Source: Streptomyces noursei ATCC 11455 (GTDB lineage Bacteria; Actinomycetota; Actinomycetes; Streptomycetales; Streptomycetaceae). Taken from it: DNA of 64,000 nucleotides. Positions within the stretch are counted from its first letter, which is position 1, and each line of letters begins with the position of its first letter. The stretch spans positions 9,362,001 through 9,426,000 of the forward strand of contig NZ_CP011533.1 of the NCBI RefSeq assembly GCF_001704275.1, in the 5' to 3' direction. Positions 1-64,000 of the stretch are shown here, piece by piece. Under the pieces are notes generated by a model. It saw nothing but the letters and a program-made list of their open reading frames with translations, had not been told where the DNA came from and did not search any database. Position numbers and translations under genes: made by a program.

Positions 1-354
1 GCCCGCTGGCTGCTGGCACTGGGAGCCCGGCTGGTGCAGGAGGTCGGAGCGCTGCTGACCGGCGCCGCCCGGGCCCGCAAGCGGGTCGCCACCTTCGCCG
101 TCGACGCCGAGGTGCGGTTCGCCTCCGCGGCCGACCGGACAGCCTTCGCGGACGAGCTGACCCGGGCCGTGACGACCCTCGTCGGCCGCTACCACGACGA
201 GTCCGCCCCCGGGGGCCGCAGCCACCGGGTCGTCGTCGGCCTCCACCAGATCCCCGCAACGCCGCTCACCGACAGGGACGAGCGGACCGATCCGCAACAG
301 CACCGGGGGGCAGCCGCAACGGAATCCGGAGCAGGACAGGACCACCGACCATGA
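1..354 (+). CDS. C-terminal part of an ArsR-like transcriptional regulator (5' end outside window)
   Basis: The frame is open from base 1, so the start lies upstream of the window. The visible 117 residues form a helical and beta C-terminal region that resembles the effector part of Streptomyces winged-helix ArsR-type regulators, which are often paired with an SRPBCC protein. The DNA-binding domain itself is not visible, so the family call rests on resemblance and context. The TGA stop overlaps the ATG of the next gene (ATGA at 351-354), which implies translational coupling. The last 30 or so residues are low-complexity and polar. Confidence 0.5.
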   Translation, partial: ARWLLALGARLVQEVGALLTGAARARKRVATFAVDAEVRFASAADRTAFADELTRAVTTLVGRYHDESAPGGRSHRVVVGLHQIPATPLTDRDERTDPQQHRGAAATESGAGQDHRP

Positions 355-1091
355 CGCACCCGTTCGAGATCGAGCTGGAGTCGACCCTGCCGGCGAGCCC
401 GCAGCAGGTCTGGGACGCCATCGCGACCGGACCCGGGATCGACTCCTGGTTCATGGGCCGCAACGAGGTGGAGCCGCGCGAGGGCGGCACCGCCGCCATG
501 GACACCGGCGGCCACCGGGAGGAGGCGGTGGTCACCGCCTACGAACCCGGTACGCGGTTCGCCACCCGCACGGGCACCGGCGAGGACGGCCGGTTCATGG
601 CCTTCGAGTACCTCATCGAGGGTCGGGACCAGGGCAGTACCGTGCTGCGCGTCGTCCACAGCGGGCTGCTGGGCGACGACTGGGAGGACGAGTACGACGC
701 GCTGCGCCGCGGCTGGCCCTTCCACCTCCACACCCTGCGCGAGTACCTGACGCACTTCCCCGGCCGCACCGCCGTCCCCGTCTTCGCCCTGGCCATGCCG
801 CAGGAGCGGTCACCACGAGAGGTGACGGCGGCACTCACCCGCGCCCTGTCGCTGCCGGCCTCGATGTCCGCGGGCACGCCGGTGCACGCGCAGCCGGCGG
901 GCCTGCCGCCGCTGAACGGCGAGGTGGTCTGGGCGGACCACGAACGCTTCGCGATCCGGACCGACGACGGGCTCTACACCTTCCACCACGGCACCGGCGG
1001 GCCGGTGTTGATGTTCCACCACCTGTTCGGCGCCGACCCGGACGGCGCCGAGACCGCCTGGCAGAAGTGGCTGACCGGGCTTCTCGCCTGA
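351..1091 (+). CDS. SRPBCC (AHSA1/START-like) domain protein
   Basis: 246 aa. Residues 1-130 match the AHSA1-type SRPBCC fold: an N-terminal strand followed by a PQQVWDAIATGPGIDSWF helix/strand segment and a hydrophobic core ending in an amphipathic helix. Such proteins bind hydrophobic ligands in a deep pocket, and here the ligand is unknown. The C-terminal 90 residues are extra compared with a minimal 150-aa AHSA1 protein and end in a W-rich helix. The start ATG overlaps the stop of the upstream regulator by 4 bases, so the two are very probably one operon, with the regulator controlling its partner. Confidence 0.8.
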   Translation: MTHPFEIELESTLPASPQQVWDAIATGPGIDSWFMGRNEVEPREGGTAAMDTGGHREEAVVTAYEPGTRFATRTGTGEDGRFMAFEYLIEGRDQGSTVLRVVHSGLLGDDWEDEYDALRRGWPFHLHTLREYLTHFPGRTAVPVFALAMPQERSPREVTAALTRALSLPASMSAGTPVHAQPAGLPPLNGEVVWADHERFAIRTDDGLYTFHHGTGGPVLMFHHLFGADPDGAETAWQKWLTGLLA

Positions 1092-1113
1092 CCCCCACAG
1101 CACACGACGCGCC

Positions 1114-1134
1114 CGCCCGGACAAGCTCCGGGCG
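1114..1134 (+). terminator. Stem-loop downstream of the SRPBCC gene
   Basis: Perfect 8-bp stem CGCCCGGA / TCCGGGCG with a 5-base loop, 22 bases after the stop codon. There is no U-tract, which is usual for Streptomyces terminators. Confidence 0.45.
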
Positions 1135-1274
1135 AACCCCGTCACGCGAGCCGCCGCAGGAACCGTCGCCCCGGCGGCGGCTCCCCCGCCCCGTACCGCC
1201 GCACGCTTCGGCCCGTCATGCCCGAGCGCATCCCGAGCACCGGACACCGCACACGAGAGAGCACGGAGTCACCC

Positions 1275-1847
1275 ATGCGCACCCTGATCAGTACCGCCTT
1301 CATCTCGCTCGACGGCGTCGTCGAGGCCCCGGGCGGCGAGCCCGACTACCGCAACTCCGGCTGGACCTTCAAGGACATCGAGTTCGTCCCCGAAGCGTTC
1401 GAGATCAAGGGGCGGGAGCAGCAGGAAGCCACCGCGATGCTGATGGGCCGAACCAGTTACGAGGCGTTCAGCCCCGTCTGGCCGGACATGGAGGAGTTCG
1501 CGCACTACAGGACGATGCCGAAGTACGTCGTCTCCACCACCCTCACCGACCAGGACCTGGTGGCGAACTGGGGCCGGACCACCATCCTCCGCTCGCTCGA
1601 CGAGGTCGCCGCCCTCAAGGAGACCGAGGGCGGCCCGATCATCGTCCACGGCAGCGCCACCCTGAACCACGGCCTCTCCGACGCGGGCCTGATCGACCGC
1701 TACCACCTGCTCGTCTACCCCCTGCTGCTCGGCGCCGGAAAGCGCCTGTTCAGCACCACGGACAAGGACACCCAGAAGCTGAAGCTCGTCGAGCACGAGG
1801 TCTACGGCAACGGCCTGCAGAAGCAGGTCCTCGACGTCGTCCGCTGA
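1275..1847 (+). CDS. Dihydrofolate reductase-fold (RibD C-terminal type) protein
   Basis: 190 aa. The N-terminus (STAFISLDGVVEAP), a central LMGRTSYEAF motif, VHGSATLNHGL and a C-terminal YPLLLGAGKRLF block are the conserved pieces of the RibD_C/DHFR-like family, NADPH-binding reductases mostly of unknown substrate. An upstream in-frame ATG at 1218 exists, but the ATG at 1275 has GGAG six bases before it and starts directly at the first conserved strand, so it is preferred. The gene is separate from the SRPBCC operon (184-base gap with a hairpin) and convergent with the next gene. Confidence 0.85.
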   Translation: MRTLISTAFISLDGVVEAPGGEPDYRNSGWTFKDIEFVPEAFEIKGREQQEATAMLMGRTSYEAFSPVWPDMEEFAHYRTMPKYVVSTTLTDQDLVANWGRTTILRSLDEVAALKETEGGPIIVHGSATLNHGLSDAGLIDRYHLLVYPLLLGAGKRLFSTTDKDTQKLKLVEHEVYGNGLQKQVLDVVR

Positions 1848-1870
1848 CCGGCGCCGGCGGACGCGCTGCA

Positions 1871-1890
1871 CTTCGGCGACGCGACCGAAG
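1871..1890. terminator. Possible bidirectional terminator between convergent genes
   Basis: CTTCGG / CCGAAG arms with an 8-base loop lie in the 59-base gap between two convergent stop codons. The arms are short, so this is tentative. Confidence 0.3.
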
Positions 1891-1906
1891 CCGGCAGGTG
1901 AGGGAG

Positions 1907-2866
1907 TCACCAGGGCAGCATGACGACCTTGCCGAACTTCCCCGGACCGGCCAACCGGGCGTAGGCGTCGGAGCAACGGTCCAACGGGAAGGCCGCGTCG
2001 ACAGGCACCCGCAGCCGGCCCTCGGCCAGCAGCGGGACGACGTGGGTGCGCACCGTGGCCGCGAGGAGCGCCTTCTCCGCGGGGGAGCGGCCTCGGATGG
2101 TGGTGCCGATCAGCTGGGCGCGCGCAAGCATCAGATCGAACATCCGCAAGGGCGCCACCGCCCCGCCCTGGACCCCCACGACGAGGACCTTCCCCCGAGT
2201 GCGCAACAACTCGACCCGCCGCAAGCAGTCCTCCCCGCCGACCAGTTCGACGACGACGTCATACGGCGCCCGTCCGCCCTCCTGACCGGGAAGCACCGCC
2301 TCTACGTTGCTGCCGGCGGGGGCAAGTTCCTTCAACCGGCCGTGTAGTTCGGCCCGGCGCGCACTCGCCACGACATGGGCGCCGGAAGCGGCGGCCACCT
2401 GCACCATGGCGGTGCCGACGCCGCCCGCGGCCCCGGTGACCAGAACCCGATCCCCTGCGTGCACCCCGGCCTGGACCACCAGCGCGTCCCATGCGGTGCT
2501 GAACGCCTCCGGGAAACCTGCCGCCTCCTGCCAGGACAACCCCGCAGGTACCGGCAGCAGCACGTCGGCGGGCACCGCGATCCGCTCGGCGTGGCCACCG
2601 CCGCCCACGAGCGCCATGACCCGGTCGCCGACGCTGACTCCCGTGACCCCCGCACCGACCTGCTCGACCTCACCGGCGATTTCCAGCCCGGGGATGTCGG
2701 CCGGCCAGCCTGGTGGTGCCGGATAGTCACCCCGGGCCTGCTGAAGGTCGGCCGCGTTGAGCCCCGCGGCGTGGACCCGCACGGTCACCAGGCCGGGCCC
2801 GACCACCGGATCCGCGCGCTGTTCGAGCCGGAACGCACCTTTACCGTCGATCACCACTGCTCGCAT
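1907..2866 (-). CDS. Zinc-independent medium-chain dehydrogenase (quinone oxidoreductase-like)
   Basis: 319 aa. N-terminal GroES-like domain followed by a Rossmann domain with the nucleotide-binding motif VTGAAGGVGTAMVQ at about residues 135-150. The cysteine/histidine zinc ligands of alcohol dehydrogenases are absent, placing it in the NADPH:quinone reductase branch of the MDR superfamily. The start is set at the ATG of MRAVVIDGKG, where homology begins; the frame is open 15 codons further upstream. The substrate cannot be told from sequence. It is transcribed convergently with the DHFR-fold gene. Confidence 0.85.
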   Translation of the reverse strand: MRAVVIDGKGAFRLEQRADPVVGPGLVTVRVHAAGLNAADLQQARGDYPAPPGWPADIPGLEIAGEVEQVGAGVTGVSVGDRVMALVGGGGHAERIAVPADVLLPVPAGLSWQEAAGFPEAFSTAWDALVVQAGVHAGDRVLVTGAAGGVGTAMVQVAAASGAHVVASARRAELHGRLKELAPAGSNVEAVLPGQEGGRAPYDVVVELVGGEDCLRRVELLRTRGKVLVVGVQGGAVAPLRMFDLMLARAQLIGTTIRGRSPAEKALLAATVRTHVVPLLAEGRLRVPVDAAFPLDRCSDAYARLAGPGKFGKVVMLPW

Positions 2867-2987
2867 GTCGGCGAATCTACTCTCCCGGTCCGGCGCGCCA
2901 GCAGGAGGCATGCCCCGGGCTGTCCCAGCGGAGAATCGGGGCGATGCCGCTCCCGACCGGAGCCTTGCCGCCGGTGCGAGTCCTCTC

Positions 2988-3968
2988 TTACCGGCGCGGT
3001 ATCCCGCGCAAGCTGAACCCGTGTTCTCTCGCGGGAAACGCCAAGTCCTCGTTGAGGGACATGCTGAGAGTTTCCGGCTCCGCCCAGTACGAGTAGTTCA
3101 GTGACTTCTTGAGGGTCGCAAGGACACTCGCCTCTTCTTTCATGACCTTGTCGCCGCAGGTGTGCTGCGTCGTCAGTTCCGCGTCGTCGAAGGAGAGGTG
3201 GGTTCCGGTGAACGTGGCTTCGGCGGTGAAGTCGTTGCAGCCGAGTCTGCCGCTCACCCGGCCGTTGTCGTGGAAGTCGAAGTACATCTGGTCGCCGGCG
3301 GTGAATTCCGGGCCGTGCTCGTCGTAGAAGGTGGTGTCGACGAGCTGCCACCTGATCTGGAAGAAGTCCGCGCGCCGTGCCTGTGCGAGCCGGATGTCGT
3401 GGCCCTGTTGGTTCTTCACGTGCAGTTCGCGGGCGTAGCCGGGGGTGTGCTTCGTGGAAAGCGAGAGCTCTCCGCTGAAGGCGGCTTTCACCTTCTTCTC
3501 GAAGTCCGCCAGTGCCGGATCGGCGGCGATGTCCTCCGGGTGGCACGGGCCCGGACCGTCCGATGGTGGGGCGGGAGAGAGGGAGGGGGCGGGCAGGGGA
3601 GTCATCTCCTTGCCCAACGTGAGGTGTGTCGCCGTCACTTCGGCTTGCGTGTGGAAGGGCGTGCACCCGTAACTGCCCGACGCCGTGCCGTCGTCGTGAA
3701 GGGCGATCCACCCCCTGGCCTGGCTCGGCAGGGTCTCCTCATGGCCGTCGGTCAAGAGAGCCTGAATCGCCCAGACGCCTCCGGACAGCAGCCCCCCGGC
3801 ACCCGCCGGCCGCGGCTTCGCCGGCGACGGGGTGGTCGACGCGCCGGCCGACACGTCGCCGTCCTGCCGGCTGCGAGCGGACGGCGCACCCTCGCACGCG
3901 GAAAGCGCGAGGAGCGCCGCCGCACCGGCGGCGACGGTTGCGAGGAAGGCTCTTCGAGGCAAAGGCAT
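2988..3968 (-). CDS. META-domain lipoprotein (HslJ-like), two META repeats
   Basis: 326 aa. The N-terminus has a Tat-like PRRAFLA motif, a hydrophobic stretch and a lipobox ending in LSAC, so the mature protein is probably lipid-anchored outside the membrane. Two META-type units follow, one around residues 60-110 (G-x-YGCTPF) and one around 210-290 (GRLGCNDFTAEATF, then a THTCG-like C). META proteins such as E. coli HslJ are linked to surface stress or antibiotic tolerance, but the function here is unknown. The ATG of MPLPRRAF is chosen because the signal peptide starts there. The long open frame upstream overlaps the SDR gene and is not coding. Confidence 0.8.
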   Translation of the reverse strand: MPLPRRAFLATVAAGAAALLALSACEGAPSARSRQDGDVSAGASTTPSPAKPRPAGAGGLLSGGVWAIQALLTDGHEETLPSQARGWIALHDDGTASGSYGCTPFHTQAEVTATHLTLGKEMTPLPAPSLSPAPPSDGPGPCHPEDIAADPALADFEKKVKAAFSGELSLSTKHTPGYARELHVKNQQGHDIRLAQARRADFFQIRWQLVDTTFYDEHGPEFTAGDQMYFDFHDNGRVSGRLGCNDFTAEATFTGTHLSFDDAELTTQHTCGDKVMKEEASVLATLKKSLNYSYWAEPETLSMSLNEDLAFPAREHGFSLRGIPRR

Positions 3969-4110
3969 GAGAGGGGAGACGCAAGATCGTCCTGCCTGGT
4001 TCCGGATCAGTCGCGCCTGCGGCCCATCCGGCGGGCTTCGACCGAACTCATTGCCCGTTGGCCGGGCGCGTTCCTGGCCGTCCCCTCTGCCGGTTCGGCC
4101 GACCGCCGAC

Positions 4111-4974
4111 CTACTTGGCGTCCGCCGGGAGTTCGACCGGGTACTCCGCGCCGAAGTCGGCGGAGAGGGAGACGGCCTGCCAGGCTTCGGCCTCGGCGAT
4201 CTGCCGCCGCGAGTGGTCGAGCGCCATCCGGGCCGCGTTCGTGCCCAGGAGCAGGTGACTGGGGAGGTGCTCGCGCTTGACCACGCGCACCAGGATTCCG
4301 GCGGCGCGGTCCGGGTCGCCGGCGATTCGGCTGCCGTGGGCCCGGTCGGTGAAGGCGCCGACGGTCGCCTGGTACTCCGGCGGGACGTGCTGGACGTCCA
4401 TGGAGGAGCCGGCCCAGTCCGTGGCGAAGCCGCTGGGTTCGACGACCAGATAGCGGATGTCGAACGGCGCGGTCTCGGTGGCGAGTACGCGGGTGAGGCC
4501 GTCGATGGCGAACTTGGCCGCCTGGTAGGAGCCCAGGCCGGGGCTGCCGCCCACCCGGCCACCGACGGAGGAGAACTGGACGACGATGCCGCCGCCCTGT
4601 GCCTTGAGCAGCGGAAGTGCCGCCTTGGAGACGTTGTACACGCCCCAGAAGTTCGTCTCGAACTGGCGGCGGAAGTCGTCCTCCGGAGCGGTCTCGACCG
4701 GGGCGACGTTCGCATGGCCGGCGTTGTTGACGATCACGTCGATGCGGCCGAAGCGGTCGCGGGCGGTGTCGAGCGCGGCCGCGGCCGCGGCGGCGTCGGT
4801 CACGTCGAGCGCGACCGGGAGGACCTTGTCGCCGAACCGCTCGACCAGGTCGGCGAGGTGTTCCGGCCTGCGCGCGGTGGCGACGACCTGGTCGCCCGCT
4901 TCCAGCGCGGCGACCGCGAGGGAGCGGCCGAAGCCGCGGGACGAACCGGTGATGAACCACGTCTGGGTTGCCAT
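4111..4974 (-). CDS. Short-chain dehydrogenase/reductase
   Basis: 287 aa, a classical SDR. The cofactor motif TGSSRGFG is at residues 10-17, followed by NNAG, a catalytic serine in FSSVGG and the YQAAK pair. The substrate is unknown. The gene is divergent from a TetR regulator with only 58 bases between the starts, and that gap contains a palindrome, so the pair is probably a repressor and its target. The ATG at 4974 leads straight into the first beta strand. Confidence 0.92.
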   Translation of the reverse strand: MATQTWFITGSSRGFGRSLAVAALEAGDQVVATARRPEHLADLVERFGDKVLPVALDVTDAAAAAAALDTARDRFGRIDVIVNNAGHANVAPVETAPEDDFRRQFETNFWGVYNVSKAALPLLKAQGGGIVVQFSSVGGRVGGSPGLGSYQAAKFAIDGLTRVLATETAPFDIRYLVVEPSGFATDWAGSSMDVQHVPPEYQATVGAFTDRAHGSRIAGDPDRAAGILVRVVKREHLPSHLLLGTNAARMALDHSRRQIAEAEAWQAVSLSADFGAEYPVELPADAK

Positions 4975-4990
4975 GGAGATAGCAAAACAT

Positions 4991-5018
4991 GGTTGCGTTA
5001 ATAGTGCAACCCGGTTGC
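4991..5018. promoter_or_regulatory. Putative TetR operator in the SDR/TetR divergent promoter
   Basis: GGTTGC-(9 bases)-GCAACC forms an inverted repeat at 4991-5011, and a third GGTTGC half-site follows at 5013-5018. A TATTAA hexamer on the minus strand (4998-5003) lies inside it and could be the SDR -10 box. The gap holds nothing else, so autorepression and SDR repression by the adjacent TetR protein are likely. Confidence 0.6.
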
Positions 5019-5032
5019 GTTAGGATGTCCTC

Positions 5033-5797
5033 ATGGTCAGCCGCAGTCAGCCCACACGCGCCCGGAGCCCCGAAGCCAAGCGCGCCCGCGAGGCCGCGAT
5101 CCTCGACGCGGCGGCCCGACTGGCCACGGCGAACGGCATCCGATCGGTGACGTTGACCGACATCGCCGCGGAGGTCGGCATGCACAAGTCGGCGATGCTC
5201 CGCTACTTCGAGACCCGGGAGGAGATCTACCTCCGCCTGGCCGCCGCCGGGTGGGAGGAGTGGTCGCGGGCGGTGCGTGAACAGCTCGCCGACGCCGCGC
5301 CCGCCACGGACGACAACCAGCCCGCTGAGGCTCCGAGCGGCCCGGACCAGGCGCCTGGCCGGCACGCGATCGCCGGCCTGTTGGCCGAGTCGCTGGTGGC
5401 GCGGCCGCTGTTCTGCGACCTGCTCGCCCACACGCCCATGAACCTGGAACGCAACGTCTCCCTGGACAACGTCCGCTCCTTCAAACTGACCGCCCTCGCC
5501 GAGTTCGGGGCCGTGAGTGAGGAACTGCGCCGGGTGGCCGTGCTGAGCCCGGCGCAGGCCGGCAACGTCGTCGCCACGGCCACGGCGATGGCCGGAGCGC
5601 TGTGGCAGATGGCCGCCCCGGGAACCGAACTGCGCCGCCTCTACGAGTCCGACCCGGATCTCGCCCACGCCGTCGTCGACGTCGCCCCCCGGTTGACCGA
5701 CATCCTGAGCGCACTGCTCCTCGGCTACCGCGCCGGCGGCGATGCCGAGGTCGCCGTCCAAGAGCCGTCACCGACGACCGAGTTGGGCAGGGACTGA
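5033..5797 (+). CDS. TetR family transcriptional regulator
   Basis: 254 aa. Residues 20-65 form the TetR helix-turn-helix (EAAILDAAARLA, then a VTLTDIAAEVGMHKSAMLRYF recognition segment split over two helices). The C-terminal ligand-binding part is all-helical. It is divergent from the SDR gene with a palindromic operator between them. The C-terminal 20 residues are polar and probably disordered. Between its end and the next gene (5798-6055) I see no convincing gene. Confidence 0.92.
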   Translation: MVSRSQPTRARSPEAKRAREAAILDAAARLATANGIRSVTLTDIAAEVGMHKSAMLRYFETREEIYLRLAAAGWEEWSRAVREQLADAAPATDDNQPAEAPSGPDQAPGRHAIAGLLAESLVARPLFCDLLAHTPMNLERNVSLDNVRSFKLTALAEFGAVSEELRRVAVLSPAQAGNVVATATAMAGALWQMAAPGTELRRLYESDPDLAHAVVDVAPRLTDILSALLLGYRAGGDAEVAVQEPSPTTELGRD

Positions 5798-6055
5798 GAA
5801 GCCCTCGGACGGCAGGCCCTCGACGCACGGCATCCCCACCCGAACCTCGCCTTCTCGTATCGCCCGGGGGCGCCGGAGGCGCCGCCACGTCAAAGGCTGG
5901 CCCGGCTGGGGTGTGGACGTGCCGTTCACCGGCGAGCTGGTCGTCATCAGGGGGCGGGAGCGCGGCGGGATCCTCGCCTGCGTCGATGCCGGGCGGGAGC
6001 GCGCGCACGGCACACGGTGCCGGTGGCGTCGCACTCCCGAACCGGTATGCGCTTG

Positions 6056-7459
6056 TCAGTGGTTCTCGGCCGTTGCCCGGTACGGCGCCGCGGCCTGCTT
6101 CGCCGCGTAGATCAGAGCGGGCTTCAACTTCGGCCAGAAGTAGCTGTCCTGGCAGGAGAACGACGGGGTGAAGCCGGAGCAGCCGCGTCCGTCACTGTCA
6201 CCTATCTCGATGGTGAGACTGGCCAGTCCCAGTTTGTCGTACGTCCAGTCGTCGGTGCCTCCGGACGCGTCGTAGAGGATCTCGCCGGCCTGCCCTGACT
6301 GGTACCCGGTGAGCGAACCGAGGTGTCCGGCGAGCGCGCGCAGCGCGGCGTCGTTGCCGGTGTGGATGGTGTGGTCGGCCTCCCAGGGGAGCAGGACCAT
6401 GCTCGCGTCGCTGTGCAGGCTGATCATCAGGCCCTTGGCGGTCGCCGGCGCCGGGTCACTGTCGCCGGTGCCCGTGCGCACGGCCGGGTACAGCTGGCGG
6501 AACAGGCCCTCCAGCGCGGTGTTCTCCGGTTCGGAGTCGGCGGCGGGGCCGAGGTAGATCTCGCTGCACGGCTCGGTGGAGGTGCCCTCGCCGCCCCAGT
6601 GGGTGCCCGCGTTGCGGTTGAGGTCCACGCCGACCTGGCCGTTCACGCCGCAACTGCCGCCTTTGGAGTCATCGGCGTTCTTGCGCTGGAGGATGGGGTT
6701 GTCCCCGCCCTGGGCGACGATGTCGACGCCGTCCGGGTTGGTGATCGGGACCACCCACATCTCGGTGGAGTCCATCAGCGCAGTGATGTCGGGGTCCTTG
6801 CCGTAGTCGTTGGTCAGGGTGTCGATCCAGCGCCAGGACACCTCGCCCGTGGTGAGTTCCCGTGCATGGATCTGGCTCATCAGGAAGAAACGCGGCTTGG
6901 GCGCCTGGGGGTCGAGCTGGCAGTCGCCCTGCTTCATCTTGGTGATGCAGATGGCCTTGAGGTCGCGACCGCCACGCCCGTTCTGTTTGAGCCAGGACTT
7001 CCCGTAGGTGACGACCTTGGCCATGTCCGGGTGCTGCGCGGCGACTTGGTCGAGGTGGGCGTAGTGCGCGTCGACGGTGTGGTAGCCGCCGTCGTAGGTG
7101 TCGTCGACGCCGCCGCTCGCGCGGGCCGCGCGCGGCTGGTGGGCAAGCGGCTTGTGCATCGTCTCGACGGCCGTCGGAGAGAAGCCGAGCCGGCGCAGCC
7201 CACTCGCCGTCGACGGGTCGCCCATGACGAACAGGTCGTCTCCCTGACGCCGCTCGATCAGGTCGTATCCGGAGGAGATCAGCTTCTGCGCGTCCCGCCG
7301 GTCGTGGGTGGGGACACGGTAGACGACCACGGTGCGTTCGCCGGACGCGTGGGTCTTCTGCGGCGCCCGGGCGAGGGCTGACGGGGACATCGGGGACAGG
7401 GCCGTGAGAGCCAGGACCATCGCTGCCGCAGCCGTGGTCACGAGGGCTTTCCGGGGCAT
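6056..7459 (-). CDS. Secreted M14 family zinc carboxypeptidase
   Basis: 467 aa, beginning with a Sec-type signal peptide (about residues 1-30). Zinc ligands are H198 and E201 in HARE and H349 in SLHSD. The substrate-binding DLNRN motif is at 279-283 and the catalytic glutamate is E418 in TIEIGD. These are the hallmarks of M14 carboxypeptidases, which remove C-terminal residues from peptides, here outside the cell. The ATG at 7459 is chosen because GGAAGG lies just upstream and the signal peptide starts there; the frame is open for another 123 codons but without coding character. Confidence 0.93.
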   Translation of the reverse strand: MPRKALVTTAAAAMVLALTALSPMSPSALARAPQKTHASGERTVVVYRVPTHDRRDAQKLISSGYDLIERRQGDDLFVMGDPSTASGLRRLGFSPTAVETMHKPLAHQPRAARASGGVDDTYDGGYHTVDAHYAHLDQVAAQHPDMAKVVTYGKSWLKQNGRGGRDLKAICITKMKQGDCQLDPQAPKPRFFLMSQIHARELTTGEVSWRWIDTLTNDYGKDPDITALMDSTEMWVVPITNPDGVDIVAQGGDNPILQRKNADDSKGGSCGVNGQVGVDLNRNAGTHWGGEGTSTEPCSEIYLGPAADSEPENTALEGLFRQLYPAVRTGTGDSDPAPATAKGLMISLHSDASMVLLPWEADHTIHTGNDAALRALAGHLGSLTGYQSGQAGEILYDASGGTDDWTYDKLGLASLTIEIGDSDGRGCSGFTPSFSCQDSYFWPKLKPALIYAAKQAAAPYRATAENH

Positions 7460-7919
7460 GACATGGCCTTCCGTGGGGGGTGAGGGGCATCGGCATGCGG
7501 ACGGGACGCGGCTTTCGCGCACGCCTCGCCCGCGCCGGCTCCCGGAAAGCCGGACCATGGGGCACTCCGGTCGCCTTGGCTGATGCCATTGGGCCAATCG
7601 GAGGCATGATGCCCTGCACCTGCCCTGTGGAGAAGGGGAATTCCCGGACATCCTTGAGGCCGAAGTCATCGAACCTGCCCGGGAGTTCGGCAGCGGCCGC
7701 CCGCGATGCGCCGATGCGCGCGAACCCGGCGTCCCGCGACGCCCTCCCTCGCGAACGCCCCTCAGAACCCGCGGCGGAACCCGTGGCAGAACCCGCGGCG
7801 GGGAGTTCCTGGGGCCGTGTGGTGGCATGGTGGACGGCCGGGCCCGGCCCGGCCGTCCTGCGCGTCGTCACTCACCTCGACCGCCCACCCACCTCGCGGC
7901 TCTCACCGCGACCGCTCAC
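7460..7919. other. Intergenic region, no gene recognised
   Basis: 460 bases between the carboxypeptidase start and the pirin stop. It must contain the carboxypeptidase promoter. A short ATTGG/CCAAT palindrome is present near 7588-7600. Open frames on both strands look like codon-bias shadows. Confidence 0.4.
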
Positions 7920-8681
7920 TCATCGCATCGAGACGGCGGTGCTCATCTCCCACATCAGGACCTCCGCGCCCTCCGGGCCGGCGGTGATCCGCTGGCCTTC
8001 GGCGCGCGTGACGCGTCCCGCGTCTCCCGTGGCCAACGGCCCGGCACCTTCCAGCTCGACGCTGCCCCGGGCGACGAAGAGGTGCGCGAACGGGGCGGTG
8101 ACGATCTGGAGCGTCTCACCGGGGCGCATCCGGCTGACGTGCAGGGCGGCGTGCTTCTGGCGGATGCCGATCGCCCGCCGGTCGGCGTGCCGGGGCATGC
8201 CGGAGGCCAGGGTGGTCCAGCCCCCGCGGGCGAGTTCGTCGTTGATGTCGAGCTGCTCGTAGCCCGGGCGGATACCGGCCTCGTCGGGGATCACCCACAT
8301 CTGGATGAAGTGGACCGGGTCCTGGTGCTCGGGCTGGCCGGTCAGGGTCCACGAGTCGTTCTTCTCGCTGTGCAGGATGCCGGTTCCGGCGCTCATCCGC
8401 TGAGCCAGGCCCGGGTAGATCACGCCGTTGTGGCCCTCGGAATCCTGGTGGACGAGATTGCCGTCGAGCACCCAGGTGACGATTTCCATGTCCCGGTGCG
8501 GATGGGTGTCGAAGCCGGTACCCGGCGCGACGATGTCGTCATTGGAGACCAGCAGCAGCCCGAAGTGGGTGTTGTCGGGGCTCCAGTGGTGGGAGAACGA
8601 GAAGGAGTGGTGGGACTCCAGCCACCCGGCCCGGGTGTGGAAGCGCTCGCCGGCGCGACGGACGTCGAGGGTCGAAGCCAT
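7920..8681 (-). CDS. Pirin family protein (bicupin)
   Basis: 253 aa. The N-terminal cupin carries HPHRDMEIVTWVLDG (metal-binding histidines), followed by GTGILHSE and a QMWVIPDEAG block typical of pirins. The C-terminal cupin is shorter and ends in MSTAVSMR. Pirins are iron-binding; some act as quercetinases and others as regulators, and the role here is unknown. AAAGGA is placed nine bases before the ATG. Confidence 0.93.
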   Translation of the reverse strand: MASTLDVRRAGERFHTRAGWLESHHSFSFSHHWSPDNTHFGLLLVSNDDIVAPGTGFDTHPHRDMEIVTWVLDGNLVHQDSEGHNGVIYPGLAQRMSAGTGILHSEKNDSWTLTGQPEHQDPVHFIQMWVIPDEAGIRPGYEQLDINDELARGGWTTLASGMPRHADRRAIGIRQKHAALHVSRMRPGETLQIVTAPFAHLFVARGSVELEGAGPLATGDAGRVTRAEGQRITAGPEGAEVLMWEMSTAVSMR

Positions 8682-8784
8682 CGTGCGGTCCTTTCTGGCT
8701 GGTGCAGGCGATCTCGGGCCTGCGGTTCTGGGGCTGAGGTCGGGTGTCGGTGGCCCGAGGGGAGATCCTCTCACGCTTGGTTGA

Positions 8785-8790
8785 ATCATA
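8785..8790 (-). promoter_or_regulatory. Candidate -10 box of the pirin gene
   Basis: TATGAT on the minus strand in an AT-rich patch (8780-8800), about 100 bases before the pirin start. No good -35 hexamer at 17 bases. The surrounding gap (8682-9000, 319 bases) shows no gene. Confidence 0.3.
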
Positions 8791-9000
8791 AACAAAATGC
8801 GGGGGTGAAGGTATTCCACGGTGGCGAGAGGGGGCAACGACCAGGCGCGGAGCCGCTCTGCGGGGCTGGTCGGGACGCCCGAGGTGGCCGGCCCGGGCGC
8901 ACCGCGGCCGGGCGGACGGCACCGGCGCATGCCACGGCCGGACCGGGACGTGGGGCCGGGACGTTCGACCAGGACGCGGAGCCAGGAGGTGGGGCTGCGG

Positions 9001-9675
9001 TCAGTAGACGATCGACACGATCCGGCAGGCGGCTTCAGCCAGGTCACGCTCGCCGTCGACGCGGGCCCGGGCGAGGGCCGTGGCCGGCCGGATGCCGCGG
9101 GTGCACAGACGCCAGGCGGTCTCCGCGTCCAGACGGACAAGGGCGGCGGGATGGGCGGCGTGCGGCTCGGCCAGTGACCAGCGGGGCCCGGTGGCCGTGA
9201 CGGTCCAGGTGCCACCGGCCGGTCCGTCGACCCGCATCTGGATCTGCGTGCCGACCGGCGCTTCGACCTCGTGCAGGGTGTGGGGCAGGGCCCGCATGAA
9301 GGTGTCCAGGGCCACGGACAAGAGCCGCGGATCGGGGTCGGTGTCCTGGCCGACGGCATGGCGGATCTGCTGACGGTGGGTCCAGAACTCGGTGAAGTCC
9401 CGGGCGCTGTCCAGCCACATCGGTGCCTGGTCGACGCCGGCCCAGGACACGCCCAGCGACGGCGCATCGAGGTCGGTGCGCTCGAAGAACCGGGCCACCT
9501 GCCCGCCCATCACGCCGACGGTGTCGACGAGCACGGCCGGGCTCACCCGCGCATGGGCATCCACCCATTCCTGGTTGATGCGGTGGATGAACGCCTCCAG
9601 CGTCTCGCCGGGTGCGAGGGCGCCGAGAATCCCCGTCGGGCACTGCCCGGCCGGTAACGGTGCCGCGGCGTTCAC
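9001..9675 (-). CDS. Maleylpyruvate isomerase-family (DinB-like) protein lacking its N-terminal segment
   Basis: 224 aa. The sequence matches the mycothiol-dependent maleylpyruvate isomerase superfamily: LGVSWAGVDQAPMWLD, then E-FWT-H, which fits the second part of the metal site. The first 50-60 residues of the family, including the first metal-binding histidine, are missing. The GTG start overlaps the TGA of the upstream histidine kinase (GTGA), so it could be translated by coupling as a shortened protein or may be a decayed gene. Activity as an isomerase is doubtful without the first ligand. Confidence 0.65.
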   Translation of the reverse strand: MNAAAPLPAGQCPTGILGALAPGETLEAFIHRINQEWVDAHARVSPAVLVDTVGVMGGQVARFFERTDLDAPSLGVSWAGVDQAPMWLDSARDFTEFWTHRQQIRHAVGQDTDPDPRLLSVALDTFMRALPHTLHEVEAPVGTQIQMRVDGPAGGTWTVTATGPRWSLAEPHAAHPAALVRLDAETAWRLCTRGIRPATALARARVDGERDLAEAACRIVSIVY

Positions 9676-10901
9676 GAACCCCCGTCGGGGGCGGGGAAGA
9701 CGACCCGGACGGTCAGTCCGCCGTCCGTATTGGCCCCGGCGTCGATGAGGGCCCGGTGGGCGCGGGCGATCGAGGCGACGATGGACAGTCCCAGGCCGGC
9801 GCCCTCGCCGCGGGCGTGCCGGCGTTCCTCCAGGCGGCGGAAGGGCTCGAAGAGGTACGGGACGGTCTCCGGCGGCACTTGGGGGCCGGTGTTGGTGACC
9901 TCCAAGGTACGGTCGCGCGCGGTGACCGTGACGTGGCCGCCGTCGTGGTTGTGGCGGAGGGCGTTGCCGACGAGGTTGTGCACGAGATGCGTCAGCAGTA
10001 CCGGGTCGCCCTGCACGGTCACGGGTGCGGTCTCGGTCCGGACGGTGATGCCGCGGTCGCGGACCTGCTGCGACGCGGTGTGCTCGGCGGTCACGGAACG
10101 GACGAGTTCGTCGAGGGCGACCGGTTCGTGGTGATCCAGACCCTGGTCGGAGACGGAGAGCAGCAGCAGGCCCTCGACGAGCCGTTCGCTGCTGTCGGCG
10201 ACCTCGATGAGCTTGCGGCGGATGCGTGCGACGGCCTCCGGGTCGGAGGTGGCCAGTCCGATCTCCGCCGCCGCCCGCTGCACCGCCAGCGAGGTGCGCA
10301 GCTCGTGCGCGGCGTTGGCGGCGAACCGCTTCTGCGCGCCGACGAGGTGTTCCAGACGGTCGAGCATGGCGTCGAAGGTGTCGGCGAGTCGTTTCAACTC
10401 ACCGTCGGGGGCGTCCAGCGCGATGCGCTCGTGGAGGTTCTCCCCGGACAGCCGCTGTGCGGTGCGGGTGATCACTCCGACGGGGCGCAGCACCCGCCCG
10501 GCCATCCACCAGGCCAGCGCCACCGAGATCACGGCGAAGACGGCCAGGGTGATCAGGGAAATGGTCAACAGCTCGTTCTGGGTGGCCTGTTCGGCGGCCC
10601 GGGTGAACGTCCTGACGGCCTCGGCGGCCTCCGCGTCGCCCTGGGCGGGAACGGGTCCTGGAGAGGCGAGGCCGGCGGACGCGTAGGGGGAAGGGGCGGC
10701 ACCCCCGGGAATCTCGTCGGGACGCCGCGCCACCGCCGTACTGATCGTGGTGTACAGCCCTTGGGCCACGAGGAAGTTGATCAGGCCGATGAGCATGGCT
10801 CCGGCCAGTACCAGCAGTCCGCCGTAGAGCGCGGTCAGCCGCGCCCGCTCGCCGCCGGGCAGCCGCATACGTCGGGTACGCGGCACGGAAAGCCCGGTCA
10901 T
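9672..10901 (-). CDS. Sensor histidine kinase
   Basis: 409 aa. Two membrane segments (about 22-47 and 111-133) enclose a short Ala/Pro-rich extracytoplasmic loop. A HAMP-like linker is followed by the H-box AAHELRTSL with H199 as the phosphorylation site (Ser replaces the usual Pro), then N-box NLVGNALRHN and G-box GEGAGLGLSI. The ATG overlaps the TGA of the response regulator (ATGA at 10898-10901), so they form an operon. It probably phosphorylates that regulator in response to a cell-envelope signal. Confidence 0.93.
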   Translation of the reverse strand: MTGLSVPRTRRMRLPGGERARLTALYGGLLVLAGAMLIGLINFLVAQGLYTTISTAVARRPDEIPGGAAPSPYASAGLASPGPVPAQGDAEAAEAVRTFTRAAEQATQNELLTISLITLAVFAVISVALAWWMAGRVLRPVGVITRTAQRLSGENLHERIALDAPDGELKRLADTFDAMLDRLEHLVGAQKRFAANAAHELRTSLAVQRAAAEIGLATSDPEAVARIRRKLIEVADSSERLVEGLLLLSVSDQGLDHHEPVALDELVRSVTAEHTASQQVRDRGITVRTETAPVTVQGDPVLLTHLVHNLVGNALRHNHDGGHVTVTARDRTLEVTNTGPQVPPETVPYLFEPFRRLEERRHARGEGAGLGLSIVASIARAHRALIDAGANTDGGLTVRVVFPAPDGGS

Positions 10902-11563
10902 GCGGCTCCGCCGATGCGGTAGCCGTGGCCGGGCACGGTGTCGATGACCGAGGGCTCGCCGAGTTTGGCGCGGAGCTTGCTCAAGGTGACCCGGACGGCG
11001 TTGGTGCGGTAGCTGGTGTTCTCCTCCCAGACCCGATCGATCAGGTCGTCGCCGCTGACGACGGCCCCCTCGGAGCGCATCAGCACCTCCAGCACCCCGA
11101 ACTCCTTGCGGGACAGCGCGAGGTAGCGGCCGTCGCGGAACGCCTGGCGGCGGGCCGTGTCCAAGGTGATGCCCGACCGTTCGATGATCGGCGGCAGGGC
11201 GGGCCGGGCACGGCGGCCCAGGGCCAGGACGCGGGCGAGCAGTTCCTCGTAGGCGAAGGGCTTGGCGAGGTAGTCGTCCGCGCCCAGGCCGAGCCCTTCG
11301 ACCCGCTCGCGGACGGAGCCGGCGGCCGTGAGCATCAGGACGCGTGTCAGCAGGCGCGCCTCGACGACCTGGCGGCACACCTCGTCGCCGTGCAGGCCGG
11401 GCAGGTCGCGGTCGAGGACGAGCACGTCGTAGTCGCCCAGGAGCAGGCGGTCCAGCGCCGTGCGACCGTCGTGCGCGACGTCGACGGCCAGGGCATCGCG
11501 CCGCAGCCCTTCGGCGATCATCTCCGCGAGGAATTCCTCGTCCTCCACGACAAGTACACGCAT
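10898..11563 (-). CDS. OmpR/PhoB family response regulator
   Basis: 221 aa. The receiver domain has acidic pocket EDEE, phospho-acceptor D51 in VLDRDLPG, and lysine in KPF. The C-terminal winged helix (about 125-221) ends with the characteristic TVPGHGYRIG. It is first gene of the kinase operon and is divergent from a lipoprotein/ABC exporter operon across a 125-base gap with an inverted repeat, which suggests it controls that exporter. Confidence 0.95.
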   Translation of the reverse strand: MRVLVVEDEEFLAEMIAEGLRRDALAVDVAHDGRTALDRLLLGDYDVLVLDRDLPGLHGDEVCRQVVEARLLTRVLMLTAAGSVRERVEGLGLGADDYLAKPFAYEELLARVLALGRRARPALPPIIERSGITLDTARRQAFRDGRYLALSRKEFGVLEVLMRSEGAVVSGDDLIDRVWEENTSYRTNAVRVTLSKLRAKLGEPSVIDTVPGHGYRIGGAA

Positions 11564-11587
11564 GACATCCACGTATACCTGAAACCG

Positions 11588-11631
11588 GCATTTCGTCGGC
11601 ATAAACCTCTTCGCTGAGAGAAACGAAATGC
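11588..11631. promoter_or_regulatory. Inverted repeat in the response regulator / exporter intergenic region
   Basis: Perfect 9-base arms GCATTTCGT (11588-11596) and ACGAAATGC (11623-11631) separated by 26 bases. The position between divergent starts makes it a candidate regulator-binding site. OmpR-type regulators usually prefer direct repeats, so it may serve something else. Confidence 0.45.
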
Positions 11632-11688
11632 GGGCGTGTGCCAACCTCCGTGCCGTCGATCACTCGTTCTCGGACACGGAGGAATTCC

Positions 11689-12177
11689 ATGGTGAACGTC
11701 AGGCACGGTATGGCGGCGGCGCTCGTCACCGGAGTGACATTGCTCGCGGTCAGCTGCACCGGAGGCGGCGCGGGCTCCGGCAAGGACAACGGTGTGCAGT
11801 ACTCGGACGTATCCGGAAAGGGCGCGAAGGCGGACGACGCCTACAAATACCGTCAGTGCCTGCGCGAACACGGTGCGAAGGTGGACGAGCCCAAAGAAGG
11901 CCAGGCCATGGGCATCCAGGGGGACGACAAGAGCATCAAGAAGGCAATGGACGCGTGCAAGGACCTGCCCGGTGCCGGAAAGGAAATGACTCAGGAAGAG
12001 CAGGAGAAGGCTCTCGACCGGGCCGTCAAGTTCGCGAAGTGCATGCGTGAGCACGGTGTCGACATGCCGGACCCACAGCTCAAGGACGGCAGGCTGAGCG
12101 CGATGCGCGGGGACACCGACGTGAGCAAGGACAAGCTCGAAAAGGCCCAGAAGGCGTGCAATGACAACGGGCAGTGA
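11689..12177 (+). CDS. Small secreted lipoprotein of the exporter operon
   Basis: 162 aa. Signal peptide with lipobox (LAVSC) near residue 23, then a Gly/Ser linker and two similar CLREHG / CMREHG segments, each a C-x2-3-EHG motif, indicating an internal duplication. This small lipoprotein type is often found first in Streptomyces operons with a peptidoglycan-binding adaptor and a MacB-like exporter. The function is unknown. GGAGG lies seven bases before the ATG. The stop overlaps the next gene by 17 bases. Confidence 0.8.
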   Translation: MVNVRHGMAAALVTGVTLLAVSCTGGGAGSGKDNGVQYSDVSGKGAKADDAYKYRQCLREHGAKVDEPKEGQAMGIQGDDKSIKKAMDACKDLPGAGKEMTQEEQEKALDRAVKFAKCMREHGVDMPDPQLKDGRLSAMRGDTDVSKDKLEKAQKACNDNGQ

Positions 12178-13264
12178 GCGTAGGCGTCCGGCCAGAAGGT
12201 ACGTGATCGCCTCGCTGGTCGTGGCGAGTGCGCTGGTGGGCGGGGTGGCCGTAGCCTCGGTGAGCGGTGACGACGGCAAGGGCCGGGAGCGGCGCACGGA
12301 CGGCCTGCCGCAGAAGACCGACACGATCAAGCGGCAGGACCTGAGCAGCCGCACCCAGGTGGACGGAACCCTCGGCTACTCCAAGGAGCGCAAGCTCAAC
12401 GGGGGAGCGCAGGGCACGGTGACATGGCTCCCCGAAACCGGCGCTGTGATCAGGCGGAACGAGGCGCTCTACGAGGTCGACGGCAACAAGATCTGGCTGC
12501 TGTACGGCGAGCGGCCCATGTACCGGAAGCTGAAGGCCGGCGACAAGGGGCCGGACGTCCGGCAGCTGAAGCAGAACCTCCGTGACCTCGGCTTCGGAGC
12601 CGCCCTGACCATGGACGACGAGTTCACCTCCGGTACCGCGGAGGCACTCAAGCGCTGGCAGAAGTCCCACGGCCTGAAGCAGACCGGTCAGACGGGTCCG
12701 GAGCAGATCGCCTTCACACCGAGCTCGCTACGGGTCAAGAAGAAGGAGGCGGCCGCCGGCGACCAGACCGGTCCCGGCCGCCCGGTGCTGACCGTCACCG
12801 GGGCCGAGCGCGAGGTACAGATCAAGCTCGACGTCGCCGATGCCGCGCTCGCCGAGCCCGGCACCCCTGTGGAGATCACCCTCCCCGGGGGCGACAAGGC
12901 CAAGGGGAAGGTCGCCTCCGTCGACCGCAGCGCCAGTTCGGACCAGAAGGACCAAGGAGGCGGCGGGCAGGACCAGTCCGCCAAGGTCACCGCGCGGGTG
13001 ACCTTCGCCGACCCTTCGCAGGTCAAGGGCATCGACCAGGCCCCGGTCACCGTCGAGCTCAAGGGCGAGACGCGCCAGAAGGTGCTGACCGTCCCGGTCA
13101 ACGCGCTGCTCGCGCTGCCCGCCGGCGGCTTCGGCGTCCAGGTCGTGGAAGGCGGAAAGGCCCGCGAGATTCCCGTCAAGCTCGGCCTGTTCGGACAGGG
13201 AAGGGTCGAGATCAGCGGATCGGGCCTGAAGGAAGGCATGAAGGTCGGAGTGCCCCACACATGA
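12161..13264 (+). CDS. Membrane-fusion-like adaptor with peptidoglycan-binding domain
   Basis: 367 aa. One N-terminal membrane anchor (about 13-33), a periplasmic-adaptor-like beta region, a peptidoglycan-binding domain (about 125-175, K-G-PDVRQLKQNLRDLGF), then a beta-barrel region typical of HlyD/MacA adaptors. It probably bridges the ABC permease to the cell wall. It overlaps the preceding lipoprotein by 17 bases and the following ATPase by 4, so it is co-translated in a four-gene operon. Confidence 0.85.
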   Translation: MTTGSERRRPARRYVIASLVVASALVGGVAVASVSGDDGKGRERRTDGLPQKTDTIKRQDLSSRTQVDGTLGYSKERKLNGGAQGTVTWLPETGAVIRRNEALYEVDGNKIWLLYGERPMYRKLKAGDKGPDVRQLKQNLRDLGFGAALTMDDEFTSGTAEALKRWQKSHGLKQTGQTGPEQIAFTPSSLRVKKKEAAAGDQTGPGRPVLTVTGAEREVQIKLDVADAALAEPGTPVEITLPGGDKAKGKVASVDRSASSDQKDQGGGGQDQSAKVTARVTFADPSQVKGIDQAPVTVELKGETRQKVLTVPVNALLALPAGGFGVQVVEGGKAREIPVKLGLFGQGRVEISGSGLKEGMKVGVPHT

Positions 13265-13983
13265 CCACCGTCGTCGAACTGAACCAGGTCACCAAGGAGT
13301 ACCCGGGCGGGGTCGCGGCGCTGCGCGGCGTGGATCTGCACATCGAACGCGGGGAACTGCTCGCGATCGTCGGGCCGTCCGGGTCGGGCAAGTCCACCCT
13401 CCTGCACATCGTCGGCACTCTGGACCGTCCGACCGCCGGCACCGTCGCCATCGCCGGCCACGACGTCGCGGCCCTGTCCGACCGTCGGCTGTCCGCACTG
13501 CGGGCCCGGCACATCGGCTTCGTCTTCCAGTCCTTCCACCTCGTGGCCGGGGTGAGCGCACGGGACAACGTCGCCGAGGGCCTGCTCTACTCCGGCCTGG
13601 CACGGGCCGAGCGCCGCAAGCGCGCGGCCACGGCCCTGGAACGCGTCGGGCTCGGGGACCGGATGCACCACCGCCCGCACGAACTGTCCGGCGGACAGCG
13701 ACAGCGGGTCGCCATCGCCAGGGCGGTGGTGGGGGAGCCGGATCTGCTGCTGGCCGACGAGCCCACCGGCGCCCTGGACTCCGCCTCCGGCGAGGCCGTC
13801 ATGCGGTTGCTGCACGACCTCAACGGCGACGGCGCCACCATCGCGGTGATCACCCACGACGGTGGGATCGCCGGCGCCCTTCCCCGCCAGGTGCGCATCC
13901 GCGACGGCCAGGTCGTCGAGGACACGTGCACGAGGGCGCCGCTGACGGCAGGAGGCGAGGTACCGTGCCACGCGACCGACTGA
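13261..13983 (+). CDS. ABC transporter ATP-binding protein (MacB-type)
   Basis: 240 aa. Walker A GPSGSGKST, Q-loop, signature LSGGQRQR, Walker B LLLADEP and the H-loop (ITHD) are all present. The subfamily matches MacB/LolD-like ATPases that power mechanotransmission or efflux rather than import. ATG overlaps the adaptor stop (ATGA). The C-terminal 20 residues extend past the usual end and overlap the permease start. Confidence 0.95.
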   Translation: MTTVVELNQVTKEYPGGVAALRGVDLHIERGELLAIVGPSGSGKSTLLHIVGTLDRPTAGTVAIAGHDVAALSDRRLSALRARHIGFVFQSFHLVAGVSARDNVAEGLLYSGLARAERRKRAATALERVGLGDRMHHRPHELSGGQRQRVAIARAVVGEPDLLLADEPTGALDSASGEAVMRLLHDLNGDGATIAVITHDGGIAGALPRQVRIRDGQVVEDTCTRAPLTAGGEVPCHATD

Positions 13984-15164
13984 CCCCCGCCCGCCTCGGC
14001 CCCCGCGACGTGGTGCACGTCGGCTCGGCGGGGCTGCGCTCCCGGCCGATGCGGGTCGTGCTGTCCGCACTGGGTATCGCCATCGGCATCGCCACGATGA
14101 TCGCGGTGGTCGGCATCTCCGCCTCCAGCAAGGCCCAACTGCTCCGGCAACTCGACACGTTGGGAACCAACATGCTGAAGGTGGCCCCCGGCCAGGACAT
14201 GTTCAGCGGTGAAAGGGCCAAACTGCCCAAGGACGCGCCCGGCATGATCGGCCGGATCCCCGGCGTCGAACACGTCGGTGCGGTCGGTGACGTGAAATCG
14301 ACGGTCCGGCGCAGCGAGAAGATCCCCGAGAGCGACACCGGCGGCCTGTCCGTGAAGGCCGCCGGCGAGAGCCTGCTGAAGGCTCTGCGCGGCACGATCC
14401 GTGCCGGCACCTGGCTCAACGACGCGAACGGACGCTACCCCTCGGTGGTGCTCGGCAGCGTCGCCGCCGAACGCCTGGGCATCACCATGCCCGGCCAGCA
14501 AGTCCTCATCGGCAAGCAGTACTTCACGGTCATCGGCATCCTCGACCCGCTTCCCCTGGCACCCGAGATCGAACGGGCGGCACTGGTGGGCTGGCAGGCT
14601 GCCGGCACCCACCTGGACTTCGACGGCCACCCCACCCAGATCTACGAACGCTCCACCGACGCCTCCGTCGAGTCGGTCCACAAGCTGCTCGCACGCGCCA
14701 CCGACCCGCAGAACCCGCAGAACGTCGAGATCTCCAACCCGTCCGCAACCCTTCAGGCCAAGGCCGCCACCGAGGGCGCATTCGACAGCCTGCTGCTCGG
14801 ACTGGGCGGTGTGGCACTGCTGGTCGGCGGCGTCGGCGTGGCCAACACCATGATCATCTCGGTGTTGGAACGCCGCCACGAGATCGGCCTGCGCCGCTCC
14901 CTGGGCGCCACCCGCGGCCAGATCCGCATCCAGTTCGTCACCGAGTCACTGCTGCTGTCCGGACTCGGCGGCCTGGCCGGCGTGGTGCTGGGCGCCGCGG
15001 CCACGTACGTGTTCGCCGCATCGGGCGGCATGCCCTGGGCGATCCCCCCATGGGCGGTGGGCGGTGGATTCGCCGCCACCCTGCTCATCGGCTCGGTGGC
15101 CGGACTGTACCCGGCAGTCCGCGCCGCCCGGCTCCCACCGACCCTCGCGCTCCAGGCAGGATAG
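13965..15164 (+). CDS. ABC transporter permease (FtsX/MacB family)
   Basis: 399 aa from a GTG at 13965, which has GGAGG about nine bases upstream; the earlier in-frame ATG at 13926 is deeper inside the ATPase gene and is less likely. One membrane helix near residues 27-50, a large extracytoplasmic MacB-like domain, then three C-terminal helices with the family motif ERRHEIGLRRSLGATRGQI. With the adaptor and ATPase it forms a tripartite exporter, probably for a peptide, antibiotic or lipid. The two-component system next door is the likely regulator. Confidence 0.93.
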   Translation: MPRDRLTPARLGPRDVVHVGSAGLRSRPMRVVLSALGIAIGIATMIAVVGISASSKAQLLRQLDTLGTNMLKVAPGQDMFSGERAKLPKDAPGMIGRIPGVEHVGAVGDVKSTVRRSEKIPESDTGGLSVKAAGESLLKALRGTIRAGTWLNDANGRYPSVVLGSVAAERLGITMPGQQVLIGKQYFTVIGILDPLPLAPEIERAALVGWQAAGTHLDFDGHPTQIYERSTDASVESVHKLLARATDPQNPQNVEISNPSATLQAKAATEGAFDSLLLGLGGVALLVGGVGVANTMIISVLERRHEIGLRRSLGATRGQIRIQFVTESLLLSGLGGLAGVVLGAAATYVFAASGGMPWAIPPWAVGGGFAATLLIGSVAGLYPAVRAARLPPTLALQAG

Positions 15165-15339
15165 GTACACCGACCGCTGCGAGCCCGGGACTGTCCGCGC
15201 GCAGGCCGCCGCACAGCCCCGGGCACGGCTTCCTGCCGCTGCCCGTAGTCCGCGAGCCGGTCGCGGATAGGGTCGCCCGTGACCGCCGCCGTACCCTGCC
15301 GGAACTGCACCACATCAGCGGACAGTTGGGAGTCCCCAC

Positions 15340-15918
15340 ATGAGCGATCAGCAGCCCGACCGGCAACTACGGCAACTCCAGCAGCCTGAGAAACCCTTCC
15401 TGTACGTCGTCGTGTGCGCGGCCGGCATCGCCGGCGACGTCGGCGAGCTGATCACGGCCGCCCACGAGGCGAACTGGGACGTCGGCGTCATCGCCACCCC
15501 GCAGGGGCTTCGCTTCATCGACGCGCCCGCCATCGAGGCCCAGACCCGCTATCCGATCCGCTCGGCCTGGCGCACACCCGGCGAGCCGCGCCCGCTGCCG
15601 CCCGCCGACGCCATCGCGGTCGCCCCGGCCACCTTCAACACGATCAACAAATGGGCCGCCGGTATCTCCGACACCTTGGCCGTCGGCATCCTGTGCGAGG
15701 CATACGGCCTCGGCATCCCCACCGCCGTCCTGCCCTACCTGAACTCCGCCCAGGCCGCCCACCCCGCCTACCACCAGAGCCTGCAGCGCTTGCGTGAGAT
15801 GGACGTCCTGATCGGCTCATACGAACCGCACCCGCCGAAGGCCGGCGCGGGCGCGGATCGCTTCCGGTGGGAGGAGGCACTGGAACTGCTCGCCTCGGAG
15901 ATGCCGGTACGGGCGTGA
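15340..15918 (+). CDS. Flavoprotein (HFCD/phosphopantothenoylcysteine decarboxylase-like)
   Basis: 192 aa. FLYVVVCAAGIA at the start of the Rossmann-like core, an APATFNTINKWAAGISD motif (the APAT/N-K-A-G-I segment characteristic of the HFCD flavoprotein family) and a PYLNSAQAAHPAY loop. Members bind FMN and include decarboxylases and dehydratase-like enzymes. The substrate here is unknown. GGGAG precedes the ATG. The gene stands alone, with 175 bases between it and the exporter operon. Confidence 0.85.
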   Translation: MSDQQPDRQLRQLQQPEKPFLYVVVCAAGIAGDVGELITAAHEANWDVGVIATPQGLRFIDAPAIEAQTRYPIRSAWRTPGEPRPLPPADAIAVAPATFNTINKWAAGISDTLAVGILCEAYGLGIPTAVLPYLNSAQAAHPAYHQSLQRLREMDVLIGSYEPHPPKAGAGADRFRWEEALELLASEMPVRA

Positions 15919-16010
15919 CTCCCGCCGTCCTTCGGTCGATCGATTCCCGACGCCGTGGGGCGCTCGTGGTGCGGGCGGGCCTGTGGTGCGAGTTCTGCTG
16001 GTGCTGGTGT

Positions 16011-16940
16011 TCAGCGGGCCGGGAAGGTGTAGGTGTAGCCCTGGGCGTCCAGTTGGTCGAGCAGTTGGGCGAGTGCCGCGACGGTTTGTGAGCGGTTGCC
16101 GCCGCCGTCGTGCATCAGGACGATCGAGCCCGGGTGCAGGTTCCGGTTGATGTTGTCCAGGATTTTCGCGACGCCCGGTCGCTTCCAGTCGTTGGAGTCG
16201 TCGCTCCAGCCGATGGGTCGGAGTCCGTGCTGCGCGGCGATGTTGCGGATGACGGGTTTGAAGTCGCCGCCAGGGGCTCGGTAGTACCAGAGTTTGGCGT
16301 TGGGGCCGGCCGCGTCGGCTATCTCCCGTTGGGCGTCGGCGATCTCGTGGATGTTGTAGTCCAACGGCATGCTGCTCTGCTGCTCGTTGTGGTGGACGGA
16401 GTGGTCGCACAGTCGGTGACCGGCGGCGACCACCGACTTGGTGAGGTAGGGGTAGCGCTGTGCGTGCGGGCCTATCTGGCAGAACGTGGCCTTGGCGTGG
16501 TGCTGGGCCAGCAGCGCCAGTACCTGCGGTGTCCAGCGGGGGTCCGGGCCGTCGTCGAAGGTCAGCGCGACCGACTTGCCGCCGTCCTGGGTTTTGAACT
16601 GGAGCGCGTTGCTCACGGTGAACCCGCTCGATGCACCGGGGAGAGCGCTGGCCGGGCCACTGGGCGAGGTGGTGGCCGGGGAGGAGGGGGTGGCCGGAGA
16701 TGAAGATGACGGCGTGGTGGCGTTCGGTGCCGAGGGCGAAGCGCTGTGCGACGAGGGCGGGGTGGCCGAGCCGGCGGCGACGAGCGTCCGGGACGCTGAG
16801 GCGGACGTCGGCCCGGCTGTCGACGACGTCGGTGCCGCATGTGTTGCCTGTGCCGTATGCGTTCCGTATGCGGCCAGGGTGGCTCCGGTGAGCGCTACCG
16901 CAACGGCGGCTGCCGCCTTCTTTGCGCTGGTCAATGCCAC
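16011..16940 (-). CDS. Secreted polysaccharide deacetylase (NodB domain)
   Basis: 309 aa from a GTG preceded by GGAGGGACC at ideal spacing; an ATG seven codons upstream lacks such a site. N-terminal signal sequence (to about residue 32), a Ser/Pro/Thr-rich linker to about 105, then the NodB catalytic domain with TFDDGPD (metal and catalytic Asp), HSVHH (zinc ligands), RAPGG, WSDDSNDW and LMHDGGG. It should remove acetyl groups from peptidoglycan or chitin-like polymers outside the cell. All five motifs look intact. Confidence 0.93.
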   Translation of the reverse strand: MALTSAKKAAAAVAVALTGATLAAYGTHTAQATHAAPTSSTAGPTSASASRTLVAAGSATPPSSHSASPSAPNATTPSSSSPATPSSPATTSPSGPASALPGASSGFTVSNALQFKTQDGGKSVALTFDDGPDPRWTPQVLALLAQHHAKATFCQIGPHAQRYPYLTKSVVAAGHRLCDHSVHHNEQQSSMPLDYNIHEIADAQREIADAAGPNAKLWYYRAPGGDFKPVIRNIAAQHGLRPIGWSDDSNDWKRPGVAKILDNINRNLHPGSIVLMHDGGGNRSQTVAALAQLLDQLDAQGYTYTFPAR

Positions 16941-17589
16941 AGCAGGTCCCTCCAACGGCATCCCGGCGGGTATGCCTGTTCAGCGGTGACGGGTAGTGGT
17001 GTGTCGCACACGGCAGGCAGTGGGGGAGCGGGCCGTGTGGTGGCCCTCGTGGGCTCGGACCGCGGCGGTGGATCCGGCGGCCGACGCACCTACTCCTGGT
17101 TCCCTGGATCCCTCACTTTGCGTGATGAATCGGATGCGATTGGTCCGTTTTGTGCGTTATGTCGATAACGTTAGAGGAATTCCGAGCTGTAACCCAGGGG
17201 CTCCCTGTGTGATCTGCGTCCCCTTCGGGTTTGCGGTGATGCGCCGCATGCTCTCCCCTCCCGAAACCTCGGGATGGCCGCCATGTGCGGGGCGGGGGAG
17301 GGGGCGCTGGCGCTGGCTCCGGCGCCCCCTGGCCGCGCCGACTCTCCCGACTCGGCGACGCCACCGGGCAAGCCCGACGCCACCGGATCGACCGGGTGCC
17401 GCAGGTCGGAGGCGCGGCCCCTGCCTGTCCGCCGACCGGCAGTCAATGCGCCGGGCGCCTTCGGTCTCGGTGTGCCGGACGCCTTCAACTTCGGCGTGCC
17501 GGGCGGCTTCGGCATCAGTTCGCGCCCGATCCGGGGTCGATCCGGGGCCGGCGCGGTCGGCCGAGTCATGCCGTGACAGAATCCGTGAA
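16941..17589. other. Long intergenic region with a short repeat cluster
   Basis: 649 bases between divergent genes. A GTTAT-x4-ATAAC palindrome sits at about 17156-17169 in an AT-richer stretch that probably holds promoters. At about 17456-17520 a roughly 24-base unit (GCCTTC-GG--TCGG-GTGCCGG) is repeated two to three times imperfectly. Open frames here show no recognisable protein. Confidence 0.4.
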
Positions 17590-18135
17590 ATGGGATTTTT
17601 CAAGCGAAACGCCAAGCTGGACAGTGCCCCGACGCAAGGTCGCGATGCGGAGGGATTGAGCACGTTGCTCTTGCAGGGCGAGGACATGATCGACCAGTTG
17701 GCCCGCGCGCACATGTCCTGGGGGCTCGGTTCGGCGGACCGGTGGGGGCTCGATCAACGAACCGGGACCATCACCTGGACCTTCCCCGACAAGACCGCTA
17801 CCGCACAAGCGCAGATTCTCGGCAGTTGGAGCCCTACCGCGTCCTCTTGGCAGTGGGCATGGGCCAACGACAGCATCCTGCCCGAGCTGAGCCAAGACGC
17901 CTGCACCGTTCGTGACTGGGCCGCCGCCCACGGCCACGATGCCCTTGCGGCTCAACAGGTCGAGGCCGACGAGCAGATGGCAGGCACGCTCGCGGCTCTG
18001 TCTGTCCGGATCACCAACGCGGTGGGCTTCTATCGCGGCGTCGGCGCCACGTCGGTCGTGATGATCACGTTCGGGCCGGTCATGCTGGTCGCCCAGGACG
18101 GCAGCACGTCAACCTTCACGATCGATATCGAGTAG
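17590..18135 (+). CDS. DUF6882-type protein
   Basis: 181 aa. W-rich central part (SWGLGSADRWGLDQ, ITWTF, ILGSWSPTASSWQWAWAN) followed by a helical domain and a C-terminal beta strand pair. The pattern fits the DUF6882 family of short cytoplasmic proteins with no known function; I assign it from memory of the family layout. No signal peptide or membrane segment. The 3' end overlaps the end of the decayed MFS gene on the other strand. Confidence 0.65.
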   Translation: MGFFKRNAKLDSAPTQGRDAEGLSTLLLQGEDMIDQLARAHMSWGLGSADRWGLDQRTGTITWTFPDKTATAQAQILGSWSPTASSWQWAWANDSILPELSQDACTVRDWAAAHGHDALAAQQVEADEQMAGTLAALSVRITNAVGFYRGVGATSVVMITFGPVMLVAQDGSTSTFTIDIE

Positions 18136-19160
18136 CAACTGCCGCCTGGAGCAACGAACCCGGTGGTGTGCTTGGGGGTTGGGGGTTGTTGTGGGAGGTG
18201 TGCCATGCCTGGCCTGGCCCGGTCGGCCCTCGCTGGGACCGGTTGGGCTCGGGCTGGGTCGGGTCCGGGATATTGCATACCAGCCAGGCGTGCTGGGGAG
18301 TTGGGCTCCGGTGTCGGCGGCAGTGGTTCCCGTGGCGCTCTTTGTCTGTTCGGGCAGTGCCAGGGTGCGGATTGCATAGGGCACCGTGATTGCTCCCAGT
18401 GTGGCGGCGCCGGCTGCCAGGGAGCAGGCGGCGAGCCATCCCAGTTCTTGGTAGGCCACGCCCATCCGGCCGGGTCCGGCGACGACGCCGCAGAGCCGTG
18501 CGCTTTCGTAGAGTCCCATTCCGCGGCCGATGCGTTCGCGGTCGTCGGCGGCGACGGTGGCTTGTTCCGCGGGCAGTTGTGCGGCGAAGCAGGCGGCGGC
18601 CACTGCCCATAGGACAGCGATGATTACGGGGGTGGCTGTAAGGCCCAGTCCGATGGCGAACAGCGCGCTGGCGGCGAAGGAGACGACCATGGCCGGGGTG
18701 CGGCCCAGCCGGTCGGTGACGCGATGAGCGTGTTGCGGCAGGAGGATGAAGACGACGAAACCCGGTGCGAAGACCATGGCCATCTCGCTGGGGAGAGTCC
18801 CAAGTCGCCTTGCAGGCGGAGCAGGAGGAGCATCCGCAGGCCGGCTTCGCCGGTGGACGTCACTGCCGAGACCACCATCAGGGGCAGCAACCGCATCCGT
18901 GCCGTGCCGGGCCGGCGCACACCACCGTCCCCGCTCCCGACCCCGTCGTTGTTGGTGCTCTGTGCCGCACCCGGTGCTCCGGCCCCGGCTCTGGCCCCGG
19001 TTCCGGTTCCGGCCGTGTCCCCGATCTCGGCCGTGATGCTGGTTGCGGTGTGTGGGGCGCCGGAGTTCGTGAGGAGTGCGAGTGCGGCCCCTGTGCAGGC
19101 TGCGCAGCCCAGCCAGAACACCGAGGCGAACCGGTCGGCGAGGTGCCGCAGTTCGCCCCG
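18109..19160 (-). pseudogene. Truncated, frameshifted MFS transporter
   Basis: Hydrophobic segments such as RLLPLMVVSAVTSTGEAGL and VVFILLPQHAHRVTDRLGR are typical of the C-terminal half of a major facilitator transporter. The two halves lie in different frames; a base is missing from the C-run at about 18790-18797 (LGLSP runs out of frame with SEMAMVF). The N-terminal half is absent, cut off at about 19160 where a ketosynthase remnant begins on the opposite strand. Not functional. Confidence 0.75.
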
Positions 19161-20109
19161 GGACGGCCGCCCGCAAACAGGCATACGCCTCGGCCGCCGT
19201 CGGCGAAGCCCTGCGCGCGGCACGCCTTCCCGCGGTCCCGCACGACGCCCTGTTCGTACTGGTCGGCCAGGCCCCCCTGCCGGCCGACGAGCCCACCACC
19301 CCGCTCGACGCCGAAGAGCGCGAGTTCCTCGGCCCCGGCCCCGTCGGCGTACTGCGACCCGGCAGGTCCGTCCACCTCACACACGCCTGCGCCTCGGCGC
19401 CGTTCGCGATCACGTGCGCCCGAGAGCACCGTGCGAGGGCGCAGAACCCGTGGCCGTCGTCGCGGGCGCCACCGCCTCGAACCACTACGAGTACGCCAGC
19501 ATGGACGTGGTACGCGCCGCCGCCCGCCCCTTCGACAAGGAGTGCGCGGGCATCTCGCTCGGGGAGGGCGGCGGCGCCGTGGTACCGGAGTCCGCACGGC
19601 GCGCCCGCGCCCGAGGGCTCGCGGCAGACCTCGTCGTCGCCGGATGCGGCACCCGCGTCGCGGCGGCCAAGTCCGTCGCCTGGGACGAGACGTCGGTCGC
19701 CGACTGCCTCCGCGAGGCCATGTCGGACGCCCGGGCGGACCACCTCGATCATGTGCACGCCCACGCCACCGGCACCCCCCAGGGCGACACCGCGGAACTG
19801 AGCGCCATCGAGGCGGTCGCGGCACAGGCGTCGTTGCGCGACGTGCCGGTCAGCTCCCACAAGGGCGCCATCGGACACCGGCTGCACATCTCCGGCGCCG
19901 TCGGCCCGGCGGCGGCGTCCCAGGCCCTGCGCACCGGCATCATCCCGCCCACCGCGGGCCTGGTCACCCCCGAAGTCACCCACCGGGTACGGCTGCCCCT
20001 GGTATCGGAACACGCCCCACCCGTCACGGTGGTGGCGGTCGACAGCTTCGGCTTCGGGGGAAACAACGCCTCGGTCGTCCTGCGCACAGGCGCCGCTTCG
20101 CATCCCTGA
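19160..20109 (+). pseudogene. Beta-ketoacyl synthase remnant
   Basis: The first part carries the active-site cysteine motif HACASA; after a frameshift at about 19430-19440 the second frame carries HAHATGTPQGD (catalytic His), SHKGAIGH (second Lys/His motif) and DSFGFGGNNAS. These are the KS Cys-His-His signatures of fatty acid or polyketide synthases. The N-terminal 100 residues are missing. The catalytic residues survive, so decay is probably recent. It may be a leftover of a biosynthetic cluster together with the MFS remnant. Confidence 0.8.
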
Positions 20110-20170
20110 AGCCAAGCCCCCTCCACGGGATCCAGGCCACTGACGACGGCCCGCCCCCGCCGGCAGCCGG

Positions 20171-20746
20171 TCAGCGCTCCCCGTACTTCGCCACCGCCTG
20201 CGCGTAGGCCACGCGATGGTCGAGCCCATCACCGCCGACGCGGAACCGACCACGGGCCGACTCGGTCAGAGCCGCCCGGCCCAAGGGCATGCCCGGCCGC
20301 TTCCAGGCCGTCCGCAGCGGGGCGGTGGCCGCGCCTGCGGGGGAGTCGGACAGTGCCAGGGCAACCAGGTACAGCAGGGTCAACGGCAACAGCACCAGAC
20401 ACAGGAGCAGCGAGGGCACCGTCCCTTCCCGCCCACGCAGCACGGTGCCGTCGGGCAGGAGGATCTCGTATGCGGGACGCCACCGCTTCTTCCGCGGTGG
20501 CAGCCGCAGTTCGGCCAGCTGCTCGTGGTCCGGTGTGAGCACGACGAGGCGACCGCCGCCCGTGCGGGCGATCACCGCCAGCGGCGAGGCGCCGGCACGG
20601 TCGGCGGCGAGGGTGAAGCGCGGCTTGTATCCCTGGGGGAGGGGGCGGCCGTCGGGGGCGCCGCGAAGCACGTGGACGGCGGCTGAACCCCGGGGACGCA
20701 GTTCATAGCGCTTGGCGTCGGGGTGACGGGTGAAGACCAGTGTCAT
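20171..20746 (-). CDS. Hypothetical protein with one or two membrane segments
   Basis: 191 aa. A soluble beta-rich N-terminal half (to about 105) is followed by a strongly hydrophobic stretch (PSLLLCLVLLPLTLLYLVAL, about 110-132) and a basic C-terminal tail. I do not recognise the family. It follows a WXG100-like gene on the same strand after a 159-base gap, so a link with type VII-like secretion is possible but unproven. Confidence 0.6.
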   Translation of the reverse strand: MTLVFTRHPDAKRYELRPRGSAAVHVLRGAPDGRPLPQGYKPRFTLAADRAGASPLAVIARTGGGRLVVLTPDHEQLAELRLPPRKKRWRPAYEILLPDGTVLRGREGTVPSLLLCLVLLPLTLLYLVALALSDSPAGAATAPLRTAWKRPGMPLGRAALTESARGRFRVGGDGLDHRVAYAQAVAKYGER

Positions 20747-20905
20747 GGCGTCCTGCCTCGTTGCGTCGTTTCCAGGTGCCCTTGCCGATGGCGGAGTTCA
20801 ACAGGCGAGAAGGTCGTCTACATCCCCATGTGTGTGCGGGAAAGCCGGGGCGGCATCGGAGGTCGAAGAGAAGGGCGGTTTGGCGGGGTGCGCGCTGCTC
20901 AGCGC

Positions 20906-21202
20906 CTACTCGGCGTTCTTCGCGAAGGCGTCCCGCAGCGCGTGCTCCAGCGACTCGTAGTTCTGCTTGACCTGCTTGAGCTTCTCCTCGATGGCCTGGG
21001 TGCCGTCGGCGATCTTCTTGATCGCGTTGTCCCAGCTGTCGTGGAACTCGTCGCAGGCGTTGTCCAGCGCCTCCGCTCCCATCGACTTCGGGCCGGTGTC
21101 CTTCAGCGCACCCAGTGCCTTGCGCATGTTGTCCTGGCTGTCGTGCAGATCCTTCAACAGACGTCCAAGACCGTCCGTCTCGACCTTGAAACAACCGCCC
21201 AT
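20906..21202 (-). CDS. WXG100-like small helical protein
   Basis: 98 aa, almost entirely helical with a central turn around HDSWDNAI, the position of the W-x-G motif in ESAT-6-like proteins, although the Gly is Asn here. Length and helix-turn-helix layout fit the family of type VII secretion substrates or structural partners. No EccC or other secretion gene is in the window. The ATG of MGGCFKVE is chosen as a GGGGG ribosome site precedes it. Confidence 0.6.
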   Translation of the reverse strand: MGGCFKVETDGLGRLLKDLHDSQDNMRKALGALKDTGPKSMGAEALDNACDEFHDSWDNAIKKIADGTQAIEEKLKQVKQNYESLEHALRDAFAKNAE

Positions 21203-21718
21203 GCGCCCCCTGGTGATGTCTGTGCTGCGGCACGACCGCCCTCGCACATTATCTTCGCTTGCCCCGTTCTTTACCATCGCCTGGGTATTGACGGGACCAA
21301 GCACGGGACACGCCCCACGCCACCCCCAGCCTCACCGGCACACCCACGCGAGCCGCGGGGCAGACGCCCCACTCCCCGAACCCTGCGGATCGGGAGGCCG
21401 CAGCGCACCCCACAGGCGGCCCCAGGACGCACGAGCCCGTCCGACCGGGCACCGGATGCAGAGGTCCAACAGGCCGCGGACAACAGGCGCCTGACGCCGA
21501 CACCCACCCGCACCCACCCGCACCCACCCGCACCGAACGCGCCGCACCGAGGGCGCCCGCGAACTGCTCGACAACGTCGCCCTGCCGACCCGGTCCGGTG
21601 CGCCCTGATGATCCACGGCCTTCTACGCTGCCTCACACCGACCGCGGAGATCGAGACGTGCGCGATGGGGCACACGTTCCGGTTCCTTCGCACCCCACCA
21701 GACGACGGGAAGTGCAGG
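21203..21718. other. Intergenic region with promoter-like sites and a short tandem repeat
   Basis: A GATAAT hexamer on the minus strand (21248-21253) with TGGTAA 17 bases upstream could drive the WXG100-like gene. A 10-base unit GCACCCACCC is repeated three times at 21502-21534. No gene is evident. Confidence 0.35.
21502..21534. repeat. Three tandem copies of a 10-base unit
   Basis: The unit is GCACCCACCC; copies are contiguous and followed by a partial unit. Simple slippage repeat in noncoding DNA upstream of the HMG-CoA reductase gene. Confidence 0.7.
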
Positions 21719-22789
21719 ATGAACGACATCCACGAAATCGCCGGGGTCCCCATGAGGTGGGTAGGGCCACTGAGAATTTCGGGAAATATCGCAACCACCG
21801 AGACCGAAGTCCCGCTCGCCACCTACGAGTCACCGCTGTGGCCCTCCGTGGGCCGCGGCGCAAAAATCTCCCGACAGACCGAGCGCGGCATCGTCGCCAC
21901 CCTCGTCGACGAACGGATGACCCGCTCGGTGCTCCTCGAAGCCGAAGACGCGTCGACCGCATACGCGGCCACGCGCTGGCTCGACACGCACTTCGAGGAC
22001 CTGGCCAAGGTCGTGCGCACCTGCAGCAGGTTTGCCGAACTGGTCGGCATCCGGCACGAGATCACGGCCAACTTGTTGTTCGTCCGGTTCGAGTTCACCA
22101 CCGGCGACGCGTCCGGCCACAACATGGCGACGCTCGCGGCCGATGCGCTCTTGAGTCACCTCCTGGACAACATTCCAGGAGTCTCCTATGGATCGATTTC
22201 CGGTAACTACTGCACCGACAAGAAAGCGACCGCAGTCAACGGAATCCTGGGCCGTGGAAAGAACGTCGTAACCGAACTGCTCGTGCCGCGCTCCGTGGTC
22301 ACCGACATGCTGCACACCACGGCCGCAAAGATAGCCGAGCTGAACGTGCGCAAGAATCTGATCGGAACGCTGCTCGCCGGCGGAATCCGCTCGGCGAACT
22401 CCCACTACGCGAACATGCTGCTCGCTTTCTACCTGGCGACCGGCCAGGACGCCGCCAACATCATCGAAGGCTCACAAGGCGTGACCGTGGCCGAAGACCG
22501 GGAGGGCGACCTGTATTTCTCGTGCACATTGCCGAACCTGATCGTGGGCACCGTCGGCAACGGCAAGGGGCTGGACTTCGTCGAGGCCAACCTGACACGG
22601 CTCGGCTGCCGGGCCGAGCGCGAACCAGGAGAGAACGCACGCCGACTCGCCGTCATCGCGGCCGCCACGGTGCTGTGCGGCGAACTCTCGACCCTGGCGG
22701 CGCTGACGAACCCGGGCGAGCTCATGCGCGCGCACCTCCACCTGGAACGCGAGAACACCGTCAGCAGCAGCGGAGCGGCGTCACGGTGA
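21719..22789 (+). CDS. hmgr: HMG-CoA reductase (class I, Streptomyces mevalonate-pathway type)
   Basis: 356 aa. Motifs of hydroxymethylglutaryl-CoA reductase are intact: catalytic E37 in LATYES, K168 in SGNYCTDKK, D244 in GQDAAN and H339 in MRAHLH; FEFTTGDASGHNM and the dinucleotide-site TVGNGKGL are also clear. It reduces HMG-CoA to mevalonate with NADPH. Length (about 353) and sequence match the enzymes of actinobacterial mevalonate clusters such as Streptomyces CL190. Those clusters normally place mevalonate kinase, decarboxylase, IDI and HMG-CoA synthase next to it; none is present here. ATG at 21719 with GGGAAG upstream. Confidence 0.95.
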   Translation: MNDIHEIAGVPMRWVGPLRISGNIATTETEVPLATYESPLWPSVGRGAKISRQTERGIVATLVDERMTRSVLLEAEDASTAYAATRWLDTHFEDLAKVVRTCSRFAELVGIRHEITANLLFVRFEFTTGDASGHNMATLAADALLSHLLDNIPGVSYGSISGNYCTDKKATAVNGILGRGKNVVTELLVPRSVVTDMLHTTAAKIAELNVRKNLIGTLLAGGIRSANSHYANMLLAFYLATGQDAANIIEGSQGVTVAEDREGDLYFSCTLPNLIVGTVGNGKGLDFVEANLTRLGCRAEREPGENARRLAVIAAATVLCGELSTLAALTNPGELMRAHLHLERENTVSSSGAASR

Positions 22790-23048
22790 TCTCGCTTCAC
22801 GTCTTGCGGTGACGTGAGGCCGGATCCGCCGGTGTCGCTTTCGTCGAGCCTCCTTCGCGCCCGCCGCACGCGTGTCGGAGTCGACGTCCCCTCCGCCGAG
22901 CGACGCCCTCTCCCGGGCGGTCACGCGGGTGTGGTCGAGGCGAAGGTCCGCCACGACCGCACCCAGTGCACTGTGCACGCCGCCCCGACCGCGCTCGAAA
23001 GCCGCCGTGGTCGTACGCATGCCCGCGCCACAGCGCCCCGCGAAGCAT
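22790..23048. other. Intergenic region between HMG-CoA reductase and PadR gene
   Basis: No gene recognised. The end of this stretch passes into an AT-rich promoter block (23045-23085) with two palindromes. Confidence 0.4.
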
Positions 23049-23081
23049 AATCAAGCACTTGATTACTCATATTCATGAGTA
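23049..23081. promoter_or_regulatory. Two adjacent palindromes upstream of padR-like gene
   Basis: AATCAAG-CA-CTTGATT at 23049-23064 and TACTCAT-ATTC-ATGAGTA at 23064-23081, each with 7-base arms, are back to back 60-90 bases before the PadR start. PadR regulators commonly repress their own promoter through such sites. Confidence 0.6.
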
Positions 23082-23141
23082 TCATGAGCGGCGTCCCCCA
23101 CGGGCAAGCGGAAGCAGGGGCAACAAGAGGGAGGCGAGGCA

Positions 23142-23711
23142 ATGGCCTTGCGCCACGCCGTCCTGGCGGCGTTGCTCGACGAGGAGCTGAGCGGGTACCA
23201 GCTGGCCAAGTCGTTCGACCTGGGCGTGGCGAACTTCTGGTACGCCCAACCACAGCAGCTGTACGCCGAGTTGACCAGACTGGAGAGGGACGCCCTGATC
23301 ACGGGCCGCGAGGTGGTCCAGGACACGCGCCCCAACAAACGCCTGTTCCGGGTCACCGACGCCGGCCTGGCGGAACTGGAGCGCTTCACGGCCGCCGCCA
23401 CCAAACCCTCCTTCATCCGCGACGACCTGTCCGTCAAGGTGCAGGCAGCCGACCACGTCGACACCGAGACACTGATCGCGCAGCTGACCGAGCGTGCCGC
23501 CTTCGCCCGGGCCAAGACCGACTTGTTCGGCCGACTGCTGCACACCATGCGCGGCGAGCGCACCGAAGCGGAGTTCCTGCGCCACGGCACACGCATCGGC
23601 CCCTACCTGACGTGTCTGCGCGGCCTGGCTTTCGAGCAGGGCAACCACGACTGGTGCGAACACACCATCGCGATCCTGCGGGACAGGCAGGCGACCCATG
23701 TCAGGCACTGA
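23142..23711 (+). CDS. PadR family transcriptional regulator
   Basis: 189 aa. Winged helix at residues 1-80 (LRHAVLAALLDEELSGYQLA, ending in KRLFRVTDAG) and a C-terminal helical dimerisation domain (Vir_act_alpha_C type). GGGAGG precedes the ATG. It overlaps the SGNH hydrolase by 14 bases and is probably autoregulated through the palindromes upstream. Confidence 0.93.
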   Translation: MALRHAVLAALLDEELSGYQLAKSFDLGVANFWYAQPQQLYAELTRLERDALITGREVVQDTRPNKRLFRVTDAGLAELERFTAAATKPSFIRDDLSVKVQAADHVDTETLIAQLTERAAFARAKTDLFGRLLHTMRGERTEAEFLRHGTRIGPYLTCLRGLAFEQGNHDWCEHTIAILRDRQATHVRH

Positions 23712-24519
23712 CCCGCCGTACGCCCGCTACGTCGCCCTGGGCGACAGCCAGACCGAGGGCCTGGGCGACGGCGACGACACGGTCGGCCTGCGCGGCTGGG
23801 CCGACCGACTCGCCGAACGGCTCGCACGGCACAACTGCGCCCTGCAATACGCCAACCTGGCCGTACGCGGCCGACTCGCCGGACAGGTGCGCGCCGAACA
23901 GCTCACCCCGGCCCTCGCCCTGCGCCCCGATCTGGCCACCGTGGTGGCCGGGGTCAACGACCTGCTGCGGCCGCGGTTCGACGCCGACGAGGTCGCCGAA
24001 CACCTGGAGGTGATGTTCGCCGCACTCACCGCCCACGGCGCCCGCGTGGCCACCCTCACCTTCCCCGACGTCGCACGCATCACCCCGCTCGCCCGACCGC
24101 TCAGCTCCCGCGTCACCGCCCTCAACGAACGCATCCGCCAGGCGGCCCGTCGCCACGGGGTCACCGTCGCCGAGACCGGACACCACCCCGTGGTCACCGA
24201 CCCCCGCCTGTGGAGCCCGGACCGGCTCCACGCCAGTCCCGAAGGTCACCGGCGGATAGCCGCCGCCGTCGCCCATGCCCTGGCCCTGCCCAACAGCGAC
24301 GACTCCTGGACTCACCCCCTGCCACCTGCGAAGACGGCCGCAGCCGTCGGATGGCGCGCGGCCGCGCAGGAACTGCGCTGGGCCACCACCTTCCTCGGCC
24401 CCTGGCTGGGCAGACGCCTGCGCGGCCGATCCACCGGCGAGGGCCACACCGCCAAACGCCCGCACCTCCTTCCCGTACAGACACCCACCAGCCCCCGCCA
24501 CGGCGAAGGACCAAGCTGA
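23698..24519 (+). CDS. SGNH/GDSL family hydrolase
   Basis: 273 aa. Block I GDSQTEG (nucleophile Ser), block III GVND and block V SPDRLHAS with catalytic Asp-x-x-His. No signal peptide, so it is probably cytoplasmic; such enzymes act as esterases or lipases on unknown acyl substrates. The C-terminal 60 residues are basic and extend past the fold. Start overlaps padR, indicating coupling; it is the likely PadR target. Confidence 0.92.
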   Translation: MSGTDPPYARYVALGDSQTEGLGDGDDTVGLRGWADRLAERLARHNCALQYANLAVRGRLAGQVRAEQLTPALALRPDLATVVAGVNDLLRPRFDADEVAEHLEVMFAALTAHGARVATLTFPDVARITPLARPLSSRVTALNERIRQAARRHGVTVAETGHHPVVTDPRLWSPDRLHASPEGHRRIAAAVAHALALPNSDDSWTHPLPPAKTAAAVGWRAAAQELRWATTFLGPWLGRRLRGRSTGEGHTAKRPHLLPVQTPTSPRHGEGPS

Positions 24520-24647
24520 GCGGACTGCCTGGACCGGCCAGGCATACAGCCGGCAGGGAGCCTGGAGCACCGCCCGCCCCCGGCGGAGCCGCATTCAACT
24601 CGCCCCGAGCCGCTCCGAGAACTCCGGCACGCCCCCGCCCCTCGCCG

Positions 24648-24665
24648 GGGCACTGACTGGTGCCC
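24648..24665. terminator. Stem-loop between convergent SGNH and phosphatase genes
   Basis: GGGCAC / GTGCCC with a 6-base loop in a 196-base gap between convergent stop codons. Confidence 0.4.
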
Positions 24666-24715
24666 TGACCGGCACACCGCTTGAAGGCGTCAGGCGGCCA
24701 CGACCTGGGCCGGAC

Positions 24716-25876
24716 CTACTCCTTGGGCTCACACAGACGCACGGCGAGGGCGGCGATGTCGTCGTCGAGGCGTCCTCTGCAGTAATGGAGGAGGTCGCGG
24801 TGGAGAGCCGTGAGCAGCTCGCGGGGCGGCGTCGGGGACTGTTGGCGCATCCAGGCCGCCAGCGGGAAGAACTCGCCGTCGCGGGCGCGGGCCTCGGTGA
24901 CCCCGTCGGTGTAGAGCAGCAGCAGGTCACCGGGGGAGAAGTCGAAGGTGTCGATGGTGTAGTGATCGCCGATCAGCCCCGCGAGGTTGAGCAGCGGCGA
25001 GGGGGTGGTGGGTTCGAGGGCACGCAGTTCCCCGCGGTTCAGGAGCAACGGTGGGGGGTGTCCGCAGTTGAGGATCTCGATACGCCCGCCCCCGTGCGGC
25101 ATCTCGGCGAGAAGGGCGGTGGCAAAGCGTTCCATCGGCCCCTCGGGAGGAAAGGCGGCGTTGTAACGGGTGCTGCTGGCATCCAGCCGGCGCGCGACGC
25201 TGACCATGTCGGCTTCGCCGTAAGCCGCCTCCCGGAAGGAGTTGACGATCGCCGCGGCCGCCCCCACCGCGGGCAGGCCCTTGCCCCGTACATCACCGAT
25301 GAGCAACCTGACCCCGTACCGCGTGTCGACCACCTCGTAGAAGTCCCCACCGATACGAGCCTCCGCCGCGGCCGCCAGATACAGCGAATCGATCTCGACG
25401 CTCCCGAAGCGGCGCGGCATCGGACTCAGCACCACCTGCTGCGCCGCGTCGGCGACCAGTCGCACCTGAAAGAGGGTCCGCTCCCGCTGGAGCCGGACAT
25501 GACTTCCGTACGCGGCCGCCACGGTGACCGCGATGATCCCCGCAGCCGTCCACCACGTCCCCAGGCCGGGGAACACGATGCTCAGGCCGATCATCAAAAA
25601 GAGGCAGACCGTCCCCAGCAGGACGGTGGGCAGCACCGGCCACATGGCGGCGGCGAGCGCCGGCGCCGCGGGCAGGAGGCGACTGAAGGCCATTTCCGGG
25701 GGAGTGGTGTATGCCAGGCTGGCGATGACGACGGTCAGGACGACCGGCGAGAGCCGCACAAGCTTCCACCGGCCGTGTCGAAGGAGCCGCGGCCGTCCAG
25801 ACTCGATCACACGCCACAGAATATCTACACAAAGAGAACAAAGCGCTCTGGCGGATCGGAGTCGGCCGCCTGTCAT
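24716..25876 (-). CDS. Membrane-bound PP2C/SpoIIE-type serine phosphatase
   Basis: 386 aa. Three to four membrane helices in residues 40-125, then the SpoIIE phosphatase domain with EARIGGDFYEVV (metal-binding Asp), LIGDVRGKGLPA, NCGHPPPLLL and LLLLYTDGVTEAR. These proteins dephosphorylate anti-sigma-factor antagonists in Streptomyces sigma-factor circuits. The upstream ATG at 25876 is used; a GTG further in is possible. Confidence 0.92.
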   Translation of the reverse strand: MTGGRLRSARALCSLCVDILWRVIESGRPRLLRHGRWKLVRLSPVVLTVVIASLAYTTPPEMAFSRLLPAAPALAAAMWPVLPTVLLGTVCLFLMIGLSIVFPGLGTWWTAAGIIAVTVAAAYGSHVRLQRERTLFQVRLVADAAQQVVLSPMPRRFGSVEIDSLYLAAAAEARIGGDFYEVVDTRYGVRLLIGDVRGKGLPAVGAAAAIVNSFREAAYGEADMVSVARRLDASSTRYNAAFPPEGPMERFATALLAEMPHGGGRIEILNCGHPPPLLLNRGELRALEPTTPSPLLNLAGLIGDHYTIDTFDFSPGDLLLLYTDGVTEARARDGEFFPLAAWMRQQSPTPPRELLTALHRDLLHYCRGRLDDDIAALAVRLCEPKE

Positions 25877-26511
25877 CGGCCGGCCCGGGTGAAATGCGAC
25901 ACGACGCCCCCGGCCCCGGCAGCGACTTCACCGGCCAGGGCGCCGGAACGGAATCGGCCCGAGTGCACAGCGCACCGGCGCGGCGCGGCGTGGCGAGGGT
26001 GGGGCCGAGGGCGTTGAGCACCAGTTGGCGGACGCCAGGTCGTAGGAGTCGTAGGAGCTGTCGAACCGCAGGGATCCGCTGCCGGGCATGGGCTGCTACC
26101 CACGCCTTCCCCGCCCCTCCTCCGAGTGACCGTTAGGGGGCGGCCGACACGAAGGACTTCGCCCAGTTGCCGACCGTCGCCAGTTGCCGACTGCCGCGCC
26201 AAAGCGCTGACGGCTCATCGGCGTGGCGGCGCGGCGGCTCCGAACGACCACCGACTGAGCCGCCGCGCCGGAGGCGGATCGCCACCCGCTGTCCCTGGCC
26301 GGGCAGCCGCCCGGCCCAGCCGGCCGTCGCACGGGCCCGCGCGGCTCACCCCGGCCAAGGCGAACGCCGGCGGGACCAGGTACCGCCGCGCTCCCCCGAT
26401 CGGCCAGTTGCCTGGGTGTTGGTGGAGCGTCAGCCTGGTGATAGTGGCCCTGGCCAGAGTGGGTGTCGTACGCAGGTGAGACCGACAATGACTTCCCCGG
26501 GGGGAATCCGA
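25877..26511. other. Intergenic region without recognisable genes
   Basis: 635 bases. Frames on both strands show only compositional shadows. Possibly decayed coding DNA, but I cannot assign it. Confidence 0.35.
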
Positions 26512-26754
26512 ATGAGCTCCAACACCACTGTCCGCACTGTTCGTCGCCGTACCCTGCGTGTTGCCGCGGCGGCCCTGACCGCGGCCGCCGCGTTCTCCTT
26601 GACGGCCTGCTCCGGTTCGGACGGTGCCGCCTCCAAGCCCGGGGGCCAGTCGGGCGCGGGTGCGGCCGCCGAGGCCCGTGGTGCGGCCCCTACGACGAGA
26701 AGATCAAGGTCCACCCGGTCGGCATCGCCAACTGACCACCGCGAAGACACCTGA
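26512..26754 (+). pseudogene. Truncated lipoprotein (signal peptide and linker only)
   Basis: 80 aa. A good signal peptide with lipobox LTAC at residue 32 is followed by a Gly/Ala linker, then a low-quality basic tail in a shifted frame. The signal region resembles Streptomyces DUF4232-type lipoproteins, whose folded domain is missing. A neighbouring frame encodes DEKIKVHPVGIAN and stop, which looks like the end of a different protein. Probably an internal deletion. Confidence 0.5.
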
Positions 26755-26939
26755 CTGAGTGTCCGGTCCGCTGGTTCCCGCACACGGCTGGCCGCGGACA
26801 ACCCGCCGCCCGCCGCCCGCCGCGGCCGAGCTGCGCAGTGGCGGCTTCGTCCGGCCCGGCCTCTGCTTTTGCATGCGGAAGGCGTGCTCGACGTCGAAGT
26901 CGTCGACCGCGGACGGCATCCCTCTGCCCGGTCAGGGGC

Positions 26940-27737
26940 TCACGGCACGAGGTTCAGCAGGAGGGCGAGGGTGCCGAAGGTCTGCAGGAGGAACGTCGTG
27001 CCGGCGTGCATGCCGATCGACACCCGCAGATCCTTCTTCCGCCAGGCGAACCAGGGCCCCGGGAGAAAGAAGACCACCCTGGACAGGAACACCCACGGCG
27101 TCCACAGGTGGTATAGCGAGAACAGGACTGTGCTGACCACCGGCGCCCATCGGCCCCGTTGGGACTGGCGGGCCATCAGAAAGCCGCGGAAGTAGAGCTC
27201 CTCGATGACCGGGAGGGACAGCCCGGTCAGCGGAATGCACACCGCCAGCGCGGTGACCATGACCGAGTGCGGGTATCCGGAGAGGACGTCGGTGATGCCA
27301 CCGCCCGCACCCTCGAAGGGAACCCACCGAAACAGCGACTCGTAGAAGAAGTTGTCCATGGGGGTGAGCGCGGACGACACCACCAGGAACCAAAGGATCA
27401 GGGGGATGACGAGGGCGACGAGTTTCCGGCGCGGCAGTGGCTTGTCCAGGTAGTGCACCACGCCACGCAGCGAGAACCTGCCGTTGCGCCGGCGCCCCAG
27501 CCACAGCAGTAGGCCGAGCTCGAACGGCACGAGAGCCAGGAGCATGGCGACCGCCCAGCCCAGGAACGGCGGATAGCCGATGGACTTGACCAGTGGTTCG
27601 GCGATGAACAGGTAGACGGCGACGATCAGCACTCCGGGGGCAAGGTGCAGCGCGATGGACAGCGGCAGGGAGTGACGGTCGGCCAGCAACCGCTCGACGA
27701 TTCGACTCGGTCGGGCACCTGCTGTGGTGGAGGACAT
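26940..27737 (-). CDS. CPBP family intramembrane metalloprotease
   Basis: 265 aa, seven to eight membrane segments. The CAAX-protease/bacteriocin-processing motifs are visible: EELYFRGF (E-E-x3-R), a YHLWTP segment (F/Y-x2-H type) and SIGMHAGTTF with the third metal-site histidine. Members cleave membrane-bound substrates or modulate them. The ATG at 27737 has GGAAG just upstream; longer starts lack a ribosome site. Confidence 0.88.
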   Translation of the reverse strand: MSSTTAGARPSRIVERLLADRHSLPLSIALHLAPGVLIVAVYLFIAEPLVKSIGYPPFLGWAVAMLLALVPFELGLLLWLGRRRNGRFSLRGVVHYLDKPLPRRKLVALVIPLILWFLVVSSALTPMDNFFYESLFRWVPFEGAGGGITDVLSGYPHSVMVTALAVCIPLTGLSLPVIEELYFRGFLMARQSQRGRWAPVVSTVLFSLYHLWTPWVFLSRVVFFLPGPWFAWRKKDLRVSIGMHAGTTFLLQTFGTLALLLNLVP

Positions 27738-28099
27738 GGGCTTCCGTGTGGGTTCCATGCAGGGGACGATCGCCCGATCCGCTGACATGGAGCTGACATG
27801 GCACTGACGTGGCACCTAAGTGGCACTGGCGTGGCGCGGAAGCGGCGCTGATATGGCATGGGTCGGCGAGTTGCGTCAGGGTCCGCCCCGCCGTCAGGGC
27901 CGGTCCGGCCCGGCCTCAGGGGTGGCCCGCAGGTGCCGGCACCGCCCACGGCGGTACCCCCGCGGCCGGTCGAACCCATGGCGTGCCGCGCACCCCGCGG
28001 CGACGCGCGGCACGCCGAGCAGGCCCGCGCCACCCTGGCCGAACTCGAACGCGTCCAGGCATCCACCGCCGCCTTGTCCGCCACCCCCTGGCCACGCTG
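27738..28099. other. Intergenic region upstream of CPBP gene
   Basis: The first 100 bases carry four diverged direct repeats of a TGGCAC/TGACATGG-like unit (27780-27850). No gene recognised. Confidence 0.35.
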
Positions 28100-28286
28100 G
28101 TTTGCCACTCGATGTGTCCACGTCGGTGTTGAGCAAGCATGTCACCGTGCTGATGGAGGCTGGCTACGTCGAGCAGCGCAAGGCCGTGCGCAACACCCGC
28201 CAACGCGTGTGGCTATGCCTGACCCCGAGGGGCGACAGGCATACCAGACGCACCTCGCCGCCCTGCGCGCCATCGTCGGGCCCTAA
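28100..28286 (+). pseudogene. MarR/winged-helix regulator fragment
   Basis: SVLSKHVTVLMEAGYVEQRK and a WLCLTPRG wing are clear winged-helix pieces; the following helix AYQTHLAALRAIVGP is in another frame, so a frameshift lies near 28230. The 5' half is missing and the stop is right at the edge of the insertion element starting at 28287. Confidence 0.65.
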
Positions 28287-30040
28287 GGGCTTGCCGATCA
28301 ATAACTCGCCGTCTTGATCTCTGATGGGCAGGTGATGCCTGCCGCCGCTGCGAAAGCCTGGAGGTCTTCGAGGGCGGCGAGACGGGTGTCGGCGGGATGA
28401 ACGGTGTATCCGGCGGTGTCGAGGAGCTGGCGGATGTCGCGGATGCGCCGGTTGATGGTTTCGGGTGTGACGGTGAAGAGGCGGGCGACGGTGACCTGCG
28501 GGAGCCCGTGCCGGTAGTGGAGGAGGGCGGCCAGTAGGCGGTCGGCGAGGGTGAGGATGGGACGACGGCCTGTCAGGGGGCCACCCTTGATGCGGGGTCG
28601 GTGGCCACGCCGCTTGTCCAGGTGCGTTTCCCGCTGCTCCTCATGGAGGGCGGTGAGTGTGGAGATCAGCGCATCCCACTCGGCGGGCGGCAGTCCGGTC
28701 AGGGCCGGGTGGCACAGCCAGGCAAGGTCGGGACTGGGCTGATCGAACGGGTCCGGGACATCACTGACCTGGGCATACGGCTCGGGTCGGAGACTGTAGT
28801 TCCAGTCGCCGTGCCAGGCATGACGGTCCAGCGGCAAGGCTGCCATCTGCCGGTCGCCGATGCGGACACCGGTTTCATAGGTGGCGGTGTCGAGTTCGGA
28901 GCGGATGGTCAGGCCGGTGCGGGTGGTGGTCGCCGCGATGCTGTTCACGATGACTTCGTGGCTGGTCAGGGGCTTGCCTCGCCAGTTCATGGTGATGTGG
29001 GAGAACAGCCGGTGTTCCACTTTGTTCCATTTTGATGTGCCTGGAGGATAGTGACACACGGCGATCTCCAGGCCCGTCTCCAGGGCCAGCGCGGCGAGTT
29101 CGGCCTTCCAGGCACGGGTGCGATAGCCGTTGGAGCCGCCCGCGTCCGCAGTGATCAGCAGGCGGCCTGAGCGCGGGTACGCGGCGCGGCCCACCGCGTG
29201 CCACCAGCGGCGCAACGTCTGGACGGCGAAGGCGGCGGTGTCGTGGTCGGTGCCGACGCTGACCCAGCCAGCATCCGCGGCCAGGTCGTAGATCCCGTAT
29301 GGGATCGCCTTGCCCAGGTCGGCGTCGGGAAAGTCATGGGTACGGACCCGGACCGGATCGCCTTCACGACACCACTGGCGGCCGGCGTTCTTGTAGTTGC
29401 CCACCAACTCTTTCTTCTTCGTGTCCACGCTGACCACCGGATCTCCGGCTGCCTGGAACTGTTTGGCCTGCTCGTTGATGTAGCGGAACTGTGCGTCCCG
29501 GTCCGGGTGCTGGGCGCCCTCGATGGTCTTGGCGTTGCCCTGGAGGCTGAAGCCCTCCTCCCGCAGCAGCACGGCAACCGTGTCCGCCGAGACCCGATGG
29601 CCCTGCCGCGTCAGCTCGGCCGCCAGGTGCCGGGTCGACTTCACCGTCCAGCGCAGCGGCGACATCGGATCCCCACGCATGTCCGGCTCGACCAGGGCCA
29701 GCAGCGCGGGCCGCAGCCCCTGATCGAGATCGACCGCGCGCTTGCGCCCGCCGCCCTCCCGACGGACACGTCCCAACGGTGCCTGGCCGGACTCAAGTTC
29801 TCTCACGCCGCGCGAAACGGTGCCCTCCCGGACCCCGGCCGCGCGGGCGACGAGCTTGATCCCGCCGTGTCCCAGTGACCGTGCTTCTGCTCCTATAGCC
29901 AGCCGCCGTTGACGCTCGTCGAGATGCGGGAACAGCGTCTCGAACTTCGCGGTCAGTGCGGCTTCGATCCCCTCCGGTCTCCCCATACCACAACAACGAG
30001 CCTCGAAGCCGGAAGCGACGGCTTGTTTCCCGGCAAGCCC
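28287..30040. mobile_element. ISAzo13-like insertion sequence, copy 1 (1754 bp)
   Basis: Terminal inverted repeats GGGCTTGCCG at both ends and a 3-bp duplication TAA (28284-28286 and 30041-30043). One transposase gene fills it. A second, apparently identical 1754-bp copy is at 44875-46628 with a different target duplication, so the element has moved recently. Confidence 0.9.
28298..29986 (-). CDS. ISAzo13 family transposase
   Basis: 562 aa. N-terminal helix-turn-helix (GIKLVARAAGVREGTVSRGV), then the DDE core with VSVDTKKKELVGNYKN (first Asp), LLITADAGGSNGYR (second Asp) and HYPPGTSKWNKVEHRLFSHI (catalytic Glu), the block that defines this family. A C-terminal extension of about 130 aa carries another helix-turn-helix (VTVARLFTVTPETINRRIRD). 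The frame is intact. Confidence 0.93.
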   Translation of the reverse strand: MGRPEGIEAALTAKFETLFPHLDERQRRLAIGAEARSLGHGGIKLVARAAGVREGTVSRGVRELESGQAPLGRVRREGGGRKRAVDLDQGLRPALLALVEPDMRGDPMSPLRWTVKSTRHLAAELTRQGHRVSADTVAVLLREEGFSLQGNAKTIEGAQHPDRDAQFRYINEQAKQFQAAGDPVVSVDTKKKELVGNYKNAGRQWCREGDPVRVRTHDFPDADLGKAIPYGIYDLAADAGWVSVGTDHDTAAFAVQTLRRWWHAVGRAAYPRSGRLLITADAGGSNGYRTRAWKAELAALALETGLEIAVCHYPPGTSKWNKVEHRLFSHITMNWRGKPLTSHEVIVNSIAATTTRTGLTIRSELDTATYETGVRIGDRQMAALPLDRHAWHGDWNYSLRPEPYAQVSDVPDPFDQPSPDLAWLCHPALTGLPPAEWDALISTLTALHEEQRETHLDKRRGHRPRIKGGPLTGRRPILTLADRLLAALLHYRHGLPQVTVARLFTVTPETINRRIRDIRQLLDTAGYTVHPADTRLAALEDLQAFAAAAGITCPSEIKTASY

Positions 30041-30043
30041 TAA

Positions 30044-30445
30044 CGGGAACTACAGGGCGAGCAAACCGGACGAAGCACGAGAACGCCCCGGACGAGCACC
30101 ATGACGCCGAGACCACCTCGACGATCAACGCACCCGCGAGCTTTGGGTGCCGGGCGTCAGGCCCGCTTGCGACCGGAACAGCACGGCGCCCACGGCCCGC
30201 GACGAGGTCAACTGGCTTTGTTCACCGAGAACCGACAGTACCTGCACACAAGTTTGGGCAACACTCGAAAGCTCTGCAGAAAACGAACAGCTCACGGCTT
30301 CGGGCAACCGCCACCGCGGACCCCTGCCGGGTTGGCAAGGGCCCGCGATGTAGAGAGCCGAGGAGTGAGATCCGGGACCTGTCCTCGGCGAGCATCGTCC
30401 TGGCCGACAGCGCCTACTGTCTGCTGCCGGCCTGACGGTCCGGCC
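30044..30445. other. Region between ISAzo13-like copy 1 and hydrolase, nothing recognised
   Basis: No coding signal I can name on either strand. It may be old decayed mobile DNA. Confidence 0.35.
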
Positions 30446-31174
30446 TTACTTCAGGTGCCGGCCGAAGAACCGGTCCCCGTCTTCCACCTCGAACCACGGG
30501 GTACCGGTGTGCCCGCCCATATTGGCGTGCAGCGTCTTCTCCTTGGTTCCGAAGGCGTCGAACAGGTCCAGGGCCCGCTGTCGAGGGTTCCCCTCGTCGT
30601 CCCACTGCAGCAGGAACAGCAGCGGAAGGGTGAGCTGCCGGGCCTCCTCGCGCTGGGCGTGGGGCACGTAACCCCCGGCGAAGAGACCGGCGGCCGCGAT
30701 GCGCGGCTCGACCACCGCCAGTCGGATGCCGAGGGCGGTCCACCCCGAGTACCCGACCGGGCCGTCGATCTCGGGCAGGGCAAGGAGGGCGTTCAGGGTG
30801 GTCTGCCATTCCGGGACCGCCCTTGCGACCAGCGAGCCGACCAGAGACTCGAAGATCTCGTCGACCGGCTCGCCGGCCTGCATCGCCCGGCGGAGGTCGG
30901 CGCGAGCCTGCTCGTCGGCGGCGGAACGGGGCCGGTCACCGCAACCGGCGGCGTCGATGGTGGCCACCGTGTAGCCGTACGCCGCGGTTTGCCGGGCCCG
31001 GGCCACCAGCCGGGATTGCTTCCTGGGCAGGCCGTTGTTGTGGGCCATCAGGATCAGCGGGGCCGGTGCGGCGGACGCAGGCGTCCACAGGGTGCCGGGG
31101 ATCTCGCCGAGGGTGAATTCGCGCTCGACGCCGCCGCCGTTGAGGCGCTGTTCAGAAGTGAAGTGAATGGCCAT
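30446..31174 (-). CDS. Alpha/beta hydrolase (dienelactone hydrolase-like)
   Basis: 242 aa. Nucleophile elbow GYSGWTALG (Ser in G-x-S-x-W rather than G-x-S-x-G), an N-terminal LILMAHNNGLPRKQSR oxyanion region and a C-terminal NMGGHTGTPWFEVED segment with the catalytic His. Cytoplasmic, substrate unknown. AAAGG lies seven bases before the ATG at 31174; a second ATG two codons earlier is too close to it. This is one of few non-mobile genes in the right half. Confidence 0.85.
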   Translation of the reverse strand: MAIHFTSEQRLNGGGVEREFTLGEIPGTLWTPASAAPAPLILMAHNNGLPRKQSRLVARARQTAAYGYTVATIDAAGCGDRPRSAADEQARADLRRAMQAGEPVDEIFESLVGSLVARAVPEWQTTLNALLALPEIDGPVGYSGWTALGIRLAVVEPRIAAAGLFAGGYVPHAQREEARQLTLPLLFLLQWDDEGNPRQRALDLFDAFGTKEKTLHANMGGHTGTPWFEVEDGDRFFGRHLK

Positions 31175-31609
31175 GGTCATGCCTTTCGGGAGTGCTGTTG
31201 AACGGCGCTCCCGGACGACCTATCGCCCGACCGTGACCCCGGAGGAGAGCACCCACGTCAATACGTTCACGGGTACCACCTCCTCGTCATCTCGCACGGC
31301 CTCCGGAAACGTAGCAGCGGTCGCCGTGGTCCGCCAAACGGTTTTTGCGCGGGCCCCGTGGCCCGATGCCACGCAGTCGGAACACTACGCAGAGCATCTT
31401 GGGGCCTCGCCACGGCTTCCCGAGGCGAGGCCCTGCGGCAGCGGGCGCGCGGGGGCACTGTCGCTTCTCACGGACATCCAACACGACGCGCCGCCGGCGC
31501 CTCCCCTCTCGCGTGCAGGTGCTCTCGGCTCGGGGACCCAGACAACCGACAGCACCATCCCGCCCTCTCCTCCTGTGACCAACCACATGGGGGAGACCAT
31601 GAAGGGCCT
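31175..31609. other. Region upstream of hydrolase up to the IS3 element
   Basis: 435 bases containing the hydrolase promoter; no gene recognised. Confidence 0.35.
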
Positions 31610-31632
31610 TGACCCTGAATCCTGGACACGGG

Positions 31633-32532
31633 TTATGCGGCTGGTGTCGGCGTAGTTGATGTTGTTTCGGAGGCTGTCTCGTAGGCGATCGGGCTGCGTT
31701 GTCCGAGGCGGGAGTGACGGCGTCGGGTGTTGTAGCGGTTGAGCCAGCGGAACGCGTCGAGGCGAGCTTCGCGTTCACTGGACCAGGTCCTGCGGCCCTG
31801 GAGTGTCTCGCGTTTGAACGTTGCGTTGAAGGACTCGGCGAGCGCGTTGTCCGCGCTGGAGCCGATGGCGCTCATGGACTGACGGACGCCGGCTTGGCGG
31901 CAGGCGTCGGCGAAGGCTCGGCTGGTGTACTGGGCGCCGTGGTCGGTGTGCATGACCGCTCCGGCGAGGCTGCCGCGGGTATGTTCGGCGGCGGCCAGGG
32001 CGTCGGTGACGAGGTCGGTGCGCATGTGGTCCGCGATCGCCCAGCCGGCCAGGCGGCGTGAGGCGAGGTCGATGACAGTGGCCAGATACAGGAACTTCCC
32101 GCCGTCCAGCGGGAGATAGGTAATGTCGCCGACGTACTTCGTGTTCGGCTCGCTTGCCGTGAAGTCGCGGCCGATGAGGTCCGGGGCCTTCGCCGCGGCC
32201 GGGTCCGCGACAGTGGTGCGATGCCTGCGACGCAGCCGCACGCCTGCCAGGCCGATGCTGCGCATCACCCGCGCGATCCGCTTGTGGTTGACGCGCTCAC
32301 CCGCCTCGCGGAGCTCGGCGGTGATCCTGGGGACGCCATAGGTGCCGTCCGACTCACGGTGCACGGCCCGTATCCGGACGGCGAGGCGAGCGTCGGCCGC
32401 CGCCCGGGCGGCCCGATCCGCGGCCGTTCGACGCCAGTAGTAGAAACTGGAACGGGCGATGCCGAGGATGGTGCACAGCCGCTTCACGCCGTAGCGGCGG
32501 TGGTGGTCGGCAACGAACTGGAAGCGGTTCAC
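31633..32532 (-). CDS. IS3 family transposase OrfB (integrase core)
   Basis: 299 aa from a GTG. HTH_21 region (YGVKRLCTILGIARSSFYYW), then the rve DDE domain: YVGDITYLP (first Asp), HTDHGAQYTS (second Asp) and NALAESFNATFKRE (Glu). The frame is full length. The GTG lies ten bases from the 3' end of the outer intron, and in the spliced sequence it would overlap the orfA stop codon as usual for IS3 elements. Confidence 0.93.
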   Translation of the reverse strand: MNRFQFVADHHRRYGVKRLCTILGIARSSFYYWRRTAADRAARAAADARLAVRIRAVHRESDGTYGVPRITAELREAGERVNHKRIARVMRSIGLAGVRLRRRHRTTVADPAAAKAPDLIGRDFTASEPNTKYVGDITYLPLDGGKFLYLATVIDLASRRLAGWAIADHMRTDLVTDALAAAEHTRGSLAGAVMHTDHGAQYTSRAFADACRQAGVRQSMSAIGSSADNALAESFNATFKRETLQGRRTWSSEREARLDAFRWLNRYNTRRRHSRLGQRSPIAYETASETTSTTPTPAA

Positions 32533-32541
32533 CAGCGCGTC

Positions 32542-32615
32542 GCCGAGTAGCCGGAGGGGATTTCACCCTCCGGCCCTCACAGAACGGAGCGTGACGATCT
32601 CTCGTCACTCCGCTC
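32542..32615 (-). ncRNA. Domain V and VI of the outer group II intron
   Basis: Domain V occupies 32581-32615, a 35-nt hairpin starting GAGCGGAGTGACGAGAG; domain VI (32542-32580) has an 8-bp stem CCGGAGGG / CCCTCCGG and branch-site A in CTACTC. Confidence 0.8.
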
Positions 32616-32630
32616 TTGTCGTCCTGATCG

Positions 32631-33896
32631 TCAGACCAGCACGGCACTCACAGTCGGAGTGATGCGCCAGTGCGCGAACATGCCGGGGTATCGCCGGGCG
32701 ATCTCCTGCATTTTCGCTAGCGCCTTCCGTTTTGCCGCGAGCCGTTTGTACTTCTTGCGGATCCAACGCACCAGGTAGGAGTTGATGCGTGTCACGAAGG
32801 AGGTCAACTCCCAGGGCCTGAAATGCCCGTAGTAGTTGATCCAGCCCGCCACGACAGGGTTGATCCTTCGGGCGAGCTCTTGAAAGGTCAGATCGGTGCG
32901 GGTGTGCAGATGCCAGCTCCGCACTTCCCGGCCCATCTTCTTGAGAGCGTCCTTGCTAACCGCCGGGTCAAACGCCAGGAACTGGTTCCCGTGCCGACTC
33001 CGGTTCCTCCTGGCGCGGAAGGTGTATCCCAGGAACGTGAACGCCGTGTGCTCGTAGGAGTGTTGGCGATTCCCGTCCCGGCAGTACACGATCCGGGTCT
33101 TGGCCGGGTGCAGGCGCAGCTCGACCTCGGCCATCCTGTCCGTGAGCGCGGCCAGCACCTGGCGGGCCTGGCGCTCGGTGACGCAGTGCAGTACCGCATC
33201 GTCCGCGTAGCGTTCGAACCAGACGGACGGATACTCCCGGGCCATCCAGGCGTCGAGCGCGTAGTGCAGGAACAGGTTCGCCAGGACGGGAGACACGGGA
33301 GCCCCTTGTGGGGTTCCGCGATCCCGTTGCAGCAGAGAGCCGTCGGGCATCTGGAGCGGGGCGGCGAGCCACCTCCGCACATACAAGTTCACCCAGACGG
33401 CGTCAGTGTGCGCTTCCACCGCCTTGACCAGTAGGTCCCAGGGCACGCTGTCGAAGAACTTGGCGATGTCGAACTCGACCACCCAGTCCCGTTTCCAACA
33501 GCGTTCCCGGCATTTTTCCACCGCGTCCAAGGCGGACCGTCCGGGCCGGTATCCGTAGCTGTCGGGATGGAAAATCGGCTCCACCCTCCGCATAAGATGC
33601 CGGGCCACGACGGTCTGAGCCACGCGATCGGCGACGGCGGGAATTCCGAGCATTCTCTCGCCGCCTCCCTGTGGCTTGGGAATCGCCACCGCGCGCACCG
33701 GAGGTGGGAAGTATGAGCCTGACGACATTCTGTTCCAGACTTTGTAGAGGTTGTTCCTCAGGTCCTTCTCGAAGTCGTCGATGCTCTGCCCGTCCACTCC
33801 CGGTGCTCCCCTATTCGCTCTGACTTCCTCCCATGCCTCCTTGACTTCCCACTTTGAGATCTCAAACGGCTTGGTCTGCGACTTCAACTGGTCCAC
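32631..33896 (-). CDS. ltrA: Group II intron reverse transcriptase/maturase (outer intron)
   Basis: 421 aa from a GTG with GGGAGGAG upstream, the same start layout as the inner intron gene; the open frame continues 83 codons further but is noncoding intron RNA. RT blocks: GVDGQSIDDFEKDL, SYGYRPGRSALDAV, FDIAKFFDSV, RGTPQGAPVSPVLANLFLHY and catalytic YADD. A maturase domain X (INPVVAGWINYYGHF) closes it, and the HNH endonuclease is absent, as in RmInt1-like lineages. The gene lies in domain IV and appears intact. Confidence 0.93.
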   Translation of the reverse strand: MDQLKSQTKPFEISKWEVKEAWEEVRANRGAPGVDGQSIDDFEKDLRNNLYKVWNRMSSGSYFPPPVRAVAIPKPQGGGERMLGIPAVADRVAQTVVARHLMRRVEPIFHPDSYGYRPGRSALDAVEKCRERCWKRDWVVEFDIAKFFDSVPWDLLVKAVEAHTDAVWVNLYVRRWLAAPLQMPDGSLLQRDRGTPQGAPVSPVLANLFLHYALDAWMAREYPSVWFERYADDAVLHCVTERQARQVLAALTDRMAEVELRLHPAKTRIVYCRDGNRQHSYEHTAFTFLGYTFRARRNRSRHGNQFLAFDPAVSKDALKKMGREVRSWHLHTRTDLTFQELARRINPVVAGWINYYGHFRPWELTSFVTRINSYLVRWIRKKYKRLAAKRKALAKMQEIARRYPGMFAHWRITPTVSAVLV

Positions 33897-34362
33897 CGAA
33901 CTCCTCCCGGACACCGCCCGGTTGATGCGATCAACACAGTCACGAACGACCCGGCCCCTTCGCTCCACCCCCATTACAGGGGCTTCACCACTACTACGAG
34001 CCGGTCCGCCAGCACGCCCCGCATCGGTACTCAGCCCCTCGCAGTGTCCGCTGCTTGAGGCGCTCCCTCTCGCCGCCGCTGCACGGCGGGCAGTATCGGG
34101 GCTTGCCTTCTCCTGTTCCATGCGGAAGCCGCAGACCAGGCTCACGTCGCCTGCATGCCGGACACCACCTGGCCAATAGGCGGGCTCCCACCAGGCTCAT
34201 CCCGAAGTTCAGGGAACACCCCGGTTTTGATGTCGTCTGTTTTCGTTTCGACACGTCAGCAGCGATTCACTTGCGTTCGTCTTCCCGGTCCCCACCTGAC
34301 GCCTTTTACGGCGCCTTTTCCTCATCGCTCACCACGACAGTCTTCGGCTAACGCGGCATGAG

Positions 34363-34437
34363 GTCGAGTAGCCGGGGGGAAATTTCACCCCCCGGCCCTC
34401 ACAGATCCCGGCGTGACAGTCTCCCGTCACCGGGCTC
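34363..34437 (-). ncRNA. Domain V and VI of the inner group II intron
   Basis: Domain V at 34403-34437 begins GAGCCCGGTGACGGGAG; domain VI at 34363-34402 has a CCGGGGGG stem with branch A in CTACTC. Both match the outer intron's hairpins in length and order. Confidence 0.8.
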
Positions 34438-34449
34438 TTGTCATCCTGG

Positions 34450-35706
34450 TCACCAGAACGTGGGAACCCATGCCCAGTGGGCAAAGAGCCTGGGGTACTG
34501 ACGCGTGATACGCCGCCAGCACGCGTGGGCCTTCTTGAAGGTCCGCAGCCGCTTGAACTTCTTTCGGATCCAGCGCATCAAGTAGGCGTTGATACGCTCC
34601 AGGAGAGGAAGCAGAGCTGTCCGGTAAAACGCACCGAAGTACTGCATCCAGCCCCGAACGATCGGATTGATCGCCCGTGCGAGCTCAGCGAAGGTCCGGC
34701 CGACCTGTCGGTGAAGCCGCCATTGCCGCACTTCACCACTGATCTTCTTCGAGGCTTCCTTGCTGATCGCCGGCAGGAACGAGGTGAACCTCTCCCCGTT
34801 CCTGTCGATGGCCTTGCGGGCTCGGAAAGTGAACCCCAGGAAGGTGAACTCCGTCTGCCCGTAGGACCGTCGGCGCTTCTTGCCATCCCGGCAGTACACG
34901 ATCTTGGTTTTGTCGGGATGCAGCCGCAGCCCAACTTCCCGCATCCTGTTCGCGATTGCCTCCCGCAGTTTCCGGGCCTGACTCTCGCTGACGCAGTGCA
35001 CAACACCGTCGTCTGCGTACCGTTCGAACGGCACGCCCGGGAACTCCCGGGCCATCCACATGTCGAACGCATAATGCATGAACAGGTTGGCCAGCACAGG
35101 CGAAATCGCAGAACCCTGTGGGGTCCCACGATCACGCCGCTGCAAGGTCCCGTCAGGCAGTTGCAACGGAGCCTCAAGCCACCGCCGCACATACATCACC
35201 ACCCATGGGAGATCGGTGTGGGCCTGGACCGCCTTGACCACGAGGTTCCATGGCACGCTGTCGAAGAATTTCTGGATGTCCAGATCGATCACCCAGTCGT
35301 ACTTCCAGCAGCGTTTCCGGCATGCCGCGACCGCATCCAACGCGGACCGCCCAGGACGGTAACCATAGGAGTCCTGATGGAAGATCGGCTCGACCTTCTC
35401 CTCAAGACGCCGGGCTACCACAGTCTGGGCGATCCGGTCAGCTACGGTGGGCACTCCGAGCAAACGAACCCCGCTACCATGCGACTTCGGAATCTCCACA
35501 CCTTTTACCGGAGGGGGAAAGCAGCTCCCCGAGGATAGACGGTTCCAGATCCGATAGAGATTATTCTTCAGATCCTTCTCGAAGTCCTCGATGGAGCGCC
35601 CGTCCACCCCTGGCGCGCCCTTGTTGGCCTTGACCTTCTCGTACGCCTCCTGCACCTCCCATTTCGAGACGTCAAACGGCTTGCCTGATGATTTCAACTG
35701 ATCCAC
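34450..35706 (-). CDS. ltrA: Group II intron reverse transcriptase/maturase (inner intron)
   Basis: 418 aa from a GTG preceded by GGGAGGAG. Same domain order as the outer protein but clearly diverged: GVDGRSIEDFEKDL, SYGYRPGRSALDAV, LDIQKFFDSV, RGTPQGSAISPVLANLF, catalytic YADD, then domain X with INPIVRGWMQYFGAF. No HNH endonuclease. The frame is intact. The two proteins are related but not copies, so the introns are distinct lineages rather than a duplication. Confidence 0.93.
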   Translation of the reverse strand: MDQLKSSGKPFDVSKWEVQEAYEKVKANKGAPGVDGRSIEDFEKDLKNNLYRIWNRLSSGSCFPPPVKGVEIPKSHGSGVRLLGVPTVADRIAQTVVARRLEEKVEPIFHQDSYGYRPGRSALDAVAACRKRCWKYDWVIDLDIQKFFDSVPWNLVVKAVQAHTDLPWVVMYVRRWLEAPLQLPDGTLQRRDRGTPQGSAISPVLANLFMHYAFDMWMAREFPGVPFERYADDGVVHCVSESQARKLREAIANRMREVGLRLHPDKTKIVYCRDGKKRRRSYGQTEFTFLGFTFRARKAIDRNGERFTSFLPAISKEASKKISGEVRQWRLHRQVGRTFAELARAINPIVRGWMQYFGAFYRTALLPLLERINAYLMRWIRKKFKRLRTFKKAHACWRRITRQYPRLFAHWAWVPTFW

Positions 35707-36410
35707 CCAGCTCCTCCCGGAGAACTTCCGGTTGACCGAACGAACAATCAGTCACGGATGACCCGGCCCCTTCGCTCCCCCTTCATTACAAAGGGTTCAT
35801 CACTACTACGAGCCGGTCCGCCAGCAAGCCCCGCATCGGTACTCAAGCCCTCACGGTTCCTCCGCTTGGGCCGCTCCCTCTCGCCACCCGTATCAGAGCA
35901 GCACTATCGGGGCTTGCCTTCTCACGTTCCATGCGAAAGCCGCAGATCAGGCTCACGTCGCCTCCGTGCCGGACACCGCCTGGCCAGTAAACGGGACCCC
36001 CGCCAGACTTATCCCGGAGCAACCACAAATCTCCGGTTCTGATGTCACCTGTTTTCTAACGACACTTCAGCAGCGATTCACTTGCGTTCGTCTTCCTGAT
36101 CCCCACCTGACGGCTCTACCGCCGCCTTTTCCACATCGCTCACCACGACGGTCGTCAACCAACGCAGCATGTGGCGGTTTGGCACCATCCCCCGCAGGAC
36201 GGCACCGAAGGGCCGAATCCCTCATCTCTCGCACAGCACCGCATCGTGAAGCTCTCCCTACCTGAACTCCCCTCTGCGTTCGTGACACACGCGGTTTGAA
36301 GCCTCCCCCCGCAGGGCGGCTCCGAAGGGCCACAAAACCTTCATCTTCCGCACAGCACCACTCTTGAAAAGTTGTCCTACAACCAACTCCCCTTCGTGCT
36401 CAGGACACAA

Positions 36411-36697
36411 TCCCCGGCGAAATACTTCGCCGCCTTGCGCAGGATCTCGCGTTCCTCCTCCAACTCGCGGACCTTCTTCCGCAGAGCGGCGTTCTCCGCC
36501 TCCAACGGCGTCGGCGGCTCGGTCGGCACCTCCGCTCGGCGTCCCCGCGGCCGGCTCGCGCCGGCTGCCCGGACCCAGTTCCGCAAGGTCTCGGGATTGA
36601 TCCCCAGATCGGCAGCGACCTGCCGGATCGTCGCCCCGGGCCGCGACTGGTACAACGCGACCGCGTCCACCTTGAACTGCGGCGGATAGTTCTTCAT
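36411..36697 (-). CDS. IS3 family OrfA (exon upstream of the introns)
   Basis: Helix-turn-helix protein (GATIRQVAADLGINPETLRN) with a leucine-zipper-like helix (ENAALRKKVRELEEEREIL) ending at KYFAG. In the genome the frame runs on into the intron for about ten codons. After exact intron removal it would end GETRW-stop with the orfB GTG overlapping the stop, the standard IS3 layout. ATG at 36697; a GTG two codons earlier is possible. Confidence 0.85.
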
Positions 36698-36768
36698 GAC
36701 CACGAGATGCCCGTTCTCAGATCCTCAGGATCCAGTGTCTCGCGTGTCCAGGATCAAGGGTCAAGGCT

Positions 36769-36963
36769 CGTTCGCTCTCGTCGAAGCGGATCCCCTCGAC
36801 CACGGTGTTTTCGACCGTCAGGGTTCTCTTCCATATGCTGAAGACAGACACGCCGTTTCTCTGCAAGATCAGACTTGTTGCTAGACACCTCAAGCCCGGC
36901 AGAGAACGGCGTGTTTCACGCATCAGCCCAGCTCACAGCACCCACACATACGGCAGGAGAGCC
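36769..36963 (-). mobile_element. 5' end of an ISL3-family element
   Basis: Identical over most of its length to the start of the complete ISL3 copy at 52434, with terminal repeat GGCTCTCCTGCCGTATGTGT ending at 36963. It encodes only the first 50 or so transposase residues (to GIRFDESE) before being cut by the IS3 element at 36763. Confidence 0.85.
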
Positions 36964-38216
36964 ACAAAAAGCCTGGCGCTCTGCCGGCCGGGTTCATGGT
37001 CTACTTCACGCTCGCACTGGCTCTGTTCCAGCAGGATTCCTATGACGACGTAGCAGAGCAACTGGTCGGTGGTATCCCGGAGTTGGGTGGATGCATCCCC
37101 AACAAGTCCTCGTTCACGCGGGCACGCGGGCGTCTGGGGCCGCGGGTCCTGGAGACATTGTTCCGTGAGCTGGCTGGCCCGCTGGCTCCACTCGGTTTGA
37201 AGAGCGCCTTCTATCGTGGAATGCGGCTGGTCGCGGTGGACGGGTTCGTGCTGGATGTGCCAGACACGACGGCCAACCGGGCCGCATTCGGCGGGCCAGT
37301 CAAGAACGGCCAGCCTGCAGGCTTCCCGCAGGCACGGGTGGTGACGCTGACTGAGTGCAGCACACACGCGCAAATCGATGCGGCGGTCGGCGGGTTCAAC
37401 GGCGGCGAGCCGGAGTTGGCAATCAAAATGGCCGACTCGGCCGCCGGGATACTGGTCATCATGGACCGAGGTCTTCCCGGGGTGGCGCTGTGGAAGGCGT
37501 ATACCGGGGCTGGGGCACATCTGCTGATCCGGGCCCGTTCGAGCGTCGCGGCTCGCCCGGCCGAGCACCTGCCGGACGGCACCTACCTGGCGAGGATGAA
37601 CCTGGCCGGGCAGAAAGGCGCTCATCCTGGCGGAGTACTGGTCCGTGTGATCGAGTACCGCGTCGACGGCGGCGAGGTGGTCAGGCTGTTAACCGAGTTG
37701 GTCGACCCGGTCGCTTATCCGGCGTCGGAGTTGGCGGGGCTTTACCATGCGAGATGGGAAGCGGAGTCGGCGTTCCGGCAGATCAAGACGTTCCAGCGCG
37801 GACCGATCGAAGTCCTGCGCTCGGGCGACCCGGATCTGGTGCGTCAGGAGGTCTGGGCGCACCTGACCGTGCACCACTGCCTCACGCAGGTCATCGTAGG
37901 TCTGGCTGACGGCAACGGGGTCGATCCGGGCCGGGTCTCGTTCGTCAAGGTCCTCAAGCACGTGCGACGCAGCGTGGTCCGACAGTGCTCGGACACGCCA
38001 ACGAAGATCAAGAAGTTCCTGTCCGTGCTGGCGGCGAAGGTGCATCGGAAGCTCGACAACGGTGCCAGGCGTCTGCGTGAAGCGGACCGGCACCTGAAGC
38101 GTCCGGAGTCGAAATACTCCTCGAAGCTCTCCTACCGGATCAACACCCGGGACCGGAGGCCGACACGACGGATCGCTGCCAAGGCCATCACGTTGCAGCC
38201 CGTGATAGTTCGGTAG
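36964..38216 (+). pseudogene. IS4 family transposase, N-terminally truncated
   Basis: The frame is open from the ISL3 junction; an ATG at 36996 gives 406 aa. Conserved IS4 features: LPAGFMVYFTLALALFQ, VAVDGFVLDVPDT (first Asp), IMDRGLPG (second Asp) and YHARWEAESAFRQIK (the Y-(2)-R-(3)-E-(6)-K signature). About 50 N-terminal residues are lost to the ISL3 insertion. The C-terminus looks complete, and the 3' end abuts an ISAzo13-like fragment near 38233. Confidence 0.85.
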
Positions 38217-38233
38217 TCAAGCAACGGCATTGA

Positions 38234-39183
38234 GCACCTGGCGGGAAGTGCATGACGGTGATGCTCAGCCCGCACTCGTCGGCGAAGTCGGCCAGGCCCA
38301 TCTTGAACAGGCGGGAGTCGGCCGAGTTGGCCCCTCCGGCGTCGGCGGTGACCAGTAAGCGGTCCGCGCCGGGGTAGTCGAGGTGCCCTTGGGTCTTCCA
38401 CCAGCGGCGCAGGGACTCCACCGCGAAGGCGGCGGTGTTGCGGTCGGTGCCCACATTCACCCAGCCGCTGTCGCGCCCCAGGTCGTAGATGCCGTATGGG
38501 ATGGCGACCGGGGTGTCGGGGTCGATGAAGTCGTGGTCTGGGGCGGTGATGGGCTGGCCTTTGGGGCGGTAGGTGCGGCCGGGCCTGGCGAAGTCGCCGA
38601 TCGGTTCCTTCTGCTTCGTATCCACACTCACCACCGGCAGGCCCTCAGCCAGGAAGCGTTCGGCGGCGGAGTTGATGTGCCGGAACTGGGCGTCGCGGTC
38701 GGGCACCTGGCTGCCGGACCGGGTCTTGGCCATACCCTGCAGACTGAAGCCCATCGCACGCAGCAGGCCGCCGACCACCGGGGCGCTGACCGGATGACCG
38801 GCATCGGCCAACTCCCGGGACAAGTCCCGCAGCGAGGCAGTGGTCCAGCGCAGCGGGGACACTGGATCGCCCACCTCACGCGGCTCGATCAACAACTCGA
38901 GAGCCGCGACCAGACCGGGGTCGCGCTCCGCGGCCGACTTGCGCCCGCCGCCGGGCCTGCGCACCCGCCCCAACACCTCTGCCCCGCCAGCGAGTTCCTC
39001 ACGCCCTCGCGCAACGGTCGACTCCGAGACCTCCGCCAGCTTGGCCACGGCCGCGATCCCGCCATGCCCCAGAGCCCAAGCCTCGGAAGCCAGATACAGA
39101 CGGCGCTGCCGCTCATCCAGATGCGGCAGCACCACCGCGAACTTCGCATCCAGCACCGACAGGACTTCATCCGGGATCGCCAC
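38234..39183 (-). pseudogene. ISAzo13-like transposase (diverged), C-terminally truncated
   Basis: About 315 residues related to, but different from, the 562-aa transposase at 28298: same DERQRRL, VSVDTKQKEPIG and LVTADAGGANS blocks. It stops at MHFPPG, before the catalytic Glu block, because the IS4 element is joined there. N-terminal GTG near 39183 is a guess. Confidence 0.85.
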
Positions 39184-39240
39184 AACAGACCAACTGCCAC
39201 ACAGAACCAAGGTATTGGCCCGAATCCAGCAGTAGTTAAT

Positions 39241-39559
39241 TTACGGCTCCTTGGCCCGCTTCAGCTCGGCGTTCTCCTTCTTCAACACCTTGAGCTGAGC
39301 GGACTCCTACGTCGTCGTCCCCGGACGCTGGCCCGCGTCGATCTCGTGCTGCTTCACCCAGTTCCGCAGTGTTTCGCGGGAGCCGATGTCGAGCTTGTCC
39401 GCGACCGCCTGCACGGCGGCCGTCTCGTTCGGGTAGTCGTCGCGCACTTCGGCGACCATGCGCACCGCACGACGGCGGAACTCAAGCGGGTAACGGGAAG
39501 GTCGTGCCATAACTCAATCCTTACATGGAATCGAGCCTCCACCCAACCCGGGGCGGTTC
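39241..39559 (-). pseudogene. IS3-family orfA remnant with premature stop
   Basis: [19 protein letters not shown] starts a typical OrfA (39510 leftward) with RETLRNWVKQHEIDAGQRPG; a TAG then replaces a Glu codon before ESAQLKVLKKENAELKRA, and the gene ends at 39241. The right terminal end TGAACCGCCCCGGGTT is at 39559. orfB is gone. Confidence 0.8.
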
Positions 39560-39562
39560 AGT

Positions 39563-39930
39563 ATGTCGAATGCCGCTGCTGCCAGGCAGGTCGATGTCCA
39601 GGCCAAGACGGTGGGCAAGTGGCGCCGGAAGTTCGCGGCCGAGGGGATGGCCGGGCTGCAGGATGCGGGCCGCACGGGCCGGCCGAAGGCGGACTTGGTC
39701 CTGAGCGAAGCCGAACAGGGCCAGCTGGTGCGCTGGTCGCGGCGGGCGAAGACCGCGCAGTTCCTCGCCCTGCGGGCCAGGATCGTGCTGCGGTGCGCGG
39801 AGGGCGGGACGAACCGGCAGGCCGCGATGGACCTGGGTGTCGATGAGTCAACGGTGGAGCGTTGGCGAGCCCGCTTCATTGCCAAGCGCCTCGACGGCTT
39901 GCAGGACGAGCCGCGGCCTGGCCGGCCTCC
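39563..39930 (+). pseudogene. IS630-family transposase N-terminal fragments, fused
   Basis: Two helix-turn-helix units occur in line ([16 protein letters not shown] and [16 protein letters not shown]), each followed by a GRPK/GRPP motif. Normally one such unit starts an IS630 transposase, so two related remnants appear fused at the GRPKA motif. No DDE domain follows; an ISAs1 fragment begins at about 39931. Confidence 0.65.
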
Positions 39931-41011
39931 ATCGAGGCGGGCCAGGGCAATTGCGAGGTTGCGGAAGGTGGCCAGGGCCCGGGGCGCGTTTCCAGTCCGT
40001 ACTCGGCAGGCGTCCTCGCGCAGGGTGGTGTCGCGGATGTGGTGCAGGGCTTCGATCTCCCAGTGCCCGCGAACGAGGGCGGCGAGTTGGGCCGCAGTGG
40101 CCTGTCCGGCAGCCAGGCTGGTGACCGCGTAAACGCGTTCGAGTGTCACCTTGCCAGTGCGGGCATCTCGGCGTCGACGCACGATTTGCAGTACCTGAAC
40201 GGCGTGCGGGAAGGCGAGACCTGTAACGGTGGCGGCCTTGAGCCGGCGGATCTCGTTGCGGCCGTGACCGGTGGTGCGGGTCTTGTCCAGCAACGGGACA
40301 TCCCGCCAAGGAAGCTCCTTCAGCGCCGTCTGCAGAGTGGGGTGGTTGCCCTTGACCACGGCGATGTAGTGGGCGTTCTTCTCCTCGACGAGGAAACGGG
40401 CGTGATCGGTTTGGGTCAGCAGCGCGTCGAACGTGACGACCGTGCCCGTGAGTGGGAGCGGGGCGAGCAGCGGCTGGAACGCAGTGATCTCGTTGCTCTT
40501 GACGTCGACCTGGCGCTGAGCGATGACCGCCTTCTCGCCGTGCAGGACCGCGGCCAGGAGGTGGACCGCGGTCCGCGCGATGGTGCGCGAACCGCGCAGG
40601 GATTTGCCGTCCACGGCCAGGGCCTGCAGTCCGCCGGCAGGCTCGAGCTGGCCGGCAAGCCAGTTGCCGACAGCCCGGTCCAAGGCATTCGTGTCGATCC
40701 GGGACAGCAGCCGTCCCAACGTGCAGGCCCGCGGGACGCTTCCTTCCAGACCGAGGCGGGCCCGGATCTCGGGCGGGGCGCCAGCCGCGAACCGGGCGAT
40801 GGACACCAAGGTGGCAGCACCACCGAGGACTGCGACGGTGCACAGGGGCCAGCAGCCCGCCGAGCCGGTAACGACGCCCTTGGCGCCGACGCGGATCCGG
40901 GAGAGCCGCCAGGACCCCAGCGAGACGGACCAACGCCTCAGGCTCGCCAATCGGCAAGTCCGCCATGCGCGCACGGTGGCAGGACAGGACTTCGATCGTG
41001 GAAAATGGCAT
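39931..41011 (-). pseudogene. ISAs1-family transposase, frameshifted and truncated
   Basis: N-terminus MPFSTIEVLSCHRARMADLP with PDPRRRQGRRYRL is in one frame; the rest ([44 protein letters not shown]) is in another, with the shift at about 40850. The C-terminus is lost at about 39931 (after ALARLDGG). Inactive. Confidence 0.85.
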
Positions 41012-41079
41012 ATGGACGCGACCCCTGGACGATCAACGGCTTAGACACCTTGATCATCAGAGGTCGCGTCCTTCGTATG
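41007..41079. repeat. Long inverted repeat upstream of the ISAs1 remnant
   Basis: GGACGCGACC (41014-41023) pairs with GGTCGCGTCC (41062-41071); GGCATA and TATGCC extend the stem outside small bulges. A nested GATCAA / TTGATC pair lies in the loop. It may be the end of an element or a structured leader. Confidence 0.55.
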
Positions 41080-41159
41080 CCCACCGGGCCCGCTGGACCG
41101 AACACCCACCATCAGGGCAAACACCCCATCTCGACAGGCGAGAACGCTTCAGCCCTGGA

Positions 41160-42112
41160 CAGGTACGGCCCGTATCCCGAACGGCTGCGGCAGTAGTTCG
41201 AGGGCGTGATCTGGAAGTTCAGGTCGGGCGGGCAGTGGAGGGAGATGCCGCAGGAGTTCGGAGCCTGGTCCACCGTCCACAACCGTTTTCGCCAGTGGCG
41301 GGACGCCGGCGTCTTCGAGACCCTGCTGGAGGGCCTGATCGCCGAGGCTGCCAAGCGGGACGAGGTGGACTTGTCCCTGGTCAGCGTGGACTCCACCACC
41401 ACTCGCGCCCACCACGACGCCGCCGGGATGCACCTGGATGACGAAGTCCTGACCGCCCTGGAGAAAGCCGCCGCCGAGGAGGAGAAGGCCCGGCAAAAGG
41501 GGGCAGCCCGGAAGGACAAGGCGGACAGGACGGCGATCCCGTCCGCGAGGAGCGAAGACGCCTTCGACGCCGGCACCGAGTCCGGCTGAAGGCCGCCCTG
41601 CTGGGGCGCTCGCGGGGCGGACAGACCAGCAAGGTCCACCTCGCCGCCGACCGCCAGTGCCGCCCACTCGCGATCATCCTGACCGCCGGACAGGCCGCCG
41701 ACAGCCCTCAGTTCATCCCCGTGCTGAAGAAGATCCGGGTCCGCGGCCCCATCGGGCGTCCCCGCACCCGCCCCGACGCGGTCGCCGGCGACAAGGCGTA
41801 CTCCTCCCGTGGCAACCGCGCCTACCTGCGCAAACGCCAGATCAAGGCGGTCATACCAGAGAAGAAGGACCAGGCTGCCAACCGGAAGAAGAAGGGCCGC
41901 CGAGGCGGCCGGCCCCTCAGCCACGACGCCGAGCTCTACAAGGTGAGGAACACGGTTGAGCGCCTGATCAACAAGCTGAAAGCCTGGCGTGGCATCGCCA
42001 CCCGCTACGACAAGACCCCCGAGAGCTACCAAGCCGGACTCCACCTTCGCGCCTCCATGATCTGGATCAAGGACCTCATCCGAACCGCATGATCACGACT
42101 CAATACAGGCCC
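41160..42112 (+). pseudogene. IS427-like (IS5 family) element, copy 1, 5' truncated
   Basis: OrfA-type frame from about 41206 (FRSGGQWREMPQEFG, LVSVDSTTTRAHHDAAG) and a second frame to 42092 (LAADRQCRPLAIILTAGQAAD, AGDKAYSSRGNRAYLRKR, KVRNTVERLINKLKAWRGIA). Upstream of the ATC/TGG motif there is an in-frame TAG (41195-41197) where homologues read Gln. Right end CAATACAGGCCC at 42112. Bases 41160-41878 appear identical to 43383-44101. Confidence 0.85.
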
Positions 42113-42345
42113 ACGGCATGGGGTGTCTGACACAACGAACCACCGAAAATCCCCCCGCCACTGGTCCAGCACCAGGCAGTCTGTCGTTGCTTCCGTAAGA
42201 CTGATTCTGCGGGAGCATTGACAGCAGTCAGCGTGACAACCCACTGACAAGGGTTGACACCCGACTGGAGTTGTCACACGCTCTTAAAAGCGTGGTGCTG
42301 CACGTGCACCGGCGATTTCGATTCCCTCGCGCGCAGCTGCCGCTC
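42113..42345. other. Spacer between IS427-like copies with repeated GTTGTCAC-type motif
   Basis: GTGACAAC (42233-42240), GTTGACAC (42253-42260) and GTTGTCAC (42270-42277) form a small array of inverted/direct half-sites. Otherwise unassigned; it is flanked by opposite ends of two IS427-like elements. Confidence 0.45.
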
Positions 42346-42440
42346 GGGCCTGTATTGGTTCGTGATCAATCTGTGGAATCGGCCTGCGTCGCGTGACACG
42401 TCCTGGTAGATCGTCTTTCATGACGCGGGTGCAACTGACT

Positions 42441-43338
42441 GAACCTCTTTCATCCTGCCTCTGCGAGGGTGAAATGCCTGGTCAGAGGGGAGTTGGTGAC
42501 AAGACAGGGCCCCTGGTCGTTGCTGTGGTGACATCACTCATCACGCAGCGTCCGAGGAGCCCTGTTGGTTCCGTATTCTTCCATGCTCGACGTCCCGCAC
42601 GAACTCGTTGAGCACGTTTCCTGGCTGATCCATGCCCGCCGGCAGGAGCTGAACTCGCCCTGGCGACGGCTCGGTTGCTTCAAGCAGGCCCTACTGGTGT
42701 TGGCGCACCTTCGGAAGAACGAGACGTTCGCGCAGGTCGGAGCCGGTTTCGGGGTATCGGAGGCGACGGCTTGGCGGTACGTGGACGAGACCTTGATGAT
42801 CCTCGCCTCGTGGGCACCCGGCCTGCGCGAGGCCCTGGTGGGCCTGGGTGAGGGCGACTTCGTCGTCGTTGACGGGACACTGATCCCCACCGACCGCATC
42901 GCCGCAGACGAGCCGTACTACAGCCAAAAACACAAGCGGCACGGAATGAACGTGCAGGTCATCGCGTCCCCAGACGGCACTCCACTGTGGTTCTCCCGCG
43001 CGTTGCCCGGACGCACCCACGACCTGACCGCGGCACGGGCTCACGGCATCGTCCAGGCCTGCCTCACCAGGCAGATCCTCGTCCTGGCCGACCGCGCCTA
43101 CCAAGGCGCCGGCGCAACCGTCCGCACCCCCTACAAGAACCACCGCGAACAACCCGACCACTACCAACTGTTCAACCGCGACCACGCCCGCCTCCGAGCA
43201 CCGGGCGAACGCGCCTTCGCCCAACTCAAGCAATGGCGGACCCTCCGCCAGGCACGATGCTCAACCAACCGCATCAGCCGCATCGTCCAGGCCGTTCACA
43301 CGCTCCTGACCTGCGACTACTCAGGATGAAAGAGGTTC
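42441..43338 (+). mobile_element. 898-bp IS5-family element, copy A
   Basis: Ends GAACCTCTTTCATCCTG as inverted repeats; target duplication ACT (42438-42440 and 43339-43341). Inserted in the first codons of the IS427-like transposase. Confidence 0.92.
42565..43329 (+). CDS. IS5 family transposase (DDE_4 type), copy A
   Basis: 254 aa from a TTG with GAGGAG five bases upstream. Helix-turn-helix AQVGAGFGVSEATAWRYVDE, then DDE blocks VVVDGTLIPTDRI (first Asp), KHKRHGMNVQVIA, LVLADRAYQGAG (second Asp) and GERAFAQLKQWR (Glu). Complete. Among the four copies, this one has Leu at the second codon after the ATG at 42583 and Leu in QALLV. Confidence 0.93.
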   Translation: MVPYSSMLDVPHELVEHVSWLIHARRQELNSPWRRLGCFKQALLVLAHLRKNETFAQVGAGFGVSEATAWRYVDETLMILASWAPGLREALVGLGEGDFVVVDGTLIPTDRIAADEPYYSQKHKRHGMNVQVIASPDGTPLWFSRALPGRTHDLTAARAHGIVQACLTRQILVLADRAYQGAGATVRTPYKNHREQPDHYQLFNRDHARLRAPGERAFAQLKQWRTLRQARCSTNRISRIVQAVHTLLTCDYSG

Positions 43339-44101
43339 ACTGATGAAGAGTGGGAGTTCATCGGGGCGTACCTACCGATAGGCAGGTACGGCCCGTATCC
43401 CGAACGGCTGCGGCAGTAGTTCGAGGGCGTGATCTGGAAGTTCAGGTCGGGCGGGCAGTGGAGGGAGATGCCGCAGGAGTTCGGAGCCTGGTCCACCGTC
43501 CACAACCGTTTTCGCCAGTGGCGGGACGCCGGCGTCTTCGAGACCCTGCTGGAGGGCCTGATCGCCGAGGCTGCCAAGCGGGACGAGGTGGACTTGTCCC
43601 TGGTCAGCGTGGACTCCACCACCACTCGCGCCCACCACGACGCCGCCGGGATGCACCTGGATGACGAAGTCCTGACCGCCCTGGAGAAAGCCGCCGCCGA
43701 GGAGGAGAAGGCCCGGCAAAAGGGGGCAGCCCGGAAGGACAAGGCGGACAGGACGGCGATCCCGTCCGCGAGGAGCGAAGACGCCTTCGACGCCGGCACC
43801 GAGTCCGGCTGAAGGCCGCCCTGCTGGGGCGCTCGCGGGGCGGACAGACCAGCAAGGTCCACCTCGCCGCCGACCGCCAGTGCCGCCCACTCGCGATCAT
43901 CCTGACCGCCGGACAGGCCGCCGACAGCCCTCAGTTCATCCCCGTGCTGAAGAAGATCCGGGTCCGCGGCCCCATCGGGCGTCCCCGCACCCGCCCCGAC
44001 GCGGTCGCCGGCGACAAGGCGTACTCCTCCCGTGGCAACCGCGCCTACCTGCGCAAACGCCAGATCAAGGCGGTCATACCAGAGAAGAAGGACCAGGCTG
44101 C

Positions 44102-44380
44102 TACTGACCTGTAGTCGCGGTGTCGTGAGTGTGAGTCCGGTGCCGGTGAGGCATCCGTCGATGATGTCGCTGCGGTATTGGATTTGGCGGAGGCCGTGTC
44201 GGAGCCGGCGCATGAGGTGGTCCGGGTCGGTGAAGGCGGTGTTGGCCTGGGTGGTGCGGCGGAGGATCGACCAGATGCCCTCGACCGGATTGAGGTCGGG
44301 TGCATAGGGCGGCAGGTGGTAGGCCGAGATCCAGTCCTGCGCGTCGATGAAGGCGCGCATCCGGCGGTCTTTGTGGACAG
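44102..44380 (-). pseudogene. IS630-family transposase C-terminal fragment
   Basis: HKDRRMRAFIDAQDWISAYH and LPPYAPDLNPVEGIWSILRR are the characteristic C-terminal DDE region; QYRSDIIDGCLTGTGL ends it. The N-terminal part is missing, replaced by a group II intron 3' end. Confidence 0.85.
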
Positions 44381-44511
44381 TGAAGTCGATCCGGGGCGCG
44401 GTTCCGGTCTTGTCGACCGGCCCGTTTCCCCAGACCGCTTCCCGCACCCGGCGTGCCCGTTTCCGAGCACCGGGCGCTCCACAAGTCCTGCTCAAAACCT
44501 GTGTGTTGTCC

Positions 44512-44874
44512 TCATTCCAGGCCAGGCCATGGAGTCGGGATGACTGTTCCCCGGTAGCGGTAACGCGTGGTGGTTACCTTCGCGGGGTTGAACAGTGGCC
44601 TTTCCTCCGAGGCCGGCCACCATCCGACGTCGCAGTAGCGGCGGCGTAGGTCCTTCCAGGTGGACCGGCGGTGTTTGCGGCGCAGCCAGCTCCCGACCTG
44701 GCGCCACGTGTAGTAGCTCAGGTAGGAGAAGGTCGCGCTGGACACGCCGGGCCGGAAGTAGACGCACCAGCCCTTGAGCGCAGGGTTGAGCTGACGCAGC
44801 AGGGCGTCGAGCGGCTGGCTCGTGTCCGTTGTCCGGCACATCGTCCTGACCTTGCCGGTCTTGCCGGATGGATA
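44512..44874 (-). pseudogene. Group II intron maturase, C-terminal piece
   Basis: Carries LRQLNPALKGWCVYFRPGVS (maturase domain X) and a W-RRYC region, ending PTPWPGLE. Separated from its RT domain by the 1754-bp element; joining across one copy of the ATA duplication gives a continuous frame (HYIYTYPSGKTGKV). Confidence 0.85.
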
Positions 44875-46628
44875 GGGCTTGCCGATCAATAACTCGCCGT
44901 CTTGATCTCTGATGGGCAGGTGATGCCTGCCGCCGCTGCGAAAGCCTGGAGGTCTTCGAGGGCGGCGAGACGGGTGTCGGCGGGATGAACGGTGTATCCG
45001 GCGGTGTCGAGGAGCTGGCGGATGTCGCGGATGCGCCGGTTGATGGTTTCGGGTGTGACGGTGAAGAGGCGGGCGACGGTGACCTGCGGGAGCCCGTGCC
45101 GGTAGTGGAGGAGGGCGGCCAGTAGGCGGTCGGCGAGGGTGAGGATGGGACGACGGCCTGTCAGGGGGCCACCCTTGATGCGGGGTCGGTGGCCACGCCG
45201 CTTGTCCAGGTGCGTTTCCCGCTGCTCCTCATGGAGGGCGGTGAGTGTGGAGATCAGCGCATCCCACTCGGCGGGCGGCAGTCCGGTCAGGGCCGGGTGG
45301 CACAGCCAGGCAAGGTCGGGACTGGGCTGATCGAACGGGTCCGGGACATCACTGACCTGGGCATACGGCTCGGGTCGGAGACTGTAGTTCCAGTCGCCGT
45401 GCCAGGCATGACGGTCCAGCGGCAAGGCTGCCATCTGCCGGTCGCCGATGCGGACACCGGTTTCATAGGTGGCGGTGTCGAGTTCGGAGCGGATGGTCAG
45501 GCCGGTGCGGGTGGTGGTCGCCGCGATGCTGTTCACGATGACTTCGTGGCTGGTCAGGGGCTTGCCTCGCCAGTTCATGGTGATGTGGGAGAACAGCCGG
45601 TGTTCCACTTTGTTCCATTTTGATGTGCCTGGAGGATAGTGACACACGGCGATCTCCAGGCCCGTCTCCAGGGCCAGCGCGGCGAGTTCGGCCTTCCAGG
45701 CACGGGTGCGATAGCCGTTGGAGCCGCCCGCGTCCGCAGTGATCAGCAGGCGGCCTGAGCGCGGGTACGCGGCGCGGCCCACCGCGTGCCACCAGCGGCG
45801 CAACGTCTGGACGGCGAAGGCGGCGGTGTCGTGGTCGGTGCCGACGCTGACCCAGCCAGCATCCGCGGCCAGGTCGTAGATCCCGTATGGGATCGCCTTG
45901 CCCAGGTCGGCGTCGGGAAAGTCATGGGTACGGACCCGGACCGGATCGCCTTCACGACACCACTGGCGGCCGGCGTTCTTGTAGTTGCCCACCAACTCTT
46001 TCTTCTTCGTGTCCACGCTGACCACCGGATCTCCGGCTGCCTGGAACTGTTTGGCCTGCTCGTTGATGTAGCGGAACTGTGCGTCCCGGTCCGGGTGCTG
46101 GGCGCCCTCGATGGTCTTGGCGTTGCCCTGGAGGCTGAAGCCCTCCTCCCGCAGCAGCACGGCAACCGTGTCCGCCGAGACCCGATGGCCCTGCCGCGTC
46201 AGCTCGGCCGCCAGGTGCCGGGTCGACTTCACCGTCCAGCGCAGCGGCGACATCGGATCCCCACGCATGTCCGGCTCGACCAGGGCCAGCAGCGCGGGCC
46301 GCAGCCCCTGATCGAGATCGACCGCGCGCTTGCGCCCGCCGCCCTCCCGACGGACACGTCCCAACGGTGCCTGGCCGGACTCAAGTTCTCTCACGCCGCG
46401 CGAAACGGTGCCCTCCCGGACCCCGGCCGCGCGGGCGACGAGCTTGATCCCGCCGTGTCCCAGTGACCGTGCTTCTGCTCCTATAGCCAGCCGCCGTTGA
46501 CGCTCGTCGAGATGCGGGAACAGCGTCTCGAACTTCGCGGTCAGTGCGGCTTCGATCCCCTCCGGTCTCCCCATACCACAACAACGAGCCTCGAAGCCGG
46601 AAGCGACGGCTTGTTTCCCGGCAAGCCC
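44875..46628. mobile_element. ISAzo13-like insertion sequence, copy 2 (1754 bp)
   Basis: Same ends as copy 1 (GGGCTTGCCG); target duplication ATA (44872-44874 and 46629-46631). Inserted in the maturase gene of the third group II intron. Confidence 0.93.
44886..46574 (-). CDS. ISAzo13 family transposase, copy 2
   Basis: 562 aa, the same protein as at 28298 with all DDE blocks intact. The open frame continues upstream of the ATG into maturase sequence, giving a 759-codon frame that is a chance fusion and not a real protein. Confidence 0.92.
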   Translation of the reverse strand: MGRPEGIEAALTAKFETLFPHLDERQRRLAIGAEARSLGHGGIKLVARAAGVREGTVSRGVRELESGQAPLGRVRREGGGRKRAVDLDQGLRPALLALVEPDMRGDPMSPLRWTVKSTRHLAAELTRQGHRVSADTVAVLLREEGFSLQGNAKTIEGAQHPDRDAQFRYINEQAKQFQAAGDPVVSVDTKKKELVGNYKNAGRQWCREGDPVRVRTHDFPDADLGKAIPYGIYDLAADAGWVSVGTDHDTAAFAVQTLRRWWHAVGRAAYPRSGRLLITADAGGSNGYRTRAWKAELAALALETGLEIAVCHYPPGTSKWNKVEHRLFSHITMNWRGKPLTSHEVIVNSIAATTTRTGLTIRSELDTATYETGVRIGDRQMAALPLDRHAWHGDWNYSLRPEPYAQVSDVPDPFDQPSPDLAWLCHPALTGLPPAEWDALISTLTALHEEQRETHLDKRRGHRPRIKGGPLTGRRPILTLADRLLAALLHYRHGLPQVTVARLFTVTPETINRRIRDIRQLLDTAGYTVHPADTRLAALEDLQAFAAAAGITCPSEIKTASY

Positions 46629-46631
46629 ATA

Positions 46632-47025
46632 GGTGTAGATGTAGTGCTGGTTGCTGCCTCGTTTTCGGTGGCGCTGGATGCGCCAGCCGAGGAAGTCGAG
46701 GCCCTTGTCGATGTGGGTGATCAGGGTCTTCTCCGGTGACAGGCGCAGGCTCATCTCGGACAGGACTTCTGCGATCTCTTCCCGGAGGGCTTCGGCGTCG
46801 TCGTTCGTGCCCGACACCATCAGGCACCAGTCGTCCGCGTAGCGGACGAGCCGGTAGTTGGGCAGGCGGTGACGACGGCGCTTGGCTCTCTCCGTCTGGC
46901 TTGAGGCGGGTCCGCCGGGGCCTTGGGCAATGTGCTCGTCCAGGACCGTCAGGGCCACGTTGCTCAGCAGCGGTGAAAGGATCGAACCCTGCGGGGTTCC
47001 GGCGCGGTTGTCTCGCAGCATGCGG
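46632..47025 (-). pseudogene. Group II intron reverse transcriptase, middle piece
   Basis: AGTPQGSILSPLLSNVAL, catalytic LVRYADDWCLMV, and ITHIDKGLDFLGWRIQRH. The N-terminal RT blocks are missing. A different lineage from the two introns at 32-36 kb. Confidence 0.88.
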
Positions 47026-47199
47026 TCCGACGAGGACCGCTCCCAGGTCCTCACTGGCCAGGCACCCCGCGTCATGGCAAGCCTCCGGAACACCGCGATC
47101 ACCCTCCTCCGCCTCCACGGCCACACCAACATCGCCGCCGCGCTACGGCACCACTCCCGCAACACCGCCCGCCCCGTCCATTTGGTCCTGACCGCATGA
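47026..47199 (+). pseudogene. ISAs1-family transposase C-terminal fragment
   Basis: MASLRNTAITLLRLHGHTNI and a short tail to the stop at 47199, matching the C-terminal end of ISAs1 transposases. The rest is missing. Confidence 0.75.
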
Positions 47200-47323
47200 T
47201 CACGACTTTTCCGGGCCCTGCATCCTCACCCTCATGATCTACACCTGAAAAACGCTCCTGCGATACCTCACCGCTATTCACGAGACTATTAGTTCACATC
47301 CGCGAAGAAAGGAATGGGGCATC

Positions 47324-47701
47324 ATGTTACATACGGTCAAACGAGCGTTCCCGCTATTGTCGATTTTTGCAGTATTCGCCAGCATCGCCGCTTCCCCGGC
47401 CAGCGCTGGCGGCGTCAGAGAGGAGACGCTGGTGGGCTATGCGTACAGTGATCCGGAAGTGGGCTGGAGCGACGAAGCAACGTCAGAGGAGCTCTTCCCT
47501 GGGGAATGTAAGCCATTCGAAACTGTGGGGTCCGGCGAGAGTCATGCTGCGCGGTCCGGCGAGAGCATCCTTGGCAACTACACCATCACTTTCTTCTCTG
47601 ACGAGAGCTGCACCACGGAAGTTGGGAAGGCGGTGCTAGGTAAACCCGGCAAGAATTTCGAATCCGACGCGATAAGGTACACCGCGAAGTCCGATGCATG
47701 A
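47324..47701 (+). CDS. Small secreted protein of unknown function
   Basis: 125 aa. Signal peptide to about residue 28 (SPASA-GG), then an acidic, Gly/Ser-rich mature part of about 97 residues with two cysteines (CKPF and ESCTTEV) and FFSDESCTTEVGKAVLG. I do not recognise the family. Codon 2 is TTA, so translation may need the bldA tRNA. A good AAAGGAA site precedes the ATG. The TGA stop straddles the end of an inserted IS5 (its first bases supply GA), but the original target also reads TGA there, so the protein is unchanged. Confidence 0.75.
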   Translation: MLHTVKRAFPLLSIFAVFASIAASPASAGGVREETLVGYAYSDPEVGWSDEATSEELFPGECKPFETVGSGESHAARSGESILGNYTITFFSDESCTTEVGKAVLGKPGKNFESDAIRYTAKSDA

Positions 47702-48597
47702 ACCTCTTTCATCCTGAGTAGTCGCAGGTCAGGAGCGTGTGAACGGCCTGGACGATGCGGCTGATGCGGTTGGTTGAGCATCGTGCCTGGCGGAGGGTCC
47801 GCCATTGCTTGAGTTGGGCGAAGGCGCGTTCGCCTGGTGCTCGGAGGCGGGCGTGGTCGCGGTTGAACAGTTGGTAGTGGTCGGGTTGTTCGCGGTGGTT
47901 CTTGTAGGGGGTGCGGACGGTTGCGCCGGCGCCTTGGTAGGCGCGGTCGGCCAGGACGAGGATCTGCCTGGTGAGGCAGGCCTGGACGATGCCGTGAGCC
48001 CGTGCCGCGGTCAGGTCGTGGGTGCGTCCGGGCAACGCGCGGGAGAACCACAGTGGAGTGCCGTCTGGGGACGCGATGACCTGCACGTTCATTCCGTGCC
48101 GCTTGTGTTTTTGGCTGTAGTACGGCTCGTCTGCGGCGATGCGGTCGGTGGGGATCAGTGTCCCGTCAACGACGACGAAGTCGCCCTCACCCAGGCCCAC
48201 CAGGGCCTCGCGCAGGCCGGGTGCCCACGAGGCGAGGATCATCAAGGTCTCGTCCACGTACCGCCAAGCCGTCGCCTCCGATACCCCGAAACCGGCTCCG
48301 ACCTGCGCGAACGTCTCGTTCTTCCGAAGGTGCGCCAACACCAGTAGGGCCTGCTTGAAGCAACCGAGCCGTCGCCAGGGCGAGTTCAGCTCCTGCCGGC
48401 GGGCATGGATCAGCCAGGAAACGTGCTCAACGAGTTCGTGCGGGACGTCGCGCATGGAAGAATACGGAACCAACAGGGCTCCTCGGACGCTGCGTGATGA
48501 GTGATGTCACCACAGCAACGACCAGGGGCCCTGTCTTGTCACCAACTCCCCTCTGACCAGGCATTTCACCCTCGCAGAGGCAGGATGAAAGAGGTTC
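47700..48597 (-). mobile_element. 898-bp IS5-family element, copy B
   Basis: Same ends as copy A; target duplication CAT (47697-47699 and 48598-48600). Inserted at the stop codon of the secreted-protein gene. Confidence 0.92.
47709..48473 (-). CDS. IS5 family transposase, copy B
   Basis: 254 aa, same domains as copy A. Variant: Arg at the codon after ATG (base 48451) and Leu in QALLV (48346). Confidence 0.92.
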   Translation of the reverse strand: MVPYSSMRDVPHELVEHVSWLIHARRQELNSPWRRLGCFKQALLVLAHLRKNETFAQVGAGFGVSEATAWRYVDETLMILASWAPGLREALVGLGEGDFVVVDGTLIPTDRIAADEPYYSQKHKRHGMNVQVIASPDGTPLWFSRALPGRTHDLTAARAHGIVQACLTRQILVLADRAYQGAGATVRTPYKNHREQPDHYQLFNRDHARLRAPGERAFAQLKQWRTLRQARCSTNRISRIVQAVHTLLTCDYSG

Positions 48598-48727
48598 CAT
48601 GAAGCCTTTTCCATTTGTACGGCTGGCGGGTGAGGTGGGGTTAGCGCGTTGACGGGTGGCGTGACGAACGGGGCATCCCGCTGGTTTGGCAGGTCACCAC
48701 AACTAGCCTGACCTGCGGAGATGTCCT

Positions 48728-49073
48728 GTGTTCTTCTATCCTGCCGCATGCGATGTTGAGGAAGAGCTCCTTGAGCTGGTGACGATGGTCATCGTCGCGT
48801 GTGATGGTGAGCGGAACTGCAAACTGCGTCCGTATGACCGGGCTCGCTGTGCCCTGGTCTACCTGCGTAAGCACGACACTCTCGAACAGCTCGCGGCCGG
48901 CTTCGGGATCGGCGTGGCCACTGCCTGGCGCTACACCAACGACACGATCGAGTGCCTCGCCAAGTTCGCTCCGTCATTGACGGAAGTCCTGACGAGCCAT
49001 CACGCCGACAGGTACGTACTCCTTGACGGCACCGTCGCGGAGACCGACCGAGTCCAGGCCCCCGGCCATTTCT
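48728..49073 (+). pseudogene. IS5-family transposase (another type), N-terminal fragment
   Basis: From a GTG: FFYPAACDVEEELLELVTMV, then YLRKHDTLEQLAAGFGIGV and LLDGTVAETDRVQAPGHF. About 115 residues with a helix-turn-helix and the first DDE Asp, then cut off by ISL3. The preceding stretch (48601-48727) holds its left end and no gene. Confidence 0.75.
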
Positions 49074-49988
49074 GGCTCTCCTGTCGTATGTGTGGGTCAT
49101 TCTGTGGCGAGTTGGCGGCCTGGGAGTTGTGGTCGTGGTCCGCCCAGGGTGAGCATGACGAGGGCGATGATGGCGTTGGCGGTGTGGAAGCCGAAGCCGC
49201 GTCGGATGATCAGGCGAGTCTTGGTATTGGTGGACTCGATCAGTCCGTTGCTCATGCCGGTGGTCAGCGCGGCGCGGATGGCGTCGTAGTGGCGCATGAT
49301 CTTGCGTTGGAGGTCGACGAAGGTGGGGATGCGGCAGCGTCGGGCCCAGGCGATCCAGCGGTCCAGGGCTTTGAGGGCGGCGGTGGGGCGGGACTTGGCC
49401 AGGGTGAACACGGTCCGGAGGGCTTCTTTCAGGCGCCAGGCGCGGTGGAGTTGGGGGTCGGTGGCGGCGATCCAGGCGAGTTTCGCGGCCTGCCGGTCGG
49501 TGAGGTCATCGGAGTTCTTCCACAACGCGAAGCGGGAGTCCTTCAGTGCGCGGGCCGTCTCCCGGTCGCCGAGGCTGTGGCGGGCCCGGTTCCAGGCCGT
49601 CCGGCGCTCGGCGTCCAGGGCGGTGGTGGCCCAGGCGACCACGTGGAAGGGGTCCATCACGCGCCTGGCGTGTGGGGCGCGTTCGGCCAGCACGCCGGCG
49701 ATCCAGCCGGCGCCATCGGCGCTGATATCGGTCAGGCGTCCGGTCCTGCCGGGGCCAAGGCCGTCGAGGAAGCGGTGCAGGACGTGTTTGCCGTGGCCGT
49801 CGGCCATCCACACCACCCGGCCAGTGTCGTGGCAGACCACGACTGTCATGTACTTCTGCCCCCGGCGGTGGGAGATCTCGTCGATACCGATCCGCCGTAG
49901 TCCTGCCAGTCGGTCCACATCGCGGTCCCGGTCGGCGACGAACCGGGCCACGATCGCCCCGGCCGTCCGCCAGGAGATCCGCATCAGT
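49074..49988 (-). mobile_element. ISL3-family element, 3' part
   Basis: Terminal repeat GGCTCTCCTGTCGTATGTGT at the left end (49074). It covers the last two thirds of the element and is cut at 49989 by IS5 copy C. Confidence 0.88.
49097..49984 (-). pseudogene. ISL3 family transposase, C-terminal 295 residues
   Basis: Same as residues 151-445 of the complete copy at 52474 (RIGIDEISHRRGQKYMTVVV, ESTNTKTRLIIRRGFGFH). The N-terminal zinc-binding region is lost. Confidence 0.9.
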
Positions 49989-50886
49989 GAACCTCTTTCA
50001 TCCTGAGTAGTCGCAGGTCAGGAGCGTGTGAACGGCCTGGACGATGCGGCTGATGCGGTTGGTTGAGCATCGTGCCTGGCGGAGGGTCCGCCATTGCTTG
50101 AGTTGGGCGAAGGCGCGTTCGCCTGGTGCTCGGAGGCGGGCGTGGTCGCGGTTGAACAGTTGGTAGTGGTCGGGTTGTTCGCGGTGGTTCTTGTAGGGGG
50201 TGCGGACGGTTGCGCCGGCGCCTTGGTAGGCGCGGTCGGCCAGGACGAGGATCTGCCTGGTGAGGCAGGCCTGGACGATGCCGTGAGCCCGTGCCGCGGT
50301 CAGGTCGTGGGTGCGTCCGGGCAACGCGCGGGAGAACCACAGTGGAGTGCCGTCTGGGGACGCGATGACCTGCACGTTCATTCCGTGCCGCTTGTGTTTT
50401 TGGCTGTAGTACGGCTCGTCTGCGGCGATGCGGTCGGTGGGGATCAGTGTCCCGTCAACGACGACGAAGTCGCCCTCACCCAGGCCCACCAGGGCCTCGC
50501 GCAGGCCGGGTGCCCACGAGGCGAGGATCATCAAGGTCTCGTCCACGTACCGCCAAGCCGTCGCCTCCGATACCCCGAAACCGGCTCCGACCTGCGCGAA
50601 CGTCTCGTTCTTCCGAAGGTGCGCCAACACCAGTGGGGCCTGCTTGAAGCAACCGAGCCGTCGCCAGGGCGAGTTCAGCTCCTGCCGGCGGGCATGGATC
50701 AGCCAGGAAACGTGCTCAACGAGTTCGTGCGGGACGTCGCGCATGGAAGAATACGGAACCAACAGGGCTCCTCGGACGCTGCGTGATGAGTGATGTCACC
50801 ACAGCAACGACCAGGGGCCCTGTCTTGTCACCAACTCCCCTCTGACCAGGCATTTCACCCTCGCAGAGGCAGGATGAAAGAGGTTC
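49989..50886 (-). mobile_element. 898-bp IS5-family element, copy C
   Basis: Complete, but the flanks differ (AGT left, ACT right), so this copy lacks a true target duplication; recombination or deletion has altered one side. Confidence 0.9.
49998..50762 (-). CDS. IS5 family transposase, copy C
   Basis: 254 aa. Variant: Arg (50740) and Pro (50635) at the two polymorphic codons. Catalytic residues as in copy A. Confidence 0.92.
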   Translation of the reverse strand: MVPYSSMRDVPHELVEHVSWLIHARRQELNSPWRRLGCFKQAPLVLAHLRKNETFAQVGAGFGVSEATAWRYVDETLMILASWAPGLREALVGLGEGDFVVVDGTLIPTDRIAADEPYYSQKHKRHGMNVQVIASPDGTPLWFSRALPGRTHDLTAARAHGIVQACLTRQILVLADRAYQGAGATVRTPYKNHREQPDHYQLFNRDHARLRAPGERAFAQLKQWRTLRQARCSTNRISRIVQAVHTLLTCDYSG

Positions 50887-50940
50887 ACTGACGCTCTCTC
50901 AAACGTCACGCTACCGAGCAGGGCCGCCCTCGTGATCAAG

Positions 50941-50968
50941 AACGATGGTTGAAACCCCCGTGGATAGG
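50941..50968. repeat. Solitary IS end
   Basis: Matches the 28-base end at 63374-63401 in reverse orientation, with one mismatch. No element body adjoins it. Confidence 0.6.
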
Positions 50969-50999
50969 CCTCCCTGCCTCGTTACCCACACCCCGCCTG

Positions 51000-51042
51000 A
51001 CCAGGCCTTTCACCCTCCCAGAGGCAGGATGAAAGAGGTTCA
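51000..51042. repeat. Diverged right-end remnant of an IS5-type element
   Basis: Resembles the left end of the 898-bp IS5 read in reverse (CTTTCACCC...GAGGCAGGATGAAAG), with several differences. It lies 66 bases before the DUF4239 gene. Confidence 0.6.
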
Positions 51043-51107
51043 ATAATTTTCAACAGTTCCAGATCAATAACAAAAGGACGTACCACCGCTATGAGCGGAG
51101 GCCCAAC

Positions 51108-51857
51108 ATGCTGACAGCCGTGCTGATAGTGCTAGCGGCCTGCGCCTTGGTGTGGGCAACGTTACTGCTTGTGCAAAAAATGTGTCCGCCCATTCGGCGG
51201 GCACCACATAACGACGTTCTCGGTTTCGTCTACGCGGTGGTGGGCGTGCTCTACGCGATGGTTCTCGCATTTATGGTGATCGTCGTCTGGGAGAACACCG
51301 GAGCAGCGCAGCAAACTGTCTACTCAGAGACGGTGGCGCTGCGTCAAATCCATGACCTGGCTGCCGCTCTGCCCGCAGGTCCAGGTGCCAAGGTCATCAC
51401 CGAGGAGCGGGCCTATGTCGATTCGGTCATCACTCACGAATGGCCGAACCTAGACCACGGCGTCGAACCCAAAACCGAGGAGCACGCCGCTAAATTGCGA
51501 GCAGCGATATTGCGTATTGACCCAGGAAACAATCCCCAACAGCAAACAATCTATACACATTTGTTAGACCGACAGCACGATTGGCTGCAGGCCCGCCGAG
51601 AGCGGATCGAACGGGCCGAAGAGGGCGTCAAGCCGGCCTTCTGGTGGTTTATGGTCATCGGCGCAGTGCTGACCATCGGCTACATCTACTTTTTCGGGCT
51701 CACCCGAACATGGCCACACCTGATCATCACCCTGATCCCGACGATAATGATCGTGGGAATGCTAGTGCTGGTCTGGGATGCCTCCAAACCCTTCCACGGA
51801 ATGATCTCCATAAGCCCTGAACCATTCAAGACCATGCTCACAAGCTGGCAATATTGA
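51108..51857 (+). CDS. DUF4239-like membrane protein
   Basis: 249 aa. Membrane helices at about 3-22, 41-63, 182-202 and 208-228, separated by a polar 110-residue helical loop. VYAVVGVLYAMVLAFMVIVV is the family signature of DUF4239 (bestrophin-like) proteins; the function is unknown. GGAGG precedes the ATG. At least one TTA codon (HLLD) is present. The stop TGA belongs to the terminal repeat of an IS630 remnant, so the native C-terminus has been altered by at most a few residues. Confidence 0.8.
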   Translation: MLTAVLIVLAACALVWATLLLVQKMCPPIRRAPHNDVLGFVYAVVGVLYAMVLAFMVIVVWENTGAAQQTVYSETVALRQIHDLAAALPAGPGAKVITEERAYVDSVITHEWPNLDHGVEPKTEEHAAKLRAAILRIDPGNNPQQQTIYTHLLDRQHDWLQARRERIERAEEGVKPAFWWFMVIGAVLTIGYIYFFGLTRTWPHLIITLIPTIMIVGMLVLVWDASKPFHGMISISPEPFKTMLTSWQY

Positions 51858-51925
51858 GGTAAAACTATTTGGTTGCCTATTCGATGGTGTAGCGGACGTG
51901 GCGGGCGTGGAAGTAGCCGCGGACG
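51854..51925 (-). mobile_element. IS630 end remnant
   Basis: TTGAGGTAAAACTATTTGG and the following bases resemble the right end of the complete IS630 at 57268-58378 but differ at several positions. It inserted at a TA dinucleotide (51852-51853). Confidence 0.7.
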
Positions 51926-51941
51926 ATGAAAGAGGTTCAGT

Positions 51942-52431
51942 GAACCTCTTTCATCCTGCCTCTGCGAGGGTGAAATGCCTGGTCAGAGGGGAGTTGGTGA
52001 CAAGACAGGGCCCCTGGTCGTTGCTGTGGTGACATCACTCATCACGCAGCGTCCGAGGAGCCCTGTTGGTTCCGTATTCTTCCATGCTCGACGTCCCGCA
52101 CGAACTCGTTGAGCACGTTTCCTGGCTGATCCATGCCCGCCGGCAGGAGCTGAACTCGCCCTGGCGACGGCTCGGTTGCTTCAAGCAGGCCCCACTGGTG
52201 TTGGCGCACCTTCGGAAGAACGAGACGTTCGCGCAGGTCGGAGCCGGTTTCGGGGTATCGGAGGCGACGGCTTGGCGGTACGTGGACGAGACCTTGATGA
52301 TCCTCGCCTCGTGGGCACCCGGCCTGCGCGAGGCCCTGGTGGGCCTGGGTGAGGGCGACTTCGTCGTCGTTGACGGGACACTGATCCCCACCGACCGCAT
52401 CGCCGCAGACGAGCCGTACTACAGCCAAAAA
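51942..52431 (+). mobile_element. 898-bp IS5-family element, copy D, truncated
   Basis: Begins like copy A and ends in the middle of the transposase at AGCCAAAAA, where ISL3 is joined. A short right-end stub (ATGAAAGAGGTTC, 51926-51938) lies back to back with it, separated by AGT. Confidence 0.88.
52066..52431 (+). pseudogene. IS5 family transposase, copy D, N-terminal 122 residues
   Basis: TTG start. Variant: Leu (52088) and Pro (52193). Cut by ISL3 after PYYSQK. Confidence 0.88.
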
Positions 52432-52433
52432 TC

Positions 52434-53834
52434 GGCTCTCCTGCCGTATGTGTGGGTGCTGTGAGCTGGGCTGATGCGTGAAACACGCCGTTCTCTGCCA
52501 GGCTTGAGGTGTCTAGCAACAAGTCTGATCTTGCAGAGAAACGGCGTGTCTGTCTTCAGCATATGGAAGAGAACTCTGACGGTCGAAAACACCGTGGTCG
52601 AGGGGATCCGCTTCGACGAGAGCGAACAGTGTGTGATCGTGTCGGTACGACCCGATGCGCGGAGTCGGCAGCGGTGTGGGATCTGCCGCAGACCGGCTGC
52701 CCGGTATGACGCCGGCCGGGGGCGTCGGCGGTGGCGGGATCTGGATCATGGTGCGGTGCGGGTGTTCCTGGAGGCTGATGCACCGCGGGTGGGATGCCAC
52801 ATCCACGGTTCCGTCGTGGCCTGGGTGCCGTGGGCCAGACACGGTGCCGGCCACACCCTGGCCTTCGATCAGCAGGCTGCCTGGATGGCCGCCGAGTGCT
52901 CGAAGACGGCAACAGCCGCACTGATGCGGATCTCCTGGCGGACGGCCGGGGCGATCGTGGCCCGGTTCGTCGCCGACCGGGACCGCGATGTGGACCGACT
53001 GGCAGGACTACGGCGGATCGGTATCGACGAGATCTCCCACCGCCGGGGGCAGAAGTACATGACAGTCGTGGTCTGCCACGACACTGGCCGGGTGGTGTGG
53101 ATGGCCGACGGCCACGGCAAACACGTCCTGCACCGCTTCCTCGACGGCCTTGGCCCCGGCAGGACCGGACGCCTGACCGATATCAGCGCCGATGGCGCCG
53201 GCTGGATCGCCGGCGTGCTGGCCGAACGCGCCCCACACGCCAGGCGCGTGATGGACCCCTTCCACGTGGTCGCCTGGGCCACCACCGCCCTGGACGCCGA
53301 GCGCCGGACGGCCTGGAACCGGGCCCGCCACAGCCTCGGCGACCGGGAGACGGCCCGCGCACTGAAGGACTCCCGCTTCGCGTTGTGGAAGAACTCCGAT
53401 GACCTCACCGACCGGCAGGCCGCGAAACTCGCCTGGATCGCCGCCACCGACCCCCAACTCCACCGCGCCTGGCGCCTGAAAGAAGCCCTCCGGACCGTGT
53501 TCACCCTGGCCAAGTCCCGCCCCACCGCCGCCCTCAAAGCCCTGGACCGCTGGATCGCCTGGGCCCGACGCTGCCGCATCCCCACCTTCGTCGACCTCCA
53601 ACGCAAGATCATGCGCCACTACGACGCCATCCGCGCCGCGCTGACCACCGGCATGAGCAACGGACTGATCGAGTCCACCAATACCAAGACTCGCCTGATC
53701 ATCCGACGCGGCTTCGGCTTCCACACCGCCAACGCCATCATCGCCCTCGTCATGCTCACCCTGGGCGGACCACGACCACAACTCCCAGGCCGCCAACTCG
53801 CCACAGAATGACCCACACATACGACAGGAGAGCC
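52434..53834 (+). mobile_element. ISL3-family element, complete copy (1401 bp)
   Basis: Terminal repeats GGCTCTCCTG at both ends. Flanks do not form a target duplication (CAAAAATC on the left, AGAAATGG on the right), which suggests rearrangement after insertion. Confidence 0.88.
52474..53811 (+). CDS. ISL3 family transposase
   Basis: 445 aa. N-terminal zinc-finger-like CGICRRPAARYD, then the DDE domain: IGIDEISHRRGQKYMTVV (first Asp), ISADGAGWIAGVL and VMDPFHVVAWAT (second Asp), SNGLIESTNTKTRLI (Glu). Complete. The ATG at 52474 is the longest start; GTG at 52546 (VSVFSIWKRTL) is closer to the usual family N-terminus. Confidence 0.92.
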   Translation: MRETRRSLPGLRCLATSLILQRNGVSVFSIWKRTLTVENTVVEGIRFDESEQCVIVSVRPDARSRQRCGICRRPAARYDAGRGRRRWRDLDHGAVRVFLEADAPRVGCHIHGSVVAWVPWARHGAGHTLAFDQQAAWMAAECSKTATAALMRISWRTAGAIVARFVADRDRDVDRLAGLRRIGIDEISHRRGQKYMTVVVCHDTGRVVWMADGHGKHVLHRFLDGLGPGRTGRLTDISADGAGWIAGVLAERAPHARRVMDPFHVVAWATTALDAERRTAWNRARHSLGDRETARALKDSRFALWKNSDDLTDRQAAKLAWIAATDPQLHRAWRLKEALRTVFTLAKSRPTAALKALDRWIAWARRCRIPTFVDLQRKIMRHYDAIRAALTTGMSNGLIESTNTKTRLIIRRGFGFHTANAIIALVMLTLGGPRPQLPGRQLATE

Positions 53835-54693
53835 AGAAATGGCGGGAGTTGCCCGAACGGTTCGGGCACTGGTCCACCGTTTACGGCCGGTTTCGGCAGT
53901 GGCGGGATGCTGGGGTGTCCACCGCGGTGTTCCAGGGTGCGATCGCCGAGGCGGCGAAGCGGGGCCTGGTGGACTTGTCGCTGGTCAGCGTGGACTCGAC
54001 CACGGTCCGGGCCCATCATGATGCCGCGGGGATGATCGTGGAGCCCGAGACCCTGGACGCATTGGAGAAGGCCGCCGCGGAAAAGGGGGCACCGGCCAGG
54101 AACAAGACGGGCAACTGGACCCAGAGCGGCAAAGACGACGACGCGTGAGGCGCCGCCGCAGGGCCCGGCTCGCCGCCGACCTGGGGCGTTCTCGCGGCGG
54201 ACTGACCACCAAGACGCACCTGCCCTGCGTGCCGCAATGCCTGCCCCTCTCACTCAAGATCACTGCGGGGCAAGCCGGGGACAGTCCCCAGTTCATCCCC
54301 GTCCTCAGCAAGATCCGCGTCCCCGGCCCGGTCGGCCGGCCCCGCACCCGGCCCGACGCAGTCGCCGGCGATAAGGCGTACTCGTCCCGCCAAAACCGCT
54401 CCCACCTGCGCAAACGTGGGATCAAAGCGGTCATCCCCGAGAAGAAGGATCAGGCCGCCCACCGCAAGAACCGCGGCTCACGCGGCGGAAGGCCCGTCAT
54501 CTGGGACAAGCAGCTGTACAAGCTTCGCAACAGCGTCGAACGCACCATCAACAAGATCAAGGACTGGCGCGGCCTCGCCGTCCGCTATGACAAAAAAGCC
54601 TGAAAGCTACCAGGCCGGACTCGAATTATGCGCCGGCCTTCTCTGGATCCGACACCTCGAGTCACAGCCTTGATCGCAACTCCACACAGGCCC
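53835..54693 (+). pseudogene. IS427-like element, diverged copy 3
   Basis: Begins in the transposase (KWRELPERFGHWSTVYG) after ISL3. First frame ends near 54148, second frame runs to 54603, and an extra A in the A-run at about 54593-54598 breaks YDKKPESYQAG. Right end CACACAGGCCC at 54693. Inactive. Confidence 0.85.
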
Positions 54694-54696
54694 TAG

Positions 54697-56095
54697 TACT
54701 GCAACGGTGTTTGTGCTGATGGTTGGGCAGTTCTATGGGCTGTGCCCTCGTCGTTTGTAGTGGCTGGTGCGGGCTTGGTGTTGGCGTTTGCGGCGCCAGT
54801 GGGACCAGTGCAGGACGTGGCTGATGGGTGGGGGTTGGCGGTGGGTGAGGCGGGTGATCAGGCGTCGGATTTCGACGAGGCTCAGGTGGATGAGTGGGGA
54901 GGATCCGTTTCTGCTTTCCCGGTGTCGAGTTCATGGGCCCGCAGGACGGTCAGGCAAGCATGGACCGCCATGGCTAGGGTCATGTGGCGGTGCCAGCCGG
55001 GATAGCGGCGGACCTGGTACTCGTCCAGACCGCACTCGCCCTTGGCGGTCTGGAAGCACTCCTCGACCGCCCACCGGCTGCCGGCGACCTGGATCAGTGC
55101 GTCCAGGGTCGTTTCGGCGGGGCAGTAGGCGATGTAGTAGGAGATCTCCTGCGGGCGGCTCACGCTGCGGCGGGCAAGGACCCAGTGTCGCCGGTCTGGA
55201 CGGTGCCAGGGCCGCACCTCGATGCGTGCCCAGTCGAACACCCGCGGGCCGTGGGCGCCTTTCCCACAAGACCGGCGCTTCCACTTCTGCCGCGGCAGGC
55301 CGTTGAACAGGTCGTGGACGGGGTGATCGAGAGCCCAGCGGGTGACGACAGTGTCGTGGCGAGTGGTGGCCATCACGTGAAAGACATCGGCCTGCTCCAG
55401 TTCAGACCGCCAGCCCTTGCTGAAGCCGTAGGCAGCATCCGCAGTCACCCACCGGAACGGAATCTTGTCCGTGATCGCCTGGCGGACCATCTTCTTGGCC
55501 ATCGCCACCTTCGTCTCGAAGGCGATGTCGTCGTCGATACCGGTCTGACGGCAGCGTTCACGGTCATCGGTCCAGGAGGTAGGCAGATACAGACGGCGGT
55601 CGATCAGCGTCCGACCACGGTCGGTGGCGTAGGCGAGGAAGACGCCTACCTGGCAGTTCTCCGTCCGCCCTGCTGTCCCGGAGTACTGCCGCTGCACTCC
55701 CGCCGACCGCACGCCCTTCTTCAAAAAGCCCGTGTCGTCCACGATGAGCACAGCATCCCGGTCACCGAGATTGTCGACCACGTAGTCCCGTACGTCGCCC
55801 AGGACTTCGTCGGCATCCCACTCGATCCGGTTCATGAACCGGTGGAGGCGGTCCGGGCCCGTATGGCCGGCCTCCTCAGCCAGCGTCCACCCGTTCTTCC
55901 GCTCCAACGGAGCCATCAACCCCCGCATATACGCCAGGGCCGACTCCCTCGGCTCCGACCTGGAAAACCGATGCACAAACCGCCCGTGCACCGCCTCCAA
56001 CTCACCAGCCCACACCCTCACATCAGCAAGATCCCCACCCACAACCACACCAACGACCAACCTGCCCAACGGTCACACCAAACACCGTTGCAGTA
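54697..56095 (-). mobile_element. IS701-family element (1399 bp)
   Basis: Inverted ends TACTGCAACGGTGTTTG; target duplication CTAG (54693-54696 and 56096-56099), the type known for IS701. Confidence 0.92.
54882..56069 (-). CDS. IS701 family transposase
   Basis: 395 aa. VLIVDDTGFLKKG (first Asp), WVTADAAYGFSKGWRSELE (second Asp), and GSRWAVEECFQTAKGECGLD (W-x2-E-x3-Q with Glu), which are diagnostic of IS701 DDE transposases. Complete frame. Confidence 0.93.
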   Translation of the reverse strand: MGRLVVGVVVGGDLADVRVWAGELEAVHGRFVHRFSRSEPRESALAYMRGLMAPLERKNGWTLAEEAGHTGPDRLHRFMNRIEWDADEVLGDVRDYVVDNLGDRDAVLIVDDTGFLKKGVRSAGVQRQYSGTAGRTENCQVGVFLAYATDRGRTLIDRRLYLPTSWTDDRERCRQTGIDDDIAFETKVAMAKKMVRQAITDKIPFRWVTADAAYGFSKGWRSELEQADVFHVMATTRHDTVVTRWALDHPVHDLFNGLPRQKWKRRSCGKGAHGPRVFDWARIEVRPWHRPDRRHWVLARRSVSRPQEISYYIAYCPAETTLDALIQVAGSRWAVEECFQTAKGECGLDEYQVRRYPGWHRHMTLAMAVHACLTVLRAHELDTGKAETDPPHSST

Positions 56096-56222
56096 CTAGC
56101 CGACCGCGCCTACCAAGGCGCCGGCGCAACCGTCCGCACCCCCTACAAAAACCACCGCGAACAACCCGAGCACTACCAACAGTTCAACCGCGACCACACC
56201 CGACTGCGGGCTCCGGGCGAAC
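56096..56222 (+). pseudogene. IS5-family transposase C-terminal fragment
   Basis: LADRAYQGAGATVRTPYKNH and QFNRDHTRLRAPGER, similar to residues 173-214 of the 898-bp IS5 transposase but with several substitutions. Split from any N-terminus; an IS3 element follows. Confidence 0.8.
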
Positions 56223-56274
56223 GTGAGGTTCCCCTCGTAGCGTAGAGCCGTGACCAGATGGGGAGTTGGGGGTC

Positions 56275-56577
56275 ATGGTGGGGAAGCGACAGAAGTACGA
56301 CCCGGAGATGCGTGAGGGCGCGGTCCGGATCGTGCTGGAGACGGGCAAGCCGGCGGCGGAGGTCGCGCGGGACCTCGGGATCCACGAAGCCACGCTGCAG
56401 AACTGGGTCAGCAAGGCCCGGGCCGCCCAGGAATCCGGGGACGGGCCACTTGGCGAGTCGGAGCGCGAGGAGCTGATCCGGCTACGCGCGAATGCGAAGG
56501 AGCAGGCCAAGCGCATCGTCGAGCTGGAGATGGAGCGTGAGGTCCTCAAACGCTGCATGGTCTTGTGGGTGAAGTAG
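56275..56577 (+). CDS. IS3 family OrfA
   Basis: 100 aa. Helix-turn-helix KPAAEVARDLGIHEATLQNW and a leucine-zipper-like helix (EQAKRIVELEMEREVLKR). Overlaps orfB by 13 bases, as expected for programmed -1 frameshifting. Confidence 0.88.
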   Translation: MVGKRQKYDPEMREGAVRIVLETGKPAAEVARDLGIHEATLQNWVSKARAAQESGDGPLGESEREELIRLRANAKEQAKRIVELEMEREVLKRCMVLWVK

Positions 56578-57267
56578 CTGAGGCGGACCTGGCGCGGGTT
56601 GTCGGGGTGATCAGCGACTGCAGGACCGAGGAGAAGATTCCGCACGTCGTGGCCTGCCGCGCGCTCGGCGTGTCACCGGCCTGGCACTACAAATGGCGCA
56701 AAAGACCCGTGAGCCCGACGAAACGCGAGGTCAGACGGGCTGCGCTGATCGAGCGGATCAAGCACTTCTTCGCCGCCTCGGGCGGCACGTACGGATCCCC
56801 CAGGATCACGCTCGACCTGTGGGCGGAGGGCTGGCAGGTGTCCGTGAACACGGTCGCCGAGATCATGACCGAGCAGGGCTGGTACGGCCGGCCACCGAAG
56901 AAGCGCAGGTCGCTGACCCGGCTGGGCAAGCGGAAGGCCGCCCGTGACCTGGTGGGACGGCACTTCGACGCTATCGCTCCCGACGTGCTGTGGGTGGGCG
57001 ACATGACCGAGATCGATACCCAGGAAGGGAAGCTGTACCGGCGACGGTGATCGACCTGTTCTCCCGCCGCTGCCTGGGCTACGCCATGGACGCACACCAC
57101 GACACGGCCCTGCAGATGGCGGCCGCGACACGCGGCGGCACCATGGACGGAGTGATCTTCCACTCGGACCGCGGCAGCGAATACACGTCCGCGGCCTACA
57201 ACGACCTGTGTGACCGACTGCGCGTAGTGCAGTCCATCGGGCGCGTGGGGTCGTGTTTCAATACGTA

Positions 57268-58378
57268 TTGAGCCGAAACTTCTTGGTTGTCTTGTGCGTT
57301 GAGTGGTCGTGGCGATCGAGGTGGGGGATGCGCGGTTGTTGTCGGCGGCCGCGCAGGAGGTGGTGCGGTTGCGGGTGGTGGCCGCGCTGGAGTCGGGGCG
57401 GGTGGGCTCGTACCGCGAGGCGGCCGAGGTGTTCGGTGTCTCGTCGCGGTCGGTGGGTACGTGGTGGCGTGCGTACCGGACCGGGGGCCGGGAGGCGCTG
57501 GCCGCCCCGGTGAAGACCGGGATGGGCCGGGACGAGCTGGTCAGCGACCAGGACCGGGCGGTGCTCTTCCAGGCGATGGCCGACTACACCCCCGAGGATC
57601 TGCTGATCGGCGGGCCGCTGTGGACCCGGGCCCTGGTCGGCGAGCTGATCCGGCTGGTCACCGGCGTGACGATGACCGAGCAGGGCATCGGCAAGTGGCT
57701 GCGACGCCACGGTTTCTCCCCGCAGCGCCCGGACCGGCGCTCGTACCGGCAGGACCAGGAGAAGGTCGACGTCTGGCTGCAGCAGGACTACCCGGCCATC
57801 GCCGCCCGGGCCTCGGCTGAGAAGGCGGTGATCGCGTGGGCCGACCAGTGCGGCCTGTGCTCGGACACCGCCCCGCCCGGCAGGAGCTGGGCTCCAGCCG
57901 GCCAGACCCCCGTCGTGCGCGTGAACGGCCGACGGTTCCGGGTGAACATCATGTCCGCCATCGCCTCCCGCGGCTCGCTCTGGTTCACCGTGTTCACCGG
58001 CAAGTTCACCGCGAAGGTCTTCACCGTCTTCCTCGACCGCCTGGCCCGCCAAGCCGGCCGCAAGGTCCACGTGATCGCCGACCGGCACCCCGTTCACCGC
58101 AGCAAGACCGTCCGCGCCTGGCTGGAGGCCAACAGCGACCGCGTCGAACTGCACCTGATGCCCGGCTACAGTCCCGAACTCAACCCCGACGAGCTCCTGA
58201 ACGCGGACCTCAAGCGCCACGTCCACGCCGCACGCACCCGCTCGGCGGACGACCTCGCCCACGAGACCCGACGCTTCCTCCACCGCCGCCAGAAACAACC
58301 CCGCACCGTCCGCGGCTACTTCCACACCCACCACGTCCGCTACACCATCGAATAGGCAATCAAATAGTTTTGCCTCAA
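57268..58378 (+). mobile_element. IS630-family element, complete (1111 bp)
   Basis: Ends TTGAGCCGAAACTTCTTGG and, on the other strand, TTGAGGCAAAACTATTTGA; TA dinucleotides flank both ends (57266-57267 and 58379-58380). Inserted in orfB of the IS3 element. Confidence 0.9.
57303..58355 (+). CDS. IS630 family transposase
   Basis: 350 aa from GTG. Helix-turn-helix GSYREAAEVFGVSSRSVGTW, a winged HTH_33 region (WTRALVGELIRLVTGV), then DDE blocks IAWADQCGL (Asp), VHVIADRHPVHRSK (Asp) and YSPELNPDELLNADLKR (Asp/Glu). Complete. Confidence 0.92.
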   Translation: MVVAIEVGDARLLSAAAQEVVRLRVVAALESGRVGSYREAAEVFGVSSRSVGTWWRAYRTGGREALAAPVKTGMGRDELVSDQDRAVLFQAMADYTPEDLLIGGPLWTRALVGELIRLVTGVTMTEQGIGKWLRRHGFSPQRPDRRSYRQDQEKVDVWLQQDYPAIAARASAEKAVIAWADQCGLCSDTAPPGRSWAPAGQTPVVRVNGRRFRVNIMSAIASRGSLWFTVFTGKFTAKVFTVFLDRLARQAGRKVHVIADRHPVHRSKTVRAWLEANSDRVELHLMPGYSPELNPDELLNADLKRHVHAARTRSADDLAHETRRFLHRRQKQPRTVRGYFHTHHVRYTIE

Positions 58379-58635
58379 TAACGCCGCCGCCGAGGCGTTC
58401 AACTCGCTGATCAAGGTCGAGTACATCCACCGGCACCGTTTCCGGACCCGGGCCGAGGCCCGCCTGAAGATCGCGACGTGGATCGCGGACTTCTACAACA
58501 CCAGACGCCGGCACAGCCGGGCTGGCGGTCTCCCGCCCGTGGAGTTCGAGCGGATGATCCGTCAGCAACGCCAAGCCGCCCGCGAGAAGCGCGAAGCGGC
58601 GTGAGACAGGACTCTACGTTCCCGGGGGATTGACA

Positions 58636-59083
58636 TGCGCCGCCTGCCCTGGCGGGACATCGCCCTGGACCACTACGAGCGCACCCGTGCCCACCACCGC
58701 CTGGAGATCCGCAGGCTGAAGACCGCGGCCTTCGCCCACATCGACTATTCCGACGCGGCCCAGGCCCTCCAAGTTGTGCGCTGGCGCAAGGACTTCACCA
58801 GCGGCAGGCTCACCATCGAACGCGTCTACCTGATCACCAGCCTGCCGCCCGGCGCCGTGAGCGGCGCCCAGCTCGCCGAATGGATCCGAGGGCAATGGAA
58901 GATCGAAAACCTGTTACACCACGTCCGGGACCGCACCTTCCGCGAGGATGACTCCAAGATCCACGTCGGCCGGCTCCCTCGCGTCATGGCCGGCCTGCGC
59001 AACCTCGCCATCAGTGTTCACCGCCAGGATGGACGCACCAACATCGCCGCCGCCCTACACGAAGCGGCCCGCGACTGGAACCG
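58636..59083 (+). pseudogene. ISAs1-family transposase C-terminal fragment, duplicate of 62536-62983
   Basis: 448 bases with one mismatch (59072) to the near-complete copy at 61851. LVVRW-type core with HVRDRTFREDDSKIHVGRLP. It starts in mid-gene directly after an IS3 end and stops at an IS630 fragment. Confidence 0.9.
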
Positions 59084-59179
59084 CCCCCGGCCGCCCTCGG
59101 CCTCACCGGATGAACCCGGACAGAAAGCGATCATGCAACGGCCCCTGCCTGTGACCTGGTCGGAGCGGACGCCGACGGC

Positions 59180-59626
59180 CCGCTTGTAGGGCCGCTGAAA
59201 AGTCAGGCCCCACCGCTTGAGGCACTTGCCCACCCCGGGCTCGGTCAGCCGCACCCGGTACAGCTTCGCGATCAGGTCACCGACCAGGCGCCGGGTCCAC
59301 AACTGGCCCACCAGCCCCACATCACAGGGCCGCTGATCGAGAACCGCCTGCCGCACCGCCGCCTGTTTCGCCTCGCACAGTACCTGGTGCACGCCCACCG
59401 GCCGGCCTTTAGGCCGGGCAAGCAACGCGTCCCGGCCTCCGGCCTGCCACTTCACCCACCAGCTGTCCACGGCCTTGAGCGACACCCCGAAAACCGCCGC
59501 GACATCCTCGCGGTCCCGCCCCGCCACCAGCGCGGCCACCGCCCGCAGACGCAGAACCTCCTGCGCTGACGGCGGCAGATGCCGCGCGTCCCCCACCAGA
59601 TCACTCACACCCAGCTCAACGGCCAA
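59180..59626 (-). pseudogene. IS630-family transposase N-terminal fragment
   Basis: Helix-turn-helix VAAVFGVSLKAVDSWW and winged part LWTRRLVGDLIAKLYRV, ending FQRPYKRAV. No DDE domain. Confidence 0.8.
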
Positions 59627-59673
59627 GAATCAGAAGTGTTTCGGATCAATAAAGGATGGGCCGAGGAGAGACC

Positions 59674-61482
59674 ATGAGGAGATATGCTTCGATTTCGGTG
59701 AGTGTAGTGGCTTCGGCAGTAAGTGCGTCTTTAATATTGCCAGCAGGGACAGCCTCTGCATTTACCAGGGTAATTCAATCGCGTCACACTAAGGTTTGTG
59801 GATCGAGTCGACTCAACATCAATGATGCGGAGGAAGAGAAAAAGGGTGTCGTCACCTTTAATGGCTGTGATCAGAACGTAAGCAGCGATTCGGCGCTAGT
59901 TGATAAGTATAACTGGACGGAAGAAAATGAAGGCTCCCATGTAAATTTTCGGCCGTCGGATTGTGACGTCACGTTCGAGAATGATGATAGGCAGGCCCGC
60001 GTAAAGTGTAATCAAAATGACCATTTCTCCATGGCTGAGTTGTACGTTAGCGCGCGGGGTGCGGATTCTGCGACTGAAGGGCCTGGCGCAAAATTTGAAG
60101 GCCGCATAATGATTCCGGCAGACGGTTCAGAGTGGCTCTTGGAACCGAAGAATTTTAAGATTAAGGAGGCTCTTTCTGGGCCCGGTAGCAGCATCCTCGG
60201 CATTTTGCCAGTGGAAGGTATGCCCGATGAAGCGTGTCACTACAGTCGAATTAAGACCGATAATCTTTTTGTGGTCCCAGATTTCCTCCTGCCAGATACG
60301 TCCGCTGGTGGGTGGCACACAATAAATCAAGGGCGAGCAGGAAAGGGTCAGCCTGTAATTAACGGGACGCAATATCTTGAGCTGCTCAAGAGTGCTGACA
60401 GTAAGCTTAAGAACTTCCTAGACAGTCGACCATCAGGGGCGTTTAAGACGTCCAATGGTGGCGTAGTTTCAAGCGATGAAGTCGCACAGGCTTTCCGGGG
60501 GTTTGCAACGGAGGTAGCGGTTGACCTTGTCAGGAATCCACTCCAGGCGGCGAATTTTACTGCACACAGCGCTGCGGGCAATTTACTCGCAGGCTGGGGA
60601 CTTTATGCAACACTTTCGGATAACAGCGCAATTGCTGCTGATAAGGTTTCTGCATATACCGGAATGGGGGCCGCGGTAGTTGACGCCGCAACCCCTTTTG
60701 CTAAACGCGCATTTGCGAAATTTACGGGAGGTTCGGCTTCACGTATCGCGATAAGTGCAGGTAAGCTGGTCCCCTATGCGGGATGGGTGTTAGGAACCGC
60801 ATCGGATGGTGCTGCGCTGGCCAGCTCTATCACTAAGGGGGATAGCTCGGGAGTCGCTATAGATGGAGCCGCCTTTCTTGGCAGCTTCCTTCTGCCCTGG
60901 TTCCCACCGGCTGCGTTGTTATATATACCGTCATTAATTAATGCCCTCGATAGCGCCTTGGCCACCCCCGGCGTGCCCTCCCTTACTGTCGATGGAATGA
61001 ATGCTTTTGCGGCGCCAGTGTTAACCGAGATGGTTTCGGATGTTACGAGTCCTTCTGATGCCGAGGTCACTCAAATTGTGGGATCGGCCGGCTATGCGGA
61101 CTTCGTATATTCAAATATCAGCGGCGGGGAGCCCGGTAATGACTTTGGCGCTTACGTTAAAGACATTGCGCGTGCGAAGGGTAAGAGTAAACTAGATTCG
61201 ATGAGGGAGCATCCAGAAGCATATTACGACCTTTTTGAGAGCGTGGTGAACGTTTGGGTCGACGAGGCGACAATTCCACTTGCGAAGCGAATTGCGGAGG
61301 GTGGAAATCCGTTCACCCTTTGGTGGGACGCCGGTAGGCACTATAAGGATGCTTTCAAGAAGGGAATAAAGAAGAATAAGTCCTATATCATCGATGCCTT
61401 CAAGCGGAGTTTGGACCTCAATGAAGAAAAGATACTTAGCCGCTGGGGTGATAAGGCGGAGGAAGTAGCTCGCTCTTGGTGA
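59674..61482 (+). CDS. Large secreted protein of unknown function, low G+C
   Basis: 602 aa. Signal peptide to about residue 29. Residues 30-200 are beta-rich and polar with five cysteines (42, 65, 97, 112, 188). Residues 290-430 are hydrophobic: a helix near 359-383 (LVPYAGWVLGTASDGAALAS) and a longer one near 396-428 (AAFLGSFLLPWFPPAALLYI) form a possible helical hairpin. The C-terminal 70 residues are basic and helical. I do not recognise the family. Several TTA codons occur (first at 59731). One counted 60-base line (60361-60420) is 45% G+C, far below the neighbours. GAGGAG precedes the ATG at 59674. Confidence 0.75.
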   Translation: MRRYASISVSVVASAVSASLILPAGTASAFTRVIQSRHTKVCGSSRLNINDAEEEKKGVVTFNGCDQNVSSDSALVDKYNWTEENEGSHVNFRPSDCDVTFENDDRQARVKCNQNDHFSMAELYVSARGADSATEGPGAKFEGRIMIPADGSEWLLEPKNFKIKEALSGPGSSILGILPVEGMPDEACHYSRIKTDNLFVVPDFLLPDTSAGGWHTINQGRAGKGQPVINGTQYLELLKSADSKLKNFLDSRPSGAFKTSNGGVVSSDEVAQAFRGFATEVAVDLVRNPLQAANFTAHSAAGNLLAGWGLYATLSDNSAIAADKVSAYTGMGAAVVDAATPFAKRAFAKFTGGSASRIAISAGKLVPYAGWVLGTASDGAALASSITKGDSSGVAIDGAAFLGSFLLPWFPPAALLYIPSLINALDSALATPGVPSLTVDGMNAFAAPVLTEMVSDVTSPSDAEVTQIVGSAGYADFVYSNISGGEPGNDFGAYVKDIARAKGKSKLDSMREHPEAYYDLFESVVNVWVDEATIPLAKRIAEGGNPFTLWWDAGRHYKDAFKKGIKKNKSYIIDAFKRSLDLNEEKILSRWGDKAEEVARSW

Positions 61483-61850
61483 TCTGTGGCAGCGCTAAGG
61501 TGTGCTCCATGGTTAGACTTTGACATACTGGGCGATCTGCTGGTTGCTGCGTTATCCAGCAAGGACGAGGAGGGTTATGCAGAACCCCTGAAAAGGCCGC
61601 TGTCGACCTGCATAAAGTAACGCGCCCCGCTCCTGGAGCCTTTTCCAACCTGATGTGGTTGGTGGGGGTGTAGGCAGGGGTCCTTGCGAGATCGAAGATC
61701 GTCCGGTTCGCCGGAGTTGTCGTGAAGCAGGGTGAGCGTCCTGGTTCGGGCAGAAGGGGAGCGCAGTACAGGCACGGCCTCGGTGATCATGTGGGTGTCG
61801 AAGTCCCATGAGCGCTTGGTGAGTCCGTGCCTGCATCTGCATGTTCCCGC
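61483..61850. other. Region between secreted-protein gene and ISAs1 transposase
   Basis: The right part (from about 61600) becomes G+C-rich again and probably holds the ISAs1 left end. No gene recognised. Confidence 0.4.
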
Positions 61851-63068
61851 ATGCCTGCCGCGCTGGAACAACTGGCCCCGGTTTCTGCTCCGGTCCCGCT
61901 GATGGACGCGGTCCGTCTGTCCGTATTCCTGGATCTGGTTCCCGATCCACGCGGCTGCCGCGGACGCCGCTATCGGCTGTCGGCGCTGGTGACCGCTGCC
62001 GCGGCGAGTGTCCTGGCCGGCGCCCGCTCGCTCATCGCGATCACGGAGTGGATCAGCGACGCACCGGCGTGGGCCTGCCGGACCCTCGGCTTCCCCGTCG
62101 ATCCGCTGACCGGACAGGTCCGCGTTCCGCACCCGCATACGCTGCGACGCCTCCTCGTGCAGCTCGACGGCGATGCCCTGGACACCGCGATCGGCGCGTT
62201 TCTCACCGCCCGCGCCACCCCGGCCGGGCCCGGACTGCGCGCGATCGCGGTCGACGGCAAGGCCCTGCGTGGCTCGCGCACCTCCACCACCGGCTACGTC
62301 ACCCTGCTCGCCGCAATGGACCACACCGGCACCGTCCTCGCCCAGCGCCAGGTCGCCGACAAGAGCAACGAAATCCCCGCGTTCGCCCCGCTGCTGGACA
62401 GCGTCGACCGGACCGGCACCGTGATCACCGCCGACGCGCTCCACACCCAGCACGCCCACGGCGCCTACCTCCGAGCCCGCGGCGCCCACTACATCGCGCA
62501 CGTCAAGGCGAACCACCCCACCCTCTTCGACCGCGTGCGCCGCCTGCCCTGGCGGGACATCGCCCTGGACCACTACGAGCGCACCCGTGCCCACCACCGC
62601 CTGGAGATCCGCAGGCTGAAGACCGCGGCCTTCGCCCACATCGACTATTCCGACGCGGCCCAGGCCCTCCAAGTTGTGCGCTGGCGCAAGGACTTCACCA
62701 GCGGCAGGCTCACCATCGAACGCGTCTACCTGATCACCAGCCTGCCGCCCGGCGCCGTGAGCGGCGCCCAGCTCGCCGAATGGATCCGAGGGCAATGGAA
62801 GATCGAAAACCTGTTACACCACGTCCGGGACCGCACCTTCCGCGAGGATGACTCCAAGATCCACGTCGGCCGGCTCCCTCGCGTCATGGCCGGCCTGCGC
62901 AACCTCGCCATCAGTGTTCACCGCCAGGATGGACGCACCAACATCGCCGCCGCCCTACACGAAGCGGCCCGAGACTGGAACCGTGAGGAGCCCCGAAGTT
63001 CTCGGACAGCGGTCCCCATAGGATCGAAGTCCAGAACGACGGAGAGAGCACGTGGCACAGAAGCGTAG
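61851..63068 (+). pseudogene. ISAs1-family transposase, C-terminus replaced
   Basis: DPRGCRGRRYRLSALVTAAA N-terminal region, IAVDGKALRGSRT (Asp), VITADALHTQHAHGAYLRAR (Asp), HYIAHVKANHPTL and WKIENLLHHVRDRTFRED (Glu). All catalytic blocks are in one frame; only the last few residues after DWNR are replaced by IS3 sequence, reading to a stop at 63068. Activity is uncertain, though the core is complete. Confidence 0.85.
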
Positions 63069-63372
63069 GAAGTTCAGTCCCGAATTTAGGGACGAGGCAG
63101 TCCAGATGGTGGTTGTGGAGTCCCGCCCGATCGCTGAGGTCGCCCGAGAGATACAGGTGAACGAGGGAACGCTGGGCACCTGGGTCAGCCGGTACAGGCA
63201 GGAGCACGCTGGGGAGGAGCCCCCGCTGAACATCAGCGAACGTGCCCGCCTTCGCGAATTGGAACGTGAGAATCGGGAACTCCGTATGAAGACCGAGTTC
63301 TTGGGAAAAGCTGCGGCCTTCTTCGCCCAGGAATACCGGTGACGGAGAAGTACGAGTTCATCGACGGCGAGA
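62984..63372 (+). mobile_element. IS3-family element, 5' part
   Basis: Left end TGAGGAGCCCCGAAGTTCTC. It holds a full orfA and the first 11 codons of orfB (GTG at 63340), then is cut at 63372. Confidence 0.85.
63052..63342 (+). CDS. IS3 family OrfA
   Basis: 96 aa from GTG with GGAG upstream. Helix-turn-helix RPIAEVAREIQVNEGTLGTW and an acidic coiled helix (RLRELERENRELRMKTEFLG). orfB is missing, so it cannot transpose alone. Confidence 0.85.
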   Translation: MAQKRRKFSPEFRDEAVQMVVVESRPIAEVAREIQVNEGTLGTWVSRYRQEHAGEEPPLNISERARLRELERENRELRMKTEFLGKAAAFFAQEYR

Positions 63373-63373
63373 G

Positions 63374-63401
63374 GCCTATTCACGGGGGTTTCAACCATCG
63401 T
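63374..63401. repeat. Solitary IS end
   Basis: CCTATTCACGGGGGTTTCAA and eight further bases; same as 50941-50968 reversed and similar to the right end at 63964-63985, but in direct rather than inverted orientation to it. Confidence 0.6.
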
Positions 63402-63410
63402 TATGTGACG

Positions 63411-63985
63411 TCACATGAGGCGAGAGTCTCGATGATGCGGTGGGTCCGGGCGGCCTTGATGTCGTGGACGGCCCCTGGCAACGGGGGGTGAGGGCCACAG
63501 GATTTGACCGAAGGGATCGGCGATGACCTGCACGTTCATGCCGTGCCGCTTGTGTTTCCCGGAGTGGTACGGGCGGTCGGCGGCGATGCGGTCGATGGGG
63601 AGCAGTGTCCCGTCGAGGATCACGAAAGCCTTGCCTGCCGCGGTCTCCATCGCCTGCTGCAACGTCGGTGCAAGGGCCGCCAGAACATCGATACCCTCGT
63701 GGACGTAGCGGCAGACGGTGGCGGTGCCGATCGCGAAACCCGCTGCAAGGCGGGCATAGGTATCCCCGCACCGCAGATACGCCAGGACCAGCAGAGCCTG
63801 ACGACCTGCAGTCAACCGCCGCCACCGCGTCCCGATCTCCTGACGGTGCACCCTCAGCTGTCCGGCGAGGAACTGCAGGGAGGCGCTGGACAGATCGATC
63901 GCCGACGGATAGACAAGCACACGAAGCTCCTGGTGGACATGGTTGATCTTGGTCGACAACCCGAGGTCTATTCACGGGGTTTCAC
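63411..63985 (-). pseudogene. IS5-family element fragment with frameshifted transposase
   Basis: Minus strand from about 63959. Helix-turn-helix ARLAAGFAIGTATVCRYVHE, FVILDGTLLPIDRIAADRPY (first Asp) and KHKRHGMNVQVIADPFG; an extra C in the C-run near 63485-63490 shifts the frame before AVHDIKAARTH. The C-terminal half is missing. The right terminal end lies at 63964-63985. Confidence 0.8.
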
Positions 63986-64000
63986 CAGCCTTTCTTGTAG

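Follow-up and report, generated by a model that had tools for sequence, protein, structure and literature searches.

In Euglena plastids, twintrons consist mostly of degenerate introns without a maturase of their own. Nested group II introns are also known from bacteria and archaea, with described cases in Trichodesmium, Thermosynechococcus and Methanosarcina, and the nest analysed here is a further member of this group. For the Trichodesmium erythraeum pair Tr.e.I7/Tr.e.I8, sequential splicing has been demonstrated in vivo, according to the account in PMC4649490. The initial annotation of the present locus had called such nests rare in bacteria; this agrees with the papers cited here, but the kind was already described, including an insertion into domain I in Trichodesmium (PMC4649490).

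The window, a 64,000-nt stretch of Streptomyces noursei ATCC 11455, contains two group II introns on the minus strand, an outer one (36410-36291 joined to 34362-32542, 1941 nt) and an inner one (36290-34363, 1928 nt). Sequence comparison confirms that the nest is real and lies at exactly these coordinates (Table 1). We consider it very probable that the twintron arose through two successive retrohoming events, with the inner intron predicted to splice first and its lineage apparently specialised on introns.

Table 1. Coordinates of the nested introns and their IS3-family host in the analysed window
Feature	Position	Strand	Remarks and basis
IS3-family element split by twintron	31633..36703	-	orfA 36377-36703 upstream, orfB 31633-32532 downstream; Pfam, NCBIfam, empty copies
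Outer intron, 5' segment	36291..36410	-	120 nt; domain I, initial part; starts TTGTG; alignments and empty IS3 sites
Outer intron, 3' segment	32542..34362	-	Remainder of domain I to domain VI, end CTCGGC; Rfam, alignments, empty IS3 sites
Inner intron, complete	34363..36290	-	Starts GTGTG, end CTCGAC; Rfam, alignments, L073 counterpart
Outer RT/maturase	32631..33896	-	RVT_1 and GIIM (Pfam); TIGR04416 398 bits; GTG start assumed, TGA stop
Inner RT/maturase	34450..35706	-	RVT_1 and GIIM (Pfam); TIGR04416 398 bits; GTG start assumed, TGA stop
Outer domain V/VI	32542..32617	-	RF00029 54.2 bits; putative branch-point A at 32548, by eye from sequence
Inner domain V/VI	34363..34439	-	RF00029 56.3 bits; putative branch-point A at 34369, by eye from sequence
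Outer IBS1 in IS3 orfA	36411..36416	-	CGGGGA; 6/6 with outer EBS1, 2/6 with inner EBS1
Outer EBS1	34210..34215	-	UCCCUG; pairing and shuffle control
Inner IBS1 within outer domain I	36291..36296	-	AACCGC; 6/6 with inner EBS1, 2/6 with outer EBS1
Inner EBS1	36021..36026	-	GUGGUU; register one base off relative to most relatives
Outer EBS3	34153	-	C, pairs with G at 32541; best alignment column
Inner EBS3	35964	-	G, pairs with C at 34362; best alignment column
Second copy of inner target, vacant	36174..36179	-	AACCGC then C, within domain I of the inner intron itself

Boundaries, host element and conserved domains

Eight single-copy relatives align over the full length of the joined outer segments at 84-87% identity, and the uninterrupted relative L033 does so in one unbroken alignment over all 1941 nt (87.0%). 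Outer relatives without the insertion are contiguous across 36291/34362, reading CAAACCGC|CTCATGC or a near variant. Aligned with the inner intron, as the initial annotation had proposed, the joined outer is colinear, 73% identical (1394/1921 columns) and gapless at the join, the 5' 120 nt of each corresponding to one another. The E-values of the sequence matches are near zero, which excludes chance, and misassembly is less likely because the host genome is a single contig.

Similarity to empty IS3 copies reaches roughly 31.59-36.78 kb. Six intron-free copies in the same genome share 97-99% identity over the 293-nt 5' part, and the sequence GGGGA|GACGCG, contiguous across 36411/32541, is uninterrupted in all six other full-length matches to that part. 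The orfB product matches the IS3 transposase model NF033516 at 317 bits, above the cut-off of 160, and orfA reaches 54.9 bits, below it; the proposed IS3 host is borne out by orfB and the intron-free copies. Together with the uninterrupted outer relatives, the empty IS3 sites also substantiate nesting at the annotated positions. The inner intron lies inside domain I of the outer, as had been claimed: the 120-nt 5' segment completes that domain in the alignments with L033 and the other uninterrupted relatives, which are continuous there. A tandem arrangement is contradicted by the empty IS3 sites and by the empty inner site in relatives.

Covariance models (Rfam) recovered a separate domain V/VI at the 3' end of each intron, both above the RF00029 gathering threshold of 40 bits. 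The inner intron gave a single full-strength D1D4-2 match (RF01999, 99.6 bits), and the outer, scanned unjoined, just two weak ones (51.7 and 36.7 bits), each spanning a junction, as expected because this copy is interrupted. Uninterrupted L033 scored 95.5 bits with the same model, and the interrupted relatives L041, L070 and L073 also showed one strong match with one or two weak ones. Both intron-encoded protein (IEP) frames are open and carry reverse transcriptase and maturase domains, in agreement with the annotated maturase for each intron; the two proteins are 65% identical, and no endonuclease domain appeared among the Pfam matches of either.

Exon-binding pairings and intron ends

Pairings were compared in 31 introns, selected copies with both ends clear that form a subset of all matches (L022, L023, L085 and L105, whose 3' ends were not located, were left out). 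Scored in a fixed register, EBS1 formed 162/186 pairs, with 2/6 each for the window's inner intron, L073inner and L070B, 1/6 for L072in and 4/6 for L024; all five reach 6/6 when a one-base shift is allowed. Pairing stays imperfect despite the shift in L035, L041outer and L042inner (5/6 each) and in L021 (4/6). Among 26 non-redundant introns (without the near-duplicates L035, L039 and L042inner, and without L073inner and L070B), 153/156 EBS1-IBS1 pairs were formed and the best of 10,000 exon shuffles gave 115, the shift being granted equally to real and shuffled pairings; as the position of EBS1 was chosen by eye with the exons already known, the shuffle is a partial control only. EBS3, chosen as the best alignment column, can pair with the base that opens the 3' exon in 30/31 introns, with L070C as the sole miss. 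The EBS2-IBS2 pairing of the inner intron appears weak by eye, which counts against the origin preferred here.

The inner intron has the ends GTGTG...AC, which match the group II consensus GUGYG...AY as given in PMC4238363, and the outer ends in TTGTG...GC (UU...GC in RNA). The outer deviates from the consensus at positions 1 and -2, as do 10 of the 31 introns with the outer included, and GU...AY ends occur in 20; the UU...GC ends are a variant and do not exclude the outer from group II introns. The first and next-to-last bases are concordant in 30/31 introns (10 U1/G-2, 20 G1/A-2; the exception, L072in, has U1/A-2) and in 27/28 once near-duplicates are removed, and position 1 is more loosely linked to the first 3' exon base. 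On a tree built without L035, L039 and L042inner, position 1 must have changed 6 times and position -2 5 times, and a sign test on their covariation was not significant, with only 3 independent well-supported pairs. These two bases have been reported to be in contact for the second splicing step (PMC4238363, citing Chanfreau and Jacquier 1993; PMC3669008), and the family's natural double change, U1/G-2 for G1/A-2, is comparative evidence for that contact.

Target site, related nests and origin of the twintron

The inner insertion interrupts a hairpin of domain I at its predicted basal stem, in a fold made without the joined outer; the stem pairs at this site are invariant and consequently provide no covariation support. 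Because the insertion lies in this predicted stem, the order that the initial annotation had regarded as obligatory, inner before outer intron, is likely. The inner target pairs 6/6 in 28/31 family members examined, the inner itself counted, and since U is capable of wobble pairing, both AACCGC and AACCAC are readable by GUGGUU. Exceptional conservation of the target was considered and ruled out: its 7 columns (site 120) average 95% identity against 86% over the first 400 columns, a value that 21% of alignment windows reach.

Related nests recur at this site. In S. diastatochromogenes (L073), an inner intron 93.7% identical to that of the window occupies the same position; the outers of the two nests share 70.9% identity, and their inners form, with L070B, a single clade with 100/100 support. 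The site is also occupied in Actinacidiphila and in G370, where the inner is cut at 712 nt in a way consistent with loss of the sequence between two copies of TCGA, of which one adjoins the inner 3' boundary. A second intron lineage uses a position 19 nt further downstream, which the fold prediction places in the apical loop of this hairpin (site 139, where identity is 86%, equal to the average); in one case its EBS1 is matched to the first lineage, producing a three-level nest, with all three levels on one 6-kb contig. A metagenome-assembled genome (L069) holds a candidate nest in which only about 240 nt of inner-like intron follow CAAACCGC. A pattern match in Nonomuraea (L072) was taken as a false positive, with no surrounding outer and a 5' exon unlike domain I. 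The pattern searches presuppose the site; of the searches run, only the DNA searches are independent of it.

The inner intron's lineage appears, from the few full-length copies known, to be specialised on other group II introns. We lean towards a broader reading, in which two full-size actinomycete lineages specialise on group II introns through domain I and the host intron, its targeted sites being part of the ribozyme core, would depend on excision of its parasite.

In the history that we propose for the window, an outer intron with EBS1 UCCCUG would have entered orfA of one IS3 copy. Later, a second and distinct intron, with an EBS1 (GUGGUU) suited to a domain I motif of the family, would have reverse-spliced into the outer after AACCGC and been copied in by its own reverse transcriptase. 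Excision of the inner would then rebuild the domain I hairpin, after which the outer could fold, splice and restore the IS3 transcript, each maturase probably serving its own intron.

Alternatively, the insertion may have been precise but have left a genomic fossil, a composite that no longer splices and merely inactivates this IS3 copy. Bacterial group II introns are often lost, the intron-free copies elsewhere in the genome make this one dispensable, and decay is visible in related nests: besides the truncated G370, the inner of G090 is cut at about 148 nt, that of G290 is matched only to base 1503, the reading frame of L070B is apparently broken and L070 is decayed at its outermost level. 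As several related nests have decayed, some are dead ends. In the window, however, the splicing parts that were checked are present (both domain V/VI structures, both ORFs and both sets of EBS1 and EBS3 pairings), and the inner maturase is, as judged from dN/dS = 0.05 against L073inner, under strong purifying selection, which makes the fossil doubtful, though a possibility to be reckoned with. Less plausible by far is alternative splicing, in which, with duplicated 5' halves, the outer 5' splice site would use the inner 3' half in a chimeric excision. Hybrid domain I folds are conceivable between colinear introns 73% alike, a second AACCGC followed by C lies in the inner's own domain I, and EBS1s across the family can match foreign exons, that of the outer also fitting the identical CGGGGA exon of L046; yet each EBS1 of the window prefers its own 5' exon (Table 1), and such products would leave IS3 unrestored. 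Homologous recombination between tandem introns, which their relatedness and alignable 5' 120 nt might suggest, is very improbable given junctions base-exact against empty sites, EBS1 and EBS3 matching for each intron, occupation of this site by the inner lineage in distant outers as well, and an identical inner in two G300 outers 69.8% alike.

Comparison with known twintrons

The locus provides a sequence-complete twintron in Streptomyces, a genus with tractable laboratory strains, in which both introns are apparently intact, both empty sites are known and relatives are available in complete, truncated and triple states. It opens to test whether a host intron can be made dependent on the mobile intron that it carries.

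Its arrangement resembles Tr.e.I7/Tr.e.I8 as described in PMC4649490, a bacterial pair of different introns, each with an IEP ORF, the inner in domain I. That account gives 30% identity between the IEPs, against 65% here, and a cellular gene as host instead of an IS3 transposase; it reports no homologous twintron known in other bacteria, whereas the Streptomyces inner lineage recurs in several outers. Repeated homing of one family to a conserved site in another, with identical inners within diverged outers, is shared with TeI3/TeI4 of Thermosynechococcus elongatus as presented in PMC2882425. There, an ORF-less inner occupies domain IV, flanked on each side by a start codon of the outer ORF, a position that presumably need not block outer folding, in contrast to the Streptomyces inner with its own IEP in domain I. 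The Methanosarcina acetivorans nests, as reviewed in PMC4424553, likewise show repeated site-specific homing into group II introns at multiple levels; they are archaeal and reach up to five levels, the comparison covering homing and depth of nesting. With the Euglena plastid twintrons covered in the same review (PMC4424553), the present nest has in common an intron within an intron and inner-first splicing, often required there and likely here, the former being organellar and the latter bacterial.

Architecture of the nested introns

The window (9,362,001–9,426,000) belongs to a 9.8-Mb genome assembled as a single contig. When its two halves are joined, the outer intron aligns colinearly with the inner one at 73% identity over 1921 columns, and the join needs no gap. 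This bears out the initial annotation of nested minus-strand introns, the outer of which continues directly after the end of the inner. The annotation also gave each intron its own maturase and domain V/VI, and both indeed carry an open RT/maturase ORF (65% identity between the two) and an Rfam match at the 3′ end. An endonuclease domain was absent from the Pfam matches of either ORF. Among solved structures, those closest in sequence to the inner maturase are group II intron RTs, for instance GsI-IIC RT. The Rfam model D1D4-2 fully matches the inner intron (99.6 bits) and gives two weak matches in the outer, both across its junctions.

Coordinates of the introns and associated features (window positions, except for the L070 contig)
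Feature	Position	Strand	Basis or remark
Outer intron	36410–36291 + 34362–32542	-	1941 nt
Inner intron	36290–34363	-	1928 nt
Domain V/VI, outer 3′ end	32542–32617	-	Rfam, 54.2 bits
Domain V/VI, inner 3′ end	34363–34439	-	Rfam, 56.3 bits
Interrupted IS3, 5′ part	36411–36703	-	293 nt; query against own genome
Region with third domain V match (RF00029)	44380–44900, upstream to about 46700	-	Rfam, 48.2 bits
L070A, outermost	5265–5149 + 1287–about 200		Cut short
L070B	5148–5011 + 3071–1288		92.2% to the window's inner intron, same site
L070C	5010–3072		Inside L070B, second site 19 nt downstream

Both insertion points could be compared with empty sites. Queried against its own genome, the IS3 5′ part returned 12 matches, comprising itself, six full-length copies (97–99%) and five short ones (44–89 bases). 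At the exact position of the outer intron (slash), each of the six full-length copies runs GGGGA/GACGCGCTGG without interruption; five contain the full 909-nt downstream IS3 part, of which the remaining copy, L059, has 132 nt. The outer 3′ segment matched 118 of 392 same-genus genomes, many only over short stretches, and 20 regions from this search were taken for comparison. The joined outer intron forms one unbroken alignment with eight single-copy relatives at 84–87%, and over all 1941 nt it is 87.0, 86.6 and 85.6% identical to stretches L033, L034 and L036, respectively. Uninterrupted relatives read straight across the inner insertion point as CAAACCGC/CTCATGC or close variants, indicating that the inner intron entered without duplication or loss, as in reverse splicing.

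When the first ~560 nt of 18 introns other than the joined outer are folded to a consensus, this point lies within the basal stem of a predicted domain I hairpin (alignment columns 121–166), where it separates paired columns 121 and 122. Neither of the two basal pairs varies among the 18 introns, so they receive no support from covariation; a few higher pairs change on both sides (e.g. columns 123–163 in 3/18 and 136–146 in 7/18). Because the insertion falls inside a predicted basal stem, we infer on structural grounds that the inner intron would have to leave before the outer.

Elsewhere in the window, the third domain V match seems to come from a further, degraded group II intron, and the start of the ORF at 28298–29986 is duplicated from ~46574 onward, apparently within the RT gene of that remnant. 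In retrieved stretches L044 (near 29) and L070 (near 200), two different introns break off near a shared RT motif (TPQG) and both run on into GATCACGCCCCCAACGCAATGGGTAACT, which suggests that some element targets the RT gene of these introns.

Exon recognition and intron ends

EBS1 pairing was scored in 26 non-redundant introns whose ends are known. Of 156 possible pairs between EBS1 and the final six 5′-exon bases of the same intron, 153 form (24 introns pair perfectly), compared with at best 115 in 10,000 shuffles of exons among these introns. In the window, the outer EBS1 (UCCCUG) is matched to CGGGGA in IS3, and the partner of the inner EBS1 (GUGGUU) is AACCGC, which lies in domain I of the outer intron; swapped between exons, each forms only 2/6 pairs. 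A wider set of 31 introns with both ends clear contains both introns of the window. In five of the 31, the window's inner among them, the EBS1 register had to be moved by one base. A single alignment column (window bases 34153 and 35964) complements the base that opens the 3′ exon in 30 of the 31, with Watson–Crick pairing in 29 of these and L070C as the single miss; by this pattern, the column behaves as EBS3.

Twenty of the 31 introns, including the window's inner, have GTGYG...AY ends, matching the group II consensus GUGYG...AY (PMC4238363); ten, including the outer, have TTGTG...GC and one has TTGTG...AC. The first and next-to-last bases, thought to be in contact (PMC4238363, PMC3669008), switch together (G1/A-2 in 20/31, U1/G-2 in 10/31, one exception). 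The tree requires several such changes, but the independent pairs are not numerous enough to reach significance.

Related nests and possible specialization on introns

A junction pattern, defined as a domain I motif followed by an intron 5′ end within 26 nt, occurred at six places in 5/392 same-genus genomes, the window's own included (reversed control, 0/392), and the genome_contigs collection, when scanned, yielded five stretches (L069–L073). Streptomyces diastatochromogenes ATCC 12309 (L073) harbours a complete twintron with its inner intron at the window's site, 93.7% identical to the window's inner, whereas the outers are only 70.9% identical. A 6.1-kb contig of Actinacidiphila oryziradicis NEAU-C40 (L070) contains a three-level nest. 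Genome G300 holds two identical inner copies (1931/1931) at the second site, in outers only 69.8% alike, which points to two separate recent insertions. In Streptomyces sp. NBC_01549 (L071, the same sequence here as G370), the inner is cut at 712 nt, and further damaged nests occur in G290 and G090. At the G370 cut (L121 4346/4347; L071 845/846), base 712 of the inner is followed by outer sequence from the insertion point onward. The sequence is consistent with a deletion between two copies of TCGA, of which one adjoins the inner 3′ boundary. L069 is unconfirmed as a nest and L072 was taken as a false positive.

Phylogenetic analysis of 28 introns groups the window's inner with the L073 inner and L070B (100/100) and unites the second-site inners of L041 and L070 (L070C) in a separate clade (100/100). 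The L070C EBS1 (UCAACC) fits GGUUGA of the B-type host, and that of the G300 inner (UUAGCU) pairs 6/6 with AGCUGA of one host and 5/6 with UGCUGA of the other. For the window's inner EBS1, all six pairs with the homologous site are possible in 28/31 introns, since its U accepts G or A, and five in the other three. DNA searches independent of the site were run on 392 genus genomes, 394 class genomes and a plasmid collection. Among the genome matches listed, and the window's own aside, only G370 (94%, 712 nt) exceeded 85% over more than 200 bases, at this same site; the rest of the listed matches longer than 400 bases had 65–79% identity. Of 461 matching plasmid records, the best-ranked 25 were at 69–76%, and 18 records, none within those 25, had their best place at 80–90%. 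The whole twintron gave one 57-base match in the phage collection. Inner maturase dN/dS was 0.05 against the L073 inner and 0.16 against L070B, whose maturase frame is apparently broken. The lineage of the inner intron may be specialized on other introns.

The inner intron's own domain I contains an unoccupied full match to its target (36174–36179), so that self-insertion is conceivable in principle. In L023, L024, L079, L085, L109 and L111, introns of the family lie at, or shortly after, GGGAAAAG or CTGAAAAAAG; a subset of the sites may be transposase orfA, a putative identity which, if true, would mean that IS transposase genes are often targeted.

Comparison with known twintrons

Among the open-access titles listed, we noticed none on a Streptomyces twintron, which, as coverage was of open access alone, is weak evidence of absence. 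Twintrons of T. elongatus and Wolbachia are covered in PMC8919778, a study whose pipeline is blind to the outer intron and which, in the sections consulted, names Streptomyces in a figure legend only. In T. elongatus, outers that have diverged from one another carry identical inners, which lack an ORF, in their domain IV (PMC2882425), and Methanosarcina nests of up to five introns are reviewed together with the Euglena cases (PMC4424553). In Trichodesmium, the inner lies in domain I, both introns encode an IEP and splicing is sequential in vivo (PMC4649490). That the window's nest belongs to this already known kind, the twintrons, is well supported.
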